Source of the DNA: Oceanibaculum pacificum
GTDB taxonomy: Bacteria; Pseudomonadota; Alphaproteobacteria; Oceanibaculales; Oceanibaculaceae
Assembly (NCBI RefSeq): GCF_001618175.1
Contig: NZ_LPXN01000105.1
Span: 1-64,000, forward strand
Length of the DNA: 64,000 bases
Direction of reading: 5' to 3'
The notes under the pieces were generated by a model, which was given only the letters and a program-made list of their open reading frames with translations, ran no database searches and was not told where the DNA came from. The translations under genes were made by a program, and so were the position numbers. Shown one piece after another: positions 1 to 64,000 of the stretch. The number at the start of each line of letters is the position of its first letter. Position 1 is the first letter of the stretch.

Positions 1-23
1 GCCGGGTGAGGGGAGACCCGCGC

Positions 24-728
24 TTACCCCTCCGCCAGCGCCGTCGGCTTGGGCAGCAGGCGGGCGAGGCCGTTGATCAGGGCGGCGGTTTCCTTGTCCA
101 GCCTGCCGTCGAGGCAGGCGGGCCGGTAGCGCCGCTGGAAGGCGGTCAGGGTGGCCGGCAGGTCGGATATGTCGTAGCCGATCTGCGCCAGCAGGAAGGC
201 GGCCTCCAGCGCGGTGCCGGGCGCGCCGGCGGGCTGCGGCTTCGGCCATAGGCCCAGCCGGTGGCGGGCGAGGCGCTGCCAGGGGAACAGCTCGCCGGGA
301 TCTTCCTTGCGGGTCGGCGCGATGTCGGAATGGCCGACCACGCGGTGGGGCAAAATCCCATGCCGCTGCCGGATGCTGGCCGCCAGCGTCAGCAGCGCGG
401 CGATCTGCGCGTCCGGAAAGGGACGGTAGCCATGCTCGTGTCCCGGATTGACCAGTTCGATGCCGATGGAGGCGGAGTTCAGGTCGCTCTCCCCGGCCCA
501 GAGCGACAGGCCGGCATGCCAGGCGCGGTTTTCCTCCGCGACCAGGCGGAAGCAGGCGCCGTCCTCCTCGATCAAGTAATGCGCGCTGACCTGGGCGGCC
601 GGATCGCACAGCCGCTCCAGCGCCGCCTGGCCGCTCTCCATGCCGGTATAATGCAGCACCAGCAGATCGGGCCGCCGGCCGTCGCGGCGGTCGCCGAAAT
701 TGGGCGAGGGGCGGTCGATGACGGTCAT
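24..728 (-). CDS. N-acetylmuramoyl-L-alanine amidase (AmpD/AmiD type)
   Basis: A 234-residue Amidase_2 protein that should cleave the amide bond between muramic acid and the L-Ala of the stem peptide, as in cell-wall recycling. The conserved histidine lies in LVLHYTGM (about residue 26), the acidic SIGIELVNPG block follows, and VGHSDIAPTRKEDPG carries the second zinc-ligand region. The last 60 residues (AFQRRYRP..DGRLDKETAALI) resemble a PG_binding_1 domain, as in AmiD. There is no signal peptide or lipobox, so a cytoplasmic AmpD-like role is more likely than outer-membrane AmiD; this is inference. The ATG at 728 sits in an ATGA overlap with the upstream exporter gene, which fixes the start although the frame stays open further upstream. 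Confidence 0.88.
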   Translation of the reverse strand: MTVIDRPSPNFGDRRDGRRPDLLVLHYTGMESGQAALERLCDPAAQVSAHYLIEEDGACFRLVAEENRAWHAGLSLWAGESDLNSASIGIELVNPGHEHGYRPFPDAQIAALLTLAASIRQRHGILPHRVVGHSDIAPTRKEDPGELFPWQRLARHRLGLWPKPQPAGAPGTALEAAFLLAQIGYDISDLPATLTAFQRRYRPACLDGRLDKETAALINGLARLLPKPTALAEG

Positions 729-1600
729 GAGCGGGGGGCCGTCGGCTGCGCCTGCTGCGGCCGGCGGATGGTGATGATGGCGACGCCGACGATGGTGACG
801 ATACCGCCCAGTATCTTCAGCAGGCTGAGGCTCTCGCCCAGCATCGCCACGCCGGCCAGCACGCCGAAGACAGGGGCCAGCAGCGTGAAGGGCATCACCT
901 GGGTGACCGGATATTGGCGCAGCATCCGCATCCACAAAGTATAGCCGATAATGGTGACGGCGACCGCCATGTAGACGATGGCCCCCCAGCCCTTCCAGCC
1001 GGCGGCGGCCAGCGCCGCCATGTGCCCGTCCTCCAGCAGCAGCGAGCCGAGCAGCAATTGCGGCGCGGCGAACACCGCCATCCAGCCATTCAGCGCCAGC
1101 GGGTCGATGTCCGATATCTGTTTCATCTGGATCGCCGCCACGGCCCAGACCATCGAGGCCATCAGCACGAAGCCGAGATAGAGCAGGTTGCTCTGCGTCT
1201 GCGGCTCGCCGGCCAGCAGCACCACGCCGCAAAAGGCCAGCGCCATACCCAGCGCGCGCCGCCAGCCCAGCTTGTCGTTGAAGAAAAGCGCGGCCAGCAG
1301 CGCCGAGAACGGCACCTGGATCTGTACCGCGATCGCCGCCGTGCTGGCGTCGACATGCTTCATGCCGGTGAACATCAGTGCGAAATGCACGAAGCCCAGC
1401 GTGAAGCTGAGCAGCACGATGCGGCCGAGCTGGGCGCGGGGCAGGGGAAAGAACGGCACCAGCAGGGCGGCCGTCAGCACGAACCGCAGCCCCATGATGA
1501 GCAGCGGCGGCAGCTCCTCCAATCCCCATTTGCCGAAACCGAAATTGGCGCCCCAGACCGCCATGACGAAGACAATCAGGGCGACGTCGCGCAGGTTCAT
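725..1600 (-). CDS. EamA/RhaT-family DMT exporter
   Basis: A 291-residue, very hydrophobic protein with about ten predicted membrane helices arranged as two EamA repeats. It starts with VFVMAVWGANFGFGKW, a typical first helix of the drug/metabolite transporter superfamily, and the second repeat ends with FGVLAGVAMLGESLSLLKILGG. Members export amino acids or other small metabolites; the substrate cannot be read from sequence. Both ends are coupled: ATGA overlap with the ABC-F gene upstream and with the amidase gene downstream, so the three are probably one transcript. A link between exporter and cell-wall amidase is only suggested by this linkage. Confidence 0.88.
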   Translation of the reverse strand: MNLRDVALIVFVMAVWGANFGFGKWGLEELPPLLIMGLRFVLTAALLVPFFPLPRAQLGRIVLLSFTLGFVHFALMFTGMKHVDASTAAIAVQIQVPFSALLAALFFNDKLGWRRALGMALAFCGVVLLAGEPQTQSNLLYLGFVLMASMVWAVAAIQMKQISDIDPLALNGWMAVFAAPQLLLGSLLLEDGHMAALAAAGWKGWGAIVYMAVAVTIIGYTLWMRMLRQYPVTQVMPFTLLAPVFGVLAGVAMLGESLSLLKILGGIVTIVGVAIITIRRPQQAQPTAPRS

Positions 1601-3432
1601 GCCGACTTTGCCTGCTCGACTTCTTCGCGCATCGCCTCCAGCTCCAGCCAGCGATCCTCGGAAGTGGCGACAGCGGCGCGGGCGCGCTCCAGCAAAGCGC
1701 TGGATTTCTGGAAGCCGGCGGCGTCGCGGCGGAAGAAATCCGGATCGGCGAGCAGGGTTTCCAGCCGCGCGATCTCCGTCTCCAGCTTGGCGATGATGCC
1801 GGGCAGCTGTTCCAGCTCGCGCTGATCCTTGTAGCTCAGCTTGGCGGCGGGGGGCTTCGGCCGCTCCGGCTTTGGCGCGGCGGCTTTCGCGGCTTTCGGG
1901 GCTTCCTCGACCGGGACGGGGCGCTGCGTCAGGTAATCCTGATAGCCGCCGGCATATTCGGTGACCACGCCCTCGCCCTCGACGGCCAGGATGCTGGTGA
2001 CGGTGCGGTCCAGGAAATCGCGATCATGGCTGACAAGCAGCACGGTGCCGGCATAATCGGCGACGACCTCCTGCAGCAAATCCAGCGTCTCCATGTCGAG
2101 ATCGTTGGTCGGCTCGTCCAGCACCAGCAGATTATGCGGCTGGCAGAACAGCTTGGCGAGCAGCAGGCGGTTGCGCTCGCCGCCCGACAGGCTGCCGACG
2201 GGGCTGCGGAACTGCTTGTCCTGGAACAGGAATTCCTTCAGGTAGGTGGCGACATGCTTCGGCTTGTCGCCGATGAACACGGTGTCGCCGCCGGGGGCCA
2301 GCGTCTCCCACAGGCTGGTGGCGGGGTTGAGCTGCTCGCGCTTCTGGTCGAAATAGGCCAGCTCGACGCCGAAGCCGATCTTCACCCTTCCCTTGTCCGG
2401 CTTGGCCTCGCCGATCAGCATCTTCAGCAGCGTGGTCTTGCCGGCGCCGTTCGGGCCGATCAGGCCGATGCGGTCGCGGCGCAGCACGCGGGTGGAGAAA
2501 TCCTTCACCAGCACTTTCTCGCCGCCCTCCGGCGTCGGATAGGATTTGAAGATGTGGTTGGCCTCGATGATCGCCGTGCCGGCCCCGTCGGCGGTTTCCA
2601 CCGTCACCGTCATCTTGCCGGTCGGGCGGATGCGCTCGGCCCGGTCGCGGCGGCTGGCGAGCAGCGATTTCACCCGGCCCATATTGCGCTTGCGCCGGGC
2701 GGTCAGCCCCTCGCGCAGCCAGCGCGTCTCCTCGGCGATGCGGCGGTTCAGCTTCTGCGCCTGCATCTCCTCGTCGGCCAGCAGCTTGTCGGCCCAATCC
2801 TCGAAATGCGCGAAGCTCTGGTTGGTGCGGCGCAGATCGCCGCGTTCCAGCCAGTAGGTCTTCTGCCCCAGCCGCGTCAGGAAGGCGCGGTCATGGCTGA
2901 CCAGCAGGATGCCGCCGCGGAAATTCAACAGCTCCTGCTCCAGCCATTCGATGGTCGGCAGGTCGAGATGGTTGGTCGGCTCGTCCAGCAGCAATATATC
3001 GGGGTCCGACACCAGCGTGCGGGCCAGCGCCGCGCGCCGGCCCTCGCCGCCGGACAGCCGCTCGGTCGGAGTATCCGGAGACAGGCTCAGGCGGCGCAGC
3101 ACCGCCTCCACCAGATGGTCGCGGGGCGCATTGTCCTGCACCGGGCGCAGCCCCTCGGCGACGTACTGGCCGACCGTGCCACCCTTGGCGAATTTCGGCT
3201 CCTGCTGCAGATAGGCGATGGTGGCGCCCGGCTGCTGGAAACGCTCGCCGGCATCGAGATCGACCATGCCGGCCAGCGCCTTCATCAGGGTCGACTTGCC
3301 GCTGCCGTTGCGCCCGACCAGGCACAGCCGGTCGCCGACGCCCACCGGCAGGTCGACATTGGCGAAGACCGGATTGCCGCCGAAGCTGAGCGCCGCATTG
3401 CGCAGCGCCACGATGGGGGGATTGCTGGCCAT
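1597..3432 (-). CDS. uup: ABC-F family ATPase (Uup-like)
   Basis: About 611 residues with two ABC ATPase domains and no membrane segments. Walker A motifs are GRNGSGKST and GPNGAGKTT; both signature motifs (LSGGE..R) and both Walker B stretches (ILLLDEPTNHLD, LLVLDEPTNDLD) are intact. The linker between the domains is the charged ABC-F arm. The C-terminal about 90 residues (from KLSYKDQRELEQLPGII) form the coiled coil typical of Uup. ABC-F proteins act on the ribosome or, for Uup, on DNA branch and ribosome quality processes, not in transport. I chose the ATG giving MASNPPIVALRN; a frame extension of 12 residues upstream is possible. The stop overlaps the start of the EamA gene. Confidence 0.9.
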   Translation of the reverse strand: MASNPPIVALRNAALSFGGNPVFANVDLPVGVGDRLCLVGRNGSGKSTLMKALAGMVDLDAGERFQQPGATIAYLQQEPKFAKGGTVGQYVAEGLRPVQDNAPRDHLVEAVLRRLSLSPDTPTERLSGGEGRRAALARTLVSDPDILLLDEPTNHLDLPTIEWLEQELLNFRGGILLVSHDRAFLTRLGQKTYWLERGDLRRTNQSFAHFEDWADKLLADEEMQAQKLNRRIAEETRWLREGLTARRKRNMGRVKSLLASRRDRAERIRPTGKMTVTVETADGAGTAIIEANHIFKSYPTPEGGEKVLVKDFSTRVLRRDRIGLIGPNGAGKTTLLKMLIGEAKPDKGRVKIGFGVELAYFDQKREQLNPATSLWETLAPGGDTVFIGDKPKHVATYLKEFLFQDKQFRSPVGSLSGGERNRLLLAKLFCQPHNLLVLDEPTNDLDMETLDLLQEVVADYAGTVLLVSHDRDFLDRTVTSILAVEGEGVVTEYAGGYQDYLTQRPVPVEEAPKAAKAAAPKPERPKPPAAKLSYKDQRELEQLPGIIAKLETEIARLETLLADPDFFRRDAAGFQKSSALLERARAAVATSEDRWLELEAMREEVEQAKSA

Positions 3433-3507
3433 GTCAGGGAAGTCTGTCCAGATATAAAGGATTGTCATTGCCGGCCTGAAACGTCACAGGCAAGGCAGTG
3501 CCCCTGG

Positions 3508-3530
3508 ATGCCCGGATCAAGTCCGGGCAT
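3508..3530. repeat. Interspersed palindrome, copy 1
   Basis: A 9-base perfect stem (ATGCCCGGA / TCCGGGCAT) around a TCAAG loop, in the gap between the ABC-F and DnaJ-like genes. The same design, in the other orientation with loop CTTGA and similar flanks (GTCA on one side, CCAG on the other), occurs at 8842-8862. This is the form of short dispersed palindromes common in alphaproteobacterial genomes. It could also act as a transcript end, but lacks a T run. Confidence 0.7.
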
Positions 3531-3564
3531 GACAGAAAAGAATGACGTCGGCTTGAGCGAATGC

Positions 3565-4311
3565 TCATTTCATCCCGCGATGTTTGCGGATTCGGTCGTA
3601 GGCGGCATTGATGGCGGCCACTTTCTCGTTGGCGACATCGATGAATTCCGGCGGCATGCCCTGGGCCATCAGCCGGTCGGGGTGGTTCTCGCGCATCAGG
3701 TCGCGATAGGCCTTCTTCACCGCCTCGTCATTCGCCGCCGGCTCGATGCCCAGCACGGTATAGGGATCGGCTCCGGATTCACCGGTATGCTGGGCGCGGA
3801 TACGGTCGAAGGCCATCTCGTCGAAGCCGAAGATCGCCGCCACCTGGCGCAGATAATCATGCTCGGACGGCTTCAGGCTGCCATCGGCCTTGGCGATGTG
3901 GAACAGGCTGGCCAGCAACTCCTCCAGCACCGGCGAGCCGGGTTCGAACAAATTGGAGATCTGGCGCGCATAGGGCTCGAAGCCGCGCGCATCCTTTTTC
4001 GCCAGGTTGAACACGCGGGCGACGTTCTTGATCTCGTCCGGCGGCACGCGGAACACTTCCCGGAAGGCGCGGATTTCATGTTCCGAAACCGCGCCGTCCA
4101 CTTTCGCCATCTTCGCGCCCAGCACGATGACGCCGATGGTGAAGGCGACCTTGCGGGTGCCGTCCTCGGTGATGCGGGGGTCCGCCTCCACCACGTCGAT
4201 CTCGCGAATCTTGTCCACGGCGTGGCCGGCCAGCGCGCCCATGATCGCGCCCAGCGGCCCGCCCAGCGCGAAGCCCGCCGCTCCACCGATGATTGTGCCC
4301 CAGACGCTCAT
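3565..4311 (-). CDS. djlA: DjlA-like co-chaperone (TerB + DnaJ domains)
   Basis: About 248 residues from the chosen ATG. The N-terminus (WGTIIGGAAGFALGGPLGAIMGALAG) is a glycine-rich membrane-associated segment as in DjlA. The middle (about residues 60-160) is a TerB-type helical domain (VDGAVSEHEI, ADGSLKPSEHDYL). The C-terminal about 65 residues are a J domain with the HPD motif in RENHPDRL, needed to stimulate Hsp70 (DnaK). MSVWG was chosen as start because DjlA proteins begin this way and AAGGA lies 4 bases upstream; in-frame ATG/other starts lie 5 and 18 codons earlier. It is probably a monocistronic gene on the inner membrane facing the cytoplasm. Confidence 0.88.
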   Translation of the reverse strand: MSVWGTIIGGAAGFALGGPLGAIMGALAGHAVDKIREIDVVEADPRITEDGTRKVAFTIGVIVLGAKMAKVDGAVSEHEIRAFREVFRVPPDEIKNVARVFNLAKKDARGFEPYARQISNLFEPGSPVLEELLASLFHIAKADGSLKPSEHDYLRQVAAIFGFDEMAFDRIRAQHTGESGADPYTVLGIEPAANDEAVKKAYRDLMRENHPDRLMAQGMPPEFIDVANEKVAAINAAYDRIRKHRGMK

Positions 4312-4532
4312 CCAATCCTTCTCCATCCGCGCGCGACCAGACCCTAGCGGCAAAGCGGCCGTCACGCCAGATGCGGCGGGTTGCCTCAGCCCCTCTCATC
4401 GACTGGCGCTTGACACTTACCCCTGCCGGCAGCATCTATGGAAGGTCGATTTGTGCAGTGCAATATAATCGACACGCATAGAGCGTTAAAGAAGCCCCTG
4501 GGGAGGGTGCCTGCAGTCGAAAGGGTACCCCT

Positions 4533-5081
4533 ATGATCGTCTATCGTCGCCTTTGGCCGACCGACGTAAACGCCTACCACACGCATTTGATCCGGCTGAC
4601 GCCAGAACAGCGCCATTACCGCTTCGGCGGCATGGTTGATGACGGCTTCCTGGAGCGCAAGACCGGCGATATCGACTGGATGCGCTGCCTGGGTTTCGGC
4701 TGCTTTGTCGATGGCGAGTTGCGCGGCGCGGTCTTCCTCATCCGCGCCCATAATGGCTGGCCGGACGAGGCGGAGCTTGCGATCACCGTCGAAGCGGCGT
4801 TCGAGGGACGCGGCATTGGCACGCAGCTTGCCCGCCGGGCGATCACCCAGTCGCGCAATCGCGGCGTGCGCCGGGTGACCCTGTTCTGCCTCAGCGATAA
4901 TTACCGGCTGATGGCGCTGGCCCGGAAGTTCGACCCGAAGATGACCGTGGATCATGGCGACGCGGAGCTGACCATCGATCTCAGCCCCGCCGACCAGATC
5001 AGCTATGCGGAAGAAGCGCTGGGGCTGATGGAGACCACCCTGTCCAGCTTCTTCGAGAGCATTGGGGCGAAGGCGGCTTAA
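4533..5081 (+). CDS. GNAT-family N-acetyltransferase
   Basis: A 182-residue single-domain protein. The acetyl-CoA pyrophosphate-binding motif A is seen as VEAAFEGRGIGTQLARRAI (about residues 86-105), preceded by strand beta4 (AELAIT). The substrate cannot be predicted. The C-terminal tail after residue 140 (SPADQISYAEEALGLMETT) is an extra helix not needed for the fold. It stands alone: a gap of over 200 bases upstream (4312-4532, diverging from the DjlA-like gene, so both promoters must lie there) and about 95 bases to the next gene. Confidence 0.85.
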   Translation: MIVYRRLWPTDVNAYHTHLIRLTPEQRHYRFGGMVDDGFLERKTGDIDWMRCLGFGCFVDGELRGAVFLIRAHNGWPDEAELAITVEAAFEGRGIGTQLARRAITQSRNRGVRRVTLFCLSDNYRLMALARKFDPKMTVDHGDAELTIDLSPADQISYAEEALGLMETTLSSFFESIGAKAA

Positions 5082-5176
5082 AAAGCCGTCGCCTGCCGCG
5101 TGACAGTGGCCGGGGAAGTTGCTAAGCACGTTACCGCAGTGCGACAAGATCGCGGATCGTAGCAAGGTGACGGAAC

Positions 5177-8100
5177 ATGGCGACACAACAGGTCGGCGCG
5201 GGCGAGTGGCAGTTCTGGATCGACCGGGGCGGCACCTTCACCGACATCGTCGCCAGGAAGCCGGATGGCGCGCTGGTCACCCACAAGCTGCTGTCGGAGA
5301 ACCCGGAAGCCTATAAGGACGCCGCCCTTCAGGGCATCCGCGAGCTGCTGGGCCGGACAGCCGAGCAATCGATCCCGGCTGAGCTGGTCGAGGCCGTGAA
5401 GATGGGCACCACCGTGGCCACCAACGCGCTGCTGGAGCGCAAGGGCGAGCGCACGGCGCTGGCGATCACGCGCGGTTTCCGCGACGCGCTGCGCATCGCC
5501 TACCAGAACCGCCCGCATCTGTTCACCCGCAAGATCACTTTGCCGGAGCTGCTCTATGAGCGCGTGGTGGAGGTGAATGAGCGGATGAGCGCCCAGGGCG
5601 AAGTGCTGACGAAGCTTGATCTGGAGGCCGCACGCAAGGATTTACAGGCGGTGTTCGACAGCGGCATCCGCTCGCTCGCCATCGTGCTGCTGCACGGCTA
5701 TCGCTACACCGAGCATGAGGCGGCGCTGGAGAAGGTCGCGAAGGAGATCGGCTTCACGCAGATTTCCGTCAGCCATCAGGTCAGCCCGCTGATGAAGCTG
5801 GTCGGGCGCGGCGACACCACGGTGGTGGACGCGTATCTCTCGCCGATCCTGCGCCGATATGTGGATCGCGTGGCGGGAGAACTGGGCGATACCCGCCTGA
5901 TGTTCATGCAGTCGAATGGCGGGTTGACCGATGCCTTCCTGTTTCAGGGCAAGGACGCCATCCTGTCCGGCCCGGCCGGCGGCGTTGTCGGCTGCGTGAA
6001 GACCGCGCAGATGGCCGGCTTCGACCAGGTGATCGGCTTCGACATGGGCGGCACCTCGACCGATGTGTCGCATTTCAACGGCGAGTATGAGCGCGCCTTC
6101 GAGACCATGGTCGCCGGCGTGCGGATGCGCGCGCCGATGATGCGTATCCATACCGTGGCGGCGGGCGGCGGCTCGATCCTGTTCTTCGACGGATCACGCT
6201 TCCGCGTCGGCCCGGAATCGGCGGGCGCCAATCCGGGCCCGGCCTGCTATCGCCGGGGCGGGCCGCTGACCGTGACCGACGCCAATGTCATGGTCGGCAA
6301 GCTGCATCCGGATTTCTTCCCGCCGGTCTTCGGGCCGAAGCGCGACGAGAAGCTGGACGCCGATGTGGTGCGCCAGAAATTCGCTGCCATGGCCGCCGAA
6401 ATGCAGAAATCCATGGGCGTGACGCGTACGCCGGAGGAAGTGGCCGAAGGCTTCCTGAAGATCGCGGTCGAGAACATGGCCAATGCGATCAAGCAGATTT
6501 CCGTGCAGCGCGGCTATGACGTGACGCGCTATGCGCTGAACTGCTTCGGCGGGGCCGGCGGGCAGCATGCCTGCGCTGTGGCCGACGCGCTGGGCATGAA
6601 GACCATTCTGATTCACCCCTTCGCTGGTGTGCTGTCGGCGTATGGCATGGGGCTGGCCGATCTGCGCGTGCTGAAGGAAAAGGCGGTCGAGGCCAAGCTG
6701 GCCGACGATCTGATCCCCGGCCTCGCCACCCAACTCGACGTGCTGGCCGAGGAAGGCGTCGCCGAGATGCAGGGCCAGGGCGTCGAGGACGACCACATCA
6801 AGGTGCTGCGCAAGGTGCATGTGCGCTATGACGGTTCCGACACTGCGCAGGTGGTTGAATTCGGCAGCCGGCAGGAGATCGGCGAACGCTTCGTCGAGGC
6901 GCATAAGCAGCTCTATGGCTTCTCCATGGAGGGCAAGGGCATGGTGGTGGAGGCGCTGTCGGTCGAGGTGATCGGCGTCACCGATTCCGCCGAGGACCCG
7001 ATCCTCGATGCCGGCAGCGGCGTATTGCCGGCGGCCAAGGGCAATCTGCCGATGTATTGCGGCGCGGAACGCCACGACACCCCGGTCTATGACCGTCTCG
7101 ATCTCGCCCCCGGCTGCAAGGTGGATGGGCCGGCCATTGTCACCGACGCCAATGCCACCACGGTGGTGGAGCCGGGCTGGCAGGCGGAGGTCACGACCCG
7201 CGACCATATGGTGCTGCGCCGGGTGAAGGCACTGCCGACCCGCGTCGCCATCGGCACCCAGGTCGATCCGGTGATGCTGGAAGTGTTCAACAATCTGTTC
7301 ATGTCGATCGCCGAGCAGATGGGCGTGACGCTGCAGAACACCGCCTATTCGGTGAACATCAAGGAACGGCTGGATTTCTCCTGCGCCATCTTCGACGATG
7401 CCGGCAATCTGATCGCCAACGCGCCGCATATGCCGGTGCATCTGGGGTCGATGGGCGAGAGCGTGCGCACGGTGGTCCGCGAGAACCCGGATATCCAGCC
7501 CGGCGACGTCTATGCGCTGAACGCGCCCTATAATGGCGGCACGCACCTGCCGGACGTTACCGTTATCACCCCGGTGTTCGATGAGGCGGGCAAGAAAATC
7601 CTGTTCTATGTCGCCTCGCGTGGCCATCACGCCGATATCGGCGGCACCACGCCGGGCTCGATGCCGCCGGATTCGGTGACCGTCGATCAGGAAGGCGTGA
7701 TGATCGACAATTTCCAGCTGGTCGATCAGGGCAAGTTCCGCGAGAAGGAGCTGGTCGAACTGCTGACCGGCGGGAAATACCCGGTGCGCAACGTGACGCA
7801 GAATGTCGCCGATTTGCAGGCGCAGATCGCCGCCAACGAGAAGGGCGTGGCGGAGCTTCGCAAGATGGTCGGGCATTTCGGCCTCGACGTGGTCATGGCC
7901 TATATGCAGCACGTCCAGGACAATGCGGAGGAGCAGGTGCGCCGCGTCATCGGCGTGCTGAAGGATGGCAGCTTCGCCTACGAGATGGACGATGGCAGCG
8001 TCATCAAGGTGACCGTTTCCATCGACCGCGAGAAGCGGTCGGCGAAGATCGACTTCACCGGCACCAGCGCGCAGCAGAAGACCAACTTCAACGCGCCCTC

Positions 8101-8794
8101 CGCCGTGTGCAAGGCCGCCGTGCTGTACGTGTTCCGCACGCTGGTCGATGACGATATCCCGATGAATGAGGGCTGCCTGAAGCCGCTGGAAGTCATCATT
8201 CCCAAGGGCTCGATGCTGAACCCGAACTACCCGGCCGCCGTGGTCGCCGGCAATGTCGAGACCTCGCAATGCATCACCGACGCGCTCTATGGCGCGCTTG
8301 GCGTGATGGGCGCGGCGCAGGGCACGATGAACAATTTCACCTTCGGCAACGAGACCTACCAGTATTACGAGACGATCTGCGGCGGCTCCGGCGCCGGCCC
8401 GGATTTCGACGGCTGCAGTGCGGTCCACACCCACATGACCAACAGCCGCCTGACCGACCCGGAGGTGCTGGAATGGCGCTTCCCGGTGCTGGTCGAGGAT
8501 TTCCGCATCCGCGAGGGCTCCGGTGGCGCCGGCCTGCACAAGGGCGGCGAGGGCGTCATCCGCCGCGTGCGCTTCCGCGAGGCGATGACGGCGGCCATGC
8601 TGTCCGGCCACCGCGTCATACCGCCCTATGGTATGGCCGGCGGCGGGGAAGCGAAGACCGGCCGCAACGCCGTCGAGCGCACCGACGGCACGGTGATTGA
8701 GCTGGAACACATCAACCAGATCGAGATGCAGCCGGGCGACGTTTACGTGATCGAGACGCCGGGCGGCGGTGGCTATGGCCGCAAGCAGGCCTAA
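5177..8794 (+). CDS. Fused hydantoinase / 5-oxoprolinase (HyuA-HyuB)
   Basis: A 1205-residue ATP-dependent amidohydrolase. Residues 1 to about 680 are the HyuA-like, actin/ASKHA-fold half ([13 protein letters not shown] near the N-terminus; [12 protein letters not shown] near residue 285; AAGGGSI near 320). Residues about 690-1205 are HyuB-like ([38 protein letters not shown], ending GGGGYG). Such fusions hydrolyse 5-oxoproline, as in eukaryotic OPLAH, whereas many bacteria encode the halves as separate genes. Both halves look intact with no frameshift. N-methylhydantoin or another lactam is an alternative substrate. The start ATG ([11 protein letters not shown]) follows GCAAGGTGACGGAAC, a reasonable ribosome site. 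It lies upstream of a D-lactate-type dehydrogenase but with 223 bases between. Confidence 0.9.
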
Positions 8795-8841
8795 GGCGGC
8801 GGAGTAGGGGGGTTATCTCCGGGCCTCACTCTCCGTCGTCA

Positions 8842-8862
8842 CCCTCGGGCTTGACCCGAGGG
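8842..8862. repeat. Interspersed palindrome, copy 2
   Basis: An 8-base perfect stem (CCCTCGGG / CCCGAGGG) with a CTTGA loop in the gap 8795-9017. The loop is the reverse complement of the copy at 3508-3530 and the flanks match in the same order, so the two are one family with compensatory stem changes. No other structure stands out in this gap. Confidence 0.65.
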
Positions 8863-9017
8863 GCCAGACTTTCCTGGCGGCGGAGCTGTGAAGGGCGCGT
8901 CTTTACCTGCCCGGGGCACCTGCCGGGGCGGCGGAAAGATGCAGCCCGCTTGATCCCCACCCCCCACATCGCTACGGTTCTGGTCTTACCAGTTAAGTCA
9001 CGGTGGAGTGGGTAGCC

Positions 9018-10421
9018 ATGGGCGTCGCGGCGATCAGGCGGAACGATGCGCGGATTGAGGAGGCGGTGGCGGCGCTGAAGGCGCTGCTGGGGGACCGGCT
9101 GTCCACCGCCCGGGCCATTCTCGACCAGCATGGCAAGGATGAGAGCTATCACCCGGTGATGGCCCCCGACGCCGTGGCCTTCGCGGAATCGACCGAGGAG
9201 GTGGCTGAGATCGTGAAAATCTGCGCCGCCCACAAGGTGCCGATGATCCCGTTCGGCACCGGCACCTCGCTGGAGGGCGGGGTGGCGGCGCTGCAGGGCG
9301 GCGTGACCATTGATGTCAGCCACATGAATAAGATCCTGGAGGTCAACGCGCAGGATCTCGATTGCCGCGTCCAGGCCGGCGTGACGCGCAAGCAGCTGAA
9401 CGAGCATCTGCGCGATACCGGGCTGTTCTTCCCGATCGATCCGGGGGCCGACGCCTCGCTGGGCGGCATGGCCTCGACACGGGCATCCGGCACCAATGCG
9501 GTGCGCTATGGCACGATGCGCGAGAATGTGCTGTCGCTGACCGTGGTGACCGCCGACGGGCGTATCATTAAGACGGCGCGGCGCTCGAAGAAATCGGCGG
9601 CCGGCTACGATCTCACCCGGTTGTTCGTCGGCTCCGAGGGCACGCTGGGCATCGTGACCGAGGTGGCGGTCCGGCTCTATGGCGTGCCGGAGCGGATATC
9701 CTCCGCCGTCTGCGCCTTTCCCGATCTGGAGGGCGCGGTGAACAGCGTCATCCTGATCATCCAGTCCGGCATTCCGGTCGCCCGCATGGAATTGCTGGAC
9801 GAGGTGCAGATGGGCGCGTGCATCGCCTATTCCAAGCTGGAAGGCTACCAGGCCGCGCCGACTTTATTCTTCGAGTTTCACGGCACCGAGGCCGGCGTGG
9901 CGGAGCAGATCGAGATGGTGAAATCCATCGCCGGGGATTTCGGCGGCACGGATTTCAAATGGGCGACCAAGGCGGAGGAGCGGACCGCGCTGTGGGAGGC
10001 GCGGCACAAGGCCTATTACGCGGCCCTGGCGCTGCGCCCCGGCGCCAAGGGCTGGCCGACCGATGTGTGCGTGCCGATCTCGCGCCTTGCCGAGTGCATC
10101 TTGGAGACCAAGAAGGATATCGAGGCGTCGGGCATGCTGGCCCCGCTGGTCGGCCATGTCGGCGACGGCAATTTCCACCTGGTCTATGTCATCGACCCGG
10201 ACCGGCCGGAGGAGCTGGCGCAGGCCAACGCCTTGAACGACCGCATGGTGCTGCGCGCCCTGGCGATGGAGGGGACGTGCACCGGCGAGCATGGCATCGG
10301 CTATGGCAAGATGGATTTCCTGGTGGCCGAGGCCGGTGAGGCGGTCAGCGTCATGCGACAGATCAAGCTGGCGCTCGACCCCGACAATCTGATGAATCCG
10401 GGCAAGATATTGCGTATTTGA
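9018..10421 (+). CDS. FAD-linked D-lactate / 2-hydroxyacid dehydrogenase
   Basis: About 467 residues of the FAD_binding_4 plus FAD_oxidase_C architecture (GlcD / LDHD group). The FAD pyrophosphate site is seen as IPFGTGTSLEGGV and PGADASLGGMASTRASGTNAVRYG; the C-terminal half has the GHVGDGNFH block typical of D-lactate dehydrogenase (cytochrome) and the EGTCTGEHGIGYGK signature, ending DPDNLMNPGKI. It would oxidise D-lactate or a related D-2-hydroxyacid and pass electrons to the respiratory chain. I chose the ATG (MGVAAIRRND) preceded by GGTGGAG 9 bases upstream; a GTG five codons earlier is possible. No glcE/glcF partners adjoin, which favours the single-subunit D-lactate type. Confidence 0.9.
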   Translation: MGVAAIRRNDARIEEAVAALKALLGDRLSTARAILDQHGKDESYHPVMAPDAVAFAESTEEVAEIVKICAAHKVPMIPFGTGTSLEGGVAALQGGVTIDVSHMNKILEVNAQDLDCRVQAGVTRKQLNEHLRDTGLFFPIDPGADASLGGMASTRASGTNAVRYGTMRENVLSLTVVTADGRIIKTARRSKKSAAGYDLTRLFVGSEGTLGIVTEVAVRLYGVPERISSAVCAFPDLEGAVNSVILIIQSGIPVARMELLDEVQMGACIAYSKLEGYQAAPTLFFEFHGTEAGVAEQIEMVKSIAGDFGGTDFKWATKAEERTALWEARHKAYYAALALRPGAKGWPTDVCVPISRLAECILETKKDIEASGMLAPLVGHVGDGNFHLVYVIDPDRPEELAQANALNDRMVLRALAMEGTCTGEHGIGYGKMDFLVAEAGEAVSVMRQIKLALDPDNLMNPGKILRI

Positions 10422-10612
10422 GCGGCGTTTTGCGGTTTTCCGGCCGCGATGCCACACAACGCCTTGAAACTGCCATTCCCCCCCGCTACAGCATGCGGGC
10501 GACCGCTGGACGGAGCCGTGGTTCGCAAGGATAGTCGGCTCCGGCCCGATGGTGGCGTATCGCCATGCGCGAAGACATGGACGGAAGATTTGGGTATCGA
10601 AGGGGGCACAGG

Positions 10613-13600
10613 GTGCGGGTAGTTCTAATTATCGTCGGTAGCCTGCTGGCCCTGGCCGTCGCCCTGGTGCTGATCGTGCCGGCTGTCGTCGATTGGAACG
10701 ACTACAAGCCTCGGCTGACCCAAGCGGTGCGCGACGCCACCGGCCGCGACCTCGCCATCGATGGCGATATCGGCCTGTCGATCCTGCCCACCCCCACGCT
10801 TTCGGCCCAGGGCGTGCGCTTCGCCAATCTTCCTGGCGGCAGCGCGCCGGACATGGCGCGCCTGAAGGCGCTGGATGTCGAAATCTCCCTGATGCCGCTG
10901 CTGACCGGCACGGTCCAGGTCGAGCGGCTGGTGCTGGTGGAACCCTTCATCCTGCTGGAGCAGACGGCCGACGGGCGGCATAACTGGATATTCGAAGCCC
11001 CCGCGCCCGACGCTGGCGCAACCGGCGACCCGCAGGAGGACTTCACCCCGCCGGCGCGCGGCTCCGCCATTCAGTTCGACAATGTGCGGATCGAGAACGG
11101 CACCTTGATCTATCGCAGCCCGGATGCCGCCGATCAGCGCATCGAGAAGCTGACGGCGACGATCACCGCCCCCACCCTGTACGGGCCCTACCAGGCGAAC
11201 GGCACGCTGGCCTATCAAGGTAACCCGGCCACGCTGGAAGCCTCGCTCGGCAGTCTGGAATTCGATCGCCCGGCGCCGCTCTCGCTCCGTCTGGGGCTGG
11301 CGGAGCGCGGCAATCTCGCCTTTTCCGGCAGCCTTCAGCGCAGCCCGAAGCTCAGCGTCAGCGGCCGCGTGGAGGCGGAATCGGGCAATCTGTCGACCTT
11401 GCTGAACACGGTGTTCGGCGGCAAGACGCCGATCGTGGCGCTGGAGCAGAAGCTGGCGTTGCAAGGCACCCTCAGCGCGACGCCGGAGACGCTGGCGCTG
11501 GACGATATGCTGCTGACCTTCGGTGCCGCGCGCGGCACCGGGGCGTTGAATGCGCGCCTGGACGGCACACCCACCGTCGATCTGGTGCTGGAGGTCGGGC
11601 GCGTCGACCTCGACAAGATCATGGGCGACATCATCGCCCAGCGCGGGGCGGAGCCGCCGGCCCGCGCGCAGGGCCAGGACCAGCCGCAAGGCCGGCTGCA
11701 GGGAACTTCCTCCGGCTTGCCGAGCCATTTGCCGGAGGATATCAACCTCTCGCTCGACCTGACGGTCGAGGCGATCGATTATCGCGGCCGGCTGATCCGC
11801 CAGCTGCGCACCAATTTTGCGCTGGAGCAGGGCCGGCTGGCGTTGAATCAGCTCTCCGCCCAACTGCCCGGCGGCAGCGAGGCCTCGCTGCTCGGCGCCG
11901 CCAGTAACGGGCCTGATGGCGCGCGCTTCGAGGGGTCGGTGGAGATGGCGTCCACCAATCTGCGCGACCTTGCCGAATGGCTGCGCATGGATCTGTCCAA
12001 GGTGCCGGCCGAACGGCTGCGCAGCCTGTCGCTGCAAAGCGACATCGCGGTGGATTCGCGGGAACTGCGGCTCTCGCAGATCGACCTTCGGGTGGATTCC
12101 AGCAAGCTGACCGGCGGGCTGACCTATCTGCTGCAATCGCGCCCGTCCTTCGGCGCGACGCTGACATTGGACCGCTTGAACCTGGATGCCTACATGGCGG
12201 CGGTGCAGCAGCGCCTGGCCCCGGTGGTGCCGGAACAACTGCCGCGCACCGACGGCGCCGCGCCCCGGCCGTTGTTGGCGGTGCTGGACAGTTTCGACGC
12301 CAATCTGAAGCTGCAGGTCGGCCAGATGACCTATCGTGGCCAGCAGATACGCAACATCACCATCGATACCTCGGTGCTGGAAGGCGTGGCCACCATCCGC
12401 GACATCAGCGTCGCCGATCTGGCGGGCGCGCGCGCCAAGCTCAGCGGCAGCCTGGCGGCGCGCGAGGATGCGCCGGCCGGCGAGTTGCTGTTCGATCTGT
12501 CGACCCGGGCGCCGGGCCAGTTCTTCCAACTGCTGAATATCCAGGCTCCAGTGGAGCCGGCGCGGCTGGGCACGCTGGCGGTTAAGGGCAAGCTGGCCGG
12601 CACGCCGACCGCCTTCGACGTCGATAGCGCGCTGTCCATCGCCGGGGCCGAGATGAAAGTGACCGGCAGCATGGGCGTGGCGCAGTTTCCGCCGCGCCTC
12701 GATCTGGTCGCCGAAGGCAGCCATCCCAATTTGGCCCAGCTTCTTACCGCCTTCGCCGGGCGCAGCCCGACAGACGGGCCGCCGCTGGGCGATATCCGCC
12801 TGTGGTTGACCGCGCGCAGCGGCGAGACCGACGCCATGGCGATGAATGGCCGCATCGAGGCCGCCGGCGGCATGCTCAGCCTGGCCGGGGATGTGAATCC
12901 GTTTGCGCCGGTGCCTACCTTCGCGGTGCAGTTGGAGGCCAACAACGCCAATGCGGTGCGCATGCTGCGCGTGGTTGCGCCAAACTATCGCCCGCGCGGC
13001 GACCGGGATCGGCCTTTCATGTTGAATACCCGCCTGTCCGGCAATGTCTCGGCCTTCGACCTGGCCGATATCAAGCTACAGATGGGCGATATCGAAATGG
13101 CGGGCGCGGCTACGGTTTCGCGTTCCGGCAACCGGCCGAAGCTGACGGCGAAGCTGACGGCGAACGATATCGTCGTCGACCCCTGGCTGTCCGATCCCGA
13201 CCGTGCGCCGAAAAGCAAGATGCCGGTGCCAGTACCGGTTTCCGGCCCGCAGGGCTGGTCGCGCGAGCCGCTGTCGCTGGCCGGGCTGCGGGCGATGGAT
13301 GTCGATCTGAACGTCGAAGCCTCGGCGGTGCAGCTCGGCGAATATCGGGTCGATGAGGCGCTGCTGGCGCTGCTGCTGCAAGACGGCGTGCTCGACCTGT
13401 CAAAGCTGGAGGGCGGTCTGTTCGGCGGCACCTTCATGGCGAACGGCCAGCTTGTCGCCAACGAGACGCCGACCATGCGGCTGTCGCTACGGGTGAAGGA
13501 TGCCGACTTGCGGCAGGCCGCGGCCAGTGCCGACCAGCCGCAGCATATTCGCGGCTTGGCCGATTTCGATCTCGATGTGAACAGCCGGGGCGTCAGCCAG

Positions 13601-14206
13601 GCGGCGCTGGTCGGCGCGCTGGCCGGCGAAGGCCGCTTCGCCGTGCGCGAGGGCGTGGCCGAGGGCTTCGACCTTGCCAGCGTCAGCGCGCAGTTGAAGG
13701 AGCTGGACAGCGCGGCCGCCTTCCTCGGCCTCGCCAAGGCCGCGTTCGGCGGCGGCGAGACGCCGTTCCAGCGGCTCGACGGCACCTACAAGATCGAGAA
13801 GGGCATGATCCGCACCGAGGATGCCACGCTGGTCGCGGCGGCCGGCGAAGGCAAGGTCACCGGCGTCATCGACCTGCCGAAGCAGCTGGTCGATGCGCAG
13901 GCGGTCTTCACCTTGACCGAGCATCCGAAGGCGCCGCCTTTCACGGTGAATTTCACCGGCTCGCTCTCCGAGCCGCAGACCAATTTCAGCACCCGCGCGC
14001 TGGAAGCTTTCATCGCGCAGCGCGCCATCGAGCGCGGGTTGATGCGCCTGATCCCGGAACAGGTGGCGCCGGACAGCGGCGCGGCCCCGGCGACCCAGAC
14101 CCCGGCGACACCGGCCCCGACAACCGAGCAGCCGCAGAGCCAGCGCACGCCGACGCCGCGCGAGCAGCTGCGTCAGATGCTGCCGCGCCTCCTGAACAAG
14201 GAATAA
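10613..14206 (+). CDS. AsmA-family protein
   Basis: About 1197 residues. One N-terminal membrane helix (VVLIIVGSLLALAVALVLIVPAVV) is followed by the AsmA hallmark VDWNDYKPRLTQAV and a long beta-rich periplasmic body with many repeated amphipathic strands; a second conserved block lies near the C-terminus (NFTGSLSEPQTNFSTRALEAFIAQRAI), then a low-complexity Pro/Thr/Ala tail. AsmA-like proteins form bridge-like lipid-transfer structures between inner and outer membranes. I chose GTG at 10613 because AGGGG lies 7 bases upstream and the protein then begins MRVVLIIVG as relatives do; ATG at 10565 or 10577 would add 12-16 residues. The gap 10422-10564 shows nothing I can name. Confidence 0.85.
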   Translation: MRVVLIIVGSLLALAVALVLIVPAVVDWNDYKPRLTQAVRDATGRDLAIDGDIGLSILPTPTLSAQGVRFANLPGGSAPDMARLKALDVEISLMPLLTGTVQVERLVLVEPFILLEQTADGRHNWIFEAPAPDAGATGDPQEDFTPPARGSAIQFDNVRIENGTLIYRSPDAADQRIEKLTATITAPTLYGPYQANGTLAYQGNPATLEASLGSLEFDRPAPLSLRLGLAERGNLAFSGSLQRSPKLSVSGRVEAESGNLSTLLNTVFGGKTPIVALEQKLALQGTLSATPETLALDDMLLTFGAARGTGALNARLDGTPTVDLVLEVGRVDLDKIMGDIIAQRGAEPPARAQGQDQPQGRLQGTSSGLPSHLPEDINLSLDLTVEAIDYRGRLIRQLRTNFALEQGRLALNQLSAQLPGGSEASLLGAASNGPDGARFEGSVEMASTNLRDLAEWLRMDLSKVPAERLRSLSLQSDIAVDSRELRLSQIDLRVDSSKLTGGLTYLLQSRPSFGATLTLDRLNLDAYMAAVQQRLAPVVPEQLPRTDGAAPRPLLAVLDSFDANLKLQVGQMTYRGQQIRNITIDTSVLEGVATIRDISVADLAGARAKLSGSLAAREDAPAGELLFDLSTRAPGQFFQLLNIQAPVEPARLGTLAVKGKLAGTPTAFDVDSALSIAGAEMKVTGSMGVAQFPPRLDLVAEGSHPNLAQLLTAFAGRSPTDGPPLGDIRLWLTARSGETDAMAMNGRIEAAGGMLSLAGDVNPFAPVPTFAVQLEANNANAVRMLRVVAPNYRPRGDRDRPFMLNTRLSGNVSAFDLADIKLQMGDIEMAGAATVSRSGNRPKLTAKLTANDIVVDPWLSDPDRAPKSKMPVPVPVSGPQGWSREPLSLAGLRAMDVDLNVEASAVQLGEYRVDEALLALLLQDGVLDLSKLEGGLFGGTFMANGQLVANETPTMRLSLRVKDADLRQAAASADQPQHIRGLADFDLDVNSRGVSQAALVGALAGEGRFAVREGVAEGFDLASVSAQLKELDSAAAFLGLAKAAFGGGETPFQRLDGTYKIEKGMIRTEDATLVAAAGEGKVTGVIDLPKQLVDAQAVFTLTEHPKAPPFTVNFTGSLSEPQTNFSTRALEAFIAQRAIERGLMRLIPEQVAPDSGAAPATQTPATPAPTTEQPQSQRTPTPREQLRQMLPRLLNKE

Positions 14207-14209
14207 ACC

Positions 14210-14971
14210 TCAGAGATAGCCGAAGGCCTGGAGCGCCGGGCGGGCCGCCTCGGTCAGCCGGTCCTGCTCGGCCATTGGCCTGTCGCGCCAGCGGCCGTGG
14301 CCCGGCATGGCGGTGACGGCGGCCTGGGCTTCCTCCAGGCGCTGCGCGTCGATGCCGGGCACCAGGCTGCGCAGCAGATCGGCCAACGCCGGGCTGGTAG
14401 GATCGGTCGCCTCCTCCAGGCGCAGCACATGGTGATGCGCGCCGAACAATCGCCGCCCGCAGGCCAGTATTTCCAGGTTGGTCGCGGTCCAGAAGCGGAT
14501 AGAGGCCAGCGGCAGGTCGTCGCCGGGGGCCTCGCCGAAGCGGCTTTCGTAATGCCGGTCGAGTTGCTTCTGGTTGGCGGACAATGCGATGTCCCGCCCG
14601 TCGCGCACCACATGCACGATCCGCGCGCCGGGCAGCGCCTCGGCGATGAAGGGCAGGACGAACAGCAGGCGCGGGTTTTTCCAGCCCCACAGGGCCGGTT
14701 CCCCGCCCTCGGCGCGCACCGTGGCGGCGACCTGGCGGATGCCCTCGACGCCGCTGCCGCGCAGTTCCGACGGTACGTCCGGCAAGCTATAATCCAGCGA
14801 GCGGGTCCGCGTCAGAATCGGGTTGATCAGCCGGTCCAGCACCGGCGGCAGATGGCGCAGGTCGCCGGCATGATTCACGGTCGAGCCCATGAAGGCGCCG
14901 GCGGCGATCATCGCATCGCGGATGGCGCGGGTGCCGGACCCGCCGGTGCCGCCAATAAGGATCGGGCTCAT
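14210..14971 (-). CDS. Sulfotransferase-family protein
   Basis: A 253-residue P-loop protein. The N-terminus has the PAPS-phosphosulfate loop (ILIGGTGGSGTRAI), and HVVRDGRDIALS near residue 130 is the 3-prime-phosphate-binding motif; both are standard in sulfotransferases. The acceptor is unknown. It is the last of a three-gene minus-strand unit and its ATG overlaps the TGA of the ABC ATPase upstream (ATGA), so translation is likely coupled. It ends head-on against the AsmA gene with 3 bases between them and no visible terminator. Confidence 0.82.
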   Translation of the reverse strand: MSPILIGGTGGSGTRAIRDAMIAAGAFMGSTVNHAGDLRHLPPVLDRLINPILTRTRSLDYSLPDVPSELRGSGVEGIRQVAATVRAEGGEPALWGWKNPRLLFVLPFIAEALPGARIVHVVRDGRDIALSANQKQLDRHYESRFGEAPGDDLPLASIRFWTATNLEILACGRRLFGAHHHVLRLEEATDPTSPALADLLRSLVPGIDAQRLEEAQAAVTAMPGHGRWRDRPMAEQDRLTEAARPALQAFGYL

Positions 14972-15753
14972 GAGGCCAGCGCCGCGGCGCGCAGGCTTTC
15001 GTCGCGCACCAGATCGGTCAATTCCGCCCGCAGCGCGTAGAATTCCGGCTGGGTGCGCAGATGGTAGTCGCGCGGGCGCGGCAGGTCGACGGCGGTGACC
15101 GCCTTCACCCGGCCGGGGCGGGCGGTCAGCACAACGATCCGGCTGGCCAGGAAAATCGCCTCCTCGATGTCATGGGTGACGAACAACACGGTCTTGCGTC
15201 GCCGCTCCCACACCTCCAGCAGCAATTCCTGCATCAGGCCGCGGGTCTGCGTATCGAGCGCGCCGAACGGCTCGTCGAGCAGCAGCAGCGCGGGGTTCGG
15301 GGCCAGCGCGCGCGCCAGGGCGGCGCGCTGTTGCATGCCGCCGGACAGGGCCTTGGGGAAATGCCCGGCGAATTCGGCCAGCCCGACCTGGGCCAGCAGA
15401 TCGTCGGCGGCCTGGCGCGCCTCGGCGGTGCTACGGCCCTGCTCGATCAGGCCGAAGCCGACATTGTCGCGCACGGTGAGCCAGGGGAACAAGGCCGGCT
15501 GCTGGAACACCATGCCGCGCGTCGGCGAGGGCCCCTCGACCGGGACGCCATCCAGCGCGATGCGGCCGCTGCTCGGGCGATCCAGCCCGGCGACCAGCCG
15601 CAGCAGGGTGGATTTGCCGCAGCCCGACGGGCCGAGCAGGGCGACGAACTCGCCATCCTCCACCGTCAGGTCGATCGGCTTCAGCGCCTCGATGGCGGGC
15701 CCGCGGGCGCCGGCGTACAGACGGCCGACGCCGGAAATTTCCAGCTTTCCCAT
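14968..15753 (-). CDS. ABC transporter ATPase, nitrate/sulfonate/taurine type, without partners
   Basis: A 261-residue single ATPase of the SsuB/TauB/NrtD group. Walker A LLGPSGCGKST, Q-loop VFQQPALFPWLTV (typical of this group), signature LSGGMQQRAALARAL, Walker B LLLLDEPFGALD and the switch histidine in VTHDIEEA are all intact, so it should be an active ATPase. No permease or substrate-binding protein lies next to it; its neighbours are an 82-residue protein (17 bases upstream) and a sulfotransferase (4-base overlap). Its partners must be elsewhere, or it serves another role. The sulfonate-type family and the sulfotransferase together hint at sulfur chemistry, but that is inference. Confidence 0.87.
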   Translation of the reverse strand: MGKLEISGVGRLYAGARGPAIEALKPIDLTVEDGEFVALLGPSGCGKSTLLRLVAGLDRPSSGRIALDGVPVEGPSPTRGMVFQQPALFPWLTVRDNVGFGLIEQGRSTAEARQAADDLLAQVGLAEFAGHFPKALSGGMQQRAALARALAPNPALLLLDEPFGALDTQTRGLMQELLLEVWERRRKTVLFVTHDIEEAIFLASRIVVLTARPGRVKAVTAVDLPRPRDYHLRTQPEFYALRAELTDLVRDESLRAAALAS

Positions 15754-15769
15754 GCGATGTTAACGAGGG

Positions 15770-16018
15770 CTAGACGAGGAAGTTCAGATAGGAGCCGCGT
15801 GGCGCGTCCTGGTCGATTTCGTTCCGCGCCAGAAGCTGCGCCAGGCGTGTGAGCTGGCGACCGATCTCCGTCTCGTCGATGGCGGTGCGCAGCAGGGAGG
15901 GACGGCGCTGCGGGCCCTGGCGCGGGCCTTCCAGCTGCGCCTGGCGCGGCTGCACCCGCCCGGATGCGCCGTTGGCGCCCTGGCCGCCGATCCGGGGTCC
16001 TGTTGGCGTCAACGCCAT
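15770..16018 (-). CDS. Small hypothetical protein (82 aa)
   Basis: I do not recognise this gene. It encodes 82 residues: a Gly/Gln/Arg-rich, probably disordered first half and a helical second half (RTAIDETEIGRQLTRLAQLLARNEI) ending in the motif APRGSYLNFLV. The conserved-looking C-terminus and its position 17 bases upstream of the ABC ATPase, at the head of an operon, argue that it is real. No membrane segment or signal peptide is visible. The ATG at 16018 is the only good start. The 145 bases upstream must hold divergent promoters for this unit and the amidotransferase gene. Confidence 0.6.
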   Translation of the reverse strand: MALTPTGPRIGGQGANGASGRVQPRQAQLEGPRQGPQRRPSLLRTAIDETEIGRQLTRLAQLLARNEIDQDAPRGSYLNFLV

Positions 16019-16163
16019 GAACGCTGCCTTCCCTCGATAAAACCTGTCGTATTATGCCGTTAATTGACCAGCATTTGAAGCATGGCTTTGTCGCACCGGT
16101 CGCGATGGTCGCCAGCGGGCGGAAATGGTAGTCTATGCTGCATTTGTGAGGAATTGGGACGCC

Positions 16164-16898
16164 ATGCATATCCTCGTCATCCAGAATCATCCCGGCTCCC
16201 CCGCCGGTATTCTCGGCCAGCAGATGGAGGCGCGCGGCGCCTGGCTGCAGGTGGTGGAGCCGCTGACCGGCGCGGCGATCCCGCAGAGCGCCGATCCCTA
16301 TGACGGCGTGCTGATCCTGGGCGGCGCGCAGAGTGCGGCCGACGATGCCGGCAATCCATATTTCGCCGATCTGTTCGCGCTGCTGCGCGGCTTCCACGCG
16401 GCCGGCAAGCCGATGCTGGGCATTTGTCTGGGATCGCAATTGCTGGCCCGGCTGTTCGGCGAACGGGTCTACCGGCACGACCATGTGGAATTCGGCTTTC
16501 TGCCGCTTGAACTGACCGAGTCCGGCGGCACCGATCCGCTGTTGCGGGGACTGCCCGGCCGGCCGCACCTCATGGAGTTTCACGAGGACGCGTTCGATCT
16601 GCCGGCCGACGCCACGCTGTTGATGACCGGCAGCGGCTGTCGCAACCAGGCCTACCGGATCGGCGAAAGCGTTTACGCCTTCCAGTGCCATATCGAGGTC
16701 ACGCCGGAGATCGTGCGCGACTGGGCCCGATTGCCTGCGGCGACCGAGGCGAATGGCGGGGCCGACCCGATTGCGCGCACGGAAGCGGAGATGGCGCGCC
16801 ATATGGAAGGTTCGGCGCGCTTTGCCCGGCAGGTGGCGGATCGCTGGATCGATCTGGTGGCGCGCCGGCTTGCCGCCGGCCTGCGGAAGGCCGGGTAA
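16164..16898 (+). CDS. Class I glutamine amidotransferase (GuaA-like domain)
   Basis: A 244-residue stand-alone GATase1 protein. The nucleophile elbow is GICLGSQLLA (Cys about residue 91) and the catalytic His-Glu pair lies in AFQCHIEVTPE, so all three triad residues are present. Free-standing members include gamma-glutamyl-polyamine hydrolases and GMP-synthase-like enzymes with unknown acceptors. The start ATG (MHILVIQNHPGS) has GAGGA 10 bases upstream; an open frame extends 13 codons further but lacks a better site. Its stop overlaps the start of the PilZ gene (TAATG), so the two are co-translated. Confidence 0.85.
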   Translation: MHILVIQNHPGSPAGILGQQMEARGAWLQVVEPLTGAAIPQSADPYDGVLILGGAQSAADDAGNPYFADLFALLRGFHAAGKPMLGICLGSQLLARLFGERVYRHDHVEFGFLPLELTESGGTDPLLRGLPGRPHLMEFHEDAFDLPADATLLMTGSGCRNQAYRIGESVYAFQCHIEVTPEIVRDWARLPAATEANGGADPIARTEAEMARHMEGSARFARQVADRWIDLVARRLAAGLRKAG

Positions 16899-17293
16899 TG
16901 GCGGAGTCGCGGGACGGTGACAGGGGAGAGGGCTGGATGGAAAGGGTTAAATCGCTGTTTCGCGCGTCGCGCTTCGCTAATCGGCGCAAGCATCGGCGCT
17001 ATCCGGTCAGCGCGCCGGTGGAGATATTGCATGGCGACGCCGCCGCGCGCGATGCCGAGATCACCGATGTCTCGGCTGGCGGGGCGCTGCTGATTCCGGT
17101 GCAGACGGTGGCGCCCGGCGCGTCGGTGGTGATCTATCACCCCTCCTCGATGATGCGGGTTGATGCGCGGATTGTCGCCAATGATGCGGTCGGCACGCGG
17201 GTGCAGTTCCTGTCGGAAGGGGCGGGGGCCATCGTCTCGGTCTGGCTGCGCGGGCTGCACGCCCGGCATCTCGGCGAACGGGAGATGGTTTAG
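16898..17293 (+). CDS. PilZ-domain protein
   Basis: A 131-residue single PilZ domain, the usual bacterial cyclic-di-GMP receptor. The nucleotide-binding motifs are visible: RRKHRRYPV (the RxxxR motif, about residues 29-37) and DVSAGGALL (the D/NxSxxG motif). With both present it should bind c-di-GMP. The start is fixed by the TAATG overlap with the amidotransferase gene. A link between a glutamine amidotransferase and c-di-GMP sensing is not something I can explain. It ends 4 bases from the convergent VOC gene. Confidence 0.88.
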   Translation: MAESRDGDRGEGWMERVKSLFRASRFANRRKHRRYPVSAPVEILHGDAAARDAEITDVSAGGALLIPVQTVAPGASVVIYHPSSMMRVDARIVANDAVGTRVQFLSEGAGAIVSVWLRGLHARHLGEREMV

Positions 17294-17297
17294 CCGG

Positions 17298-17687
17298 TCA
17301 GCGGCGCGGCTTCGGCCATTCCGGGCTGCGGAATTCCTGAATCTCGATCAGGTAGCCGTTCGGGTCGCGCAGGAATGAGGAATAGACCTTGAATTCCTCG
17401 CTGTAGCGCGGCGGCGCTTCATACACCACGCCCTTGGCGGTCAGGAATTCGTACCAGCCATCGACATCCGGCGAGACGATGGTGAAGACCACGCCGCTCG
17501 GCTGCTTGGCGCGGATGTCGCGCGCGCAAAGGCCGACGAAGCTGTCCGGCCCGACCCTGTAGAGCCGGCAGGCGCCCTGGTCGAGCACCATCTCCAATTC
17601 CAGCACGCCACCATAGAAGATTGCACTCTTCTCCAGATCGTAGGTGTAGAGGAAGGTGACTTGCTGGTCGATCGGCGGGCGGGGCAT
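17298..17687 (-). CDS. VOC/glyoxalase-family protein
   Basis: A 129-residue vicinal-oxygen-chelate protein with the two beta-alpha-beta-beta-beta modules expected (FLYTYDLEKSAIFYGGVLE at the start; SSFLRDPNGYLIEIQEF near the end, where the Glu is the usual metal ligand). Such proteins are dioxygenases, glyoxalases or resistance proteins; the function here is open. It starts with MPRPPIDQQVTF at 17687 and probably shares the 118-base gap 17688-17805 with the divergent pseudokinase gene; that gap holds a small inverted repeat (GATTCT, 6-base loop, AGAATC at 17753-17770). Confidence 0.82.
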   Translation of the reverse strand: MPRPPIDQQVTFLYTYDLEKSAIFYGGVLELEMVLDQGACRLYRVGPDSFVGLCARDIRAKQPSGVVFTIVSPDVDGWYEFLTAKGVVYEAPPRYSEEFKVYSSFLRDPNGYLIEIQEFRSPEWPKPRR

Positions 17688-17805
17688 CGGTTCTCTTCAC
17701 TGCTATGGCGGATGGCGATCTAATAATTAGCCCAAGCGGCGGCCGCATGATAGATTCTTTCAATAGAATCAGAGGCAGGCGGAGCGAGGCCGAGAGCAGT
17801 ACCGG

Positions 17806-19848
17806 ATGGTGGCAGCGGAAAAATTCGATAAATCCGGACCCGAGTCCGATCAGGAGATGGATACCGGCGACCGTTCCGGCGCGCTTAATTTCGATCTGCG
17901 CACCGGCCAGCGGCTGGATCGTTTCTCCCGCACCGGAACCCATGCCTATGCGGCGGATTCGAAACTGGGCGTGCCGGGTCGGTTCTATGGCATGGTGCTG
18001 GACCCCAATCACCCGCCGCGCGTCAAGGCGCTGCGGGGGCTGAAGGGCGTGCGCCAGCCTGGCCTGACCTGGCTGGAGGAGTGGGCGGTGGTCCCCTGGC
18101 CGCTGGCGGGCGGCGCCCAGCGGCTGGTCTGCGTGTTCCGACAGCCGAACGGCGATCCGATCTTCGACGAGCGCTATTCGCCGATCATGCCGATGTCCGA
18201 ACGGGTCGTGCTGGACGATTTCCTGCGGCCCACGGTGGAGATGCTGCTCAATCTCTACCGGCTTGGCCTGTCGCATGGCGGCATCCGGCCGACCAATATC
18301 TATGAATGCCGCGACCAGCACCGCTTCGTCCTCGGCGAATGCGTCAGCATCCCGCCGGGCCTGGATCAGCCGGCCCTGTTCGAGAATGTGGACCGTGCCG
18401 CCACTGAGCCGCTGGCGCGGGGAGAGCCGACAATGGCCGACGATGTCTACAGCCTGGGCATCACCATGGTGGCGATGCTGATCGGCCGCAACCCGGTGCC
18501 CGATCTGGACGATAAGGGGTTGCTGCGCAAGCGCGTCGAGGGATCGACCTTCATGATGCTGGCGGAGCGCCACCGCCTGCCCTACGCCACGTTGGACTTG
18601 CTGCGCGGCATGCTGCAGGACGATGCGCGGGATCGCTGGTCGCTGATGGATATTGATGCCTGGCTGAGCGAGGCGACGATACCGCCCTTTCGCCTGCATC
18701 TGCCGAAATCGGCGGGTTGGCCAATGGAATTCCACGGCAGCCAGCACGGCACCCTTCGCTCGCTCGCCTACGCGGTTGCCCGGCACCGGGATATCGAAGG
18801 CGCGAAGGAATTTCTGAAAAGCCGCAAATTCCGCAACTGGATGGTGCGCGGTCTCGACGAGGAGCGCCTGCTGATCTCGCTGGAGGGGCTGTTCACCGAG
18901 CGCGAGGACGTCAATACCGACAGGATGGCAGAGGCGGTCTCGCTGACCTGCATGCTGATCAACCCCTTCGCGCCGCTGCACTATAAGGGGCTGGCGGTGA
19001 ACCCGACCGGCATGGGCACGATGCTGGCCGCCAGCATGGATGACAGCGTCATTCGCGGCCTGCTGATCGAATTGGTGAAGACCAACCTGCCGTTGCGCTG
19101 GCTGGGCATGCAGTCCGATACGGAGGGCTATGTCTCCACCCACCGCCAGCTTACCAAGGCTCAGGGGCTGGCCAGCCGCGCCGGCTGGGGCTTCGGGGTC
19201 GAGCGCGCCCTGTATGAGATGCAGCCGGCGGCGCGCTGCCTCAGCCCGTTGCTGGAGCGCTTTCTGATCTACCGGGTGGAAACCATTCTGCTGGCGCTGG
19301 AGCAGGTGGCTGCCAGCGCCAAGGAACCTTTTCTCCCGGTCGACCGGCACATCGTTGCCTTCGTGATGTCGCGGCGGCGCGATTTCTCCCTCGCCCTGCT
19401 GGATGGCATCGACAGCGAGGATTCGTTCGTGAAGGCCCAGGCCGCGCTGCGCTTCGTCGCCTATCTGGAGGAGAAAATCGCCGGCGCCGCGCTGCCGGAA
19501 CTGACCCGCATGATTGGCGCCATGCTACAGCCCGGCATTGACCGCATCCTGCGCCCCCGCCGGAAACACGATTTGCAGCGCAAGACCGATAAGGCCATCG
19601 AGGACGGCAAGTTGCAGGCGCTGCTCGATGTGTTCAAGCAGGGCGGGCTGTTCGAAAAGGATCAACGCGAATTTGCCGATGCCTGTTTCCGCTGGCGGGT
19701 CAATAATTCCCATCTGATATCGGCAGAGCACGACCAGAAACTGATGATGGCCCGCGCCGGGGAGATCGGCAGCCGTGTCGCCTTCTTCATCGCGATCAGC
19801 GCGTCGTCGCTCGTCGCGTCCGGCATCATGCTGTTCATGCTGATCTAG
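17806..19848 (+). CDS. Membrane-anchored protein-kinase-like protein (pseudokinase)
   Basis: A 680-residue protein. Residues about 45-290 follow the eukaryotic-type kinase fold: a catalytic-loop-like LSHGGIRPTNIY (normally HRDxKPxN), an activation-segment position reading FVLGE instead of DFG, and an intact alpha-F signature ADDVYSLGITMVAMLIG. The catalytic Asp of HRD is Gly and the DFG Asp is missing, so phosphotransfer is unlikely. Residues about 300-650 are an all-helical region I cannot assign. The last about 20 residues (VAFFIAISASSLVASGIMLFMLI) are one C-terminal membrane helix, so most of the protein is cytoplasmic and tail-anchored. The start ATG has a weak ribosome site; it seems monocistronic. 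Confidence 0.75.
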   Translation: MVAAEKFDKSGPESDQEMDTGDRSGALNFDLRTGQRLDRFSRTGTHAYAADSKLGVPGRFYGMVLDPNHPPRVKALRGLKGVRQPGLTWLEEWAVVPWPLAGGAQRLVCVFRQPNGDPIFDERYSPIMPMSERVVLDDFLRPTVEMLLNLYRLGLSHGGIRPTNIYECRDQHRFVLGECVSIPPGLDQPALFENVDRAATEPLARGEPTMADDVYSLGITMVAMLIGRNPVPDLDDKGLLRKRVEGSTFMMLAERHRLPYATLDLLRGMLQDDARDRWSLMDIDAWLSEATIPPFRLHLPKSAGWPMEFHGSQHGTLRSLAYAVARHRDIEGAKEFLKSRKFRNWMVRGLDEERLLISLEGLFTEREDVNTDRMAEAVSLTCMLINPFAPLHYKGLAVNPTGMGTMLAASMDDSVIRGLLIELVKTNLPLRWLGMQSDTEGYVSTHRQLTKAQGLASRAGWGFGVERALYEMQPAARCLSPLLERFLIYRVETILLALEQVAASAKEPFLPVDRHIVAFVMSRRRDFSLALLDGIDSEDSFVKAQAALRFVAYLEEKIAGAALPELTRMIGAMLQPGIDRILRPRRKHDLQRKTDKAIEDGKLQALLDVFKQGGLFEKDQREFADACFRWRVNNSHLISAEHDQKLMMARAGEIGSRVAFFIAISASSLVASGIMLFMLI

Positions 19849-19891
19849 CGGCCCCTCTGGCGAAAGCCCGCCTTCCGGCTATACTGGCGCC

Positions 19892-19981
19892 ATGAAGCTC
19901 TATCGGTTCCATAGCGAGCGGCCGGCCAACCGCCATCGCGAATTGCTGATCCTGTGCGCGCGCATTGGCTATAACCCGTAG
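19892..19981 (+). CDS. Possible 29-residue peptide or gene remnant
   Basis: An ATG-started frame of 29 codons (MKLYRFHSERPANRHRELL..) ending in TAG, inside the 205-base gap before the aminotransferase gene. It reads like the start of a longer protein that was cut off, but I cannot name a parent. A leader-peptide role is also possible. There is no clear ribosome site, so support is weak. Confidence 0.25.
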   Translation: MKLYRFHSERPANRHRELLILCARIGYNP

Positions 19982-20053
19982 CGCTGGGTGTGTTCCGAAC
20001 CGCCGGTCCAGGCGACCGGCGTCCCCGACACCGCCCTCCACGGAGCCTGCCGC

Positions 20054-21433
20054 ATGAACGCCGTTAACCGTTCCATCGACACCAAGACCTATCAGCAGCG
20101 CGACGCCGCGCACCATCTGCACCCCTTCACCGACTACAAGGCGCTGGCCCGCGAGGGCACGCGGGTGATCACCCGCGCCGAGGGCTGCCATATCTGGGAT
20201 TCCGAAGGCAACAAGATCCTCGACGGCATGGCCGGCCTGTGGTGCGTGAATGTCGGCTATGGCCGCAGGGAGCTGGCCGACGCCGCCTACAAGCAGCTGA
20301 TGGAGCTGCCCTTCTATAATAGCTTCTTCAAGACCACCAACGCGCCGGCAGCCGACCTGGCGGCGAAGCTGGCGGAGGTGACGCCGGCCGGGCTGAACCA
20401 CGCCTTCTTCGCCAATTCCGGGTCGGAGGCGAACGACACCATCGTGCGCATGGTGCGGCACTACTGGAACCTGAAGGGCCAGCCGGACCGCAAGACCATC
20501 ATCAGCCGGGAATATGGCTATCACGGCTCCACTATGGCCTCGGTCAGCCTGTGCGGAATGAGCGCCATGCACGGCCAGGGCGACCTGCCGCTGCCCGGCT
20601 TCCACCATATCGATCCGCCCTACCAGTTCCGCGACGGCGCCAACATGACGCCGGAGGAATTCGGCCTGGCGGCGGCGCGCAAGCTGGAAGCGGCGATCCA
20701 CCATATCGGGCCGGACAGGGTGGCCGCCTTCATCGCCGAGCCGATCCAGGGGGCCGGTGGCGTGATCATCCCGCCGATGAGCTATTTTCCGGAAATCCAG
20801 CGCATCTGCCGTGAATACGGCATTCTGCTGATCGCCGACGAGGTGATCTGCGGCTTCGGGCGCACCGGCCGCTGGTTCGGCTGCGACAGCTTCGACATCC
20901 AGCCCGACCTGATGCCGATCGCCAAGGGCCTGTCCTCGGGCTATCAGCCGATCTCTGCCGTCATGGTGGGGGAGCGGGTGGCGACCACCTTCATCGAGGA
21001 AGGTGGCGAGTTCTATCACGGCTTCACCTATTCCGGGCATCCGGTGGCGGCTGCCGTGGCGCTGGAGAACATCGCCATTATTCAGCGCGAAAAGCTGGTG
21101 GAGCGGGTGGCCGGCGATATCGGCCCGTATTTCGCCGAGAAGCTGCGCAGCCTGGAGGATATCCCCATCGTCGGGGAGGTTCGCACCATGGGGCTGATCG
21201 GCGCGGTGGAGCTGGTGAAGGACCGCAAGAACCGCACCTTCTTCGAGCGGCTGGGGGCCACCGGCACGATCTGCCGCGACCATTGCTTTGCCAATAATCT
21301 GGTGATGCGCGCTGTGCGCGACACGATGGTGGTCTCCCCGCCGCTGATCATCAGCCACGACGAGGTGGACGAGCTGGTCGCCAAGGCCCGCGCCGCGATC
21401 ACCGCCACGGCGCGGGATGTCGGTGTCCTCTAG
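20054..21433 (+). CDS. spuC: Class III aminotransferase, putrescine:pyruvate type (SpuC-like)
   Basis: A 459-residue PLP enzyme. It shows the SpuC-like start HPFTDYKALAREGTRVITRAEG, the GLWCVNVGYGR block, SGSEANDT for the cofactor phosphate, IADEVICGFGRTG, and the PLP lysine in MPIAKGLSSGY. From memory the match to Pseudomonas SpuC is close along the whole length. It should move an amino group from putrescine or a related amine to pyruvate. I chose ATG 20054 because the residues upstream are unlike the family. Its stop lies 17 bases inside the next gene, and aguA follows, so it probably opens a polyamine-use operon. A paralogue is at 26760. Confidence 0.85.
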   Translation: MNAVNRSIDTKTYQQRDAAHHLHPFTDYKALAREGTRVITRAEGCHIWDSEGNKILDGMAGLWCVNVGYGRRELADAAYKQLMELPFYNSFFKTTNAPAADLAAKLAEVTPAGLNHAFFANSGSEANDTIVRMVRHYWNLKGQPDRKTIISREYGYHGSTMASVSLCGMSAMHGQGDLPLPGFHHIDPPYQFRDGANMTPEEFGLAAARKLEAAIHHIGPDRVAAFIAEPIQGAGGVIIPPMSYFPEIQRICREYGILLIADEVICGFGRTGRWFGCDSFDIQPDLMPIAKGLSSGYQPISAVMVGERVATTFIEEGGEFYHGFTYSGHPVAAAVALENIAIIQREKLVERVAGDIGPYFAEKLRSLEDIPIVGEVRTMGLIGAVELVKDRKNRTFFERLGATGTICRDHCFANNLVMRAVRDTMVVSPPLIISHDEVDELVAKARAAITATARDVGVL

Positions 21434-22358
21434 CATCGAGGCGGCGGGCGGGACGGTCGGCTGGCTGACGGCCGACGACGGGATTCGCGTCCGCTACGCC
21501 GTGTTCTCGCACGCCAAGCCGCGCGGCACCTTCCTGGTGCTGCCCGGCTTCACCGAGTTCATCGAGAAATATCTGGAAGTCGTCGCCGAATTGCAGGCGC
21601 GCGGCTTCCAGGCCGTGGTGCTGGATTGGCGCGGCCAGGGCAAGTCCGACCGGGCCTTGGAGGATCGGCACAAGGGCCATGTGCTGCATTTCGGTCATTT
21701 CCAGCAGGATACGGCGCAGCTTCTGGATGCGGTGGTGACGCCTCTGGCGGCTGGCGGGCCGCTCTACGGGCTGGGCCATTCGATGGGCGGCCATAATCTG
21801 CTGCGGCTGCTGCATGACCGGCCGGGGCGGTTCCGTTGCGCCATTGCGGTGGCGCCGATGGTCGATGTCTGGGCCGGCTGGCTGCCGCCCTGGGCCAGCC
21901 GCCTGATCGTGCGCATCGTCGCGCGCTTCACGCCGAACCATTATGTGCCGAAGACCGGGCCTTACGATCCGGAAACCAAACGCTTTGCCGGCAATCCGCT
22001 GACAAGCGACCGGGAAAGGTTCGAGCGCACCAAGCAGCTCATCCTGGCCGATCCCGAACTGGCGCTGGGCGGGCCGACCTGGACCTGGCTGAAAAGCGCC
22101 TATGACAGCATGGATACGCTGTCCGACCCGGCCTATGCGGCGGCGATTGACACGCCGGTGCTGCTGGCCAGCGCCGGGGCGGACCGGATCGTGCGTAGCC
22201 CGGCGCAGCATCGCCTGGCGCGGTTGATGCCGGCTTGCCGGCTACTTGATATGCCCGGCGCGAGGCACGAAATTTTGCTGGAACGGGATGACATTCGCCA
22301 AGCCTTCTGGCAGGCAGTGGACGATTTCCTGGCCGAGCATGAAGGAGAGAAGGCGTGA
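21417..22358 (+). CDS. Alpha/beta hydrolase, lysophospholipase (PldB) type
   Basis: A 313-residue serine hydrolase. The nucleophile elbow is GLGHSMGGHN, the oxyanion region is LVLPGFTEFIEKY, and the late acid/base residues are in AGADRIV and GARHEILLE, so the catalytic triad appears intact. Family members act as monoacylglycerol lipases or lysophospholipases. The gene overlaps the aminotransferase by 17 bases upstream and aguA by 4 bases downstream (GTGA), so it is translated as part of the polyamine operon; how a lipase-like enzyme fits that pathway is unclear. Confidence 0.82.
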   Translation: MSVSSSIEAAGGTVGWLTADDGIRVRYAVFSHAKPRGTFLVLPGFTEFIEKYLEVVAELQARGFQAVVLDWRGQGKSDRALEDRHKGHVLHFGHFQQDTAQLLDAVVTPLAAGGPLYGLGHSMGGHNLLRLLHDRPGRFRCAIAVAPMVDVWAGWLPPWASRLIVRIVARFTPNHYVPKTGPYDPETKRFAGNPLTSDRERFERTKQLILADPELALGGPTWTWLKSAYDSMDTLSDPAYAAAIDTPVLLASAGADRIVRSPAQHRLARLMPACRLLDMPGARHEILLERDDIRQAFWQAVDDFLAEHEGEKA

Positions 22359-23395
22359 GCACCCCGGTCGAGGAGGGCTTCCATATGCCCGGCGAATGGC
22401 ATCCGCATCGCCGTTGCTGGATGGCCTGGCCGGTCGGCGACCGGCTGTGGGGGGAAAAGACCGGCCAGGCGCATGACGCCTTCGTCGCCGTCGCCCGCGC
22501 CATCGCCCGGTTCGAGCCGGTGGCGATGCTGGCCAACCCGGCCGACGCGCCGGTCGCGCGCCGGCTGCTGGGCGACGCCGCCACGGTGATCGAGGCGGCT
22601 TTCGACGATTCCTGGTTTCGCGATACCGGCCCCAGCTTCGTCATCGACGGCAAGGGCGGCCTTGCCGGGGTGGATTGGGTGTTCAACGCCTGGGGCAACC
22701 GCCAGCCGCACGATAAGGACGCCGCGATAGCCGGCTGGCTGCTGGCGCGCGAGGGCATCGCCCGCTATTCCAGCCCGCTGGTGAATGAGGGCGGGGCGAT
22801 CCATGTCGATGGCGAGGGCACGATGCTGGCGGTGGAGACGACCATCCCCAACGCCAACCGCAATTCGCTGACTCGCTATCGCATCGACAGCGAGCTGCGC
22901 GACGCGACCGGCTGCACCAAGGTGATCTGGCTGCCCGGCGGGCTGGACGGAGATTACGGCCCGGTCGGCACCGACGGGCATATCGACACGGTGGCCTGCT
23001 TCGCCCGGCCGGGCGTGGTGCTGGCGCAGGTGACGCTCGACCCGGCGGACAGCGACTATGCGACGCTGCAGGCCAATCTCGCCATCCTGAAGGGGGCGAC
23101 CGACGCCAGGGGGCGGAAACTGGAGATCGTCGAGATCGAGCAGCCGGCCCGGCGCGAGGATCACGCCACCGGTGGCCGCCTGCCGATGTCCTATGTGAAT
23201 TTCTACCTGGCCGGCACGTCCGGCGGCCCGCGGGGGCTGGTGCTGCCGGTCTATGACGACCCGGCGGACGGGCCCGCCATCGCCACGCTGCGACGGGTGT
23301 TCCCGGATCGCGAGATCGTCACCATCCCCGGCACCATCCTGTTCGAGGGCGGCGGCGGGGTGCATTGCATCACGCAGCAGGAACCCGCGCCTTAG
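22355..23395 (+). CDS. aguA: Agmatine deiminase
   Basis: A 346-residue peptidyl-arginine-deiminase-family enzyme that hydrolyses agmatine to N-carbamoylputrescine and ammonia. Visible are FHMPGEWHPHRRCWMAWP, the substrate-binding DDSWFRDTGPSF, the acidic GHIDTVACF and the catalytic cysteine near the C-terminus in EGGGGVHCITQQ. Length is normal for the family (about 350-370). The GTG start follows GGAGAGAAGG and overlaps the TGA of the hydrolase gene; an internal ATG is 10 codons later. With aguB at 24051 this completes agmatine-to-putrescine conversion. Confidence 0.9.
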   Translation: MSTPVEEGFHMPGEWHPHRRCWMAWPVGDRLWGEKTGQAHDAFVAVARAIARFEPVAMLANPADAPVARRLLGDAATVIEAAFDDSWFRDTGPSFVIDGKGGLAGVDWVFNAWGNRQPHDKDAAIAGWLLAREGIARYSSPLVNEGGAIHVDGEGTMLAVETTIPNANRNSLTRYRIDSELRDATGCTKVIWLPGGLDGDYGPVGTDGHIDTVACFARPGVVLAQVTLDPADSDYATLQANLAILKGATDARGRKLEIVEIEQPARREDHATGGRLPMSYVNFYLAGTSGGPRGLVLPVYDDPADGPAIATLRRVFPDREIVTIPGTILFEGGGGVHCITQQEPAP

Positions 23396-23886
23396 GACGT
23401 TTCCGCGCTCATGGTGAACGCCATCACGCCGAGGAAGCGATTCACCACCGTCTTGTTATCCGACAGCGGCAGGATCGCCACCTCGTAGCGCAGGAAGTGC
23501 TTCTGTCGCCAGCCGACCGGCCCGAAGGCGCGGGCCGGGATCGCTTCGTCGCGAATTTTGCAATAGAGCAGACGGGTATGCTCGCCCAGCACGGTATCGA
23601 CCAGCTGGCCGGTATTGTCCACGCCGACCCAGCCGGTGATGCGGGTGCCGATCAGCGTGTAGCGGAAATTATCGATCTCCGGCAGCGATTCGACGAGAAA
23701 CAGATCGCCCAGATAAGGCTTCATCCTGGCCGGGTCGAAATCGGCGCGGGCCGGCAGCCGGCCCGGTGCCGATTTGCTGCGCCACAGCTCGACCACGGCC
23801 CGAACGCTCGGCGACTGGCAATCGAGCGCGAAATCGACAAAGCTGCCATTCGGTCCGAGGGGCTGGAGCGGGCGGCTTGCGTTCAT
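23392..23886 (-). CDS. PAS-fold protein (PAS_5 type)
   Basis: A 164-residue protein of the alphaproteobacterial PAS_5 class: a helical N-terminus (VRAVVELWRSKSAPGRLPARADFDP), then the core with FLVESLPEIDNFRYTLIGTRITG and a final strand pair (HFLRYEVAILPLSDN..VNRFLGVMAF). No output domain follows, so it senses or scaffolds without an obvious effector. It sits between aguA (converging, 4-base overlap) and aguB (diverging), and a second protein of this type lies at 25196. The ligand is unknown. Confidence 0.72.
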   Translation of the reverse strand: MNASRPLQPLGPNGSFVDFALDCQSPSVRAVVELWRSKSAPGRLPARADFDPARMKPYLGDLFLVESLPEIDNFRYTLIGTRITGWVGVDNTGQLVDTVLGEHTRLLYCKIRDEAIPARAFGPVGWRQKHFLRYEVAILPLSDNKTVVNRFLGVMAFTMSAETS

Positions 23887-24050
23887 GCTGCTTCCGGCTT
23901 TGCGGTATCGGTCACGCCTATTCTACGGCGTCATACTCTTTTAGGATCATCGGCGGCATCGTCGGCGGGGTCAACCGCCCGGCTGGAATTTCACGTCACA
24001 TCACCAATATGGCGGCTATCCGCCAATGCCCAGCAATTTGGAGAGGCTGA

Positions 24051-24926
24051 ATGACCGAAGTGACTCTTGCCGCGACGCAGATGGCCTGTTCCTGGGACAA
24101 GGCGGCCAATGTCGCCCGGGCCGAGGCGCTGGTGCGCGAGGCGGCGGGACGGGGCGCGAACGTCATCCTGATCCAGGAGCTGTTCGAGACGCCTTATTTC
24201 TGCGTCGACCAGAAGCTGGAGCTGTTTCGCCTGGCCAGCCCCATTGCCGAGAACGAGACGGTGAAGCGCATGCAGACGCTGGCGGTTGAACTGGGCGTGG
24301 TGCTGCCGGTCAGCGTGTTCGAGCGGGCGAACAACGCCTATTACAATTCCATCGTCATACTGGATGCCGACGGCGCCAATCTGGGCGTCTACCGCAAGTC
24401 GCACATTCCCGACGGGCCGGGCTATCAGGAGAAATTCTACTTCAACCCCGGCGACACCGGCTTCAAGGTGTTCGATACGCGCTTCGGCAAGCTAGGCTGC
24501 GCCATCTGCTGGGACCAATGGTTCCCGGAAAGCGCGCGCGCCATGGCGCTGATGGGGGCCGACTTCCTGTTCTACCCCACCGCCATCGGCAGCGAGCCGC
24601 AGGATGCCAGCCTGGATTCGATGGAGCATTGGCGCACCACGATGCGCGGCCATGCGGCGGCCAACATGATGCCGCTTCTCGCCAGCAACCGTATCGGCCG
24701 GGAGGAGGGCGACGCCGCTGGCATCACCTTCTACGGCTCCTCCTTCATCGCCGACCATAAGGGCCAGCTTGTGGCGGAAGCGAACCGCACCGACGAGACG
24801 GTGCTGACCGCCCGCTTCGACCTGGACCGCATCCGCGCCGAGCGCGCCGGCTGGGGGTTTTTCCGTGATCGCCGGCCGGAATTATATGGGCCGCTGATGA
24901 CCTTGGATGGACAAACCCGGCGCTAG
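24051..24926 (+). CDS. aguB: N-carbamoylputrescine amidase
   Basis: A 291-residue nitrilase-superfamily enzyme converting N-carbamoylputrescine to putrescine, CO2 and ammonia. The Glu-Lys-Cys triad is visible: Glu in LIQELFETPYF, Lys in YRKSHIPDGPGY and Cys in GCAICWDQWFPE. The PGYQEKFYFNPGDTGF stretch is typical of AguB. The length is standard. It lies downstream of aguA but behind the oppositely oriented PAS gene, so it needs its own promoter, presumably in 23887-24050, shared with that gene. Confidence 0.92.
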   Translation: MTEVTLAATQMACSWDKAANVARAEALVREAAGRGANVILIQELFETPYFCVDQKLELFRLASPIAENETVKRMQTLAVELGVVLPVSVFERANNAYYNSIVILDADGANLGVYRKSHIPDGPGYQEKFYFNPGDTGFKVFDTRFGKLGCAICWDQWFPESARAMALMGADFLFYPTAIGSEPQDASLDSMEHWRTTMRGHAAANMMPLLASNRIGREEGDAAGITFYGSSFIADHKGQLVAEANRTDETVLTARFDLDRIRAERAGWGFFRDRRPELYGPLMTLDGQTRR

Positions 24927-25195
24927 GTCAATCCAGAATACGATCGGCGGCCGTCTTCCTTTCATTTTCCGCATCATGCAAAAGACAGGGCCAGATACCC
25001 TGTACTGAAACATCCCGTTTATGAATCCGTCTCAATTCGCGATTGCTTGCCAAGGCAAGGCGGATATGCCGGCGTTATTTTTATTTTTTGCGAGATTTTT
25101 GTGGTTTCCATCGTGTTTACCATCTTACGGTATGTGGAATACGCCGTTATGCACCGGCAGGGCGGGCGGCGCCTTATGACCAACCGGATGGGACG

Positions 25196-25744
25196 ATGCT
25201 CGACCGGCAAATCATTGAGGGGCGGATCGAGACGCAAGAGCTGTCTCTGGACCTTCTCGGCTATGGGAGCCTGTACAAACTGCATCGCTACTGGGATCAG
25301 GCGCGCCAGGGGCGGCGCTGGCTGCGCTATGATTTGCTGCGGCCGGAGGAATTCGCCTTCGCCTGGCCGCGTGTCGCCCTGGTGGAACGGCGGGAGAAGC
25401 CTTGCCGGAATCGCCAGTTCCTCATCCGCTTGACCGGCTCCAATCTCGAGAACACGCCGTTTGGTTTCACCGCGGGCAGCTTCGTGGAGGATGTCGCGGT
25501 CGATTGGTATCGCGCGCATCTCATGGCCCGCTACGCGCGCTTCTTCGAGGCCGGCCAGCCCTGCCTGGACCGCGTGCGCGTGCAGCTTCCGCCGGCGTCG
25601 CGCCACTTCGCCTATGACCGGCTGCTGCTGCCCCTGACGCTGACCGGCGACCGCGTCGATCTGCTGCTGCTCGCCAGTGCCGGCTCCGACCCGCTCAACC
25701 TGTATATGGCCAGCCAGATGCGGGATTACGCGGTCGATGCCTAA
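25196..25744 (+). CDS. PAS-fold protein (PAS_5 type), second copy
   Basis: About 182 residues with the same layout as the protein at 23392: a helical start (LYKLHRYWDQARQGRRWLRYDLLRPEEF), a PAS-like core (FLIRLTGSNLENTPFGFTAGSF) and a C-terminal strand pair (HFAYDRLLLPLTLTGDRVDLLLLAS). No effector domain. The ATG at 25196 was chosen because family members start shortly before this helix; the frame is open 51 codons further upstream through AT-rich sequence that does not look coding. The 269-base gap before it holds no other gene I can support. The stop overlaps the converging YgfZ-like gene by 4 bases. Confidence 0.7.
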   Translation: MLDRQIIEGRIETQELSLDLLGYGSLYKLHRYWDQARQGRRWLRYDLLRPEEFAFAWPRVALVERREKPCRNRQFLIRLTGSNLENTPFGFTAGSFVEDVAVDWYRAHLMARYARFFEAGQPCLDRVRVQLPPASRHFAYDRLLLPLTLTGDRVDLLLLASAGSDPLNLYMASQMRDYAVDA

Positions 25745-26610
25745 AAGGCCGCCCAGCCCGGCTTGCGCGGGGTGAGGCGCGTCTCGCCGACGGTCATCGC
25801 GCCGTCGGCTTCCAGCGCCTCCAGCCGGATCAGCGCCAGGCCCTGTCCGTCCACGGCGCTGCGCATCTCGCCCGCTTCCTTGCCGGCGCTCTCGATGATG
25901 GCGCCGGGTTCGGGGATCGGCCCGTCGATGGCGACCGGCATCAGCCGCTTCTTGATCAGGCCGCGATATTTGGTGCGCGCGGTCAGCTCCTGGCCGACAT
26001 AGCAGCCTTTCTTCCAATCGACGCCGCGCAGCTCGTCGAAGCCATTTTCCAGCAGAATGGCCTTTTCCACCTGCATGTCGCGGCTGCCGTCGGGCAGGCC
26101 CAGCGAGATACGCAGCCAGTCGTAATCGGCAACTAGGCCGGCCGAGAAGCCGGCCTGCTCCAAGGCGGCCATGTCGGGCAGATACAGCCGCGCCCCGGCC
26201 TCCGCCAGGCGGGGATCGACGAAGGCCACGCCCGCGCCGAAGCCCGTGGCCGCACCGGGCTCGGCCGGCAGGCCCAGCGCCTCCAGCGCGTCGTCGCCAT
26301 AGGCCAGCGCCACCGGCCAGTCCAGCAGTTCCAGCACCACCTTGGAACGCAGCTTGTAGAGCGACAGACGGCGCTTCAGATCTTCGATGCGGTCAGCCTC
26401 CGCCTCCAGCAGAAAGGCGTCCTCCCGTTCGACGATGAAGAAATCATGCAGAAACTTGCCCTGCGGCGTCAGCAGCGCCGCCCAGATCGCCCGTCTGGGT
26501 CCGGCTTTCTCGATGTCGTTGGAGATCAGCCCCTGCAGGAAGCCGCGCCTGTCCTCGCCGGCGATCCTCAGCAGACGGCGGGGCGGCAGGATAAAATGGC
26601 GGTCGGTCAT
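25741..26610 (-). CDS. ygfZ: Folate-binding YgfZ/IBA57-like protein
   Basis: About 289 residues of the GcvT-like fold. It has the family hallmark KGCYVGQELTAR (near residue 200 from the chosen start) with the conserved cysteine needed for folate-dependent iron-sulfur cluster repair or assembly. The N-terminal RGFLQGLISNDIE block is also typical. I chose MTDRHFILPP; the open frame runs 23 codons further upstream without homology. It diverges from the aminotransferase gene at 26760, with 149 bases between the starts for both promoters. Confidence 0.87.
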   Translation of the reverse strand: MTDRHFILPPRRLLRIAGEDRRGFLQGLISNDIEKAGPRRAIWAALLTPQGKFLHDFFIVEREDAFLLEAEADRIEDLKRRLSLYKLRSKVVLELLDWPVALAYGDDALEALGLPAEPGAATGFGAGVAFVDPRLAEAGARLYLPDMAALEQAGFSAGLVADYDWLRISLGLPDGSRDMQVEKAILLENGFDELRGVDWKKGCYVGQELTARTKYRGLIKKRLMPVAIDGPIPEPGAIIESAGKEAGEMRSAVDGQGLALIRLEALEADGAMTVGETRLTPRKPGWAAF

Positions 26611-26759
26611 TCCGGTCTTTCCGTTGTCAGGCTCCCGGACATATCTCGGACCGGGACGGGGCGGATGCAAGTCTGCCATGAAGCGATGCCGCCAGCCCTT
26701 TTCTTTGCATCGGGTACGCGGTAATCATCGCTGATGCCGCTGAAAGGGAGTGCTTCTTC

Positions 26760-28088
26760 ATGGATACGCAGGACATCACCCGGCCGAACGATCTCGAATC
26801 CTTCTGGATGCCGTTCACCGCGAACCGGCAATTCAAGAAGAACCCGCGCATGCTGGTCGAGGCCGAGGGCATGTATTACACCACGGCCGATAATCGCCGC
26901 ATCCTGGACGGCACGGCCGGCCTGTGGTGCGTGAATGCCGGTCATCGCCGCGAAAAGATCGTGAAGGCGATCCAGAAGCAGGCGGAGAAGCTGGATTACG
27001 CCCCATCCTTCCAGATGGGCCACCCGCTTTCCTTTGAGCTGGCGAGCCGGCTGACCACGCTGACGCCGGGCTATGACCGGGTGTTCTTCACCGGCGGCGG
27101 ATCGGAATCGGTCGATACCGCGCTGAAAATGGCCATCGCCTACCATAGGGTGCGCGGCGAGGGCACGCGGACCCGGCTGATCGGGCGCGAGCGCGGCTAT
27201 CACGGCGTCGGCTTCGGCGGCATCTCGGTCGGCGGCATCGTCTCCAACCGCAAATTCTTCGGCAGCCTGCTGCCCGGCGTCGATCACCTGCCGCATACCC
27301 ATAATCCGGAGAAGCAGGCCTTCACCCGCGGCATCCCGGAATGGGGCGGGCACCTGGCCGACGATCTGGAGCGCATCGTCACGCTGCATGACGCCTCCAA
27401 CATCGCCGCCGTCATCGTGGAGCCGGTCGCCGGCTCGACCGGCGTGCTGATCCCGCCGCAGGGCTACCTGCAGAAGTTGCGCTCAATCTGCGACAAGCAC
27501 GGCATCCTGCTGATCTTCGACGAGGTCATCACCGGGTTCGGCCGCCTGGGCGCCAGCTTCGCCACCGAATATTTCGGCGTGAAGCCGGATTTGATCACCA
27601 CCGCCAAGGGCCTGACCAACGGTTGCGTGCCGATGGGCGCCGTGTTCGCCCGCGAGGGCATCTATGACACCTTCATGAACAACGCTCCGGAAGGCACCAT
27701 CGAGTTGTTCCACGGCTACACCTATTCCGGCCATCCGCTGGCCGCCGCCGCCGGTTTGGCGACGCTGGACGTCTACAAGGAAGAAGGCTTGTTCGAGCGC
27801 GCCGCCGAGCTGGCGCCCTATTGGGAGGATGCCGTGCATTCGCTGAAGGGCGTGGGCCCGGTCATCGACCTGCGCAATCTCGGCATCATCGCCGGCATCG
27901 AGCTGGAAGGCATTCCCGGCAAGCCGACCGCGCGCGCCATGGAGGCCTTCACCAAAGCCTACGATAAGGGGCTGCTGATCCGCACCACCGGCGACATCAT
28001 CGCGCTGTCGCCGCCGCTGATCCTGGAGAAGAGCCATATCGACGATATGTTCGGCATGCTGGGCGACGTATTGAAGACGCTACACTGA
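26760..28088 (+). CDS. Class III aminotransferase, beta-alanine:pyruvate type
   Basis: A 442-residue PLP enzyme of the omega-transaminase group. FWMPFTANRQFKKNPRML at the start, GLWCVNAGHRR, the GGGSESVDTALKMA phosphate site, IFDEVITGFGRLG and the PLP lysine in TTAKGLTNGCVPMG are all present. It resembles beta-alanine--pyruvate aminotransferases more than SpuC does, and is a distant paralogue of the enzyme at 20054. It may act on 4-aminobutyrate, beta-alanine or another product of polyamine breakdown. AAAGGGAG lies about 10 bases upstream of the ATG. A strong terminator follows at once, so it is monocistronic. Confidence 0.88.
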   Translation: MDTQDITRPNDLESFWMPFTANRQFKKNPRMLVEAEGMYYTTADNRRILDGTAGLWCVNAGHRREKIVKAIQKQAEKLDYAPSFQMGHPLSFELASRLTTLTPGYDRVFFTGGGSESVDTALKMAIAYHRVRGEGTRTRLIGRERGYHGVGFGGISVGGIVSNRKFFGSLLPGVDHLPHTHNPEKQAFTRGIPEWGGHLADDLERIVTLHDASNIAAVIVEPVAGSTGVLIPPQGYLQKLRSICDKHGILLIFDEVITGFGRLGASFATEYFGVKPDLITTAKGLTNGCVPMGAVFAREGIYDTFMNNAPEGTIELFHGYTYSGHPLAAAAGLATLDVYKEEGLFERAAELAPYWEDAVHSLKGVGPVIDLRNLGIIAGIELEGIPGKPTARAMEAFTKAYDKGLLIRTTGDIIALSPPLILEKSHIDDMFGMLGDVLKTLH

Positions 28089-28108
28089 TCCCAGACGGCT
28101 TGGTTGCT

Positions 28109-28139
28109 AAAAGGCGGCGGCATTTGCCCGCCGCCTTTT
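28109..28139 (+). terminator. Rho-independent terminator after the aminotransferase
   Basis: A perfect 12-base stem (AAAAGGCGGCGG / CCGCCGCCTTTT) with a 7-base loop, starting 20 bases after the stop codon. The symmetric A and T tails would let it work in both directions. Confidence 0.9.
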
Positions 28140-28225
28140 GCATTTGCGGTATTCGAAGGTGCTGCGTGGCAGTGGCAGGGAAATTGCTTTATGCTGATCA
28201 GTGAATTCCTTCCGGGAGTGAGGTT

Positions 28226-28492
28226 ATGAGACGCCTTTTGCTGATCGTCGGAACGCTGATGGCGCTGAGCGCGTGTACAGCGGCGCAAGAGCAGGCGCCG
28301 GTATGGCTGGGCGGCACGCCACGCGACGCCGAGGCCCAGATGGTGGAGGAAGTGCCGGTCTATTGCTATCACAGCCTGGCGCGACCGGAATGCTACAGCC
28401 ATCCGCTGCCGCCGAAGGAAACCAGCCGGCTGGTCAGCTATTTCGGCCCGCCGCCGCAATCCCTGGACGCCACCGGCCCGACCCGTCCCTGA
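28226..28492 (+). CDS. Small lipoprotein (88 aa)
   Basis: An 88-residue protein with a short lipoprotein signal peptide: MRRLLLIVGTLMALSAC, with the lipobox LSAC placing the lipidated cysteine at residue 17. The mature part has two further cysteines close together (VYCYHSLARPECYSH), which could form a disulfide, and a proline-rich end. I do not know a function. GGAGTGAGG lies just upstream of the ATG. A Sel1-repeat gene begins immediately downstream, and the two are probably one transcript. Confidence 0.75.
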   Translation: MRRLLLIVGTLMALSACTAAQEQAPVWLGGTPRDAEAQMVEEVPVYCYHSLARPECYSHPLPPKETSRLVSYFGPPPQSLDATGPTRP

Positions 28493-28578
28493 TCCCTCTA
28501 TCCGTTGGAATCATTAATCTGTTTTGCTTTCCCGCAGTCTCCGCACCGGTTGCCGCCGCCGTCCTGACAATCCTCCTG

Positions 28579-29211
28579 ATGTCCGGTTCCGGACAGGTGC
28601 GGGCGGAGAGTCCGGGCAGCTATGGCGCGGCCATGCGCTGGTATGAGGCCGAAGCCGCGGCCGGCAATGCGCGGGCGCAATATCTGCTGGGCCTGTCGCT
28701 GGAGCAGGGCGCGCGCGGACCGGTGGATCCGGCGGGTGCGGCACGCTGGTATGAGAAAGCGGCGGCCCAGGGGCTGGCGGATGCGCAGCTGAAGCTGGCC
28801 TTGGCGCTGCAGTTCGGGCGCGGCGTGGCGGCCGATCCGGCCCAGGCGCGCGCCTGGTATGAGAAGGCAGCCCGGCAAGGCTTGCCGGAGGCGGCGTACA
28901 ATCTTGCCTATCTGCAGGAAAGCGGCCTCGGCGGACCGGTCCAGCCGGCCAAGGCGATAAGCAATTACGAACAGGCGGCGCGGGGCGGCATCGGCCGCGC
29001 CTACATGGCGCTGGGCGGGGTGTACGCGCGCGGCCTGGAGAGCGTCGCGCAGGACCTGCCCGCCGCATATTCCTGGCTTATTCTGGCCGTCGATGCCGGG
29101 CAGCCGGGGGCGGAGACCCTGCTGGAAGCCGTTGGCGCGGAACTTACCGATGTCCAGCGCGCCGAAGCGCGTGCAGGTGCGAAGAAATGGCGCGACAAGC
29201 CGCTATCTTAG
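28579..29211 (+). CDS. Sel1-repeat (TPR-like) protein, start uncertain
   Basis: The frame carries five Sel1-like repeats of about 36 residues (AAMRWYEAEAAAGNARAQ, AARWYEKAAAQGLADAQ, ARAWYEKAARQGLPEAA, AISNYEQAARGG, AYSWLILAVDAG), a helical protein-interaction solenoid. From the first ATG (28579) the product is 210 residues and lacks a signal peptide. The same frame just upstream encodes a hydrophobic stretch ending in GSGQVRA that looks like a secretion signal, but there is no ATG, GTG or TTG to start it; ATT at 28513 or CTG at 28519 are the only candidates. It follows the lipoprotein gene and is probably periplasmic. Confidence 0.68.
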   Translation: MSGSGQVRAESPGSYGAAMRWYEAEAAAGNARAQYLLGLSLEQGARGPVDPAGAARWYEKAAAQGLADAQLKLALALQFGRGVAADPAQARAWYEKAARQGLPEAAYNLAYLQESGLGGPVQPAKAISNYEQAARGGIGRAYMALGGVYARGLESVAQDLPAAYSWLILAVDAGQPGAETLLEAVGAELTDVQRAEARAGAKKWRDKPLS

Positions 29212-29241
29212 CGACACATTAAATAGTATTTTCACTAAATG

Positions 29242-29589
29242 TTAATGAAAGTGTTGTGGAATGCTGTCTGCCTCCTCGACCACGAGGATGGCTCTTAGCA
29301 TTTGCACCCAAAAACGGTAGAGGTGAGTTTCATCGCGTTGCAACATGATCAAAGCCTGGTTGGCCGCAAAAGTGGCCGCCCGGCCGTGCATGGCTTCGCT
29401 TAGCTTTTCCGCACACTGCAGCACTTCCTCGCTGGGGAGCATGGCGGGGATGGTTTCAGCGGCGGGCGTCACCGGGCGTACCGCGGAGCCAGCCGAACCT
29501 GGCCGGGAAGTATGTTTGACGGATAAGGCGTCGCAACCGTGATGAATAGCGTGCGCACTTTTTGACAACCTTTGTATAGTATGGGTCAC
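29242..29589 (-). CDS. Hypothetical helical protein
   Basis: A frame of up to 115 codons beginning with GTG. I do not recognise it. The last 66 residues, from an internal ATG (MLPSEEVLQCAEKL, at 29442), are clearly helical and look coding (GRAATFAANQALIMLQRDETHLYRFWVQMLRAILVVEEAD shortened here: RDETHLYRFWVQML); the first 49 do not. It would diverge from the XRE regulator gene, with the promoter region between about 29443 and 29603. If it is not a gene, then 29212-29603 is an intergenic stretch. Confidence 0.45.
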   Translation of the reverse strand: MTHTIQRLSKSAHAIHHGCDALSVKHTSRPGSAGSAVRPVTPAAETIPAMLPSEEVLQCAEKLSEAMHGRAATFAANQALIMLQRDETHLYRFWVQMLRAILVVEEADSIPQHFH

Positions 29590-29603
29590 ACGAGTTTATT
29601 CTG

Positions 29604-30026
29604 ATGAACATTGGCCGAGACACGAAATCCCCCGTCATGCCCCGCAAACCCAGACGCACCAGCCAGGACTTGCTGATCGGTCGTCGCCTGCGCGACCGGC
29701 GGAAATTCCTGAAACAGAGCCTGCAGGAGCTTTCCGCCCAGGTTGGGGTCTCCTACCAGCAGATCCAGAAATATGAGAGCGGGCAGGACCGTATTCCCGC
29801 CAGCATCCTGTTCCTGCTGTCCAAGGCGCTGGACACCTCGCCCAACTATTTCTTCACCCGTACCCTGGAAGACGAAATCCGCGAGCTGTTCCCGGACATC
29901 ACCAAGGAAGCCCTGGCCGAGGCCATGGCCTTCCTCTACTGGTTTCAGCGCATCGAGGACGACACGTTGCAGGACCATATGCGCAAGATGATCATGCATA
30001 TGAGTGGCGACCCGGCCCCGAAATAG
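29604..30026 (+). CDS. XRE-family regulator (PraR/PhrR-like)
   Basis: 140 residues with a single Cro/C1-type helix-turn-helix in the first half: IGRRLRDRRKFLKQSLQELSA, GVSYQQIQKYESGQDRIPAS, then LLSKALDTSPNYFF. The QQIQKYE..RI.AS pattern is that of the alphaproteobacterial PraR/PhrR group. The second half (DEIRELFPDITKEALAEAMAFLYWFQRI) is helical and could mediate oligomerisation. An internal ATG (MPRKPRRT, codon 12) is the alternative start. It lies just downstream of, and facing, the luxI-P450 operon. In Rhizobium, PraR represses quorum-sensing genes, so the position is suggestive. Confidence 0.8.
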   Translation: MNIGRDTKSPVMPRKPRRTSQDLLIGRRLRDRRKFLKQSLQELSAQVGVSYQQIQKYESGQDRIPASILFLLSKALDTSPNYFFTRTLEDEIRELFPDITKEALAEAMAFLYWFQRIEDDTLQDHMRKMIMHMSGDPAPK

Positions 30027-30114
30027 GCGCCCGGCCCGGCAGGAGCGCCCAGCGGGACGTCCCGCAATGCATCTCGTGGGGTGGTGATATCCGGCGCGCA
30101 TGACCTCCACCTGA

Positions 30115-31557
30115 CTACCGGCGGCGCGGACGGGCGGCGAAGAAGATGCCGCCCTTGGGGCGCAGCGAGATCATCGGCTCGGTCTCGACTTCCTCGCTGG
30201 TATGCAGGGAAAGGTCGAAGCGCTGCAGCATCTGCGCCACCATGATCTGCGCCTCGAACATCGCGAAGTGATTGGCGATGCATTGGCGCGGTCCGGTGCC
30301 GAACGGGAAGTAGGCGTGTTTCGGCCGGTCGGCCCCAGCTTCCGGGGTGAAGCGGTAAGGGTCGAACTTTTCCGGATCCGGCCAGTATTCCGGATTGCGG
30401 TGCATGACATAGGGGCACAGCATGATGGTAGTACCCTTGGGGATGCGATAGCCGCGCACCTCGTCATCGTTCAGCGCCGCGCGGCTCATGGTCCAGAAGG
30501 GCGGGTAGAGGCGCATCGCCTCCTGCGCCACCATTTTCACGAAGGGCAGGTTCGACAGGTCCTCGTAAGTAGGCTGCCGGCCGCCCAGCACCCGGTCGAC
30601 CTCGTCGCGCGCGGTCGCCATATGCTCGGGATTACGGCACAGCATGTAGAGGCACCAGGCGATCGAGACCGCCGTGGTCTCGTGGCCGGCCAGCACCATG
30701 GTCAGGAAATCGTCGCGCAGCCGCGATAGCGACAAGGGCTCGCCGGTCACCGGGCAGGCGCTGTCCAACAGCATCTGCAGCATGTCCGGCCCGGCCGGGT
30801 CGTGACTGGAGCGGCCCTCCATGCGGTCCTTGATGACCTTGTAGAGCAGTCCGTCGAAATCGGCGATGGCCTGCAACCGCTCGGCGCGGGCGCGGGTCGG
30901 CAAGTCGTGCAACAGCTCGAACAGCGACCAGACGCGCTTCTCGCTCTGCACCATGATGGTGGTGATGATCTCGGTGAAGCGGTCCTTATCCTCGGCCAAG
31001 TCGCAATTCATCAGCGTGCGGGTCGCCACGTTCAATGCGGCGGCCATGACCTTAGGCACGAAATTGACCGGCTGGCCGTCGCGGGTTTCCGCCTCGATGG
31101 CGTCGCAGAGATTGTCGCCGCATTCCGCCATCACCTGGCAGTAATGGTCGAAGCGGTGCCGCCTGAAGGAGGGCTGCGCCAGCGTGCGCTTGGAGCGCCA
31201 GACCTCGTTCTCGGTGACCAGCATGCCGTCGCCGAACATCGCCTTCAGGCGGTAGTAGAAGTCGCTCTTGCGGTAATTGCCGGCATTGGTCTGCATCACA
31301 TGCTGGATGAATTCCGGATGGTTCACCAGATAGAGCGGCTTGCCGGCGATGTCGAAACCGACGATCTCGCCATGCTCGCGCGCCATCCGCACGAAGAAGC
31401 TGGGCGGATGGGGCTTCGAGGCGAACAGCACGCCGACGAAAGGCAGCAGCTTCGCCTTCGGCACGCGCTTGGCCTGGGCAAAGGCCCCGGCGCTGACGGC
31501 AATGCGCCGGGGCTGCTTGCGCGCCGGCGCTCCGGCGAAATCCAGCTCAGCGACCAT
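30115..31557 (-). CDS. Cytochrome P450 in the luxI operon
   Basis: 480 residues with all P450 landmarks: I-helix AGHETTAVSIAWCLYML for oxygen activation, K-helix EAMR (ExxR), and the heme loop FPFGTGPRQCIANHFA with the thiolate cysteine. The start LPFVGVLFASKPHPPSFF and overall style resemble fatty-acid-hydroxylating P450s. No fused reductase and no adjacent ferredoxin gene, so electrons come from partners elsewhere. Its ATG lies 11 bases inside the 76-residue ORF that follows luxI, so luxI, the small ORF and the P450 are one operon. Oxidation of the acyl chain of the quorum signal, or of a quorum-regulated product, is an inference. Confidence 0.9.
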   Translation of the reverse strand: MVAELDFAGAPARKQPRRIAVSAGAFAQAKRVPKAKLLPFVGVLFASKPHPPSFFVRMAREHGEIVGFDIAGKPLYLVNHPEFIQHVMQTNAGNYRKSDFYYRLKAMFGDGMLVTENEVWRSKRTLAQPSFRRHRFDHYCQVMAECGDNLCDAIEAETRDGQPVNFVPKVMAAALNVATRTLMNCDLAEDKDRFTEIITTIMVQSEKRVWSLFELLHDLPTRARAERLQAIADFDGLLYKVIKDRMEGRSSHDPAGPDMLQMLLDSACPVTGEPLSLSRLRDDFLTMVLAGHETTAVSIAWCLYMLCRNPEHMATARDEVDRVLGGRQPTYEDLSNLPFVKMVAQEAMRLYPPFWTMSRAALNDDEVRGYRIPKGTTIMLCPYVMHRNPEYWPDPEKFDPYRFTPEAGADRPKHAYFPFGTGPRQCIANHFAMFEAQIMVAQMLQRFDLSLHTSEEVETEPMISLRPKGGIFFAARPRRR

Positions 31558-31777
31558 CGCCGGTCATCGACAGCGAGTAGGGGGAGATGCTGTCGCTGCG
31601 CTCCTTGGCGTAGACGGCGGCGGCCTTCAGCAGGTCGCGCAGCACGGTCTCCTTGTTGGCGTCCGCTTCCTCGGCGAGGAACAGCAGACAGTTGGTAATG
31701 CCTTCGAGGCTGTTGGCCCCGGTCGCGGCGTCGCGGAAGGCGTTATTGTCGGTCATGCGCATGGTGGTTTCCTTCAT
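31547..31777 (-). CDS. Small protein between luxI and the P450 gene (76 aa)
   Basis: A 76-residue, mostly helical protein (MKETTMRMTDNNAF.., GITNCLLFLAEEADANKETV, LRDLLKAAAVYAKERSDS). I do not recognise the family. It starts 14 bases after the luxI stop and overlaps the P450 start by 11 bases, and each of its two N-terminal ATGs has a usable ribosome site (GAGGAA for the first, AAGGA for MRMTDNN). Small co-transcribed partners of luxI exist elsewhere (CinS in Rhizobium, TslA in Methylorubrum), so an anti-repressor or signal-synthesis role is possible, but no similarity to these is shown. Confidence 0.7.
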   Translation of the reverse strand: MKETTMRMTDNNAFRDAATGANSLEGITNCLLFLAEEADANKETVLRDLLKAAAVYAKERSDSISPYSLSMTGDGR

Positions 31778-31791
31778 GATATTCAGGTTCC

Positions 31792-32451
31792 TCAACCGGC
31801 GATGGCGGGACGTTCGCCCGTCATCATCCGGCCTGGCACAACCGGGCGACGGCGTTCCCAAAGGACCGTCATCCGTTCTGCGGCGTTGCGATTGTGCCAA
31901 TTCACAGTGAGAGAGCCGGCGACGCAGCTCTCGACCCCGATCTGCAGCGCGTCGCCGAAGCGGCGGCATTCGAAGCCGCCGATATGCAGCAACCGCTCGA
32001 ATTGCGTGTCGGTCACGCAGGTCAGCGCGCCGATCTCCAGATCGTCGCAAACCTCGAACAGGGTTTTCAGCAGGTGCGCGGTGATGCGCATCGTCTCGGC
32101 CCGGAACACCCGCCGCTTCATCCGGGGGATGACGGCGAGGCGGCTGATCTCCCACACATCCGGGCCGCGCAGCACCGGGTGCTCGCCCATCAGCGCGGGG
32201 AAATGCGTATCCAGCAGGTGCGGGCGTTCGGTCGGCAGCAGGCGAAAGCAGCCGACCAGGGTGCCGTCCTCCTCCACCGCGGCGACGTGGATCGCCGGGT
32301 CGCAGTCGAACCGGTCGATCTCGCGGCCATGATCGAGCGGCAGGTTCCAGCCCCGAATTTCATTGAAATAGCGGTTGCGGAACCGGAACAGCTCATCCAA
32401 CTGCCATTCGCTGAAGCGATCATGCGCCGGGCTGTGGATCTGGAGTCGCAC
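31792..32451 (-). CDS. luxI: Acyl-homoserine-lactone synthase (LuxI family)
   Basis: A 219-residue autoinducer synthase. The invariant residues of the family are in register: Arg25 and Phe29 (FRFRNRYFNEIRGW, with Trp35), Asp46 and Asp49 (EIDRFDCD), Arg70 (GCFRLLPT), Phe84, Glu101 and Arg104 (VWEISRLAV). It should join S-adenosylmethionine with an acyl donor to give an acyl- (or aryl-) homoserine lactone; the chain cannot be predicted. The luxR gene is directly upstream in the same orientation and a candidate lux box lies 57 bases before the ATG. Downstream genes are a small ORF and a P450. Confidence 0.93.
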   Translation of the reverse strand: MRLQIHSPAHDRFSEWQLDELFRFRNRYFNEIRGWNLPLDHGREIDRFDCDPAIHVAAVEEDGTLVGCFRLLPTERPHLLDTHFPALMGEHPVLRGPDVWEISRLAVIPRMKRRVFRAETMRITAHLLKTLFEVCDDLEIGALTCVTDTQFERLLHIGGFECRRFGDALQIGVESCVAGSLTVNWHNRNAAERMTVLWERRRPVVPGRMMTGERPAIAG

Positions 32452-32508
32452 GTGCCTTTTCCCCCGATAAGGATGGGGAAAGAGTGCCGATCCGGCCTCA
32501 GCCTACCT

Positions 32509-32528
32509 AGCTGCACAATTGTCTAGGT
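32509..32528 (-). promoter_or_regulatory. Candidate lux box upstream of luxI
   Basis: A 20-base imperfect palindrome, AGCTGCACAATTGTCTAGGT, fitting the classical NNCT-N12-AGNN lux-box rule with 14 of 20 positions symmetric and a perfect ACAATTGT core. It sits in the 120-base luxR-luxI gap, 57 bases before the luxI start, the expected place for LuxR activation. CTA-C and GTAG extend the symmetry slightly on both sides. No good sigma-70 -35 box is visible beside it, as is usual for LuxR-dependent promoters. Confidence 0.65.
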
Positions 32529-32571
32529 GTAGATTAAGGGATTGTTTTTATTGAAGGTTGGTTGCGCGACG

Positions 32572-33366
32572 TTAGACCATGCGATGGGTCTTGTTGCCGG
32601 TGATGCCGCCCGGCTCCAGCACCCCCAGATAGACCAGCTTGGCGATGGCGTGGGGGGTGGAAAAAACGTTCAGCTTGTTATGCGCATTATAGATATGGAA
32701 CTTCACCGTATGCATCGACACGGCGAGGATGTCGGCAATCTCGTCCTGGGTCTTGCCGGCGGCGACCCATTTCATCACCTCGATCTCGCGCCCGGTCAGT
32801 TTCAGCTCCTCCTGCACCAGGAATTCGGTGCCCAGCTTGCTGCGCAAGGTGAGGTGAAAATGGTTGGCGACCAGCGTGCAGTCCTGCAGCACGGTGGGGT
32901 CCAGCGACATGAAATCGCCCTCGCTGCCGGCGGAGACGAAGGTGATCAGGCCGTAATCGCCGCCCGCGCCATAGATCGGGATTGACAGCCCCTTATCGAC
33001 CCCGACATCGATGGAATCGCCGAGCAGCCGGCGCTGCGGGTCGCTGACCTCGCGCTTCAGATAGTCGCGGACATTCCAGGCGAAAGGCAGGCGGGTGGCG
33101 TTGCTGTCGGCGATGACCGGGTCGATGCGGGCCAGTTCGTTGGTCTGGTAATGCCGCACCCAGTCGCTGGGGTAATCGCACAGAATCAGCGGGATTTCCG
33201 CGAAGCTGCCGGGCCCCGGATGCTCGTTCGGCAGCAGCTTGGCGCCGACATAGAAGATGCGGCCGAAACCCATCAGATCGGCCATGCCCTGCAATTGGGC
33301 CTTGAATTCGCCGACTGTCTTCAGCGAATGCAGTTCGACAAGCTTCTGAGCAAGCGAGCTGTCCAT
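32572..33366 (-). CDS. luxR: LuxR-family autoinducer-responsive regulator
   Basis: A 264-residue two-domain regulator. Residues about 15-175 are the autoinducer-binding domain, with the signal-contacting residues placed as in TraR/LasR (SDWVRHYQTNELARIDPVI, containing the conserved Trp, Tyr, Asp and Pro; FAWNVRDY). Residues about 190-255 are the LuxR helix-turn-helix (LTGREIEVMKWVAAGKTQDE, VSMHTVKFHIYNAHNKLNV). It should bind the product of the adjacent luxI and act on the box at 32509. A possible -10 (TATAAT on the minus strand at 33465-33470) lies about 100 bases upstream of its ATG. Confidence 0.92.
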   Translation of the reverse strand: MDSSLAQKLVELHSLKTVGEFKAQLQGMADLMGFGRIFYVGAKLLPNEHPGPGSFAEIPLILCDYPSDWVRHYQTNELARIDPVIADSNATRLPFAWNVRDYLKREVSDPQRRLLGDSIDVGVDKGLSIPIYGAGGDYGLITFVSAGSEGDFMSLDPTVLQDCTLVANHFHLTLRSKLGTEFLVQEELKLTGREIEVMKWVAAGKTQDEIADILAVSMHTVKFHIYNAHNKLNVFSTPHAIAKLVYLGVLEPGGITGNKTHRMV

Positions 33367-33558
33367 ACGAAGTTTCCCCGGTTCCCGGTCAGCAGGGGCG
33401 CGCCTGGCAGGCGTCTATTCTACCCTTGTGGCCTGTCGCTTGGCTGCACGATGGAACGAACCTCATTATAAAGAGCATTCGATGAAATTCCTAACATGCA
33501 ACCGCATGGGTGTCATGGATAAGCAAAACCTAAGTTATGTCCTGAGCGGGCTTCTGCC

Positions 33559-34065
33559 ATGAGCCGTCCGGCCATCTTTCTCGACCGCGACGGCGTGATC
33601 AACGAGGATGTCGGCTATGCATGGCGACAGGCCGACATACGGTGGGTGAGGAACGCGCCCGAAGCCATCGCCTGGTTGAACCGGCGCGGCTATCTGGTGG
33701 TGGTGGTCACCAACCAGTCCGGCATCGCGCGCGGCTATTATAGCGAGCGCGATTTCGACGTGCTGACTGGCTGGATGCATGCCGCCCTGGGGCAATATGG
33801 CGCGCGGATCGACGCGGTCTATCATTGCCCGCACCACCCCACGGCGGGTCAGCCGCCCTACAATGTCGTCTGCAACTGCCGCAAGCCGAAGCCGGGGCTG
33901 CTGGTGAAGGCGATCGGCGATCTCGGCATCGATCCGGCGCGCAGCCTGATGATCGGCGACAAGCTGACCGACATGGAGGCCGCCGCCGCCGCCGGCGTGC
34001 CCGGCCTGCTGTTCCCGGGCGGCGACCTGCTGGAATTCGTGCGCGATGCGCTCGACAATGGATAA
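33559..34065 (+). CDS. gmhB: D-glycero-D-manno-heptose 1,7-bisphosphate 7-phosphatase
   Basis: A 168-residue HAD phosphatase of the histidinol-phosphatase/GmhB group. Motif I is FLDRDGVINED, motif II VVTNQSGIARG, motif III in CRKPKPG and motif IV MIGDKLTDMEAA. The structural zinc site is seen as YHCPHHP..CNCRKP (Cys-x-His ... Cys-x-Cys). It would dephosphorylate heptose bisphosphate for LPS core or related sugar nucleotides. No other heptose genes are nearby. It overlaps the next gene by 8 bases. Confidence 0.9.
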   Translation: MSRPAIFLDRDGVINEDVGYAWRQADIRWVRNAPEAIAWLNRRGYLVVVVTNQSGIARGYYSERDFDVLTGWMHAALGQYGARIDAVYHCPHHPTAGQPPYNVVCNCRKPKPGLLVKAIGDLGIDPARSLMIGDKLTDMEAAAAAGVPGLLFPGGDLLEFVRDALDNG

Positions 34066-34960
34066 GCCCGTCCCGCCGCGCTACCTGCCCTATGGAGAGG
34101 GCGGTTGGCGGCTGTCGATGGGGCTGCTCTCGCTCGACCCGGCGGAGTGGATCGAGGCGGACGCGGATTATCCCGCGCAGCTCGCCTTGAAGGAGGAATT
34201 GCTGGCGACGCGGCACGATGCCGTTTTCCAGGCCCTGCCGGGCACCGAGGCGGCGCAGGCCGAAGTACTGGCGCTGTTGGCCCATCATCTGCCGGCGCGT
34301 TTTCCCGACCGGTTCCGGCGCGCGGGGAATGCGCTGCACAGTCTCGCCGATGACCGCCGGATAGCGCTTGATGATTCCGGCCGCGCGCCGCTCGATATCG
34401 CCGGCCGTCTGGTGCAGGAGGATTTATGCCTGATGCGCGCCGGCCCGGAGGGATACGAGCTGGTCGCCGCCTCGCTCTGCTTTCCGGCGAGCTGGCGGCT
34501 GGCCGACAAGATCGGCCGGCCGATGCTGGCGATCCACGCGCCGGTGCCGGGCTATGCGGAAAAGCTGGGCAAGCCGGTCGACCGGTTCTTCGGCTTTCTG
34601 AAGGCCGACAAGCCGGTCTGGCGCTTCAACTGGTCGCTGCCGGACAATGACCGGCTGTTCAGCCCCACCGGCCATGGCCGTGCCGCGCATGATCCCGAGA
34701 TCACGGCGGAGAATATCGGCCAGCGCGTCTTCATCCGCGTCGAACGCCAGACACTGCGCCGCCTGCCGGCAAGCGGCGACATCCTCTTCACCATCCGCAC
34801 CTATCTCGACCGGCTGGATCGGCTGGAGCCGTTTCCGCCTCTCGCCCGCGCGCTGCTGGGGGCGGTCGGCGACCTCACCCCCGGCATGACGCGCTACAAG
34901 AGCATCCAGCCGTTCCGCGCCGCGCTGGAGGAATATCTGACGCGGGTGGGAGGGGCGTAG
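34058..34960 (+). CDS. DUF3445 protein (heme-dependent oxidative N-demethylase-like)
   Basis: About 300 residues matching the DUF3445 family: YLPYGEGGWRLSMGLLSLDPAEWIE at the start, QEDLCLM, LCFPASWRLADKIGRPMLAIHAPVPGY in the middle (split here only for length: CFPASWRLADKIG), RVERQTLRRLP and FTIRTYLDRL near the end. Characterised relatives are the alpha subunit of the heme-containing dimethylamine mono-oxygenase/N-demethylase. The other subunits are not next to it, so the substrate is open. The start MDKPVPPRYLPY overlaps the end of gmhB by 8 bases; an ATG-like start four codons earlier is possible. Confidence 0.78.
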   Translation: MDKPVPPRYLPYGEGGWRLSMGLLSLDPAEWIEADADYPAQLALKEELLATRHDAVFQALPGTEAAQAEVLALLAHHLPARFPDRFRRAGNALHSLADDRRIALDDSGRAPLDIAGRLVQEDLCLMRAGPEGYELVAASLCFPASWRLADKIGRPMLAIHAPVPGYAEKLGKPVDRFFGFLKADKPVWRFNWSLPDNDRLFSPTGHGRAAHDPEITAENIGQRVFIRVERQTLRRLPASGDILFTIRTYLDRLDRLEPFPPLARALLGAVGDLTPGMTRYKSIQPFRAALEEYLTRVGGA

Positions 34961-34981
34961 TCGCCGTTCCCTGGCCAGACC

Positions 34982-35704
34982 TCAATACATATGCTGGCCG
35001 CCATTGATGGACAGCGTGGAGCCGGTGATGAAACCGCCCTCGTCGGCGACCAGGAAGACCACGCCGCGGGCGATCTCCGAAGCCTTGCCGAGGCGACCGA
35101 CCGGCACGCGGGCAACGATCTTCTCCAGCACGTTGGCCGGTACGGCGGCGACCATATCGGTGTCGATATAGCCGGGGGCGATGGCGTTCACGGTGATGCC
35201 CTTGCCCGCGCCTTCCTGGGCCAGCGCCTTGGTGAAGCCGTGGATGCCCGACTTGGCGGCGGCATAGTTAACCTGGCCGTACTGACCGGCCTGGCCGTTG
35301 ATCGAGCCGATATTCACGATGCGGCCGAAATTGCGCTCGCGCATGCTGTCGATGACGGCGCGGCACATGTTGAAGCAGGAACCGATATTGGTATCGATCA
35401 CCTCCTTCCACATTTCGTAGCTCATCTTGTGCATGGTGCCGTCGCGGGTGATGCCGGCATTGTTCACCAGCACTTCGACCGGGCCCAGATCGGCGGTCAC
35501 CTTGGCGACGCCCTCCTGGCAGGCCTGGAAGTCGGAGACGTCGAACTTGTAGGCGGGGATGCCGGTTTCCTCGGTGAATTGCTTCGCCCGTTCGTCATTG
35601 CCGCCGTAATTCGCCGCGACCTTGTAGCCGGCATCCTTCAGGGCGATGCAGATCGCCTTGCCGATGCCCCTGGTTCCGCCCGTTACGATTGCCACACGCG
35701 CCAT
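34982..35704 (-). CDS. phaB: Acetoacetyl-CoA reductase
   Basis: A 240-residue SDR enzyme that reduces acetoacetyl-CoA to (R)-3-hydroxybutyryl-CoA with NADPH for polyhydroxyalkanoate synthesis. The cofactor loop TGGTRGIGKAI, NNAGITRDGTMHKM, the catalytic Ser in NIGSINGQAGQYGQ, YAAAKSG with the Tyr-Lys pair, and the C-terminal GGQHMY are all PhaB-like. An excellent ribosome site (AGGGAGGAAAG) precedes the ATG. It follows phaA, but a terminator lies between them, so it probably also has its own promoter. Confidence 0.93.
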   Translation of the reverse strand: MARVAIVTGGTRGIGKAICIALKDAGYKVAANYGGNDERAKQFTEETGIPAYKFDVSDFQACQEGVAKVTADLGPVEVLVNNAGITRDGTMHKMSYEMWKEVIDTNIGSCFNMCRAVIDSMRERNFGRIVNIGSINGQAGQYGQVNYAAAKSGIHGFTKALAQEGAGKGITVNAIAPGYIDTDMVAAVPANVLEKIVARVPVGRLGKASEIARGVVFLVADEGGFITGSTLSINGGQHMY

Positions 35705-35787
35705 GCTTTCCTCCCTGTTTAATGCCGGTTCCGTTTGTCGGAGCCTTGCTTACCCAACGATGATGGCACGCGCTGGGCATGTTGCAA

Positions 35788-35801
35788 TTGACGAGCGTCA
35801 A
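35788..35801. promoter_or_regulatory. Inverted repeat in the phaB upstream region
   Basis: TTGACG-AG-CGTCAA, a perfect 6-base inverted repeat 84 bases upstream of phaB, between its start and the phaA terminator. It could be an operator or double as a -35 element (TTGACG) for phaB; no matching -10 is clear. Weak support. Confidence 0.35.
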
Positions 35802-35811
35802 ATACGCGAAA

Positions 35812-35846
35812 AAAAGCGCCGTCCGGAAAGCCTGGGCGGCGCTTTT
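35812..35846 (-). terminator. Terminator after phaA
   Basis: A 13-base stem with one G-T pair (AAAAGCGCCGTCC / GGGCGGCGCTTTT) and a 9-base loop, 22 bases past the phaA stop. The A run on the plus strand gives a seven-T tail on the transcript strand, so it should end phaA transcription before phaB. Confidence 0.85.
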
Positions 35847-35867
35847 ATCGTTACGAGCGCGGCTCGA

Positions 35868-37040
35868 TCAGCGTTCGACGCACATGGCGATGCCCATGCC
35901 GCCGCCGATGCACAGGGTGGCGAGGCCTTTCTTGGCGTCGCGCTTCTGCATTTCGTGCAGCAGGGTGACCAGCACCCGCGCGCCGGACGCGCCGATGGGA
36001 TGGCCGAGGGCGATGGCCCCGCCATTCACATTCACCTTTGCCGTATCCCAGCCCAGATCCTTGTTCACCGCGCAGGCCTGTGCGGCGAAAGCCTCGTTTG
36101 CCTCGATCAGGTCGAGGTCGCTGGCCTTCCAGCCGGCCTTCTCCAGCGCCGCCCGGCTGGCGGGGATCGGCCCCGAACCCATGATCGCGGGATCGACGCC
36201 GCGCGTCGCCCAGGAGGCGATGCGCGCCAGCGGGGTGATGCCGCGCCTGGCCGCTTCCTCCGCGCTCATGAGCACCAGGGCGGCCGCGCCGTCATTGATC
36301 CCCGACGCATTGCCGGCGGTGACGCTGCCCTCCTTGTCGAAGGCCGGCTTCAGCTTCGCCAGCGTATCGACGGTGGTGCCGTGGCGCGGATATTCGTCGG
36401 CATCGACCACGGTATCGCCCTTGCGGCCGGAAATCGTGACCGGCACGATCTCGTCCTTGAAGCGGCCGGATTTCTGCGCGGCTTCCGCCTTCTGCTGCGA
36501 GGAGGCGGCGAACTCGTCCTGCTGTTCGCGGCTGATCTGCCATTGCTTGGCGACATTCTCGGCGGTGTTGCCCATATGGTAGCCGTTGAAGGCGTCCCAC
36601 AGCCCGTCCTTGATCATGGTGTCGACCATCTTCATGTCGCCCATCTTGGTGCCGTTGCGCAGATGGGCGCAGTGGGCCGACTGGCTCATGCTCTCCTGGC
36701 CGCCGGCGACGACGATGGATGAATCGCCGTTGCGGATCGCCTGGTAGCCCAGCGCCACGGTACGCAGGCCGGAGCCGCAGACCTGGTTGATCAGATAGGC
36801 CGTCGCCTCCTTCGGAATGCCGGCGGCGATGGCGGCCTGGCGGCCCGGATTCTGCCCGGCCCCGGCGGTCAGCACCTGGCCGAAGATCAGCTCGGAGACT
36901 TCGGCTGGATCGACCTTGCCGCGCGACAAGGCCTCGCGGATGGCGATGGTGCCCAGATCATGCGCGGGCAGGCTGCTTAGCGCGCCGTTGAACGCCCCGA
37001 TGGGGGTGCGCGCGGCGCTGGCGATGACGATCTCGGTCAT
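35868..37040 (-). CDS. phaA: Acetyl-CoA acetyltransferase (beta-ketothiolase)
   Basis: A 390-residue thiolase condensing two acetyl-CoA to acetoacetyl-CoA. The acyl-accepting Cys lies in [14 protein letters not shown] (about residue 88), with the GGQESMSQS block, [17 protein letters not shown] with the catalytic His, and the second Cys in [15 protein letters not shown] at the C-terminus. Full length, no defects. GGAGGAG lies just upstream of the ATG. Together with phaB it supplies monomer for polyhydroxybutyrate. Confidence 0.95.
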
Positions 37041-37131
37041 GAAAATGACTCCTCCGAATACGGTGGCGGCTTGGTGCCGTCTGTTCCGCGCCTACAATAG
37101 TTGCAGCGCAGCGGTGAGGCAAACGGCGCGC

Positions 37132-38370
37132 CTAGGATTTGACGGGCAGGCCGTCGATCCAGTCCGCAATGGCGGGCCAGACCAGCTCCCGCGCCCGGCC
37201 GCCGGCCATCATGCCGATATGGCCCAGCGGCGGCTCTATCATATCGGCTTTCGGCAGCGCGGTTGCCAGGGCCCTGGCGCTGGCCGGCGGCACGATGCGG
37301 TCGCCGCCCGGTATCAGCGCCAGCGCCGGCAGGTCGATCCGCCCTGGCGTCACCGGATGGCCGGCCACCCGCCAAACGCCGTTGGCCGGGTCGTTGCGGC
37401 CGTACCAGCCCTCCAGGCAATCATGCGCGACCGGGGCCGCCAGCGGCACGCCGTCATTCAGCCAATCCTCCAGCGCCACGAAGCCGACCGCCTTGTCGCT
37501 GGCCGGGTCGAGCGCGGCAAAGGCGCGGAACTTGCGGAAGGCGAGGTGGATGTCGAGGCCGGAGAACAGCGCCTGCACCGCGTCGGTCGGCAACTCGCCC
37601 AGCCGGTCGGCCAGCGCCAGCAGGCCGGGGGCGATGCCGGGCAGCCATTCCGCGACCGCCGGGCGTTCGGCGGCGAAATCCCACGGGGCGGCCAGCAGCG
37701 CCAGCCCGGCCAGGTCGCGCTGCCGGCGCTCGGCCAGGGCCGCCGCCATGGTGCCGCCCATGCAATAGCCGACCAGCACGGGCGCTTCGCCCACCTCGGC
37801 CAGTACGGCGTCGAGCGCGGCTTCCAGCCGGCCGGCGATATAGGCGGAAATGTCGAATCCCCGCTCCACCGCGCCCGGCGCGCCCCAATCCACCAGATAG
37901 GGGCGATAGCCGCGTCCGGCGAGATCGCGCAGGAAGCTGCGGCCCGGGGCGAGGTCGAGTATATAGCCGCGATTGATCAGCGAAGGCACCGCCAGCACCG
38001 GGCGGCCGCGTTTGCGGCGCCTGTCGGCATAGGCGAGCAGTCGGGTGGTGCCTTCGCTCCAGGCCAGGCGCGGGGGCTTCAGCCCGGCCTCGGCGAAGGC
38101 GGCGCCGCGGTCGTAGGGATGGTGGCGATAGGCGGTCAGCCCGGCGAGGAAGTCGGACCAGCGCCGGGCGACGGCGGCGGCCAGCGCGGCGTCAGTCCTT
38201 GCGGCGTCGCGTCCCGCCAGCGCGGCTTGCAGGGCGCTTGCCCTGTCCCGCAGCGCCGGCCTCCAGGGCAGCGAGCCGCTCCTCAAGGACGGCAATGCGG
38301 TCACGGAGCTCATCAAGGTTGCCGCCGCGACCGTCAGATGCAGGTTCAGTGGGCGCGGGCCCTGTCGCAT
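37132..38370 (-). CDS. PhaC-like polyester synthase / alpha-beta hydrolase
   Basis: 412 residues from the first ATG. The lipase-like box is GYCMGGTMA with the Cys nucleophile of polyhydroxyalkanoate synthases; the acid is in PGGDRIVPP and the His in LGHIGMMAGGRA, and LEGWYGRNDPANG is typical of PhaC. It lacks the long N-terminal domain of class I enzymes and is closer in size to class III catalytic subunits. The start is doubtful: the first 60 codons overlap, in another frame, the end of the PhaE-like gene. ATG at 38370 has GGGAG 7 bases upstream; ATG at 38313 has none. Confidence 0.8.
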   Translation of the reverse strand: MRQGPRPLNLHLTVAAATLMSSVTALPSLRSGSLPWRPALRDRASALQAALAGRDAARTDAALAAAVARRWSDFLAGLTAYRHHPYDRGAAFAEAGLKPPRLAWSEGTTRLLAYADRRRKRGRPVLAVPSLINRGYILDLAPGRSFLRDLAGRGYRPYLVDWGAPGAVERGFDISAYIAGRLEAALDAVLAEVGEAPVLVGYCMGGTMAAALAERRQRDLAGLALLAAPWDFAAERPAVAEWLPGIAPGLLALADRLGELPTDAVQALFSGLDIHLAFRKFRAFAALDPASDKAVGFVALEDWLNDGVPLAAPVAHDCLEGWYGRNDPANGVWRVAGHPVTPGRIDLPALALIPGGDRIVPPASARALATALPKADMIEPPLGHIGMMAGGRARELVWPAIADWIDGLPVKS

Positions 38371-38569
38371 GAGTGGCTCCCGCCATGAAAGGGAACGGCA
38401 TCGGGGGAACGCCGCCGCGACTCATCGCATTCATCGTCTCCGCCCATAGATGCAGCATGGGTTGCAGGCTGCGCGCAAGTTCCGGATCGGTGGCCAGGGC
38501 ATTTATCTGGTCCTGCCACAGATCGAGGAAACGTTCGGCGAGGTCTTGGTCGTCGTCGCGATCGGTCAT
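38192..38569 (-). CDS. Small PhaE-like/phasin-like accessory protein (125 aa)
   Basis: 125 residues: a helical start (DLAERFLDLWQDQINALATD), a Met/Pro-rich middle, and a coiled coil (LDELRDRIAVLEERLAALEAG) followed by a basic tail. This layout, the position directly upstream of the PhaC-like gene and the size suggest a short PhaE-type synthase subunit, but I see no diagnostic PhaE motif and it could be a granule-associated protein. It overlaps the PhaC-like frame by up to 179 bases. It diverges from phaR. Confidence 0.6.
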   Translation of the reverse strand: MTDRDDDQDLAERFLDLWQDQINALATDPELARSLQPMLHLWAETMNAMSRGGVPPMPFPFMAGATHATGPAPTEPASDGRGGNLDELRDRIAVLEERLAALEAGAAGQGKRPASRAGGTRRRKD

Positions 38570-38650
38570 GGCGGTACTATAGGCCGCCCGTCACCGTCCC
38601 GCCACACGCGGGTCTGCAAGAGAGTTATGCTGCACTTGCGGGCGGATTTG

Positions 38651-38680
38651 TTGCGCAGCAAGATTCTCGTTGCAAAGCAG
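38651..38680. promoter_or_regulatory. Candidate PhaR operator pair
   Basis: Two TGC/GCA inverted motifs, TTGC-GCA-GCAA (38651-38661) and TTGC-AAA-GCAG (38670-38680), spaced 19 bases apart (about two helical turns) in the gap between the PhaE-like gene and phaR. PhaR proteins of other alphaproteobacteria bind CTGC-N3/4-GCAG-type sites near phasin and phaR promoters, so autoregulation is plausible. Confidence 0.55.
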
Positions 38681-38791
38681 CAATTTCCATCCAACTGTAT
38701 TGCCCTATGCATTGCGTCGATAGCAGACGCGCATGCCGTAGACGACAAAGAGATGCGGCATCAAGCAATTAGGGTAGGGGATCATTCGCAT

Positions 38792-39502
38792 ATGGCCGAG
38801 AAGAACAAGCCGGGCGACGACGCCCCGATCACCATCAAGAAATATGCGAACCGCCGTCTCTACAATACGGCGACCAGCAGCTACGTCACGCTCGACCATC
38901 TGTGCCAGATGGTGAAGGACGGCGTCGATTTTCAGGTGTTCGACGCGAAGACCGGCGAGGACATCACCCATAGCGTGCTGACGCAGATCATCTTCGAGGA
39001 GGAGGGCAAGGGCCAGAGCCTGCTGCCCATCAGCTTCCTGCGCATGCTGATCAGCTTCTATGGCGACAGCCTGCAATGGGTGCTGCCGAAGTATCTCGAA
39101 CACACCATGTCCTCCTTCGCGCGGAACCAGGATCGCATGCGCTCCTACGTCGACAATGCGTTCGGTGGTCTGTTCCCGTTCGGCACCAATCTGGAGGAGA
39201 TGGGCAAGCAGAACATGGCGATGCTAGAAGGCGCCATGCGCATGTTCAATCCGTTCGGCATGGAGGGCGGGCTGAGCAACGGCGTGGGCAAGCCGCCCCA
39301 GGCGCCGCACCCGGCCGCCCATCCCGCGGCGGAGGCCACGCAGTCCGCCGCCCAGGCCTCGGTCGTGGCGCTGAAGGACCAGATCGACAATCTGCAAAAG
39401 CAGATCGACGCAATGGCGAAGCTGCAGATCGAGGTGGCCAAGGCCGGCCAGGCCGCCATGAACCAGGCGATGGACAAGGACGGGCAGAAGAAGAAAGGCT
39501 AG
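38792..39502 (+). CDS. phaR: Polyhydroxyalkanoate synthesis regulator
   Basis: A 236-residue PhaR protein. The N-terminal DNA-binding domain (ITIKKYANRRLYNTATSSYV, DGVDFQVFDAKTGEDITHSV, QIIFEEE) and the following PHB accumulation domains (LLPISFLRMLISFYGDSLQW) are standard; the C-terminus is a coiled coil with Ala/Lys-rich end. It represses phasin and its own gene until granules or oligomers remove it. ATG 38792 (MAEKNKPGDD) is the start; AGGGG lies about 10 bases before. An open frame runs far upstream but is non-coding in character. Confidence 0.92.
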   Translation: MAEKNKPGDDAPITIKKYANRRLYNTATSSYVTLDHLCQMVKDGVDFQVFDAKTGEDITHSVLTQIIFEEEGKGQSLLPISFLRMLISFYGDSLQWVLPKYLEHTMSSFARNQDRMRSYVDNAFGGLFPFGTNLEEMGKQNMAMLEGAMRMFNPFGMEGGLSNGVGKPPQAPHPAAHPAAEATQSAAQASVVALKDQIDNLQKQIDAMAKLQIEVAKAGQAAMNQAMDKDGQKKKG

Positions 39503-39505
39503 CGC

Positions 39506-40252
39506 CTACTTCTCCGCGACCGGCGCGGCGTCCGGGGCGGGTTCGTGCGCGCCGCACAGCCAATCGAGAACACGCTTTTCCGCCGGTTGCAGGCCGGTCA
39601 GATCAGTGCGCTGCAACAGCTTGGCATCGACGCGGGCCTGTTCCTGCAATTCCTTGACGAAAGCGCTGAGGGCGGTCTTCTGATCGCTTTCATGCGCGAT
39701 CTTGGCGTTTAGCTCCTCCATCTGGCCTTCCCAATTGCGGGCCATGCTATGGAGGTAGGCGCGGTGGTCGCCGAGCAGATTCTCCAGCGCCTTCTTCACC
39801 TGGCGCTCGTAATTATCCAGCGCCTGCTTGCGCTGCTCATTCTTCACCAGCCCCAGGAAAGCGCCGCCGCGCAGCATGCCCAGCCGCTCCGGATCCTTCA
39901 TCATCACGCGCAGCTTGGCGGCTTCGTGGTTCAGCGCGAAACCGTCGAAATTGGCCAGGGCCAGGTCGGGGTGGCGATAGCTGCCGGCCAGCAGGGTGCG
40001 CAGCGCCTGGATGCGGCCGCGATGCCGCTTCACGAAAGTCAGCTCGTCGCGGACGACGTTGCGTTCCTGGCTCATCTGGTTGACGCGGCCATCCACCATC
40101 CGCACCGCCATGCGCGCTTCGTCGATCAGCGCGTTCATCGCCCGGAACCGGTCCAGCCCGACCGGCATCGCCCCGATCTCGCGCTCGCGGGCGACCAGTT
40201 CCTGAAACAGATCGTCGGTAGCGGGCGCTGTGGGGTCGCTATCGTCGCTCAT
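39506..40252 (-). CDS. Conserved-looking helical hypothetical protein
   Basis: 248 residues, almost entirely charged alpha helix. I do not recognise the family. Notable stretches are DLFQELVAREREIGAMPVGL, RFRAMNALIDEARMAVRMVD, GRVNQMSQERNVVRDELTF and RQVKKALENLLGDHRAYLHS, which suggest coiled coils; the end is Ala/Pro-rich. No membrane segment or signal. It converges on phaR with 3 bases between and follows the DUF2333 gene by 69 bases, possibly as one transcript. Confidence 0.65.
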   Translation of the reverse strand: MSDDSDPTAPATDDLFQELVAREREIGAMPVGLDRFRAMNALIDEARMAVRMVDGRVNQMSQERNVVRDELTFVKRHRGRIQALRTLLAGSYRHPDLALANFDGFALNHEAAKLRVMMKDPERLGMLRGGAFLGLVKNEQRKQALDNYERQVKKALENLLGDHRAYLHSMARNWEGQMEELNAKIAHESDQKTALSAFVKELQEQARVDAKLLQRTDLTGLQPAEKRVLDWLCGAHEPAPDAAPVAEK

Positions 40253-40321
40253 CGGCGGGAGCCTTGCGAGGAAGGTCGACGGAAAACAAGCAGTACCCTT
40301 CCTTTCTAAAAACTTCTCCGC

Positions 40322-41338
40322 CTATTTCAACAGGATATTGACGACTTCATAAAGCTGGGTGCGCGCGCGCAGGAGGTAGAAGCCCTGCGCCGTCAGATGG
40401 TTGGGCAGCAGCAGCGCATCGGGCGAACCGCCGATGACGATCAGCGGCTCCAGCTCCGCGCCGGTTTTCAGCCCATCCAGCATCTGCTGCCACACCCCGT
40501 CGAGCTGGCGTTCGCGCAGCACCTGTTCGAAATCCTGTCCGAGCGCGTTCAGGATGACATAGTGGGCGTATAGCTGCCCCTTGGTGCTGTAGAAAATATC
40601 GTCGACATCGGTATCGAACAGCCAGAACGGCCCGTGCGTGATGTGCCCGTCGATCTGCGCCGAGGCGGAGCCGAGGTCGGAGGCGATGCGCTCCAGCGCC
40701 GACATCAGATTGTCGCCGCGCCGGTCGAACACCGTCTGGCCGCTGGCCAGCCGGCTGTTGTAGCTGCGCAGCGCCCGTACCGCCGCCCTGTACTGCGATT
40801 CCGAGGTCGCCGTGGGCGCCAGCGAAACGGACGGATCCCAGACCCACACATTGCCCGGATATTTCAGCAGCCCCGCCGCGCGCTCCAGGTCGCCATCGAT
40901 CTGGCTGGTGCCGCGTAGCCGGCCGATATGGTCCATCATCTCGACGCTGAAGCGCGACGCCGCCTTCACGATGCCCTGTTGGAAATTGGGCATGTTGTCG
41001 AGGATGGAGCCGGGCAGGAAGAACGGATCGTTCGGCGTCCAGCCATGCGTGTCGGTCTCGCGCTCGACCAGGGCGGCCGCCGCCTCCACCGCGCGGCTGG
41101 CGCCGGGCGGGACGTCGGCGGTGGCGAAGCTGGTGTCATCATCGACGGTATTTATGATCGCCGCTCCGGCGACGTAATACAGCGCCACCAGCAGCACCAG
41201 CACGGCCAGGCTGCGGCCGATCAGCCCGCCGCTCAACCTCCCGCTCAGGCCCCCGCCCAGGCGGCGCATCCAGCGCTTGCGGGGGGCGGAATATTCGTCG
41301 TCGACATAGAGATCGTCGCGGGTGTTGTCGCTGGCCAT
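40322..41338 (-). CDS. DUF2333-family membrane protein
   Basis: A 338-residue protein with a basic cytoplasmic N-terminus, one membrane helix (SLAVLVLLVALYYVAGAAII, about residues 43-62) and a periplasmic body matching DUF2333 (ETDTHGWTPNDPFFLPGSIL, DNMPNFQQGIV, FYSTKGQLYAHYVILNALGQ). The function of the family is unknown. It heads a possible two-gene unit with the helical protein downstream. Confidence 0.8.
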   Translation of the reverse strand: MASDNTRDDLYVDDEYSAPRKRWMRRLGGGLSGRLSGGLIGRSLAVLVLLVALYYVAGAAIINTVDDDTSFATADVPPGASRAVEAAAALVERETDTHGWTPNDPFFLPGSILDNMPNFQQGIVKAASRFSVEMMDHIGRLRGTSQIDGDLERAAGLLKYPGNVWVWDPSVSLAPTATSESQYRAAVRALRSYNSRLASGQTVFDRRGDNLMSALERIASDLGSASAQIDGHITHGPFWLFDTDVDDIFYSTKGQLYAHYVILNALGQDFEQVLRERQLDGVWQQMLDGLKTGAELEPLIVIGGSPDALLLPNHLTAQGFYLLRARTQLYEVVNILLK

Positions 41339-41519
41339 GCGGGTGATCCGATTCTGCGTTGTTCCCTTGCACAGATAGGGTGCGGTATCGGGAAAGTCAT
41401 CAGGCTTTGCCTCGCCATCTTGTGGTCATCGCCGCACTTGACCAGAATAGCGGCAGCCGCTGCGCGCCGATTTGCTTGATAAGCCGCTTCGCCACCGAAA
41501 GCCTGGAGTTCCCCCCGCC

Positions 41520-42782
41520 ATGCGCGACGCCATCCCCGCCATCCTGGCGATCGTGCTGGGCGTCATGATCCTGCAACTCGGCAACGGGTTGATCGGCGTG
41601 CTGGTGCCGCTGCGCATGGGGATGGAGGGGCTGTCGCCCAGCATGGTCGGCGTGGTCGCGACCTTCTATTCGCTGGGCTTCCTGGCCGGCTGCTTCGTGG
41701 TGCCGCAACTGGTCCGGCGCATTGGCCATATCCGCGCCTTCGCCGTGTTCGCCGCCGTGGTTTCGGCCGGCACGCTGGGGCTGACGCTCGCGGTCGACTG
41801 GATGCTGTGGAGCGGCATCCGCTTTCTGCTCGGCATCTGCATGGCCGGCCTGTTCAGCGTGGCGGAAAGCTGGATCGTCGCCCAGGCCCCGCAGGCCATC
41901 AAGGGCCGGGTGCTCAGCTTCTACATGGTGTGCAACAAGCTGACGCTGGTGGGGGGGCAGATGCTGGTGTCCGTCGCCGACCCGATCAGCATCGGCTTCT
42001 TCCTGCTGATCAGCGCCTGCGCCTCGCTCTCCCTGGTGCCGGTCGCGTTGACCCGCGCGGCGACGCCGGCGATACCGTCGGTTTCCATGCTGTCGCTGCG
42101 CGAGCTATACGCCATCGCGCCGGCGGCCCTAGTCGGCTGCTTCTCCTCCGGCCTTACCAATGCCGCGGTGATCGGGCTGCTGCCGATCTACGGGTTGCAG
42201 GTCGGGTTCGGCGTCGGAGCCATCGCCGGGCTGGTCTCGGTCATGCAATTGGGCAGCCTGCTGGCGCAATGGCCGCTGGGCTGGATGTCGGATCGGATCG
42301 ACCGGCGGCAGGTGATCGTCGCCGGGCTTGGGGTGGTGGTGGTCACCTCGGCGGTGATCGCGCTGTTTGGCGGTCAGCTGCCGAGCTGGTCGATCTACAT
42401 CATCTTCGCGCTATGGGGAGCGACGGGCCTGTCGGTCTATGCCATCTGCATCGCCCATGCGAGCGACTTCGCCGAGCCGTCCAAGATGGTGCCGCTGACC
42501 AGCTCGCTCTTGCTGACCTGGGCGCTGGGCTCGGCCGTTGGCCCGATCGTGGCCAGCTATGCGATGGAGGTGATGGGGCCGGGCGGATTGTTCGTCTATG
42601 CCGGGGTCATCGCTACGCTGACCGGCGGCTTCGTCACCTATCGGATGACCCGCCGCGCACCGGTGCCGGTGGATCAGCGCGAGAAGTTCGTGAACATGCC
42701 GGCGACCAGCCCGCAGGTCAGCAAGATGAACCCGCGCGCCCAGCAGGACACGCCCGCCCCGGACGATATGTCGGTGAAATAG
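41520..42782 (+). CDS. MFS transporter (YcaD-like)
   Basis: 420 residues with twelve predicted membrane helices. It resembles the YcaD branch of the major facilitator superfamily: MILQLGNGLIGVLVPLRMGM at helix 1, the motif-A-like loop VVPQLVRRIGHIRAF between helices 2 and 3, and SVAESWIVAQAPQAIKGRVL, which is typical of YcaD-like proteins. Substrate unknown. ATG 41520 was chosen because it begins just before the first helix; the frame is open 16 codons further. It ends 3 bases from the convergent SemiSWEET gene. Confidence 0.83.
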   Translation: MRDAIPAILAIVLGVMILQLGNGLIGVLVPLRMGMEGLSPSMVGVVATFYSLGFLAGCFVVPQLVRRIGHIRAFAVFAAVVSAGTLGLTLAVDWMLWSGIRFLLGICMAGLFSVAESWIVAQAPQAIKGRVLSFYMVCNKLTLVGGQMLVSVADPISIGFFLLISACASLSLVPVALTRAATPAIPSVSMLSLRELYAIAPAALVGCFSSGLTNAAVIGLLPIYGLQVGFGVGAIAGLVSVMQLGSLLAQWPLGWMSDRIDRRQVIVAGLGVVVVTSAVIALFGGQLPSWSIYIIFALWGATGLSVYAICIAHASDFAEPSKMVPLTSSLLLTWALGSAVGPIVASYAMEVMGPGGLFVYAGVIATLTGGFVTYRMTRRAPVPVDQREKFVNMPATSPQVSKMNPRAQQDTPAPDDMSVK

Positions 42783-42785
42783 GCG

Positions 42786-43070
42786 CTACGGCGCTGCCGC
42801 TTCCAGATGGCGGTAGCGCAGCTTCAGCCCGATGACCGCCGTCACCAGCAGCATCGTCACGCCGTTCGCCAGCACGATGGGGAAGGATTGCAACAGTAAG
42901 CCGTAGATCAGCCACAGCAGCGCCCCGGTGAAGAACACCGTGAACATGGTCAGCGATATGTCCCGCGTCGATCGGCTGCGCCAGGTCTTGATCACTTGCG
43001 GCAGGAAGGAAAAAGTAGTCAGCGCACCGGCGACGGTGCCGATCAGATCAACAAGAAACGGGTCCAGCAT
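42786..43070 (-). CDS. SemiSWEET-type PQ-loop transporter
   Basis: A 94-residue protein with three membrane helices, the half-SWEET unit that dimerises to form a sugar channel. The PQ motif is in TTFSFLPQVIKTWRSRSTRD and the family's conserved FTGALLWLIYG follows. The open frame runs 79 codons upstream, but the family start is MLDPFLVDLIG at 43070. Substrate (sucrose, glucose or other) is not predictable. Confidence 0.88.
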   Translation of the reverse strand: MLDPFLVDLIGTVAGALTTFSFLPQVIKTWRSRSTRDISLTMFTVFFTGALLWLIYGLLLQSFPIVLANGVTMLLVTAVIGLKLRYRHLEAAAP

Positions 43071-43391
43071 GCCCGCCAGGCTCCCAAAGGAGGACCGCCC
43101 GGTCGGCGGCGCAGCGACTATGCGAGCGGCAAGGCAGCGCCGCAATCGGGTATTTTTTAAACCGGCCTGCTTGACATCGCACGGTAACAAGACCAACATA
43201 ATAATTACCAAGTGATCGTAATTTTCGAAAGAAAATTGCGCGAAGGCTTGGTTGGCCCAACAGCAGGGGGGTGTCCGAAACAGGCATGAATCCACCTGAC
43301 TAAACATAGCCTTACGGAAGATGCGTCTACATGAAAAGCCAAAGGCCCGGACTTAGCGCCGGGCGCCGGGACAGATGGTCCCGTGCCAAAT
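43071..43391. other. Gene-free stretch between SemiSWEET and ArsR genes
   Basis: About 320 bases without a credible gene on either strand; the two flanking genes both point left. It contains a consensus TTGACA (43171-43176) followed by an AT-rich stretch (CATAATAATTA from 43197) read rightwards, with no gene on that strand before 43860. An unannotated small RNA or a decayed gene is possible. Spacing to a good -10 is longer than ideal. Confidence 0.4.
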
Positions 43392-43420
43392 GAAGCCCCG
43401 CCCTTAGCTGGCGGGGCTTC
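43392..43420 (-). terminator. Hairpin at the end of the ArsR gene
   Basis: A perfect 11-base stem (GAAGCCCCGCC / GGCGGGGCTTC) with a 7-base loop that contains the ArsR stop codon. The T tract on either strand is poor, so it is a likely but imperfect terminator for the minus-strand transcript. Confidence 0.6.
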
Positions 43421-43742
43421 TGCGTTCGGGATCGGCGGCCGCCGCCTGCAGGATAGCGTCCAGTAGACCGGGGAAGCGGGCCTCAAGATCGTCGCGGCGC
43501 AACGTGTTGGCGTGCTGGGTGCCTTCGCGACGGCTACAGATGATGCCGGCCTCGCGCAGGATGCGAAAATGGTTCGACAGGGTGGATTTCGGCATGTCCG
43601 GGCAGGGCATCGTGGCATTGCAGGCCTGATCCGGGCAATCGCGCAGCCGGCGCACGATGGCCAGCCGCATCGGATCGCTCAGCGCATGCAGGACGCCGTG
43701 CAGGGTGATGCTGCTGATATCGGGGTGAATAAGAGGACGCAT
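43404..43742 (-). CDS. ArsR-family winged-helix regulator
   Basis: About 112 residues from the chosen ATG, with a winged-helix fold: LHALSDPMRLAIVRRLRDCP, then recognition helix MPKSTLSNHFRILREAGIIC and wing RREGTQHANTLRRDDLE. Several cysteines are present (DCPDQACNATMPCPD), which could sense redox state or metal, but this is inference. It diverges from the SDR gene at 43860 with a 117-base shared promoter gap, the usual layout for a regulator and its target. Confidence 0.85.
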   Translation of the reverse strand: MRPLIHPDISSITLHGVLHALSDPMRLAIVRRLRDCPDQACNATMPCPDMPKSTLSNHFRILREAGIICSRREGTQHANTLRRDDLEARFPGLLDAILQAAAADPERRSPAS

Positions 43743-43859
43743 AAACAGCCAAATCGCATCATACAGCGTAAAATTCAATAGTTCAATTTTCTTGAACATA
43801 AGAACTTGGCCGCCCATCTGCTGCTCATCGATCCTTATTCCCGATGGGAGACTTTTCAG

Positions 43860-44633
43860 ATGAGCAAGATTTTAGCCGGCAAGATTGCCCTGGTGACCGG
43901 CGCCAGCCGTGGCCTGGGCCGCGCCATCGCCGAACGCCTGGGGCGCGACGGCGCGCTGGTCGCCGTGCATTACGGCCGCGCCTCCGCCGAGGCCGAGTCG
44001 GTTGTGCAGACGATCAAGAAGGCCGGCGGTGACGCTTTCGCCGTGCAGGCGGAGATTGGCGATGTCGCCAGCATCCAGGCAATGTTCCAGGCGCTGGACA
44101 AGGAACTGACTGACCGCACCGGCGAGGTCAGGTTCGACATTCTGGTCAATAATGCCGGCATCGCGCCGATGGTCTCGCTGGAGGAAACCGACGAGGCCAC
44201 GTTCGACCGCATCTTCGATGTGAATGTGAAGGGGCTGTTCTTCGTCACCCAGCAGGCCATCGGCCGGTTGCGGGACAATGGCCGGATCGTGAACCTGTCC
44301 TCCGGCCTGTCGCGCGCGGTGGGCGGCATGGATATTCCGGCCTACTCGGCGACCAAGGGTGCGGTCGACGTGCTGACCCGGCAATGGGCCTCGAAGTACG
44401 GCGCGCGGGGCATCACCGTAAACTCGCTGGCGCCGGGCGCGATCGATACCGACATGAATGCCGGCTGGCTGCGCGGCAATGCGGAATCGGAGCAGATGAT
44501 CTCCAGCAGCCAGGCGATCAAGCGGATCGGCAAGCCGACGGAAATCGGCGATGCCGTCGCCTTCCTGGCCGGGCCGGACAGCCGCTGGGTCACCGGCCAG
44601 TATATCGAAGCCAGCGGCGGCTGGCTGCTCTAG
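43860..44633 (+). CDS. SDR-family oxidoreductase
   Basis: 257 residues of the classical short-chain dehydrogenase fold: TGASRGLGRAIAERL for NAD(P), NNAGIAPMVSLEE, the catalytic Ser in NLSSGLSRAVGG, YSATKGA with Tyr and Lys, and APGAIDTDMNAGW. The usual FabG-like substrates are ketones or 3-oxoacyl groups; the real one is unknown. Probably controlled by the divergent ArsR-type regulator. It overlaps the end of the convergent DUF2254 gene by 4 bases. Confidence 0.88.
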   Translation: MSKILAGKIALVTGASRGLGRAIAERLGRDGALVAVHYGRASAEAESVVQTIKKAGGDAFAVQAEIGDVASIQAMFQALDKELTDRTGEVRFDILVNNAGIAPMVSLEETDEATFDRIFDVNVKGLFFVTQQAIGRLRDNGRIVNLSSGLSRAVGGMDIPAYSATKGAVDVLTRQWASKYGARGITVNSLAPGAIDTDMNAGWLRGNAESEQMISSSQAIKRIGKPTEIGDAVAFLAGPDSRWVTGQYIEASGGWLL

Positions 44634-45925
44634 GCGCTGTTTCCGTTCAGGCGGCGGCGCACCCGCGTCGCCGCCTTGCGGATTTGCGCCCGGTCGCTCT
44701 CCAGCGCCAGCGCGGCTTCAGCGAAGTCGACCGTCATCTCCAGGCTGGCGAGCAGCACCGACGGCACCGCCGGATCGGTGGCGGCCAGGCCAATCCGCTC
44801 CAGCGCGGATATCTGCCGCAGCACCACCTCGACCGATTTGGCGCCGTCGCGGGCCAGCGAGTGCAGCGCCCGGTCCAGCATCTTGTCAAATCCCAGGGCG
44901 GGCAGGGACAGCCGGTCGCATGCCTCCGCCTCTTCAGACTTTGCCACTGGCGGCTGCGCGGCCCGGCACAGCAGCGCCTCCAGCCGGTCCAGGCAAATGA
45001 TCGCGGTCTTCGGGTCGTTGATGCCGGGCGACAAGGCGCGGCTGCCGATCTCGCCCAGTATTTGCAGGCCCAGTAGCGGATCCTGGTGATAGCTGCGCTC
45101 CTCGCCCAGCAGCAGGCAATCCAGCAGCGCCTCGATATCCTTGTCGCTCAATGGCGCGGTGCCCGGCATCAGCGCCAGGGCCGAGCGGTGCGGATGCATG
45201 AAGTCGCCCGGCCGCCCCAGCAGTTCGATGCGCAGATCGTGCCGCGCCGCCTGCGCCTGCAATTCCTGCGTATCGATGCTGCACAGATAGGCGCTGCGAC
45301 GGCAGGCGAGCAGCCGCGCGCCTTCCGGCGGGCTGTCCCGCTCCGGCGCGGCTTTCGCGCCCAGGAGTGGGTTTTCCAGGAAGCGGTCCAGCGCCTCATT
45401 GGTGTCGTGTTGCACCCGGACGACGATATTGCCCAACCGCAGCGTGCCGGCGATATGGTGCATCCAATGCACGAGGTAGCGCAGCGCCAGCACCGTCAGC
45501 ACCACGCCGGTGCCGAACAGGACGGTCAGCCCACTCCTGTCGTAGAGCGCCAGTCCGAGGCCGACGAGGCCGAACAGGGCGAAGACAAAGGTGGCGACGA
45601 AGGTGCTGAGCGCATTCTGCGTCACCTCGTCCGCCATCAGGCCGGGCAGGGCGCGCGGCGATGCCTGGGTGACCGCCATGTTCAGCACCACCATCAGCGC
45701 CGACAGGGTGACGGTGGTGACCGTCAGCATGGCGCTGGCCAGCAGGGTCAGCAATTCCTTCACCAGTTCGGGATCGACCGACGGGATGGCGATGCCGGCG
45801 GGCAGGGCGCCATCGACCCCGGCGATCCCCCAGGCCACGCCGGCCGCCGTGACGGAAGCCACGGTCGGGCGGAACCACAGCGCGGACCGGACTTGCAGGG
45901 CGAGGCCGCGCAGCTGGGTGAGCAT
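44630..45925 (-). CDS. DUF2254 membrane protein
   Basis: 431 residues: four hydrophobic helices in the first about 165 residues (the last being SGLTVLFGTGVVLTVLALRYLV), then a cytoplasmic region with the family blocks GRPGDFMHPHR, RSYHQDPLLGLQILGEIGSRALSPGINDP and CLDRLEALL. DUF2254 proteins have no assigned function. The gene starts 5 bases after the TPR gene and the two form an operon. Confidence 0.85.
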   Translation of the reverse strand: MLTQLRGLALQVRSALWFRPTVASVTAAGVAWGIAGVDGALPAGIAIPSVDPELVKELLTLLASAMLTVTTVTLSALMVVLNMAVTQASPRALPGLMADEVTQNALSTFVATFVFALFGLVGLGLALYDRSGLTVLFGTGVVLTVLALRYLVHWMHHIAGTLRLGNIVVRVQHDTNEALDRFLENPLLGAKAAPERDSPPEGARLLACRRSAYLCSIDTQELQAQAARHDLRIELLGRPGDFMHPHRSALALMPGTAPLSDKDIEALLDCLLLGEERSYHQDPLLGLQILGEIGSRALSPGINDPKTAIICLDRLEALLCRAAQPPVAKSEEAEACDRLSLPALGFDKMLDRALHSLARDGAKSVEVVLRQISALERIGLAATDPAVPSVLLASLEMTVDFAEAALALESDRAQIRKAATRVRRRLNGNSA

Positions 45926-45930
45926 GTCCG

Positions 45931-47328
45931 TTACTGCAACCGGATGGCGGCGGCCGTCTGCCGCGCCTGTGCCGCTTCAGCCGTCTCGCCGGACAGGTCG
46001 AGCGCATCGGCGTAGCGCAGCCAGCTATAGCGGCTGTGCGGCCTGATCTGGCTGCGTTGCGCCAGCAGCAGCCTAGCCAGCGGCGCGCGCCCGGCGCCCA
46101 GCGCGGCCTCAATGACGATCTGGTGGAAGATATCGCGCTGGGCGTGGCTGGCGCCGATTGCCTGCCAGTCATGGCGCAGCGGCAGCATCAGCGCCAGCGC
46201 GCGGTCGAAGCGCTTTTCGGCAAAAGCCAGGATCGCCTCCGAGATCGGCGCGGTCAGCGGCCCGGCGACCAGGGCGGCGCTGTTACCGCCCGGTGCTGCC
46301 CCGAAGGCGCGCAGCGAGGCCAGCAGCGTCTCGGCATCTGCCTTGCGGCCGGATTTCGCCAGCGCGATCATGAAATGCGTGTCGGTGAAGGCCAGCACAT
46401 GGTCGTTCAGCCGCTTCGCCGCCACATCGCCCAGCAAGTCCCAGCGATTGCCGACATCGACGCCGCAGAATTCCAGCCGCAGCAGCAGCGAGGCGGCGTT
46501 CTGCACATCGAGGTAGAAGCCGTTCTCATCCACCTCCACCTCGGCATCGTACAGCGCCAGCACGCGGTCATATTCCCCGGCCTCCAGTGGGAACAGCGCG
46601 GTGTGCCACCAGATATGGTCCTTGAACGGGTTGCGGTCGCCCCAGCTTCCGGCTGGTTGGCTGAGCCAGGCCATGCCGTCCTTCAGCCGCCCCTGCATTT
46701 CCAGCACATGGGCCACGGCGTGAACCGACCACAGATCCTCCGGGTTGATCTCCACCGCCCGGCGGCCGACGCGCTCGGCCTCGGCATAGTCGCCGCTTTC
46801 CTCCAGCCCGAAGGACAGCATGCCCAGCACATTGCCGTAGCCCGGCATGTCCTCGTCCCAGGCCGGCAGTACGCCCGCCGGCAAGTCGCGCAGCGCCGCC
46901 GAGCGGCCGAGCCAGAAGCTGGCGAAATGATGCAGCCGCAGGGCCAGCACATCGGTGGGGTATTCGGCCAGCAACTGCTCCCACACCGCGCAGGCAGTCG
47001 CCGTGTCGCCCGCCGCCCAGGCCTCCAGTGCCGCCAGATGCAGCCGCTCGCGCGGGGTGATCGACGCCGCCCCGGCTTGGGCCCCGGCCTGGGCCTGCGC
47101 CAGCGCCTTGCGCGCCGCCGGCACTGTGGCGTTGGAGCCGATCAGCAGCATGAAATAGCCGCGCAGGATCAACCCCATGACGAAGCCCGGATCGGCCGCC
47201 AGCGCTTGCTTCAGCTTTTCGCCGCCGGACAGCCGGTATTCCAGATAGTCCTGGATCGCGCCATTGAAGGCGGCGGCCGCCTCGGCGCTGTCGGTGGTCA
47301 GGGCAAGGCCCCGTTCGTCCTGCTGCAT
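45931..47328 (-). CDS. TPR protein (TTC38-like)
   Basis: 465 residues of helical repeats, similar in form to the TTC38 family: FNGAIQDYLEYRLSGGEKL at the start, HLAALEAWAAGDTATACAVW, the VLGMLSFGLEESGDYAEAER repeat, and HIWWHTALFPLEAGEYDRVL, which is characteristic. No signal peptide, so a cytoplasmic scaffold or enzyme of unknown role. Co-transcribed with the DUF2254 gene downstream. Confidence 0.8.
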   Translation of the reverse strand: MQQDERGLALTTDSAEAAAAFNGAIQDYLEYRLSGGEKLKQALAADPGFVMGLILRGYFMLLIGSNATVPAARKALAQAQAGAQAGAASITPRERLHLAALEAWAAGDTATACAVWEQLLAEYPTDVLALRLHHFASFWLGRSAALRDLPAGVLPAWDEDMPGYGNVLGMLSFGLEESGDYAEAERVGRRAVEINPEDLWSVHAVAHVLEMQGRLKDGMAWLSQPAGSWGDRNPFKDHIWWHTALFPLEAGEYDRVLALYDAEVEVDENGFYLDVQNAASLLLRLEFCGVDVGNRWDLLGDVAAKRLNDHVLAFTDTHFMIALAKSGRKADAETLLASLRAFGAAPGGNSAALVAGPLTAPISEAILAFAEKRFDRALALMLPLRHDWQAIGASHAQRDIFHQIVIEAALGAGRAPLARLLLAQRSQIRPHSRYSWLRYADALDLSGETAEAAQARQTAAAIRLQ

Positions 47329-47501
47329 TGCGATTCCTCGATTGCGCTTCTTGTTCGCAAGGGTGACCGCCCGCAGGCCGGGCTGTCCAGATATTTCAGG
47401 CGGTTAAGGTTGGCCTTGTCCCGGCTGGCCAGGGGTAGGGCCGGAAATCGAATTGTCGCCTTTACCGTATTCCCTCATGCTTGCACGAAACGGAGAAGCT
47501 G

Positions 47502-48377
47502 ATGTTCGACGGGTTCGAGGAAGCCAGGGCGAGGGTGCCCGATGCCGAAATCCATTACCGGATCGGCGGCAGCGGGCCGCCCTTGCTGCTGCTGCACGGC
47601 TACCCGCAGACGCATCATATCTGGCACAAGGTTGCGCCCATGCTGGCGGAACGGTTCACGCTGGTGATGCCGGATCTGCGCGGCTATGGCCGCAGCCGGG
47701 GGCCGGCGCCCGACGCGGCGCATCTGCATTATTCCAAGCGGGCGATGGCGGCCGACATGGTTGCGCTGATGAGCGGCCTGGGGTTCAAGCGTTTCGGCCT
47801 TGCCGGGCATGACCGGGGCGGTCGTGTCGGCTACCGGCTGTGCCTGGATCATCCGCAGCGGGTGACGCGCTTCTGCCCCATCGACATCATCCCGACGCTG
47901 GATGCCTGGGAACGGATGGACGCCGACAAGGCGATCTCGACCTATCACTGGCAGTTCCTGGCGGTGCCTGCCCCGGTGCCGGAAAAGCTGATCGGAGCCG
48001 ACCCGGATTTCTATTACAGCCATCTGCTGGATCGCTGGGCGGGGTATCGCGACCGGCTCGCCCCGGAAGCGGTGGCCGACTATCTGACGCAGTTCCACGA
48101 TCCGGCCGTCATCGCCGCGACCTGCGCGGATTATCGCGCCGGAGCCTCGGTTGACCGCCGACACGATGCCGAGGACCGCGCCGCCGGCCGCGGGATCGTC
48201 TGCCCGGTGCTGGTGCTGTGGGGACGCGGTTACCTGGCGTCGAAGGCTGCCTCCCCGTCCGCGATCTGGCGCGACTGGGCCACGGAAGTCAGCGAGGTGG
48301 CGTTGGATTGCGGCCATTTCGTCGTCGAGGAGGAGCCGGAGAAGGCTGCCGCAGCGTTGGGCGAATTCTTCGCCTGA
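47502..48377 (+). CDS. Alpha/beta hydrolase, fluoroacetate-dehalogenase-like
   Basis: About 291 residues. The oxyanion region is LLHGYPQTHHIWHKV; the nucleophile elbow carries Asp, not Ser (AGHDRGGRVGYRL), as in haloacetate dehalogenases and epoxide hydrolases, with the two arginines of HDRGGR that bind the carboxylate. A His-Trp pair (TYHWQFLA) matches the halide pocket of fluoroacetate dehalogenase, and DYRAGASVD lies where that family has its conserved Tyr. The general base His is in CGHFVVEE. The true substrate is unknown. ATG 47502 (MFDGFEEA) is preferred, with GGAGAAGCTG before it; ATG seven codons earlier is possible. Confidence 0.83.
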   Translation: MFDGFEEARARVPDAEIHYRIGGSGPPLLLLHGYPQTHHIWHKVAPMLAERFTLVMPDLRGYGRSRGPAPDAAHLHYSKRAMAADMVALMSGLGFKRFGLAGHDRGGRVGYRLCLDHPQRVTRFCPIDIIPTLDAWERMDADKAISTYHWQFLAVPAPVPEKLIGADPDFYYSHLLDRWAGYRDRLAPEAVADYLTQFHDPAVIAATCADYRAGASVDRRHDAEDRAAGRGIVCPVLVLWGRGYLASKAASPSAIWRDWATEVSEVALDCGHFVVEEEPEKAAAALGEFFA

Positions 48378-48461
48378 CCGACCAATTCATGGCATCGTCC
48401 AAATGGGCCTGGCGCGTCGTTTCCGCTATTGTCGCCGGATCGTCAACCGGGAGCCAGGCCC

Positions 48462-49073
48462 ATGTCGATTGTCACCAGCGTCGAGCAGTTGAACGCCCTG
48501 TATGGCGTGCCGTCGGATGCCTCCACGGTGAAGGAGGTGGACTGGATCACGCCGGACTACCGGGTCTTCATCGAGGCGTCGCCTTTCGTGGCGCTGGCGA
48601 CCAGTGGGCCGGAAGGGCTGGATTGCTCGCCGCGCGGCGACAAGCCGGGATTCGTGCGCATCGCCGACGAACGCACGCTGATGATGCCCGACCGGCGCGG
48701 CAATAACCGCGTCGATTCGCTGAGCAACATCGTGCGCGACCCCCGCGTCGGGTTGCTGTTCCTGATTCCCGGTTCCGGCACCACGCTGCGGGTGAACGGG
48801 CGCGCGCAGCTCTCCATCGACGCCGATCTCTGCGCTAGCTTCGCGGTGGAGGAGAAAGCGCCCCGTTCGGTTATCGTCATCGCCGTCGAAACGGTCTATT
48901 TCCAGTGCGCCCGCGCCATCGCGCGCTCGGAGCTATGGAACCCGGAACGCCATGTCGATCCCGCAAACCTGCCGACGCCTGGCCGGATATTGGCGGCGCT
49001 CAGCGAGCAACGGGTCGGCGGCGAGGCTTATGACAAGGAATGGCCGACCCGGGCAAAGGCCAGCATGTGGTGA
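48462..49073 (+). CDS. Pyridoxamine 5'-phosphate oxidase-fold flavoprotein
   Basis: 203 residues with the split-barrel flavin-binding fold: FVALATSGPEGLDCSPRGD, VRIADERTLMMPDRRGNNRV, RVGLLFLIPGSGTTLRVNGRA shown in part (LFLIPGSGTTLRVNG), and a C-terminal YFQCARAIARSELWNPE. These are features of the MSMEG_1061-like group, which bind FMN or F420-like cofactors and are not the vitamin B6 enzyme itself. Role unknown. The gene follows the dehalogenase-like gene by 84 bases. Confidence 0.82.
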   Translation: MSIVTSVEQLNALYGVPSDASTVKEVDWITPDYRVFIEASPFVALATSGPEGLDCSPRGDKPGFVRIADERTLMMPDRRGNNRVDSLSNIVRDPRVGLLFLIPGSGTTLRVNGRAQLSIDADLCASFAVEEKAPRSVIVIAVETVYFQCARAIARSELWNPERHVDPANLPTPGRILAALSEQRVGGEAYDKEWPTRAKASMW

Positions 49074-49466
49074 TCAGTTCCGCATCTGCCGGGCCAGATC
49101 GCGCTCGATCAGATCGATATTCTTCAGGTTGGCCTTCCAGAACAGGTCGAATGCGTCGCCCAGCGCCGGTACCGCGCCAACCGTGACGTCGATGGCGACA
49201 TTGCGCGCCATGCGCACCAGCGTGCGGCGGCTGACACCCATGCGGTAGGCTTCAAGCACGATATAGGCGGAAACCAAGCCGGTCGACACGTCGCCGACGC
49301 CGGGGATCAGCCCGACCAGCGAATCCAGGCCGAAACGCAGCGGCGTGCCGGGAATGCCGAAGCGCGCATCAAGCAGCCCGGCGATTCGCCGCAACCGGGC
49401 CAGCCGCTCCAGGCGGGTCGGCGCCCGCCTGAAGCCATCCGCGCCGCTATCGTAGCGCTCGGTCAT
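49074..49466 (-). CDS. DUF4112 protein
   Basis: A 130-residue protein with the DUF4112 pattern: LARLRRIAGLLDARFGIPGT, FGLDSLVGLIPGVGDVSTGL with its glycine-rich membrane-like helix, and VAIDVTVGAVPALGDAFDLF. Function unknown. Its start overlaps the stop of the small Pmp3-like gene (ATGA), so the pair is translationally coupled. It converges on the flavoprotein gene with no gap. Confidence 0.82.
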   Translation of the reverse strand: MTERYDSGADGFRRAPTRLERLARLRRIAGLLDARFGIPGTPLRFGLDSLVGLIPGVGDVSTGLVSAYIVLEAYRMGVSRRTLVRMARNVAIDVTVGAVPALGDAFDLFWKANLKNIDLIERDLARQMRN

Positions 49467-49621
49467 TTCTTCGCGATGACCCAGACAGCATGCACGATGC
49501 CGGGGATGTAGCCCAGGATCGTCAGAATGATATTGATCCAGAAATGCTTGCCGATGCCGACCTGCAGGAACACGCCCAGCGGCGGCAGCAGAATGGCGAT
49601 GATGATGCGGATGAGATCCAT
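49463..49621 (-). CDS. Pmp3/YqaE-family small membrane protein (52 aa)
   Basis: A 52-residue proteolipid reading MDLIRIIIAILLPPLGVFLQ, then VGIGKHFWINIILTILGYIP and GIVHAVWVIAKK. Two membrane helices with the central G-K-FW.N pattern are the family signature. Relatives in bacteria, yeast and plants are induced by salt or cold stress and affect membrane potential. It overlaps the DUF4112 gene by 4 bases. Confidence 0.92.
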   Translation of the reverse strand: MDLIRIIIAILLPPLGVFLQVGIGKHFWINIILTILGYIPGIVHAVWVIAKK

Positions 49622-49773
49622 CTTCGTGTCGTTCCTTTTGCTCGTTTGCTTTCTTAAACGTCTCGGCCCCTGCTTTGATCCATCGGAGCCTCATGGGAGA
49701 CATTTATGCATAACCATTTCTTAATGGATGGGGGCGCATAGAGCGGTCACAAGACAAATAATAGGGACCGACA

Positions 49774-51861
49774 ATGTTTCTCAGGGGTATCCGTATAACC
49801 AATCTGCTGACCGGCCTGTTCGGTCTGCTGCTCGCCTTCCTGGTGGCTTTCTGCGCCAGCCAGATGATCGACGCCGTGTTCGAACAGCGCCAGGCCCAGC
49901 GCATGCTGACCGGCGCGGACGCAACGCGTGACGTTTTCACCGCCCTTCAGAATACCCGGCTTGAACGCGGCCCGGTAACCAGCGCCCTGCGTGCCGACGG
50001 ACCGGCCTCTAGCGGCTTGCTGACCTCCATCGACAAGGTGCGCGGCCTGTCGGCCCCGGCCTCCGAGGCGGTTATCGAAGCCTGCGGCAAGGTGGATTGC
50101 GGGAAGGTCTCGGCATCGTCGCTGCGCGCCGCGCTGGATACGCTGGCCGGTCTGCGCAAGGAAGTCGATGCCGGGTTGCGCGCCGGCCTTGCCAACCGCC
50201 GCGCCGGCCTGGCCGACGATTGGCAGAAGAACGCGACCGTGATGGTCGATCTGCTGGAAGGCATCTCCGAGCATTTCGGGACCCAGATGCGCCTGGCCGA
50301 CCCGGCCGGCGCGGAATTGATCGCCATCAAGGACGCCGCCTACCTGACCCGCGACGCGGTCGGGCTGGAGCGAGTCATCGTCGGCGACGCCATCGACGCC
50401 GGCAGCGTTACCGCCGACCAGCGGGCGAAGATGCTGGTCTATCGCGGCCAGGCGACCGCCGGCTGGTCCCAGGTTCAAAGCCTGACGGCGCGCGACGGCA
50501 TGGAACCGCGGATCCTGTCGGCTTTGGCGGTGGCGAAGAAAAGCTTCATCGATACGCTGATCCCGGCGCGCGACCAGATCGACCAGGCGCTGGCGGCCGG
50601 CAAGCCATCCGCCGTCTCCAAGGCGGATTGGTCGCGCCTCAGCGTCGGCACGTTGGATGATATGGTCGGCCTCTCGACCTCTGCGCTCGATGTGCTGGCC
50701 GACCATGCGGCGAACCGCAACCAGGCGGCACAGATCAAGCTGGCGATCAATGCCGGCCTGCTGCTGCTGGCGCTGGCCATCGGCGCCGCCGGCCTTATGC
50801 TGGTACGCGGCCGGGTAACCCGGCCGATGGCCGGCATCACCCAGGCCATGCTGCGGGTCGCCGAGGGCGATCTTGAGGGCGAGATTCCCTATCGGGACCG
50901 CAAGGACGAAATCGGCGATCTGGCCGGCACGCTGGTGGTGTTCCGCGACAATGCGGAAGCCCGCCGGCGGATGGAGGCCGCTACCGCCGAGGAGCAGCGC
51001 AAGCGCGCTGAGCGCCAGCAAGCCGTCGAGGCCATGCTGGTGAGCTTCGACCGCAACGTCTCCGGCGTGCTGGAGGCCGTGGCCGCCGCTGCGACGGAGC
51101 TGGAGCGCACCGCCCAGAGCATGACCGATATCGCCCAGGTCGCCAGCGCGCAGGCGCAGGCCACCTCCGGTGCGGCACAGCAGACCTCGGCCAATGTGCA
51201 GACCGTGGCGGCGGCGACCGATGAGATGGCCGCCTCCACGGCGGAGATCGCGCGGCAGGTCGAGGAAAGCGCCAAGGTTGCCCGCCAGGCCTCCTCCGAG
51301 GCCGAGCAGACGGGCGGCATCGTGGAGAATCTATCCAACTCCGCCCGGCGCATCGGCGAGGTGGTGAATCTGATCAACGACATCGCCGAGCAGACCAATC
51401 TCCTGGCCTTGAACGCCACCATCGAGGCGGCGCGCGCCGGGGAAGCCGGCAAGGGTTTCGCGGTCGTGGCGTCGGAGGTGAAGAATCTGGCCAACCAGAC
51501 CGCCAAGGCGACCGAGGATATCGTCGGCCAGATCGACGCCATGCAGGCAGCGACCAATTCGACGGTGCAGGCCATCGCTTCCATCGCCGCCGTGATCGCC
51601 CAGATAAACGAAATCTCCTCCACCATCTCGGCCGCCGTCGAGGAGCAGAACGCGACCACGACGGAGATCGCCCGTAATGTCCAGGAGGCGGCTTCGGCCA
51701 CCGAGGGCGTGACCGGCAATATCGAGAAGGTCAGCGACGCCGCCGAGCAGACGGGCGCTGCCGGCACCCAGGTGCTGGGGGCTGCGCAGGAGCTTTCGGA
51801 AAAGTCGGAGCAGATGCGCCGCGAGATCGAGGCCTTCCTGGCCGATATCCGCGCCGCCTGA
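49774..51861 (+). CDS. Methyl-accepting chemotaxis protein
   Basis: A 695-residue chemoreceptor: membrane helix 1 near residues 10-32 ([20 protein letters not shown]), a periplasmic sensor of about 290 residues, helix 2 ([18 protein letters not shown]), a HAMP domain ([20 protein letters not shown]), then the cytoplasmic coiled coil with the conserved tip [20 protein letters not shown] and [20 protein letters not shown], which binds CheA and CheW. No C-terminal CheR pentapeptide. The sensor has two cysteines ([10 protein letters not shown]) that may pair. The ligand is unknown. AGGGA lies 6 bases before the ATG. Single gene, followed by a terminator. Confidence 0.93.
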
Positions 51862-51873
51862 TCGCGCTGGCGA

Positions 51874-51908
51874 AACGCCGGTCCCGTGATTTCTGCGGGA
51901 CCGGCGTT
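51874..51908 (+). terminator. Hairpin after the chemoreceptor gene
   Basis: A perfect 13-base stem (AACGCCGGTCCCG / CGGGACCGGCGTT) and 9-base loop, 12 bases past the stop codon. Only a short T run follows, but the stem is very stable. Confidence 0.8.
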
Positions 51909-51956
51909 GCCGTTTCCGCGACGATGATGCGCCGGCGAAGTCGCTATGGCATTCTA

Positions 51957-51974
51957 CGTTCCGAATTTGGAACG
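51957..51974. promoter_or_regulatory. Inverted repeat before the LysR gene
   Basis: CGTTCC-GAATTT-GGAACG, perfect 6-base arms, ending 7 bases before the LysR start codon. Its position over the ribosome-binding region suggests an autoregulatory operator. It is an observation only; I know no matching consensus for this regulator. Confidence 0.4.
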
Positions 51975-51981
51975 GTGAGCC

Positions 51982-52986
51982 ATGCAGGATCTGAACGACC
52001 TCTCCTATTTCGCGGCCGTGGTCGCCCATGGCGGCTTCGCGCCGGCCGGGCGGGCGCTGAAGGAGCCGAAATCGAAGCTGTCGCGCCGCGTCGCCCAGCT
52101 GGAGGCCAGCCTGGGTGTGCGGCTGATCGAGCGCTCGACCCGGCGCTTTCGCGTGACCGAGGTCGGCCAGGCCTTCTATGAACGCTGCCGCACCATCATG
52201 CTGGAGGTGGAGCAGGCCGAGGCCGTCGCCGCCGAGGCCCAGGGCGAGCCGCGCGGGCTGGTGCGCGTCAGCTGCCCGCCGGGACTGCTGGAATCGATCA
52301 CCGGCATCTTTAGCGCCTATCTGCGGCGCTATCCCAAGGTGACGCTGCAATTGCTGGCGACCAACCGGCGGATCAACCTGATCGACGAGCGCGTCGATAT
52401 CGCCTTTCGCGTCCGCTCCACGCTGGACAGCGATGCCGGCCTGACCATGCGCCGGCTGACCACCAGCCGGCAGATACTGGTCGCCAGCCCGGAGATCGCC
52501 GCCCGCGCCACCGACATGGCTCAGCTGGGCGCGCCGGGCGGGGTGCCGACGCTGAGCTACAATGAGGCGGCGCTGCACGATAGCTGGGTGCTGGCCAACG
52601 CTGCCGGCGAGACGCGCACGCTGAACCACGATCCGCGCTTCGTGTGCAGCGATTTCGGCGCCATGCGCGACGCCGCCGTGGCCGGGCTGGGGGTGACGCT
52701 GATGCCGAACCATTCGTGCTGGCCCTGGTTACAGAGCGGCGCTTTGGTGCAGGTCTTCCCGGAATGGTCGGCCCCGGAGGGCATCGTGCATCTGGTCTTC
52801 ACCACAAAGCGCGGCCTGCCGCCGGCGGTGCGCGCGCTGATCGACCATATCGCCGAGGGCTTCCGCAGCGAGCGCCATGCCGCCCGCGAGGCCGGCGTGC
52901 CCGACCTGGCCCCACACCCGGCGCATGTGCATCCGCCGACGCCCCGGCCAAAGGATCTGGCCGCGAAAGATCTGGCGAACGACTGA
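51982..52986 (+). CDS. LysR-family transcriptional regulator
   Basis: 334 residues: N-terminal winged helix-turn-helix (LSYFAAVVAHGGFAPAGRAL, SKLSRRVAQLEASLGVRLIE) and a C-terminal substrate-binding domain (residues about 90-295; GLVRVSCPPGLLES, DERVDIAFRV). An extra Pro/His-rich C-terminal tail (HPAHVHPPTPRPKD) is unusual for the family. No divergent target gene is next to it, since the chemoreceptor is upstream on the same strand. It overlaps greB by 1 base (TGATG). Confidence 0.88.
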   Translation: MQDLNDLSYFAAVVAHGGFAPAGRALKEPKSKLSRRVAQLEASLGVRLIERSTRRFRVTEVGQAFYERCRTIMLEVEQAEAVAAEAQGEPRGLVRVSCPPGLLESITGIFSAYLRRYPKVTLQLLATNRRINLIDERVDIAFRVRSTLDSDAGLTMRRLTTSRQILVASPEIAARATDMAQLGAPGGVPTLSYNEAALHDSWVLANAAGETRTLNHDPRFVCSDFGAMRDAAVAGLGVTLMPNHSCWPWLQSGALVQVFPEWSAPEGIVHLVFTTKRGLPPAVRALIDHIAEGFRSERHAAREAGVPDLAPHPAHVHPPTPRPKDLAAKDLAND

Positions 52987-53534
52987 TGAGCGCTGAAACC
53001 GAAATGCAGGACGATTTGGACGAAGGGGAGGACGATGCCGCCGCCCTGCCGGCCGGCCTGAAGAACTACATCACGCCCGAGGGGCTGGAGCGGCTGAAGG
53101 CGGAGCTGAAGGATCTGCGCCAGATCGAGCGGCCGAAAGTGGTGGAGGTGGTGTCCTGGGCTGCCGGCAATGGCGACCGGTCGGAGAATGGCGATTATAT
53201 CTATGGCAAGAAGCGGCTGCGCGAGATCGACCGCCGGCTGCGCTTCCTGGCCAAGCGCATCGAGATCGCGGTGCCGGTCGACCCGGCCTTGCAGACCAAC
53301 CGCGACCAGGTGTTCTTCGGCGCCACCGTCACCTATTGCGACAGCCGGGACGCCGAACGCACGGTGCGCATCGTCGGCATCGACGAGGTCGATCACGACA
53401 AGGGCGAGATCAGCTGGATATCGCCGGTTGCCCGCGCCCTGCTGAAGGCCCGCATCGGCGATCTGGTGAAGCTGCGCACCCCGGCGGGGATGGAGGAGCT
53501 GGAGGTGCTGGCGATACGCTACGGGGCAGGGTGA
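52986..53534 (+). CDS. greB: Transcription elongation factor GreB-like
   Basis: A 182-residue Gre factor. The N-terminal coiled coil that enters the RNA polymerase secondary channel runs from ITPEGLERLKAELKDLRQ and carries the acidic tip in NGDRSENGDYIYGKKRLREI (Asp and Glu residues that promote transcript cleavage; GreB-like YGKKR). The C-terminal FKBP-like domain ends SPVARALLKARIGDLVKLRT. An acidic 20-residue extension (EMQDDLDEGEDDAAALPAG) precedes the coiled coil, more than in standard GreB. It is coupled to the LysR gene (TGATG). Confidence 0.9.
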   Translation: MSAETEMQDDLDEGEDDAAALPAGLKNYITPEGLERLKAELKDLRQIERPKVVEVVSWAAGNGDRSENGDYIYGKKRLREIDRRLRFLAKRIEIAVPVDPALQTNRDQVFFGATVTYCDSRDAERTVRIVGIDEVDHDKGEISWISPVARALLKARIGDLVKLRTPAGMEELEVLAIRYGAG

Positions 53535-54415
53535 TCCCATTCCAGCCCCAGCTTCTCGGCCAGGCGGGCGGCGTTGGCGGGGGCGCGGACCTTCACGTCA
53601 TTGTCGAAGTAAATGAAGACGTCATGGCCGGATTTGCGCGGTTTGCGCGCCGTCGTCACCCGTTCCGCGTCGCGCGGCTCCGAGCCCCGGGCCCAGCTGC
53701 CGGCCCGGCTGGCCCAGCGTTCCAGCGCTTCCTCGTCATAGCCGCTGACATACAGCTCCTTCGAGCCATGCAGCCGGCAATAGACGAAATCGGCGGTAAC
53801 ATCCATCAGCCGCGGCCAGTCCACCGTGTCGGCGCAGACCAGCGCCACCTTGTATCGGCGCAGCAGATCGATGAAGGCGGGGTCGCGGAAGCTCTCATGC
53901 CGGATTTCGACGGCGTGGCGCAGCGGCCGCGCGCCATCGGGGTCGAGCCAGGCGCGGCCCTGCATCCGCGCATCGTGCCGCCGGGCCAGCGCGGCCGCTT
54001 CGTCGGTGTCGTGCGGCAGCAGCGCCAGAAATGTCTCGAACAGATCGCGGTCGAACCGCAGGCTGGGCGGAAACTGCCACAGGATCGGCCCCAGTTTCGA
54101 ACCCAGCCGCAACAGGCCGGAGGCGAGGAAATTCGCCAGCGGCGTCTCGATCTCGCGCAGCCGCCTGGTGTGGGTGATGTAGCGTGACGCCTTCACCGCG
54201 AAGACGAACCCTTCCGGCGTCTCGTCGCGCCAGCGCGCGAAGCTGTCGGGCTTTTGCAGGCCGTAAAAGGTGCCGTTGATCTCGATGCTGGAAAACCGGC
54301 TCGCCGCATAGGCCAGCTCCCGCCGCTGCACCAGCCCCTTGGGATAGAAGCCGCCCCGCCAGGGCGGATAAGTCCAGCCGGATATGCCGATGCGGATGGT
54401 GGCGGTGGATGACAT
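53519..54415 (-). CDS. DUF72-family protein (YecE-like)
   Basis: A 298-residue TIM-barrel-like protein: IRIGISGWTYPPWRGGFYPK, SSIEINGTFYGLQKPDSFARW, FVFAVKASRYITHTRRL, LWQFPPSLRFD and DVFIYFDNDVKVRAPANAAR are all hallmark DUF72 blocks. Function unknown. It converges on greB with a 16-base overlap. Confidence 0.88.
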   Translation of the reverse strand: MSSTATIRIGISGWTYPPWRGGFYPKGLVQRRELAYAASRFSSIEINGTFYGLQKPDSFARWRDETPEGFVFAVKASRYITHTRRLREIETPLANFLASGLLRLGSKLGPILWQFPPSLRFDRDLFETFLALLPHDTDEAAALARRHDARMQGRAWLDPDGARPLRHAVEIRHESFRDPAFIDLLRRYKVALVCADTVDWPRLMDVTADFVYCRLHGSKELYVSGYDEEALERWASRAGSWARGSEPRDAERVTTARKPRKSGHDVFIYFDNDVKVRAPANAARLAEKLGLEWDHPAP

Positions 54416-54481
54416 GCGGTTCTCCTGAATGCAAAGGAAGAACCTGATGCCGCCACGCTGGTTCCACGCGACGGCGCGCTA

Positions 54482-54857
54482 TTGAAGCCGATGATTGCCT
54501 GGCCGCGGCGAAAGCCGGCCCATCGAGCTTATTTGGGGGGATTTGCTCTCCTCCAGGCCGCCCGCCCTGAAAGTCCGTCGGCGCTTCTTGAGCGCCATGA
54601 TGAACTTGAGGAAAAAGTCGGAACGGGAGTAGTCGGATTTGAGGTCAACGTGCCGCCGCAGGACGTCCCTCAATTCTCCACGAGATACTTTTTGGATTAT
54701 CAGAAGCGACGGCACTAAAAATCGACTTTTCGATAGGCCACTGCCTGAAAGCGAAATCATACGACTAACTGATTGGCTAGCTAGGGGAAACGAACTGGTC
54801 CTTGCTGAATATAGGCCACGCTGCAGAGCTTCCCGCTATCCACTGGCGGCAACGTAA
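54482..54857 (+). pseudogene. DUF3223-like gene remnant with a frameshift
   Basis: Two overlapping frames join into one recognisable block. The first (from ATG 54482) gives ALLERHDELEEKVGTGVVGF and ends FSTRYF; the second continues FWIIRSDGTKNRLFDRPLP and ESEIIRLTDWLARGNELVLA. Removing one T from the run TTTTT at 54690-54694 would give FSTRYFWIIRSDGTK, the pattern of DUF3223 domains. Either the gene is broken or the run has one extra base. The sequence is clearly more AT-rich than its surroundings, which hints at acquisition. The family call is from memory of the motif. Confidence 0.5.
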
Positions 54858-55008
54858 CCTCGACAAACTCGGGCCAGACCAGCGTTCCACCTTGGTCGAA
54901 TCGCTGCGATCTTCCCTTGAACGGCGAGCATAAAAATAGCCGCTCCTCAGCCTTGATGACCGAAAAGCGGTCGCGCTGATCGCTGAGAGACGGACGACAG
55001 CTATCCAA
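54781..55008 (-). CDS. Doubtful 75-residue reading frame
   Basis: A frame giving KAEERLFLCSPFKGRSQRFD and GTLVWPEFVEVTLPPVDSGK, which reads more like protein than the alternatives, overlapping the tail of the frameshifted remnant on the other strand. No known family. It may be another gene fragment. The rest of 54858-55229 holds nothing I can assign apart from the upstream region of the importer operon. Confidence 0.25.
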   Translation of the reverse strand: MDSCRPSLSDQRDRFSVIKAEERLFLCSPFKGRSQRFDQGGTLVWPEFVEVTLPPVDSGKLCSVAYIQQGPVRFP

Positions 55009-55229
55009 TCTGTGCGTCCGAGAGCGGCACGTCCGCTCACGGCCACTTCTTGTTAGAATGGATATTTATCAATATCTTAACCTTGAATCCGGCATGAGGA
55101 TAAGCTGCCCTCCGTTTTGCTTGTCTGCAGGATGCTCTCCCAAAAAAAAGAATGACAGCAGGACCGCCATACCTCTAAAGATCGACTAAAGGCGCCTCCA
55201 TAAGAAGGCGCTGTAATGGGAGAAAAAGC

Positions 55230-55985
55230 GTGGCGGATTACATTCTCCAGGCCGAGGGCCTGACCAAGCAATTCAGCGGATTCACAGCTGTTTCCAATGT
55301 GTCCCTGTCCCTGGAGCGGGGCACGATCCATGCCCTGATCGGGCCGAACGGTGCGGGCAAGACGACCTGTTTCAACCTGTTGACCAAGTTCTTGAAGCCC
55401 AGCGCCGGCGAGATTCGGCTGAACGGGCGGGACATCACCGGCCTGTCGCCGGATGCGGTGGCTCGGCTCGGCATGGTGCGCTCCTTCCAGATATCGGCGG
55501 TGTTCCCGCAGCTCACCGTGCTGGAAAATGTGCGGCTCGCCGTGCAGCGCCGACGCGGTGGCTCCTTCGACTTCTGGCGCAGCAAGGGCTTGCTGCGCGA
55601 TCTGGAGCCGCGTGCGATGGAACTGGTCGAGGCTGTCGGGCTGGGGGATGTGGCCGGCGTCACGGCTGAAGCGCTGTCCTATGGGCGCAAGCGCGCGCTG
55701 GAATTGGCAACCACCCTGGCGCTGGACCCGGAGATCATGCTGCTGGACGAGCCGATGGCCGGGATGGGGCATGAGGATATCGGGCGCATCACCGATTTGA
55801 TCCGTACCGCGGCGCAGGGGCGCACAGTGCTGCTGGTCGAGCATAATCTGAACGTGGTGGCTAATCTGTGCGACCGCATAACAGTGCTGATGCGGGGCGA
55901 AATCCTGGCTGAAGGCGACTACGCCACGGTGTCCAAGGATCCGCGCGTCATCGAGGCCTATATCGGGGGTGCCGGCCATGCATGA
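55230..55985 (+). CDS. livG: Branched-chain-type ABC importer ATPase (LivG)
   Basis: 251 residues: Walker A ALIGPNGAGKTTCFNLL, the LivG-type Q-loop GMVRSFQISAVFPQLTVLEN, a signature region that reads LSYGRKRALELATTLALDPE (the LSxGxxR variant of LivG), Walker B IMLLDEPMAGM and LLVEHNLNVV with the switch His. It powers import of an amino acid or amide-like ligand with LivF, LivH and LivM. GTG start with GGGAGA 6 bases upstream. First gene of the importer operon; livF starts within its last codons. Confidence 0.92.
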   Translation: MADYILQAEGLTKQFSGFTAVSNVSLSLERGTIHALIGPNGAGKTTCFNLLTKFLKPSAGEIRLNGRDITGLSPDAVARLGMVRSFQISAVFPQLTVLENVRLAVQRRRGGSFDFWRSKGLLRDLEPRAMELVEAVGLGDVAGVTAEALSYGRKRALELATTLALDPEIMLLDEPMAGMGHEDIGRITDLIRTAAQGRTVLLVEHNLNVVANLCDRITVLMRGEILAEGDYATVSKDPRVIEAYIGGAGHA

Positions 55986-56682
55986 AACCTTGCTCGAAAC
56001 CCGCAATCTGCAAGCCTGGTACGGCCAGAGCCATGTGCTGCACGGTGTGGACATCACGGTGCGCAGCGGCGAGGTGGTCACGTTGTTGGGTCGTAACGGT
56101 GCAGGCAAATCCACTACGCTGAAGTCGATCATGGGCATGGTCCCCAAGCGCTCCGGCTCGATCCGCTTCGAGGAGAGCGAGACTATCGACCTCGCGTCGC
56201 ACCGGATCGCCCGGCTGGGCATTGCCTATTGTCCGGAGGATCGCGGTATCTACGCCACGCTGAATGTGGAGGAGAACCTTCAGCTTCCGCCGGTGACCCG
56301 CCCCGGCGGCATGAGCGTGGAGGCAACGCTCGACTTGTTTCCTAATTTGCGCGAGCGGCTGAAAAGTCCGGGTATGAAGCTGTCCGGCGGCGAACAGCAG
56401 ATGCTGGCGATCGGCCGCGCCCTGATGAGCCGGCCGCGCCTGCTGCTGCTCGACGAGCCGACCGAGGGGCTGGCGCCCGTGGTCGTGCAGCAAATCGGCG
56501 GCATCATCCGGCGGCTGAAATCGGAAGGCTTCACCATTTTGATGGTGGAGCAGAATGCCCGTTTTGCCGCGACCGTCGCCGACCGGCATTACGTCATGGA
56601 GCGCGGCCGGATCGTCGACGCCCTGAACAATGCCGATATCGAGCAGAATTTTGACCGCGTGGTCGCGCTGCTAGGCGTCTGA
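55978..56682 (+). CDS. livF: Branched-chain-type ABC importer ATPase (LivF)
   Basis: 234 residues: Walker A TLLGRNGAGKSTTLKSIMG, the LivF-type IAYCPEDRGIYATLNVEENL, signature LSGGEQQMLAIGRALM, Walker B LLLLDEPTEGLAPVVV and MVEQNARFA. Full set of ATPase motifs. The ATG at 55978 overlaps livG by 8 bases; a GTG three codons earlier is also possible. Its end overlaps the convergent AraC gene by 12 bases, so the operon breaks here and livK restarts downstream of that gene. Confidence 0.92.
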   Translation: MHETLLETRNLQAWYGQSHVLHGVDITVRSGEVVTLLGRNGAGKSTTLKSIMGMVPKRSGSIRFEESETIDLASHRIARLGIAYCPEDRGIYATLNVEENLQLPPVTRPGGMSVEATLDLFPNLRERLKSPGMKLSGGEQQMLAIGRALMSRPRLLLLDEPTEGLAPVVVQQIGGIIRRLKSEGFTILMVEQNARFAATVADRHYVMERGRIVDALNNADIEQNFDRVVALLGV

Positions 56683-57531
56683 TTCGCGGTCCGATTGCCG
56701 GCGCGTGCGGAAATGCGATGGCCGGAACCCGGTCATCCGCTTGAAGGTGTTGGAAAAGGCGAAGGGGTTGTTGTAGCCGACCCCGAGCGCGATTTCCTCG
56801 ATCTTGGTCTGCGTCGTGGCGAGCTGGTGCGCGGCATGCTGGATGCGCAGATATGTCAGTTGCTGCATCGGGCTGCGCCCCAGGCTGGCCTGGCACAGGC
56901 GGCGCAGATGCTCGCCGCTGATATTGGCCAGACTGGCCAGGTCGCCGGCGGTCCACGGCCTGTCCAAATCCTGCTGCACGCTTTCCCACACTGACCGCAG
57001 CCGGTCCTCGCGCTGGAGCGGCTCCGCGAACCGGGTGATGTAATGCTCGATCAGGTCGATCCACAGCATGGCCGATCCTGAATCGGCCCGGGTCTCCACC
57101 TCGCGGTAAAGCCCTAGAATCGCGTGCCGCAACGGCTCTGCATCGAAGCGCGCCATCACCGGGGCGATGAATCCAATGGCCGAGCGCGGCGAACTCGGCA
57201 TGTAGCGCACCCAGCAATATTGCCAGCGCCGCGAGGGGATGGCGTGAAAGGCATGCAGCACATGGGCGGGTGCCAGCGATACCATGCCGGCGCGGTGCGG
57301 CCGCCAACGGCCGTCCAGCAGGATACGCCCCTCACCGCCCAAAGTAGCATGGACATAGGTACCGGTGAGACGGGTTCTAACGATGCGGTATGGAGGGGCG
57401 GCATCGCCGACCCCGACATGGGAAATCTGCCGGCTCGCCAAGGCGTTACAGTCCTGGGCGCGTACAATAAGCTGCCGTGTATCTTCTCCGACGATGTGTG
57501 TTTCAGATAGGTTCTTGTGCAAACCAGCCAT
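56671..57531 (-). CDS. AraC-family regulator of the importer cluster
   Basis: About 286 residues. The N-terminal two thirds is an AraC-type cupin ligand-binding domain (RIVRTRLTGTYVHATLGGEG, HRAGMVSLAPAHVLHAFHAI). The C-terminus has the two helix-turn-helix motifs (WTAGDLASLANISGEHLRRL and IEEIALGVGYNNPFAFSNTF, then KRMTGFRPSHFRTRR). ATG 57531 (MAGLHKN) is preferred; an upstream TTG adds 17 residues. It diverges from livK with 73 bases between, and converges on livF, so it most likely controls the transport genes in response to the imported compound. Confidence 0.88.
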   Translation of the reverse strand: MAGLHKNLSETHIVGEDTRQLIVRAQDCNALASRQISHVGVGDAAPPYRIVRTRLTGTYVHATLGGEGRILLDGRWRPHRAGMVSLAPAHVLHAFHAIPSRRWQYCWVRYMPSSPRSAIGFIAPVMARFDAEPLRHAILGLYREVETRADSGSAMLWIDLIEHYITRFAEPLQREDRLRSVWESVQQDLDRPWTAGDLASLANISGEHLRRLCQASLGRSPMQQLTYLRIQHAAHQLATTQTKIEEIALGVGYNNPFAFSNTFKRMTGFRPSHFRTRRQSDRESDA

Positions 57532-57604
57532 GGATCGCCGTTCTGTTCTGCCGGTAAAGTGGAAAGCAATAAATAAGAGCAAACGCTAACACTGGGAGAG
57601 AAAC

Positions 57605-58813
57605 ATGCGAAATAGTCTTCGATTGATGGCGGCTGCGTCCATGCTGGCATTTGGGGCCAGCGCGGCATCGGCCCAGATATCCAACGATGTGGTGCGTATC
57701 GGCGTTCTGGCGGATATGTCGGGCATCTATAGCGACCTGTCCGGCAAGGGCGCGGTCGAGGCGGTGAAGATGGCGGCCGAGGATTTCGGCGGCACCGTCC
57801 TGGGCAAGAAGATCGACGTGGTCTTCGCCGATCATCTGAACAAGGCGGATGTCGGCGCGGCCAAGGCGCGCGAATGGTTCGACACCGGCGGCGTGGACCT
57901 GATCAACGACCTCGCCAATTCCGGCGTGGCCCGTGCGGTTGCGGCGGTGGCCAAGGAGAAGAAGCGCCATATCGTCGTCAATGGCGCGTCCAACATGGGC
58001 ATCACCAACGAACTGTGCTCGCCCTATGCCATTCATTATGCCTACGACGCCTATTCGCTGGCGCACGGCACCGGCAAGGCAGTGGTGGAACAGGGCGGCA
58101 AGACCTGGTTCTTCCTGACCGTCGATTTTGCCTTCGGCATCGGCCAGGAGGAGCAGGTTTCCAAGGTGGTGCGCGCCAATGGCGGACGGGTGGCCGGTGC
58201 AGCGCGCCATCCTCTGGCGACCACGGACTTCTCCTCCTATGTGCTGCAGGCTCAGGCCTCGAAGGCGGAGATTATCGGCATTGCCTCAACCGGTGCCGAC
58301 GCGGTGAACGCGATCCGTGCGGCCGCCGAATTCGGCGCGACGAAGAACCAGAAGCTGGCCGCCCTGCTGCTCTGGATCGAGGATGTCCACGCCCTTGGCC
58401 TGCCGGCCGCGCAGGGGCTGTTGCTGACCAATGCCTGGTATTGGGACATGAATGACGAGACCCGCGCTTTCGCCAAGCGTTTCTTCGAGCGGGTCGGCAA
58501 GATGCCGAACATGGCGCAGGCAGCCGATTATTCCTCGACCATGTTCTATCTGAACGCGGTCAAAGCGGCCGGCACCGACGAGCCGGACGCGGTCTCCAAG
58601 AAGATGCGCGAGATGACGGTCAGCGACATGTTCACCAAGCAGGGCACGGTTCGCGCCGATGGCCGCTTCGTCCATGACATGTATCTTTGGCAGGTGAAGA
58701 CCCCGGCGGAATCGAAGGCGCCCTGGGATTATCTGAAGCTGGCGGCGACGATCCCGGCGGAACAGGCCTTCCAGCCGCTCTCCGATAGCAAATGCGAGTT
58801 GGTCAAGAAATGA
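57605..58813 (+). CDS. livK: ABC importer substrate-binding protein (LivK-like)
   Basis: 402 residues with a Sec signal peptide (LMAAASMLAFGASAASA, cleavage before QISND) and a type I periplasmic-binding fold: VVRIGVLADMSGIYSDLSGK, DFGGTVLGKKIDVVFADHLN, then the second lobe with ATTDFSSYVLQAQASKAEII. This subgroup includes receptors for amides and aromatic or other organic compounds, not only leucine. GGGAGAG precedes the ATG. It is separated from livH by two hairpins. Confidence 0.9.
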   Translation: MRNSLRLMAAASMLAFGASAASAQISNDVVRIGVLADMSGIYSDLSGKGAVEAVKMAAEDFGGTVLGKKIDVVFADHLNKADVGAAKAREWFDTGGVDLINDLANSGVARAVAAVAKEKKRHIVVNGASNMGITNELCSPYAIHYAYDAYSLAHGTGKAVVEQGGKTWFFLTVDFAFGIGQEEQVSKVVRANGGRVAGAARHPLATTDFSSYVLQAQASKAEIIGIASTGADAVNAIRAAAEFGATKNQKLAALLLWIEDVHALGLPAAQGLLLTNAWYWDMNDETRAFAKRFFERVGKMPNMAQAADYSSTMFYLNAVKAAGTDEPDAVSKKMREMTVSDMFTKQGTVRADGRFVHDMYLWQVKTPAESKAPWDYLKLAATIPAEQAFQPLSDSKCELVKK

Positions 58814-58824
58814 TCGGTGCGACA

Positions 58825-58900
58825 CCGGGCTGGCGTTACCTGCCAGCCCGGGACGTTTGCACGCTCGCCGAAGGCCGGCCTGCATCATGGCCGGCCTTCG
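58825..58900 (+). promoter_or_regulatory. Two tandem hairpins between livK and livH
   Basis: Hairpin 1: perfect 10-base stem CCGGGCTGGC / GCCAGCCCGG with a 7-base loop (58825-58851). Hairpin 2: perfect 12-base stem CGAAGGCCGGCC / GGCCGGCCTTCG with an 8-base loop (58869-58900). Neither has a T tail. They fit a processing or partial-termination element that keeps the binding-protein message more abundant than that of the permeases. Confidence 0.65.
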
Positions 58901-58940
58901 GGCGGGACGAATGGATCGTCGGACGGAGACCGACCGGCTA

Positions 58941-59828
58941 ATGGATATTTTTGGCATTCCGCACCAGGCCCTGCTGGGCCAGGTCATGCTCGGCCTCGTC
59001 AATGGCGCCTTCTATGCAGTGCTCAGCCTGGGGCTGGCGATTATCTTCGGCCTGCTGCGCATCGTGAATTTCGCTCACGGCGCCTTCTTCATGCTGGGCG
59101 CGTTCGTGGCCTTCCTGATCGGCCGCTATTTCGGCATCGGCTACTGGCCGGCGATGATAATGGGACCGCTGGTCGTCGGGCTGCTCGGCATTCTGTTCGA
59201 GCGTTTCGCTCTGCGCCGCTTGTACAAACTGGACCCGCTTTACGGCCTGTTCCTCACCTTCGGCCTGGTCCTGGTGCTGGAGGGCGGTTTCCGGGTGGCG
59301 ATGGGATCGTCCGGACATCCCTTTGCCACCCCCGATTCCCTGCGCGGCGTTGTCAATCTGGGCTTCATGGTTCTGCCGGTCTATCGCGCTTTCGTCATCC
59401 TGGTGGCGGTCGTGGTCTGCGCCGGCACCTGGATCATCATCGAAAAGACGCGGATGGGGGCGTATCTGCGCGCCGCCACCGAGCGGCCTGACCTGACCCA
59501 GGCCTTCGGCATCAATGTACCGATCCTACTGACGCTTACCTACGGTGCCGGCGTGGCGTTGGCCGGTTTCGCGGGCGTGCTGGCAGCCCCCATCCAGCAT
59601 GTGAACCCGTCCATGGGCTCCGACCTCGTCATCATCGTCTTCGCCATCGTCGTCATTGGCGGCTTGGGCTCCGTCCTTGGCTCGGCGCTGACCGGGCTTG
59701 GCCTCGGCGTGATAGAGGGGCTGGCAAAGGTCTATTACTCCGAGGCTTCTTCGACGGTCGTCTTCCTGGTGATGGCGCTGGTTCTGCTGCTGCGGCCATC
59801 CGGCCTGTTCGGGAGGGAGGAAAATTGA
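58941..59828 (+). CDS. livH: Branched-chain-type ABC importer permease (LivH)
   Basis: 295 residues, eight or so membrane helices. Family blocks seen: LGLVNGAFYAVLSLGLAIIF, LLRIVNFAHGAFFMLGAFVA, the EAA-like region ERPDLTQAFGINVPILLTLT and IVVIGGLGSVLGSALTGLGL. ATG 58941 (MDIFGIPHQ) is the start that leaves the usual N-terminus. The stop overlaps the livM start by 1 base. Confidence 0.92.
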   Translation: MDIFGIPHQALLGQVMLGLVNGAFYAVLSLGLAIIFGLLRIVNFAHGAFFMLGAFVAFLIGRYFGIGYWPAMIMGPLVVGLLGILFERFALRRLYKLDPLYGLFLTFGLVLVLEGGFRVAMGSSGHPFATPDSLRGVVNLGFMVLPVYRAFVILVAVVVCAGTWIIIEKTRMGAYLRAATERPDLTQAFGINVPILLTLTYGAGVALAGFAGVLAAPIQHVNPSMGSDLVIIVFAIVVIGGLGSVLGSALTGLGLGVIEGLAKVYYSEASSTVVFLVMALVLLLRPSGLFGREEN

Positions 59829-60808
59829 TGTTCTCCCCTGCCCTGAAACGGGGCCTTCTTGTCGTGCTGCTGGCCGCCTTGCTAATCGCGCCCCTCATGC
59901 CGCACCTCATCTATCCGATCTTCCTGATGAAGATGATGTGCTTCGCGCTGTTCGCCTGCGCGTTCAACCTGCTGCTCGGTCATGCCGGCATTGTGTCCTT
60001 TGGCCATGCCGCTTTCTTCGGCGGCTCGGCCTACATCACCGGCTACGCCTTGCGCGACATGGGATGGTCGACGGAACTGGCGATCCTGGCCGGCGCGCTG
60101 TTCGCCGCGATCCTGGGCATCGTCATCGGCGCGCTGGCCATTCGCCGCCAGGGCATCTATCTGGCGATGATCACCCTGGCGCTGGCGCAGATGGTCTATT
60201 TCACCTTTCTCCAGGCGCCCTTCACGGGTGCGGAGGACGGCATGCAGCCAATCCCGCGCGGCAGCCTGCTGGGGTTCATCGACCTGTCCAGCGACACCAG
60301 GCTCTACTATCTCGTGCTAGCCTGCGTGGCGGGCGGCCTGTGGCTGGTCAATCGCATCGTGAACTCCCCTTTCGGCGAGGTGCTGCGCGCCATTCGCGAG
60401 CATGAGCCCCGCGCCCGGTCCATGGGCTATGCCGTCGATCGCTACAAGATCGTCGCCTTCGCACTCTCGGCCGGCCTGTCGGGATTGGCCGGGTCGCTGA
60501 AATGCGTGGTCTTCCGGCTGGCATCGCTGACCGATGTGCATTGGCACATGTCCGGTGACGTCATTCTGATGACGCTGCTGGGCGGTATGAACTCCGTCTT
60601 CGGCCCGGCTATTGGCGCGGTTCTGATCTCCCTGCTGCGCCACTATTTCGACGCGCTGGGCGCGTGGGTCACGGTGGTGGTCGGCCTCATCTTCATGCTC
60701 TGTGTCCTGGTTTTTCGCCGCGGAATCCTGGGCGAAATCAATCATCTGCTGTCCCGGCGCCCTGCGGCCCCCCACCCCCTCAAGGAAGAACAGAATGCCC
60801 AGATTTGA
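59828..60808 (+). CDS. livM: Branched-chain-type ABC importer permease (LivM)
   Basis: 326 residues with about ten membrane helices: [40 protein letters not shown], the loop [20 protein letters not shown] and [20 protein letters not shown]. The end is a short cytoplasmic tail. The start is fixed by the TGATG junction with livH, and it overlaps the TIM-barrel gene by 14 bases, tying transport and the downstream enzymes into one transcript. Confidence 0.92.
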
Positions 60809-61646
60809 ACGCTCCGCCATCCTTGAACGCTTCCGGGACATGATCCGCCGCGGCGACCCCATCGTCGGCGGCGGGGCGGGCACGGGCATCTCGGCGAAAT
60901 GCGAGGAAGCCGGCGGCATCGACCTCATCATCGTCTATAATTCCGGGCGCTACCGCATGGCCGGGCGGGCGTCCTCGGCCGGGCTTCTGGCCTATGGCAA
61001 CGCCAACGATATCGTGCGCGAGATGGCGGTCGAAATATTGCCGGTCTGCAAGACCACGCCGGTGATCGCCGGGGTGAACGGCACCGACCCCTTCATCATC
61101 ATGCCGGTCTTCCTGAAGGAGCTGAAGGAGTTGGGCTTCTCTGGCGTACAGAACTTTCCGACCGTCGGCATCATCGACGGCACCTTCCGCGTCAGCCTGG
61201 AGGAAACCGGCATCAACTTCGCTAGCGAGATCGATATGATCCGCCAGGCTCATGAGCTGGACCTGCTGACCACGCCCTATGTCTTCTCCGCCGACGAGGC
61301 AGTGGAGATGGCGAAGGCGGGGGCTGACATCATCGTGCCGCATATGGGCGTGACGACCGGCGGCAGTATCGGCGCCACCACCTCGAAGACGCTGGAGCAG
61401 TCTGTGACGCTGATCGACGAATGGGCGGAAGCCGCGCGCAGTGTGCGCCGGGATGTCATCATCATCGCCCATGGCGGGCCGATCTCCTCGCCCGAGGATG
61501 TCGACTTCGTGCTGAGGAACAGCACGCATTGCAACGGATTCTATGGCGCCAGCAGCGTCGAGCGGCTGCCCGTCGAGACCGCTATCGTAAACCACATAAA
61601 AACCTTCAAGGGCTTGACCTCATTGAAGGAAAAGGGAGGAAACTGA
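60795..61646 (+). CDS. TIM-barrel protein, phosphoenolpyruvate hydrolase-like family (Tm-1 C-terminal type)
   Basis: 283 residues: [20 protein letters not shown] at the start, [79 protein letters not shown] and [18 protein letters not shown]. These blocks match the PEP-hydrolase/TIM-barrel signal-transduction-like family, whose biochemistry is unproven. The same family forms the C-terminal half of the plant protein Tm-1, while the N-terminal half is UPF0261, encoded two genes downstream here. Coupled to livM by a 14-base overlap and 2 bases before the SRPBCC gene. Confidence 0.83.
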
Positions 61647-61648
61647 AA

Positions 61649-62095
61649 ATGGCAGGGGTCTATATCAGCGCCGTGATGGATATTCCGCTCGAGGAGGCGT
61701 GGGGCGTGCTGCGCGACTTCAACGCGCTGCCGGTCTATCACCCCTTCTTCTCGAAGAGCGAGATCGAGGATGGCAAGCCCTCCGACCAGATCGGCTGCGT
61801 GCGCAATTTCTTCACCCATGAGGGCGGGCACATCCGCGAGGAGCTGTTGACCCTGTCCGACCGCGAGCATGTCTGCGCCTACCGCATCCTGGAGGCGACG
61901 CTGCCGGTGCAGAATTATGTGGCGGAGATGCGCCTGAAGCCGATCACCGAGGGCAACAAATGCTTCGGCGAATGGTGGGCCGAATATGATGTGGCGGAGG
62001 CCGATGCGGTCAGCGTCCATCAGACCGTCAGCGACACGTTCCGCTTCGCCTTCGAGGGGGCGGTGAAGGTCGCCAATTCCCGCCGCAAGGCATAA
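61649..62095 (+). CDS. SRPBCC (START/Bet v1-like) family protein
   Basis: A 148-residue helix-grip protein: AVMDIPLEEAWGVLRDFNAL, FSKSEIEDGKPSDQIGCVRN, EELLTLSDREHVCAYRILEA and GEWWAEYDVAEADAVSVHQT are the expected strands and final helix. The fold makes a hydrophobic pocket used in cyclases, hydrolases and ligand carriers. GGGAGGA precedes the ATG. It lies 2 bases after the TIM-barrel gene and 6 bases before the UPF0261 gene, inside the operon, so it probably binds or transforms the imported compound. Confidence 0.83.
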   Translation: MAGVYISAVMDIPLEEAWGVLRDFNALPVYHPFFSKSEIEDGKPSDQIGCVRNFFTHEGGHIREELLTLSDREHVCAYRILEATLPVQNYVAEMRLKPITEGNKCFGEWWAEYDVAEADAVSVHQTVSDTFRFAFEGAVKVANSRRKA

Positions 62096-62101
62096 CCCGC
62101 C

Positions 62102-63316
62102 ATGGCAGCTACCGGCACGGCCCCTGGCACGGCTTATGTCGTCGGCACCTTCGATACCAAGGCGGAGGAGCTGCTCTATGTCGCCGGGCTGCTGCGTGCG
62201 GCCGGGCTTTGGGTGGTCACAATCGATGTCGGCACGAAGACCGCTTCGGCTGAGGCCGATATCAGTGCGCAGGCTGTCGCCGCCTGCCATCCCGAAGGGG
62301 CCGATGCCGTGTTCGCGGCGGGCGACCGGGGGGCGGCCGTCACCGCGATGACGGAAGCGCTGCTGGGCCTTGTCGCCACGCGGCGGGATATCGGCGGCAT
62401 GATCGGCCTGGGCGGTTCCGGCGGTACCTCGATCATCGCACCTACCCTGCGGGCGCTGCCCATCGGCGTGCCGAAGCTGATGGTCTCCACCCTGGCCGCC
62501 GGCGATGTCGGCCCGTTCGTCGGGGTGCATGACATCGCCATGATGTATCCGGTCACCGACATTGCCGGGCTGAACCGGCTGTCGCGGGTGATCCTGGCAA
62601 ACGCCGCTCACGCGCTTGCCGGCATGATGACGCGGCCGGTGCCGCAACCGGCGGACAGCCGCCCGGCGCTGGGCTTCAGCATGTTCGGCGTCACCACCGC
62701 CTGCATCCAGCAGCTGACCGCGCGCCTGTCTGGCGATTATGAATGCCAGGTGTTCCACGCCAACGGCCCCGGCGGTCGGGCGCTGGAGGCCATCGCCGGT
62801 TCCGGCATGCTGCAGGGCATGGTCGATATCACCACGACCGAGGCAGCGGATCATCTGCTGGGCGGCGTCTGCACGGCGGGGCCGGAGCGATTCGACATTG
62901 TTGCCCGCACCGGCATTCCCTGGGTCGGCTCCTGCGGGGCGCTGGACATGGTGAATTTCTGGGCGCCGGAGACCATCCCGGAGCGCTATCGTGGCCGGCT
63001 GTTCCACGCCCATAACGCCAATGTCACGCTGATGCGCACCAATGCCGGGGAGCTGGAGCAAATCGCAGCCTGGATCTGCGGCAAGCTGAATGCTTCGTCC
63101 GGCCCGGTCAGGCTGCTGCTGCCGGAAGGTGGCGTCTCAGCCCTCGACGCGCCTGGGCAGAAATTCCACGATACCGACGCCGATGCCGCGCTGTTCGCGG
63201 CGTTCGAGCGGCATTTCGTGGCCAGCGCGGACCACCTTCTGGTCCGCGTGCCGCACCACATCAACGATCCGGGTTTCGTCGAGGCGGCGGAACGGCATGT
63301 GCGCGAGCTGATGTGA
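62102..63316 (+). CDS. UPF0261 (Tm-1-like ATP-binding) protein
   Basis: 404 residues. The family start AYVVGTFDTKAEELLYVAGL is clear, followed by DVGTKTASAEADI, IGLGGSGGTSIIAPTLRALP with the nucleotide-binding glycines, PKLMVSTLAAGDVGPFVGVH, DIAMMYPVTDIAGLNRLSRV and the C-terminal LLLPEGGVSALDAPGQKFHD. The N-terminal half of plant Tm-1 is the same family and binds ATP. Bacterial function is unknown. It is the last gene of the importer operon; no hairpin follows closely. Confidence 0.88.
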   Translation: MAATGTAPGTAYVVGTFDTKAEELLYVAGLLRAAGLWVVTIDVGTKTASAEADISAQAVAACHPEGADAVFAAGDRGAAVTAMTEALLGLVATRRDIGGMIGLGGSGGTSIIAPTLRALPIGVPKLMVSTLAAGDVGPFVGVHDIAMMYPVTDIAGLNRLSRVILANAAHALAGMMTRPVPQPADSRPALGFSMFGVTTACIQQLTARLSGDYECQVFHANGPGGRALEAIAGSGMLQGMVDITTTEAADHLLGGVCTAGPERFDIVARTGIPWVGSCGALDMVNFWAPETIPERYRGRLFHAHNANVTLMRTNAGELEQIAAWICGKLNASSGPVRLLLPEGGVSALDAPGQKFHDTDADAALFAAFERHFVASADHLLVRVPHHINDPGFVEAAERHVRELM

Positions 63317-63642
63317 TATCCGGCGGTACCGTGAAATCATGACCTGAGTCCCGACTTGCCTCCAGATTTTGGCAGAGTTCGTCATTGCGCGGAGCCCGGA
63401 CGAACCCAAGCGTCTGCCAAGGTGCTCAAGGAGTATCGTGGCAATCATACTATATGGCGGCTATTACACGGGGGCGCCCCAAACCGGACAACCCGCTCCC
63501 GGCCCCCAAGATGCTGTCAGGGTGAGCTGAAAAGCGGGAGAGTTTTGCGCAAGCCGGAGATTACTATGACAGACACCCGGATGCTCCCAGCCAGTACGGC
63601 AGGCGAACCGTCTCAGGCTGTCCTGCCGCACTGGCCTTTGGT
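63317..63642. other. Gene-free stretch
   Basis: 326 bases between the UPF0261 gene and the SDR gene, which converge. One frame gives MTDTRMLPASTAGEPSQAVL before a stop, but I see no ribosome site or family and do not call it. No convincing terminator for either neighbour. Confidence 0.4.
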
Positions 63643-64000
63643 TCAGATTGCCTGACCGCCCGAAACCTCAATGCGCTGTGCGGTGACCCAGCGGTTGCTG
63701 TCGGAAAGCAGGCTCGCGACCATCGGACCGATGTCGTCAGGCAGGCCAACACGACCGAGTGCGGTCAGCCCGGCGAACTGGGCATTCAGATCGGGGTTGT
63801 CGCGCACGACGCCCCCACCGAAATCGGTCTCGATGGCGCCGGGAGCAACGGTGTTCACCGCAATGCCGCGTGGACCAAGCTCTTTCGCCATATAGCGGGT
63901 CAGCGTTTCAACCGCGCCCTTCGCCGCGGCATAGGCAGAGAAGCCGGAATAGGTAAAACGGGTCAGGCCCGTTGAGAAATTCACGATGCGTCCGCCATCA
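63643..64000 (-). CDS. SDR-family oxidoreductase, partial (window edge)
   Basis: The C-terminal about 119 residues of a short-chain dehydrogenase; the rest lies beyond 64000. Seen are DGGRIVNFSTG (the Ser strand), SAYAAAKGAVETLTRY with the catalytic Tyr and Lys, NTVAPGAIETDFGG and the C-terminal SNRWVTAQRIEVSGGQAI. FabG-like; substrate unknown. No truncation is visible within the window. Confidence 0.87.
   Translation of the reverse strand, partial: DGGRIVNFSTGLTRFTYSGFSAYAAAKGAVETLTRYMAKELGPRGIAVNTVAPGAIETDFGGGVVRDNPDLNAQFAGLTALGRVGLPDDIGPMVASLLSDSNRWVTAQRIEVSGGQAI

Follow-up and report, generated by a model that had tools for sequence, protein, structure and literature searches.

AHL signals (acyl-homoserine lactones) are usually considered complete upon their release by LuxI. 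What, then, is the role of a cytochrome P450 encoded directly behind a luxI-type gene? The question is raised by a stretch of 64,000 nucleotides from Oceanibaculum pacificum, analyzed here at full length (hereafter the window), in which luxR, a lux-box-like palindrome, luxI, a small ORF and a P450 gene stand in tandem on the minus strand, coordinates and frames being in agreement when rechecked:

32572..33366, minus strand: luxR-type receptor, 264 aa (Pfam Autoind_bind, E 1.5e-24, and GerE, E 8.2e-17), kept in 4 of 4 genomes of the genus
32507..32526, no strand assigned: lux-box-like palindrome CTAGACAATTGTGCAGCTAG, 55 bp 5' of the luxI start, kept in 4 of 4 genomes of the genus; putative function
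31792..32451, minus strand: luxI-type AHL synthase, 219 aa (Pfam Autoind_synth, PF00765, E 2.5e-25)
31547..31777, minus strand: small helical protein, 76 aa, of a luxI-companion family (ORF call and homologues beside luxI elsewhere)
30115..31557, minus strand: cytochrome P450, 480 aa (Pfam p450, PF00067, E 1e-98; AlphaFold model with pLDDT 84.7)
29604..30026, plus strand: XRE-family (PraR/HipB-like) regulator, convergent to the P450 gene (Pfam HTH_3, E 1.2e-10), P450-adjoining in 4 of 4 genomes of the genus

As the preliminary description of this DNA reported, 14 bp separate luxI from the small ORF, whose end overlaps the P450 gene by 11 bp; all four genomes of the genus retain this overlap. 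These three genes apparently form one transcription unit under the lux-box-like site, as had been proposed. The order luxR-luxI-small ORF-P450 given in that description also stands, but its interval left out the convergent XRE gene. The entire block, XRE gene included, is intact in all four genomes, and its genomic surroundings are of at least two kinds.

The receptor carries both Autoind_bind and GerE domains, as is expected of LuxR. The palindrome of the genus, CTAGACAATTGTCCAGCTAG, occupies the same place in all four genomes, the window differing at one base; no convincing palindrome was found 5' of the G046 genes or of the fusion genes described below. In LuxI, the Autoind_synth domain possesses the Arg/Phe/Trp/Asp/Arg/Glu core, and AHL production is predicted; R25, F29, W35, D46, D49, R70, F84, E101, S103 and R104 of the window protein are all invariant in the genus alignment. 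Its nearest solved structure is LasI. An assignment of the AHL structure from LuxI residues was attempted and set aside, the Cys at the position aligned with LasI Thr142 being not decisive.

Linkage of a P450 gene to luxI extends beyond the genus. In a sample of Alphaproteobacteria, a P450 gene adjoins luxI on the same strand, directly or with the small ORF alone in between, at 11 of 75 luxI loci in eight families, against a rough chance expectation of about 0.17; the remaining 64 loci had no P450 within the fetched flanks, nor had any of 80 further loci across the phylum within theirs. Every P450 found near luxI adjoins it, none lying farther off in any sampled locus, and in five genomes (G002, G046, G207, G220, G308) the linked P450 is the sole P450 match of the genome. 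A LuxI search of plasmids revealed a P450 gene adjoining luxI on plasmid p1S06B of Bradyrhizobium japonicum S06B-BJ, while a P450 search of plasmids returned distant P450s only (up to 37%); a profile search of genome contigs with the P450 alignment recovered one locus, in a marine MAG. The shared core of the linked loci comprises luxR, luxI and the P450 gene, plus the small ORF in the main clade. Thus the order luxI-small ORF-P450, whose conservation the preliminary description had proposed to check, is kept in the genus and recurs in other families.

The phylogeny of the P450s, proposed there as a further check, likewise shows the luxI-linked enzymes grouping together: the linkage label changes three times on the tree, compared with a mean of 11.1 after shuffling, and none of 500 shuffles was as low. 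The clade of the window's P450 has support of 99/95, and all its members are linked to luxI or consistent with linkage; across the tree, at least three gains or losses of linkage are required. Furthermore, two species have a natural fusion of the P450 with LuxI, a single protein of 686 aa with the p450 domain at residues 30-457 and Autoind_synth at residues 481-628. Mobile luxI cassettes might have acquired a P450 gene without any functional link, and the differing genomic contexts of the block within the genus, as well as the linked case on a plasmid, would suit such an origin. The repeated gains or losses, the recurrence in eight families with about 0.17 cases expected, the invariably adjoining, same-strand position of the P450 gene and the existence of a fusion all argue against it, and we regard chance co-location as very improbable because the gene order is conserved and recurs elsewhere.

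The P450 itself has conserved catalytic motifs: PF00067, the acid-alcohol pair of helix I in AGHETT (residues 290-295), ExxR (346-349) and the haem loop with Cys426. A redox partner gene is absent from the operon. Among the nearest structures to the model, which was predicted from an alignment leaving out the P450 of the Bradyrhizobium plasmid, CYP184A1 ranks first (7wzl and 7wzm, one entry with oleate), followed by plant CYP97, with BM3 among the best; BM3 mutant structures with N-decanoyl-HSL (9iss, 9isu) are also close matches. By fold and sequence the enzyme is of the fatty-acid type (CYP184/CYP102-like), in accordance with the preliminary description, although it stands outside the CYP184 and CYP102 families since identity to them is only about 34% and 25%, respectively. 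The statement made there that P450s acting on fatty-acyl chains oxidise AHLs in vitro agrees with the literature on CYP102A1, an enzyme that hydroxylates positions omega-1 to omega-3 of C12-C20 AHLs (review, PMC3355433).

Within the genus, identity to the window protein is 80-89% for the P450 as against 56-66% for LuxI and 62-77% for LuxR; the P450 being far more conserved, its substrate need not track the acyl preference of LuxI. The same difference, along with the versatility of fatty-acid P450s, would suit a quorum-controlled catabolic or biosynthetic gene that is placed in the luxI operon and acts on some other fatty-acid-like metabolite. Target genes beside luxI are common, and in one linked locus (G186) the ORF after the P450 gene resembles, by eye, an acyl-CoA synthetase. 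However, no further enzyme gene common to the linked loci was seen, and a fusion to LuxI is not what such a role predicts; we consider it unlikely.

The fusion bears equally on the idea that the P450, made together with LuxI, oxidises the AHL to a weaker ligand and in this way limits or shapes the quorum response. Oxidation by CYP102A1 does cut AHL activity in a reporter (PMC3355433, PMC12501872), co-expression with luxI would yield delayed negative feedback, and immediate modification of the product also suits a fused enzyme. Nevertheless, a fusion converting each fresh signal would be a pointless synthase unless the product still signals, and oxidation is a poor off switch because oxidised AHLs retained partial activity in the reported assay, so that self-quenching seems to us quite unlikely. 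Of the roles offered in the preliminary description (tailoring or inactivation of the autoinducer, or a separate quorum-controlled product), the one in autoinducer metabolism is likely, with the fusion favoring tailoring over the other two and the chemistry being a prediction. Considering the linkage to luxI and the fusion, we propose that the P450 probably makes an oxygenated form of the AHL signal.

The small ORF between luxI and the P450 gene had been described as encoding a helical protein, with which the AlphaFold model, a three-helix chain of low confidence (pLDDT 63.6), is consistent; its membership of a luxI-associated family that resembles CinS and MmaP in position had escaped notice, as had the PraR-like neighbor. 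Its conserved start is probably Met6 (AAGGAAACCACC-ATG, 31762), giving 71 rather than 76 residues, because the G001 and G003 copies begin there. Pfam and NCBIfam searches of the small ORF gave no match, and no relative was found in viral contigs. The alignment against 385 genomes of the class recovered the genus copies only, plus two weak matches; this first profile was too narrow, since homologues in four further genomes (G308, G207, G186, G098) surfaced upon inspection of the gaps between luxI and P450 genes. The small ORF sits between the two genes across the whole P450 clade of the window, and its family also occurs downstream of luxI at loci without a P450.

CinS and MmaP are reported to be cotranscribed with luxI and to bind PraR (PMC4149787, PMC10790750). 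The small protein resembles them by its position after luxI, the likeness being positional and its own cotranscription predicted. Against a plasmid-encoded protein downstream of luxI in Rhizobium leguminosarum, which is not authenticated as CinS or MmaP, its profile scored 2.0 bits, no convincing match. This score, together with the placement between luxI and the P450 gene in the window's clade and the three-helix model, would also accommodate a protein that works with either LuxI or the P450, as a stabilizer or adaptor for instance, in place of a PraR-binding protein, and P450 tailoring would be compatible with it. Since the family follows luxI even without a P450, it is not P450-specific; moreover, CinS and MmaP offer a precedent and an XRE gene adjoins the operon. 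We therefore hold the partner role to be possible but doubtful.

The XRE gene adjoins the P450 gene with 79-86% identity in all four genomes of the genus despite the differing contexts of the block, and its product has the XRE/HipB-type HTH expected of PraR. In one report, the PraR orthologue was identified by the SAM synthetase gene following praR (PMC10790750). This gene does not follow the operon-linked XRE gene; the metK-linked copy is another gene (G000:C137), of which the operon-linked one is a paralogue with about 39% identity over the HTH region.

We consider it probable that this LuxR/LuxI operon encodes, in the P450, an oxygenase tailoring the LuxI product by acyl-chain hydroxylation, and that quorum state is passed on to the XRE regulator through the small protein. 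At quorum, signal-bound LuxR would switch on the lux-box promoter, so that all three genes behind it would be expressed together. LuxI would synthesize an AHL, and the P450 would hydroxylate its acyl chain, or the acyl-ACP ahead of transfer, with substrate, reaction and order of steps all predicted; the oxygenated AHL would be the signal read by LuxR or one of a signal pair. In parallel, the small protein, acting like CinS or MmaP, would bind and neutralize the neighboring PraR-like regulator, a putative pairing by which quorum state would also lift the control exerted by this regulator. More broadly, we lean towards a separate class of quorum systems in Alphaproteobacteria, in which a luxI-adjacent or fused P450 makes oxygenated AHLs that serve as the true signals; it would include several P450 lineages, the main one with a CinS-like protein and the window's genus with a dedicated PraR-like regulator.

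To our knowledge, no enzyme making an oxygenated AHL signal is known yet, and a search of the open literature found no description of a luxI-P450 operon or fusion, in line with the earlier impression that an operon of this form was undescribed. The recurring pair and the natural fusions point to an extra enzymatic step after LuxI, which would create new signal structures and receptor specificities and which common AHL standards and biosensors could overlook. The luxI-linked P450s are a candidate enzyme type for polyhydroxylated AHLs, whose biosynthesis lacks explanation, and the fusion protein makes the tailoring idea directly testable. Finally, many Alphaproteobacteria have the small-protein family downstream of luxI, which suggests a possibly greater frequency of CinS/PraR-type relays than described.

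Among known systems, CYP102A1 (P450 BM3) shares the fatty-acid-type fold and hydroxylates long-chain AHLs in vitro (PMC3355433), but it is of Gram-positive origin, has its own reductase and no described linkage to an AHL synthase, and is only about 25% identical to the P450 studied here. Poly-hydroxylated long-chain AHLs are produced by strain MOLA 401 (Rhodobacteraceae), where the enzyme proposed is likewise a P450; it was noted in the genome without genetic linkage, and neither operon nor enzyme was shown (PMC5479921). In the avenolide system of Streptomyces avermitilis (aco, cyp17, avaR1), the autoregulator needs a P450 hydroxylase cotranscribed with the receptor gene (PMC5744401); with a butenolide hormone, a TetR-family receptor and an acyl-CoA oxidase in place of LuxI, it is an analogy only. 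The sphingomonad luxR-luxR-luxI-phyH arrangement (topology T) also keeps an oxygenase-type gene beside luxI, but PhyH is a phytanoyl dioxygenase encoded in convergent orientation, with no role in AHL chemistry described in the accessible text (PMC4288048). Further parallels are cinR-cinI-cinS/PraR of Rhizobium leguminosarum and mmaR-mmaI-mmaP/PraR of Methylobacterium fujisawaense, in which, as proposed here, an AHL synthase gene is followed by that of a cotranscribed small protein in an AHL-controlled operon (PMC4149787, PMC10790750). Those small proteins and the one studied here are alike in position; their target is a PraR-type XRE regulator, and a PraR-like gene flanks the present operon. 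In both of those systems praR lies elsewhere, beside the SAM synthetase gene, and the accessible text mentions no P450, whereas the operon described here has a P450 gene and a separate XRE paralogue linked to it.

The genes luxR, luxI, the small ORF and the P450 gene lie in tandem on the minus strand of the window, at the positions assigned to them in the preliminary description, and Pfam agrees with its reading of luxR, luxI and the P450.

Features of the quorum-sensing block in the window
33366-32572, minus strand: luxR (Pfam Autoind_bind/GerE)
32507-32526, before luxI: lux-box-like palindrome, kept in 4/4 genus genomes
32451-31792, minus strand: luxI (Pfam Autoind_synth)
31777-31547, minus strand: small ORF, zero family matches in Pfam and NCBIfam
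31557-30115, minus strand: cytochrome P450 (Pfam p450)
29604-30026, plus strand: XRE-type regulator gene, convergent neighbour of the P450 gene

The spacing was also correctly described: luxI and the small ORF are separated by 14 bp, while the first 11 bp of the P450 gene coincide with the last 11 of the small ORF, an overlap retained in all four genus genomes. The small ORF itself is present, while the length of 76 residues ascribed to its product probably needs revision, as alignment and an AAGGAA ribosome site suggest translation from Met6 (71 aa).

The order luxR-luxI-small ORF-P450 is kept in all three other genomes of the genus examined (G001, G002, G003); the block of G002 has the same flanks as that of the window, and those of G001 and G003 sit among different genes. 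Since the XRE-type gene (79-86% identity) adjoins the P450 gene in 4/4 genomes, the conserved unit comprises five genes; the metK-linked PraR-type gene is a separate one, located elsewhere in the genome (G000:C137). Within the genus, identity to the window is higher for the P450 (80-89%) than for LuxR (62-77%) and LuxI (56-66%). The window P450 (compared with loci L018, L019 and L020) is closer to those of G001 and G003 (87-89%) than to that of G002 (80%), unlike luxR, luxI, the XRE gene and metK, which are all closest to G002; recombination or faster change in G002 could possibly account for this discordance. Near the operon the window also encodes a haem-dependent oxidative N-demethylase alpha-like protein (34046-34960; HODM_asu, E 7e-77) and polyhydroxybutyrate-type genes (reductase, thiolase, PhaC-like hydrolase; 34982-38370), the latter also found in G002 and not seen near the block in G001 and G003.

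Among 385 Alphaproteobacteria genomes, luxI was found at 75 places in 58 genomes, and a search of these loci with their flanks revealed a P450 beside luxI at 11 of them, in eight families (the four genus members, G046, G308, G207, G186, G150, G220 and G272), against a roughly estimated expectation of about 0.17 adjacent cases, derived from the P450 counts of these genomes at one gene per kb. The linked P450 is always on the same strand, directly beside luxI or separated from it by the small ORF alone (fused in G150), and at none of the 75 loci did a P450 occur at a non-adjacent place within the fetched flanks. In G002, G046, G207, G220 and G308 it is the sole P450 match in the genome. A further annotated pair, with luxI and the P450 gene overlapping, lies on p1S06B, a conjugative plasmid from Bradyrhizobium japonicum. 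No P450 was found within 4 kb of luxI at 80 additional loci from a phylum-wide sample; the association is therefore scattered, not universal. In G220 the P450 gene is followed, with a 4-bp overlap, by a gene for a ribbon-helix-helix domain protein (RHH_4; L082 7904-8326).

In a tree of 37 P450s, the four genus enzymes group with those of G308, G186, G207 and G098 (support 99/95), and the linkage label changes three times, versus 11.1 in shuffles. G098 alone within this clade appeared unlinked in the search; its luxI and small ORF run to the edge of one contig, and another contig opens with a matching small-ORF tail and the P450 gene, so the operon was probably split by assembly. The fusion P450s and those of G046, G220, G272 and Bradyrhizobium branch outside the clade, the positions of such distant linked groups, two of them with long branches, being poorly resolved because the unlinked background enzymes had been selected for their closeness to the window P450.

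The fusion was recognized in G150 as a PF00765 match inside a 699-residue open frame.

Fused gene in locus L074 (G150)
7884-5824: P450-LuxI fusion, 686 aa; p450 30-457 (E 2.5e-84), Autoind_synth 481-628 (E 5.4e-18)

A divergent luxR adjoins this gene, the same fusion occurs in G752, a second species of that genus, and an XRE gene adjoins it in both. Arising in a separate P450 lineage, the fusion is the best evidence here that both enzymes act on one molecule. No published luxI-P450 operon or P450-LuxI fusion was found in the open-access library searched.

The luxI-P450 gaps of G308, G207, G186 and G098 each contain a small ORF alignable over a C-L-x-x-L-x-x-x-A core, and when a profile was made from one half of the set, several members of the other half, though not all, scored above noise. 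Weak first-round matches already lay immediately after luxI and in its orientation, as did 21 matches of the widened profile, most of them part of its own building set, versus 2 elsewhere. As a P450 is absent from many of the matched luxI loci, the small ORF is a luxI companion rather than a P450 accessory. Small helical-looking proteins, apparently of a single family, directly follow luxI without a P450 at L033, L037, L044, L047, L048, L050, L051, L053, L054 and L069, and this family may accompany luxI generally in Alphaproteobacteria. G046 encodes a small protein of ~86 aa, unmatched by the profile, after the P450 gene, not before it (L016 13516-13776, minus strand). The window's genome carries a second luxI (L036, G000:C24:8487-20978; near 5959-6531, minus strand), after which another small protein of the family is encoded (5738-5944); this luxI is possibly located on a mobile element, as resolvase/invertase-type recombinase-like and ParA-like ORFs, recognized by eye, adjoin it. 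A third luxI (L028, G000:C116; near 6001-6516) has one early in-frame TAG within the conserved region, so that this copy is broken or the sequence contains an error.

Taken together, the operon anatomy is solid and recurrent. The catalytic motifs of the window P450 are complete, and the structures nearest to its AlphaFold model (pLDDT 84.7) are CYP184A1 (one entry with oleic acid), followed by CYP97 of plants and by BM3 (CYP102A1); the BM3 matches include mutants whose crystals contain N-decanoyl-homoserine lactone. AHLs of C12-C20 are hydroxylated close to the end of the chain by CYP102A1 (PMC3355433), and strain MOLA 401 produces AHLs with two or three hydroxyls, for which a P450 was proposed by the authors without genetic evidence (PMC5479921). 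Self-quenching by the P450, or a separate quorum-controlled product made by it, is possible; most likely, we infer, it would hydroxylate the acyl chain of the AHL, or acyl-ACP. Such tailoring of a bacterial signal has precedent in another system, as the Streptomyces autoregulator avenolide requires a P450 hydroxylase (PMC5744401). The small protein would most likely pass the quorum state on to the XRE regulator encoded next to the operon. CinS, whose gene shares a transcript with cinI, binds the XRE-type regulator PraR and inactivates it (PMC4149787), and PraR is likewise bound by MmaP, a 59-aa protein encoded on one transcript with mmaI (PMC10790750); the likeness of the window protein to both is, so far, one of position after luxI.

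Follow-up and report, generated by a model that had tools for sequence, protein, structure and literature searches.

A branched-chain-type importer joined to Tm-1-family genes in Oceanibaculum pacificum, and a LivF–UPF0261 fusion in related loci

The 64,000-nucleotide stretch of Oceanibaculum pacificum DNA analysed here (the window) holds nine genes that combine an importer of the HAAT (branched-chain/urea-type) class with a regulator and three further proteins. All nine are present as the first-pass annotation had named them, and each family assignment exceeds its Pfam cut-off. Two plus-strand genes for ABC ATPases come first, one livG-type (55230..55985; ABC_tran 4.6e-29, BCA_ABC_TP_C 1.1e-8) and one livF-type, unfused in the window (55969..56682; ABC_tran 5.2e-30), followed on the minus strand by an AraC-family regulator gene (56671..57582; HTH_18 1.8e-20, AraC_binding 7.4e-9). 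The plus strand continues with genes for a livK-type periplasmic binding protein (57605..58813; Peripla_BP_6 2.1e-103), a livH-type permease (58941..59828; BPD_transp_2 1.2e-34) and a livM-type permease (59825..60808; BPD_transp_2 1.7e-36). Behind these lie a PF09370 "PEP hydrolase-like" TIM barrel, which is an enzyme candidate (60795..61646; PEP_hydrolase 1e-124), an SRPBCC (Polyketide_cyc2) hydrophobic-pocket protein (61649..62095; PF10604 3.9e-19) and a UPF0261 protein of the Tm-1 N-terminal family, a predicted small-molecule kinase (62102..63316; PF06792 1.5e-59, PF23189 2.2e-80), all on the same strand.

The start codons of livH (58941), the TIM barrel (60795) and the SRPBCC gene (61649) are consistent with the gene overlaps. 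Tight spacing, as originally described, is found from livH onward, with overlaps of 4 bases (livH/livM) and 14 bases (livM/TIM) and gaps of 2 bases (TIM–SRPBCC) and 6 bases (SRPBCC–UPF0261), but not between livK and livH, which lie 127 bases apart. This interval (58811..58945, plus strand) is occupied by two strong GC-rich hairpins with a predicted fold of -81 kcal/mol (z -6.63), an energy reached by 0 of 200 shuffles; no Rfam family reached its gathering score in 54400-64000. The AraC gene is convergent with livF (12-base overlap) and divergent from livK (22 bases between), and divides the importer into livGF and livKHM-TIM-SRPBCC-UPF0261. Because it lies antisense between livF and livK, the two groups cannot be one transcript, which rules out a single operon from livG to UPF0261. 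An AraC match opposite in strand to the enzyme genes recurs in 16/16 window-type rows, and the regulator probably controls the window genes.

The importer is a complete HAAT set of two ABC ATPases, two BPD_transp_2 permeases and a Peripla_BP_6 binding protein. All five subunits score under the curated Liv and Urt cut-offs. It resembles liv and urt importers in subunit composition, but differs from them in having catabolic genes after livM in the same direction, and some relatives of the window carry LivF fused to UPF0261. What might LivK bind? The closest solved sequences, 3i09 (E 1.7e-138) and 3n0w (E 1.5e-92), gave no ligand clue for the window protein. Neither did the second liv cluster of the same genome, a plain cluster whose LivK is 53% identical and which, as judged from reading frames only, lacks the window enzyme genes alongside.

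The window barrel (67-row alignment) covers positions 2-266 of the 267 in the PF09370 model and belongs to the same family as the "PEP hydrolase-like" Mll9387 (2P10; E 2.3e-119), for which literature searches found neither an assigned reaction nor a paper naming Mll9387. A partial match of the barrel to nitronate monooxygenase (9.9e-8) is the sole hint on whether it is of the PEP/pyruvate type or a phosphate-binding barrel. The SRPBCC family is invariant at W19, F25, R53, E65, D72, Y79 and W110 (37-row alignment, numbered in the 61646 frame), and the window SRPBCC protein has no CoxG (PF06240) match at E 0.001.

The UPF0261 protein carries PF06792 and PF23189 along its chain and has the Tm-1 fold. 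Structure prediction gave an AF2 model with a pLDDT of 93 (single-sequence AF2 reached only 36) that matches Tm-1 with Z 46-48 at 41% identity. Weaker fold matches outside the Tm-1 family, to UDP-GlcNAc epimerases (Z about 11, first domain only), are taken as a common Rossmann-like resemblance. Tm-1 and Tm-1-like plant proteins (3WRW, 3WRX, 3WRY) fuse the same UPF0261 fold to the same barrel family, which supplies their C-terminal half. In the window, in contrast, this fusion is absent: the two are separate genes (60795-61646 and 62102-63316) that flank the SRPBCC gene, with an importer alongside, in a bacterial and presumably catabolic setting. That UPF0261 and barrel genes exist separately and co-evolve was known already (PMC5028733).

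The model also matches PDB 9MPY, a UPF0261-family protein crystallised with acetovanillone (Saro_1862 of Novosphingobium aromaticivorans; Z 35, rmsd 7.0, 32% identity), which dates the earlier remark that no reaction was assigned, at least for the wider family. The window protein is set apart by its company of a barrel partner, an SRPBCC protein and a liv importer. Saro_1862 is probably the kinase MarK. Acetovanillone catabolism is reported to begin with a kinase, which in Novosphingobium is the single-component MarK (PMC13101465), and this kinase-first route, together with homology to the acetovanillone-bound structure, suggests a kinase-like reading of UPF0261. It is unlikely, though a serious contender, that UPF0261 instead catalyses a different ATP-dependent reaction or serves as a binding partner, with other module proteins performing chemistry on the imported compound. 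Such a role would suit plant Tm-1, which binds viral replication proteins (PMC5028733), and the 18 of 61 near-invariant residues that differ in 9MPY; it would also suit the split dikinase genes (PPDK_N / PEP-utilizers) that adjoin UPF0261 at two loci (L138, L153), for a second kinase would be superfluous if UPF0261 always phosphorylated at that step. The 42/61 near-invariant residues common to the family, Tm-1 and 9MPY, the acetovanillone in 9MPY and the phosphorylation-first description of its bacterial catabolism argue for the kinase-like reading.

Phosphorylation of an aromatic before C-C chemistry is an idea shared with the Hpe/Acv hydroxyphenylethanone pathway of Rhodococcus GD02 and Sphingobium SYK-6. 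There, HpeHI is an ATP-grasp/swivel dikinase and not a UPF0261 protein (PMC12167813). Membership of this pathway is ruled out for the window, since the three-part carboxylase and the phosphatase that it requires are absent from the nine genes; Pfam searches of the window operon found neither a carboxylase gene nor one for ring cleavage. Certain barrel-less UPF0261 genes do lie in ring-cleavage clusters: among 16 such loci (from 22 places scoring 134-186 bits), an HpaD dioxygenase gene was seen in 4 and not in the other 12, and an HpaF-type isomerase gene in 5.

How general is this arrangement? The neighbourhood search that had been proposed was run on profile matches to stop-to-stop frames, not gene-caller output, and found a full PF09370 barrel at 124 distinct loci (L129 and L010, one and the same contig, count as one; L093 and L097 have no barrel). 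UPF0261 adjoins the barrel in 118 of them, and all three downstream genes occur together in 64, with liv permeases also present in 44 of those 64; the three genes are linked to one another and often to liv, so the rare linkage named at the outset as grounds for dropping the pathway idea is not what is seen. Two subsets were compared. For the nearest set, 406 confirmed loci were ranked by similarity to the window barrel and the best 80 taken, many on short contigs; there UPF0261 adjoins the barrel in 74, SRPBCC is near it in 45 and liv in 36. The 31 sampled loci derive from an evenly drawn set of 397 Pseudomonadota genomes and comprise every place that scored above 400 bits, the window itself aside; they come from 30 genomes, with two genera supplying over half, and exclude lower-scoring PF09370 places, of which L134 and L135 were used as outgroup. 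The corresponding counts are 31/31, 14/31 and 12/31.

The order TIM-SRPBCC-UPF0261 is found in the window and 14 other distinct loci, from Alpha-, Beta- and Gammaproteobacteria. An SRPBCC gene between the Tm-1 halves is thus real for the window type, but as an invariable feature it is ruled out, as it occurs in only 15/124 distinct loci; the remaining loci have the order UPF0261-TIM-[flotillin]-SRPBCC or lack SRPBCC. From these neighbourhoods, the grouping of the downstream genes is not a product of chance. That a liv operon merely adjoins unrelated genes, as the plain second liv cluster of this genome might suggest, is very hard to credit given the identical order in 15 distinct loci of three classes and the association between SRPBCC and liv among the sampled loci (Fisher p 6e-7, inflated by relatedness); the counts for the sampled loci, the window-type rows and the 124 distinct loci all contradict it. 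Co-variation of SRPBCC and liv on the UPF0261 tree was not significant (independent pairs, n=8, median p 0.6).

Although liv permeases are frequent beside the enzyme genes, liv is one of several importers: other copies have sugar-type ABC or BMP importers, or no importer in reach, and as judged from this gene order the enzyme genes therefore form a movable module. Sugar-type ABC permeases are near 12/31 sampled barrels and 10/80 of the nearest (best 80 of 406), and neighbours elsewhere include Gfo/Idh, cupin, xylose-isomerase-like and "four-carbon acid sugar kinase" genes. These would fit a module for the breakdown of a sugar acid or something polyol-like and not of an aromatic, with the liv importer taking a polar hydroxy acid. 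We consider this rather improbable for the window, as an SRPBCC gene occurs in 0/12 of the sampled sugar-type ABC loci, the window clade is liv-linked, and relatives have neighbours (Mo hydroxylase, FAH, ring cleavage) that suit aromatics better.

The closest link between importer and enzyme is a gene fusion, which is new here together with its tie to flotillin; a literature search limited to open-access papers found no account of the fusion or of the trio. In 24/124 distinct barrel loci, UPF0261 is an in-frame C-terminal fusion on a LivF-type ATPase. The ATPase motifs are intact in 24/24, and 10/24 have no in-frame start codon across the last 30 codons ahead of UPF0261. One CDS deposited for Variovorax (750 aa) contains ABC_tran, UPF0261 and UPF0261_C, all above cut-off. 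A flotillin gene lies downstream in 23/24 fused loci, the exception (L074) lying on a 3.8 kb contig that stops at the barrel, and in 0/100 unfused barrel loci. Two high-scoring UPF0261 places outside the 124 barrel loci (L159, L160) hold LivF-UPF0261, flotillin, two SRPBCC genes and liv, and the 15 kb read there contain no barrel. The barrel is therefore not a fixed second step, and the enzyme is not always the Tm-1 pair proposed earlier. The large subunit of a Mo hydroxylase is encoded in 16/24 fused loci, and the one tested (L063) is nearest to nicotinate dehydrogenase; neighbours of other relatives include FAH, amidohydrolase and hydrolase genes. Fusion of UPF0261 to the uptake motor in relatives suggests that a compound, perhaps aromatic, is activated on cell entry.

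The strict tie between fusion and flotillin, which extends to the two loci without a barrel, could also point to a regulatory or scaffolding role of UPF0261 and flotillin at the importer, in which UPF0261 senses ATP or a ligand as a domain of LivF and forms no catabolic step. This appears quite improbable: no liv permease lies within 9 kb of the barrel in 44/80 of the nearest loci (best 80 of 406) and 19/31 sampled loci, some of them on short contigs, and enteric copies have a TetR-type gene as their sole common neighbour.

The fusions strengthen the original idea of import plus catabolism, as do the aromatic surroundings of certain UPF0261 relatives. We read the window as a substrate-specific HAAT importer with a three-protein catabolic module, at somewhat under even odds (about 0.47). 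LivK would capture an organic compound, most likely aromatic or another hydroxyl-bearing hydrophobic one, and LivHMGF would import it. UPF0261 may then use ATP to phosphorylate it close to the membrane, at its face, after which the PF09370 barrel may cleave or rearrange the phosphorylated compound, and the SRPBCC protein might hold, hand over or cyclise a poorly soluble intermediate. A more tentative extension, possible although we would not favour it, is coupled uptake by an ABC importer motor that carries a Tm-1-family small-molecule kinase, with the window as the unfused form. In the fused lineages the substrate would be phosphorylated on leaving the channel and hence trapped, flotillin would serve as membrane scaffold, and the trapped phospho-substrate would pass to the SRPBCC proteins and, at loci that have one, to the barrel. 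Such uptake would parallel PTS group translocation with ATP as the driving force and, if true, would put an ABC importer to a use not expected of it.

Bacteria, archaea and fungi all include carriers of UPF0261 and its barrel partner, and nearly all sequenced land plants have the two as a fusion (PMC5028733); in tomato, Tm-1 virus resistance comes from this plant fusion. The open-access literature found states no original role for the pair, which the importer link, the LivF fusion and a set of putative sensor copies now make testable. In these copies, found at 19 loci, a diverged barrel is fused to a sigma-54 activator. Y49, H184, H227 and E257 (numbering of the 60792 frame, one above that from the Met at 60795) are lost in 19/19, and D44, R55, N72, E81, N121, E146 and S254 are kept in 19/19. 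The fused copies appear to sense the same ligand.

The module at 55230-63316 is a new variant assembled from known families, with a putative and sharply testable function. All nine genes that the first-pass annotation had named are present in the window, with the families it gave them. Of the single run that it had drawn from importer to UPF0261, the tight spacing holds from livH onward (overlaps of 4 and 14 bases, gaps of 2 and 6 bases), but AraC interrupts the run: livG-livF lie on the plus strand, AraC follows on the minus strand between livF and livK, and livK-livH-livM-TIM-SRPBCC-UPF0261 return to the plus strand. As AraC is thus convergent with livF and divergent from livK, at least two transcripts are needed. 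Two very stable hairpins fall within the 127-base livK-livH interval (58811-58945, z -6.6), where no Rfam family reaches its gathering score; hairpins of this type often boost expression of the binding protein over that of the permeases. A second liv cluster in the same genome (L141, contig 2, 9289-13109) encodes a LivK 53% identical to that of the window and lacks the three enzymes alongside; this paralogue also occurs in a same-genus genome without PF06792 and PF09370.

How conserved is this arrangement? Four sets of loci were compared: the best 80 of 406 barrel relatives in named genomes, eight plasmid regions, places above 400 bits in 397 evenly drawn Pseudomonadota genomes, and seven additional regions (L129-L135). 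Domains were scored on stop-to-stop frames. PF06792 is present in 31 of 31 sampled genomes with PF09370, and a wider survey reports the same co-occurrence in 491 of 504 genomes (Yang et al, PMC5028733). Among the best 80 of 406 and the 31 sampled loci, respectively, UPF0261 adjoins the barrel in 74 and 31, SRPBCC lies beside it in 45 and 14, liv permeases in 36 and 12, and SRPBCC together with liv in 31 and 12. The 124 full-barrel loci, window included and one duplicate dropped, contain UPF0261 in 118 cases and all three downstream genes in 64, 44 of these with liv. Fisher tests on co-occurrence, which ignore kinship, give p values of 1e-6 and 6e-7; when independent pairs from the UPF0261 tree are compared, SRPBCC and liv show no significant association (8 supported pairs, median p 0.6). 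We therefore regard the trio as a conserved module and its liv link as frequent. A Roseomonas marmotae plasmid (L093, 2763-9444) has a member of this SRPBCC family downstream of a liv importer, along with SDR and MBL-fold genes; over the 18 kb shown, its annotation includes neither UPF0261 nor barrel.

On the barrel tree, 21 rows including the window (20 distinct; support 99) form a group that, by record titles, spans Alpha-, Beta- and Gammaproteobacteria and has liv permeases, SRPBCC or both in every row. The order TIM-SRPBCC-UPF0261 is found at 15 distinct loci, the window among them, and this unit seems to move between classes. An AraC match on the strand opposite the enzymes and a livK match accompany 16 of 16 window-type rows. 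At three of these loci (L015, L017 and L020), AraC, livK and the three enzymes are present but neither livH nor livM turns up within reach; the binding protein there may work with permeases whose genes lie outside the locus.

The earlier proposal of an importer-fed module, sound in substance, understated the importer link, which extends to physical fusion in relatives. At 24 of 124 loci a single open frame, spanning 742 to 1008 codons between stops, encodes both LivF and UPF0261, joined by a linker of 72 to 110 residues, and the fused LivF retains Walker A, signature and Walker B patterns in all 24. An in-frame start codon lies within the last 30 codons ahead of UPF0261 in 14 of the 24 and is absent from 10, so a second, separate product is possible in those 14. 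A deposited 750 aa Variovorax gene, annotated "ABC transporter permease", scores above the Pfam cut-offs for ABC_tran, UPF0261 and UPF0261_C, and a Yoonia record has a single CDS beneath the match. On the UPF0261 tree the fused state requires two changes versus 22 in shuffles. A flotillin gene (with PF15975 and Band_7 domains in both examples tested) lies 3' of the barrel in 23 of 24 fused loci and in 0 of 100 others; the one exception is a 3.8 kb contig ending at the barrel. Neighbors include a Mo-hydroxylase large-subunit gene in 16 fused loci (split over two genes in L063, with nicotinate dehydrogenase as best solved relative), FAH, amidohydrolase and alpha/beta hydrolase genes and an SRPBCC-reductase fusion. 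The fusion also occurs at two further loci, L159 (1955-11767) and L160 (3370-12851), each of which has liv genes, a flotillin gene and a pair of SRPBCC genes but shows no PF09370 barrel over the 15 kb read. The invariant components of the fused system are therefore liv, UPF0261, flotillin and SRPBCC; a barrel is the rule, with exceptions.

What might the enzymes do? An AF2 model of the window UPF0261 (58 family sequences, pLDDT 93) matches tomato Tm-1 with Z 46-48 and PDB entry 9MPY with Z 35 (rmsd 7.0). The latter is by title Saro_1862, a Novosphingobium aromaticivorans UPF0261 domain protein with acetovanillone bound. At 61 near-invariant family positions, Tm-1 is identical in 60, 9MPY in 43 and both in 42. 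A kinase opens hydroxyphenylethanone catabolism, and the Novosphingobium version is the single-component MarK, according to a 2026 report (PMC13101465); organism, ligand and date suggest that MarK is Saro_1862. We consider it most likely, at slightly under even odds (about 0.47), that the importer would bring a compound into the cell, UPF0261 would phosphorylate it, the barrel, where present, would convert the product and SRPBCC would handle a hydrophobic intermediate. The link between import and module is well supported, UPF0261 kinase activity and an aromatic substrate class moderately so, and the barrel reaction only by logic; the barrel-less L159 and L160 weaken that step and slightly lower confidence in the whole. 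The window operon contains no ring-cleavage genes, so the product would need pathways encoded elsewhere.

A point against a simple kinase story is that, in L138 (Thermomicrobium) and L153, UPF0261 has a split PPDK_N / PEP-utilizers dikinase as its neighbor. This dikinase resembles, by description alone, the two-part make-up given for HpeHI in PMC12167813. The L138 region, on a Thermomicrobium roseum plasmid (11643-17878), places liv-UPF0261-barrel genes beside a cyclase (PF04199), lone PPDK_N, annotated FAH and lone PEP-utilizers genes.

In 19 of 127 loci, one frame encodes a diverged PF09370 domain together with a sigma-54 activator (Pfam run on one). Relative to 61 near-invariant enzyme positions, these copies keep 35 in at least 80% and lose 19 in at least 70%. 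Y49, H184, H227 and E257, among others, are lost in 19 of 19, and D44, R55, N72, E81, N121, E146 and S254, among others, are kept in 19 of 19 (residue numbers follow the translation of 60792-61646 and run one higher than a count from the Met at 60795). Such sequence patterns suggest an enzyme domain retained as a ligand sensor and make the lost polar residues candidate catalytic positions. The sensor gene is joined in many loci (L022, L027, L032, L038, L094 and others) by another PF09370-like gene, which is shorter and more degenerate.

Finally, 16 of the 22 places in sampled genomes with UPF0261 and no barrel were surveyed, giving matches to aldehyde dehydrogenase in 14, TctA in 9, HpaF-type isomerase in 5 and HpaD dioxygenase in 4. 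Two tested HpaD genes exceed the NCBIfam cut-offs; the tested HpaF-type gene lies above the Pfam CHMI cut-off and below that of NCBIfam. The homoprotocatechuate-type isomerase accompanies UPF0261 at L145, L146, L147, L148 and L152, the dioxygenase at four of these five, with TctA and aldehyde dehydrogenases also among the neighbors. SRPBCC itself varies: it is doubled in one chain of ~305 aa at L032 (10844-11761, two PF10604 stretches) and, going by chain length, at about ten other loci, and at L067 and L136 it forms a fusion with a zinc-type dehydrogenase domain.
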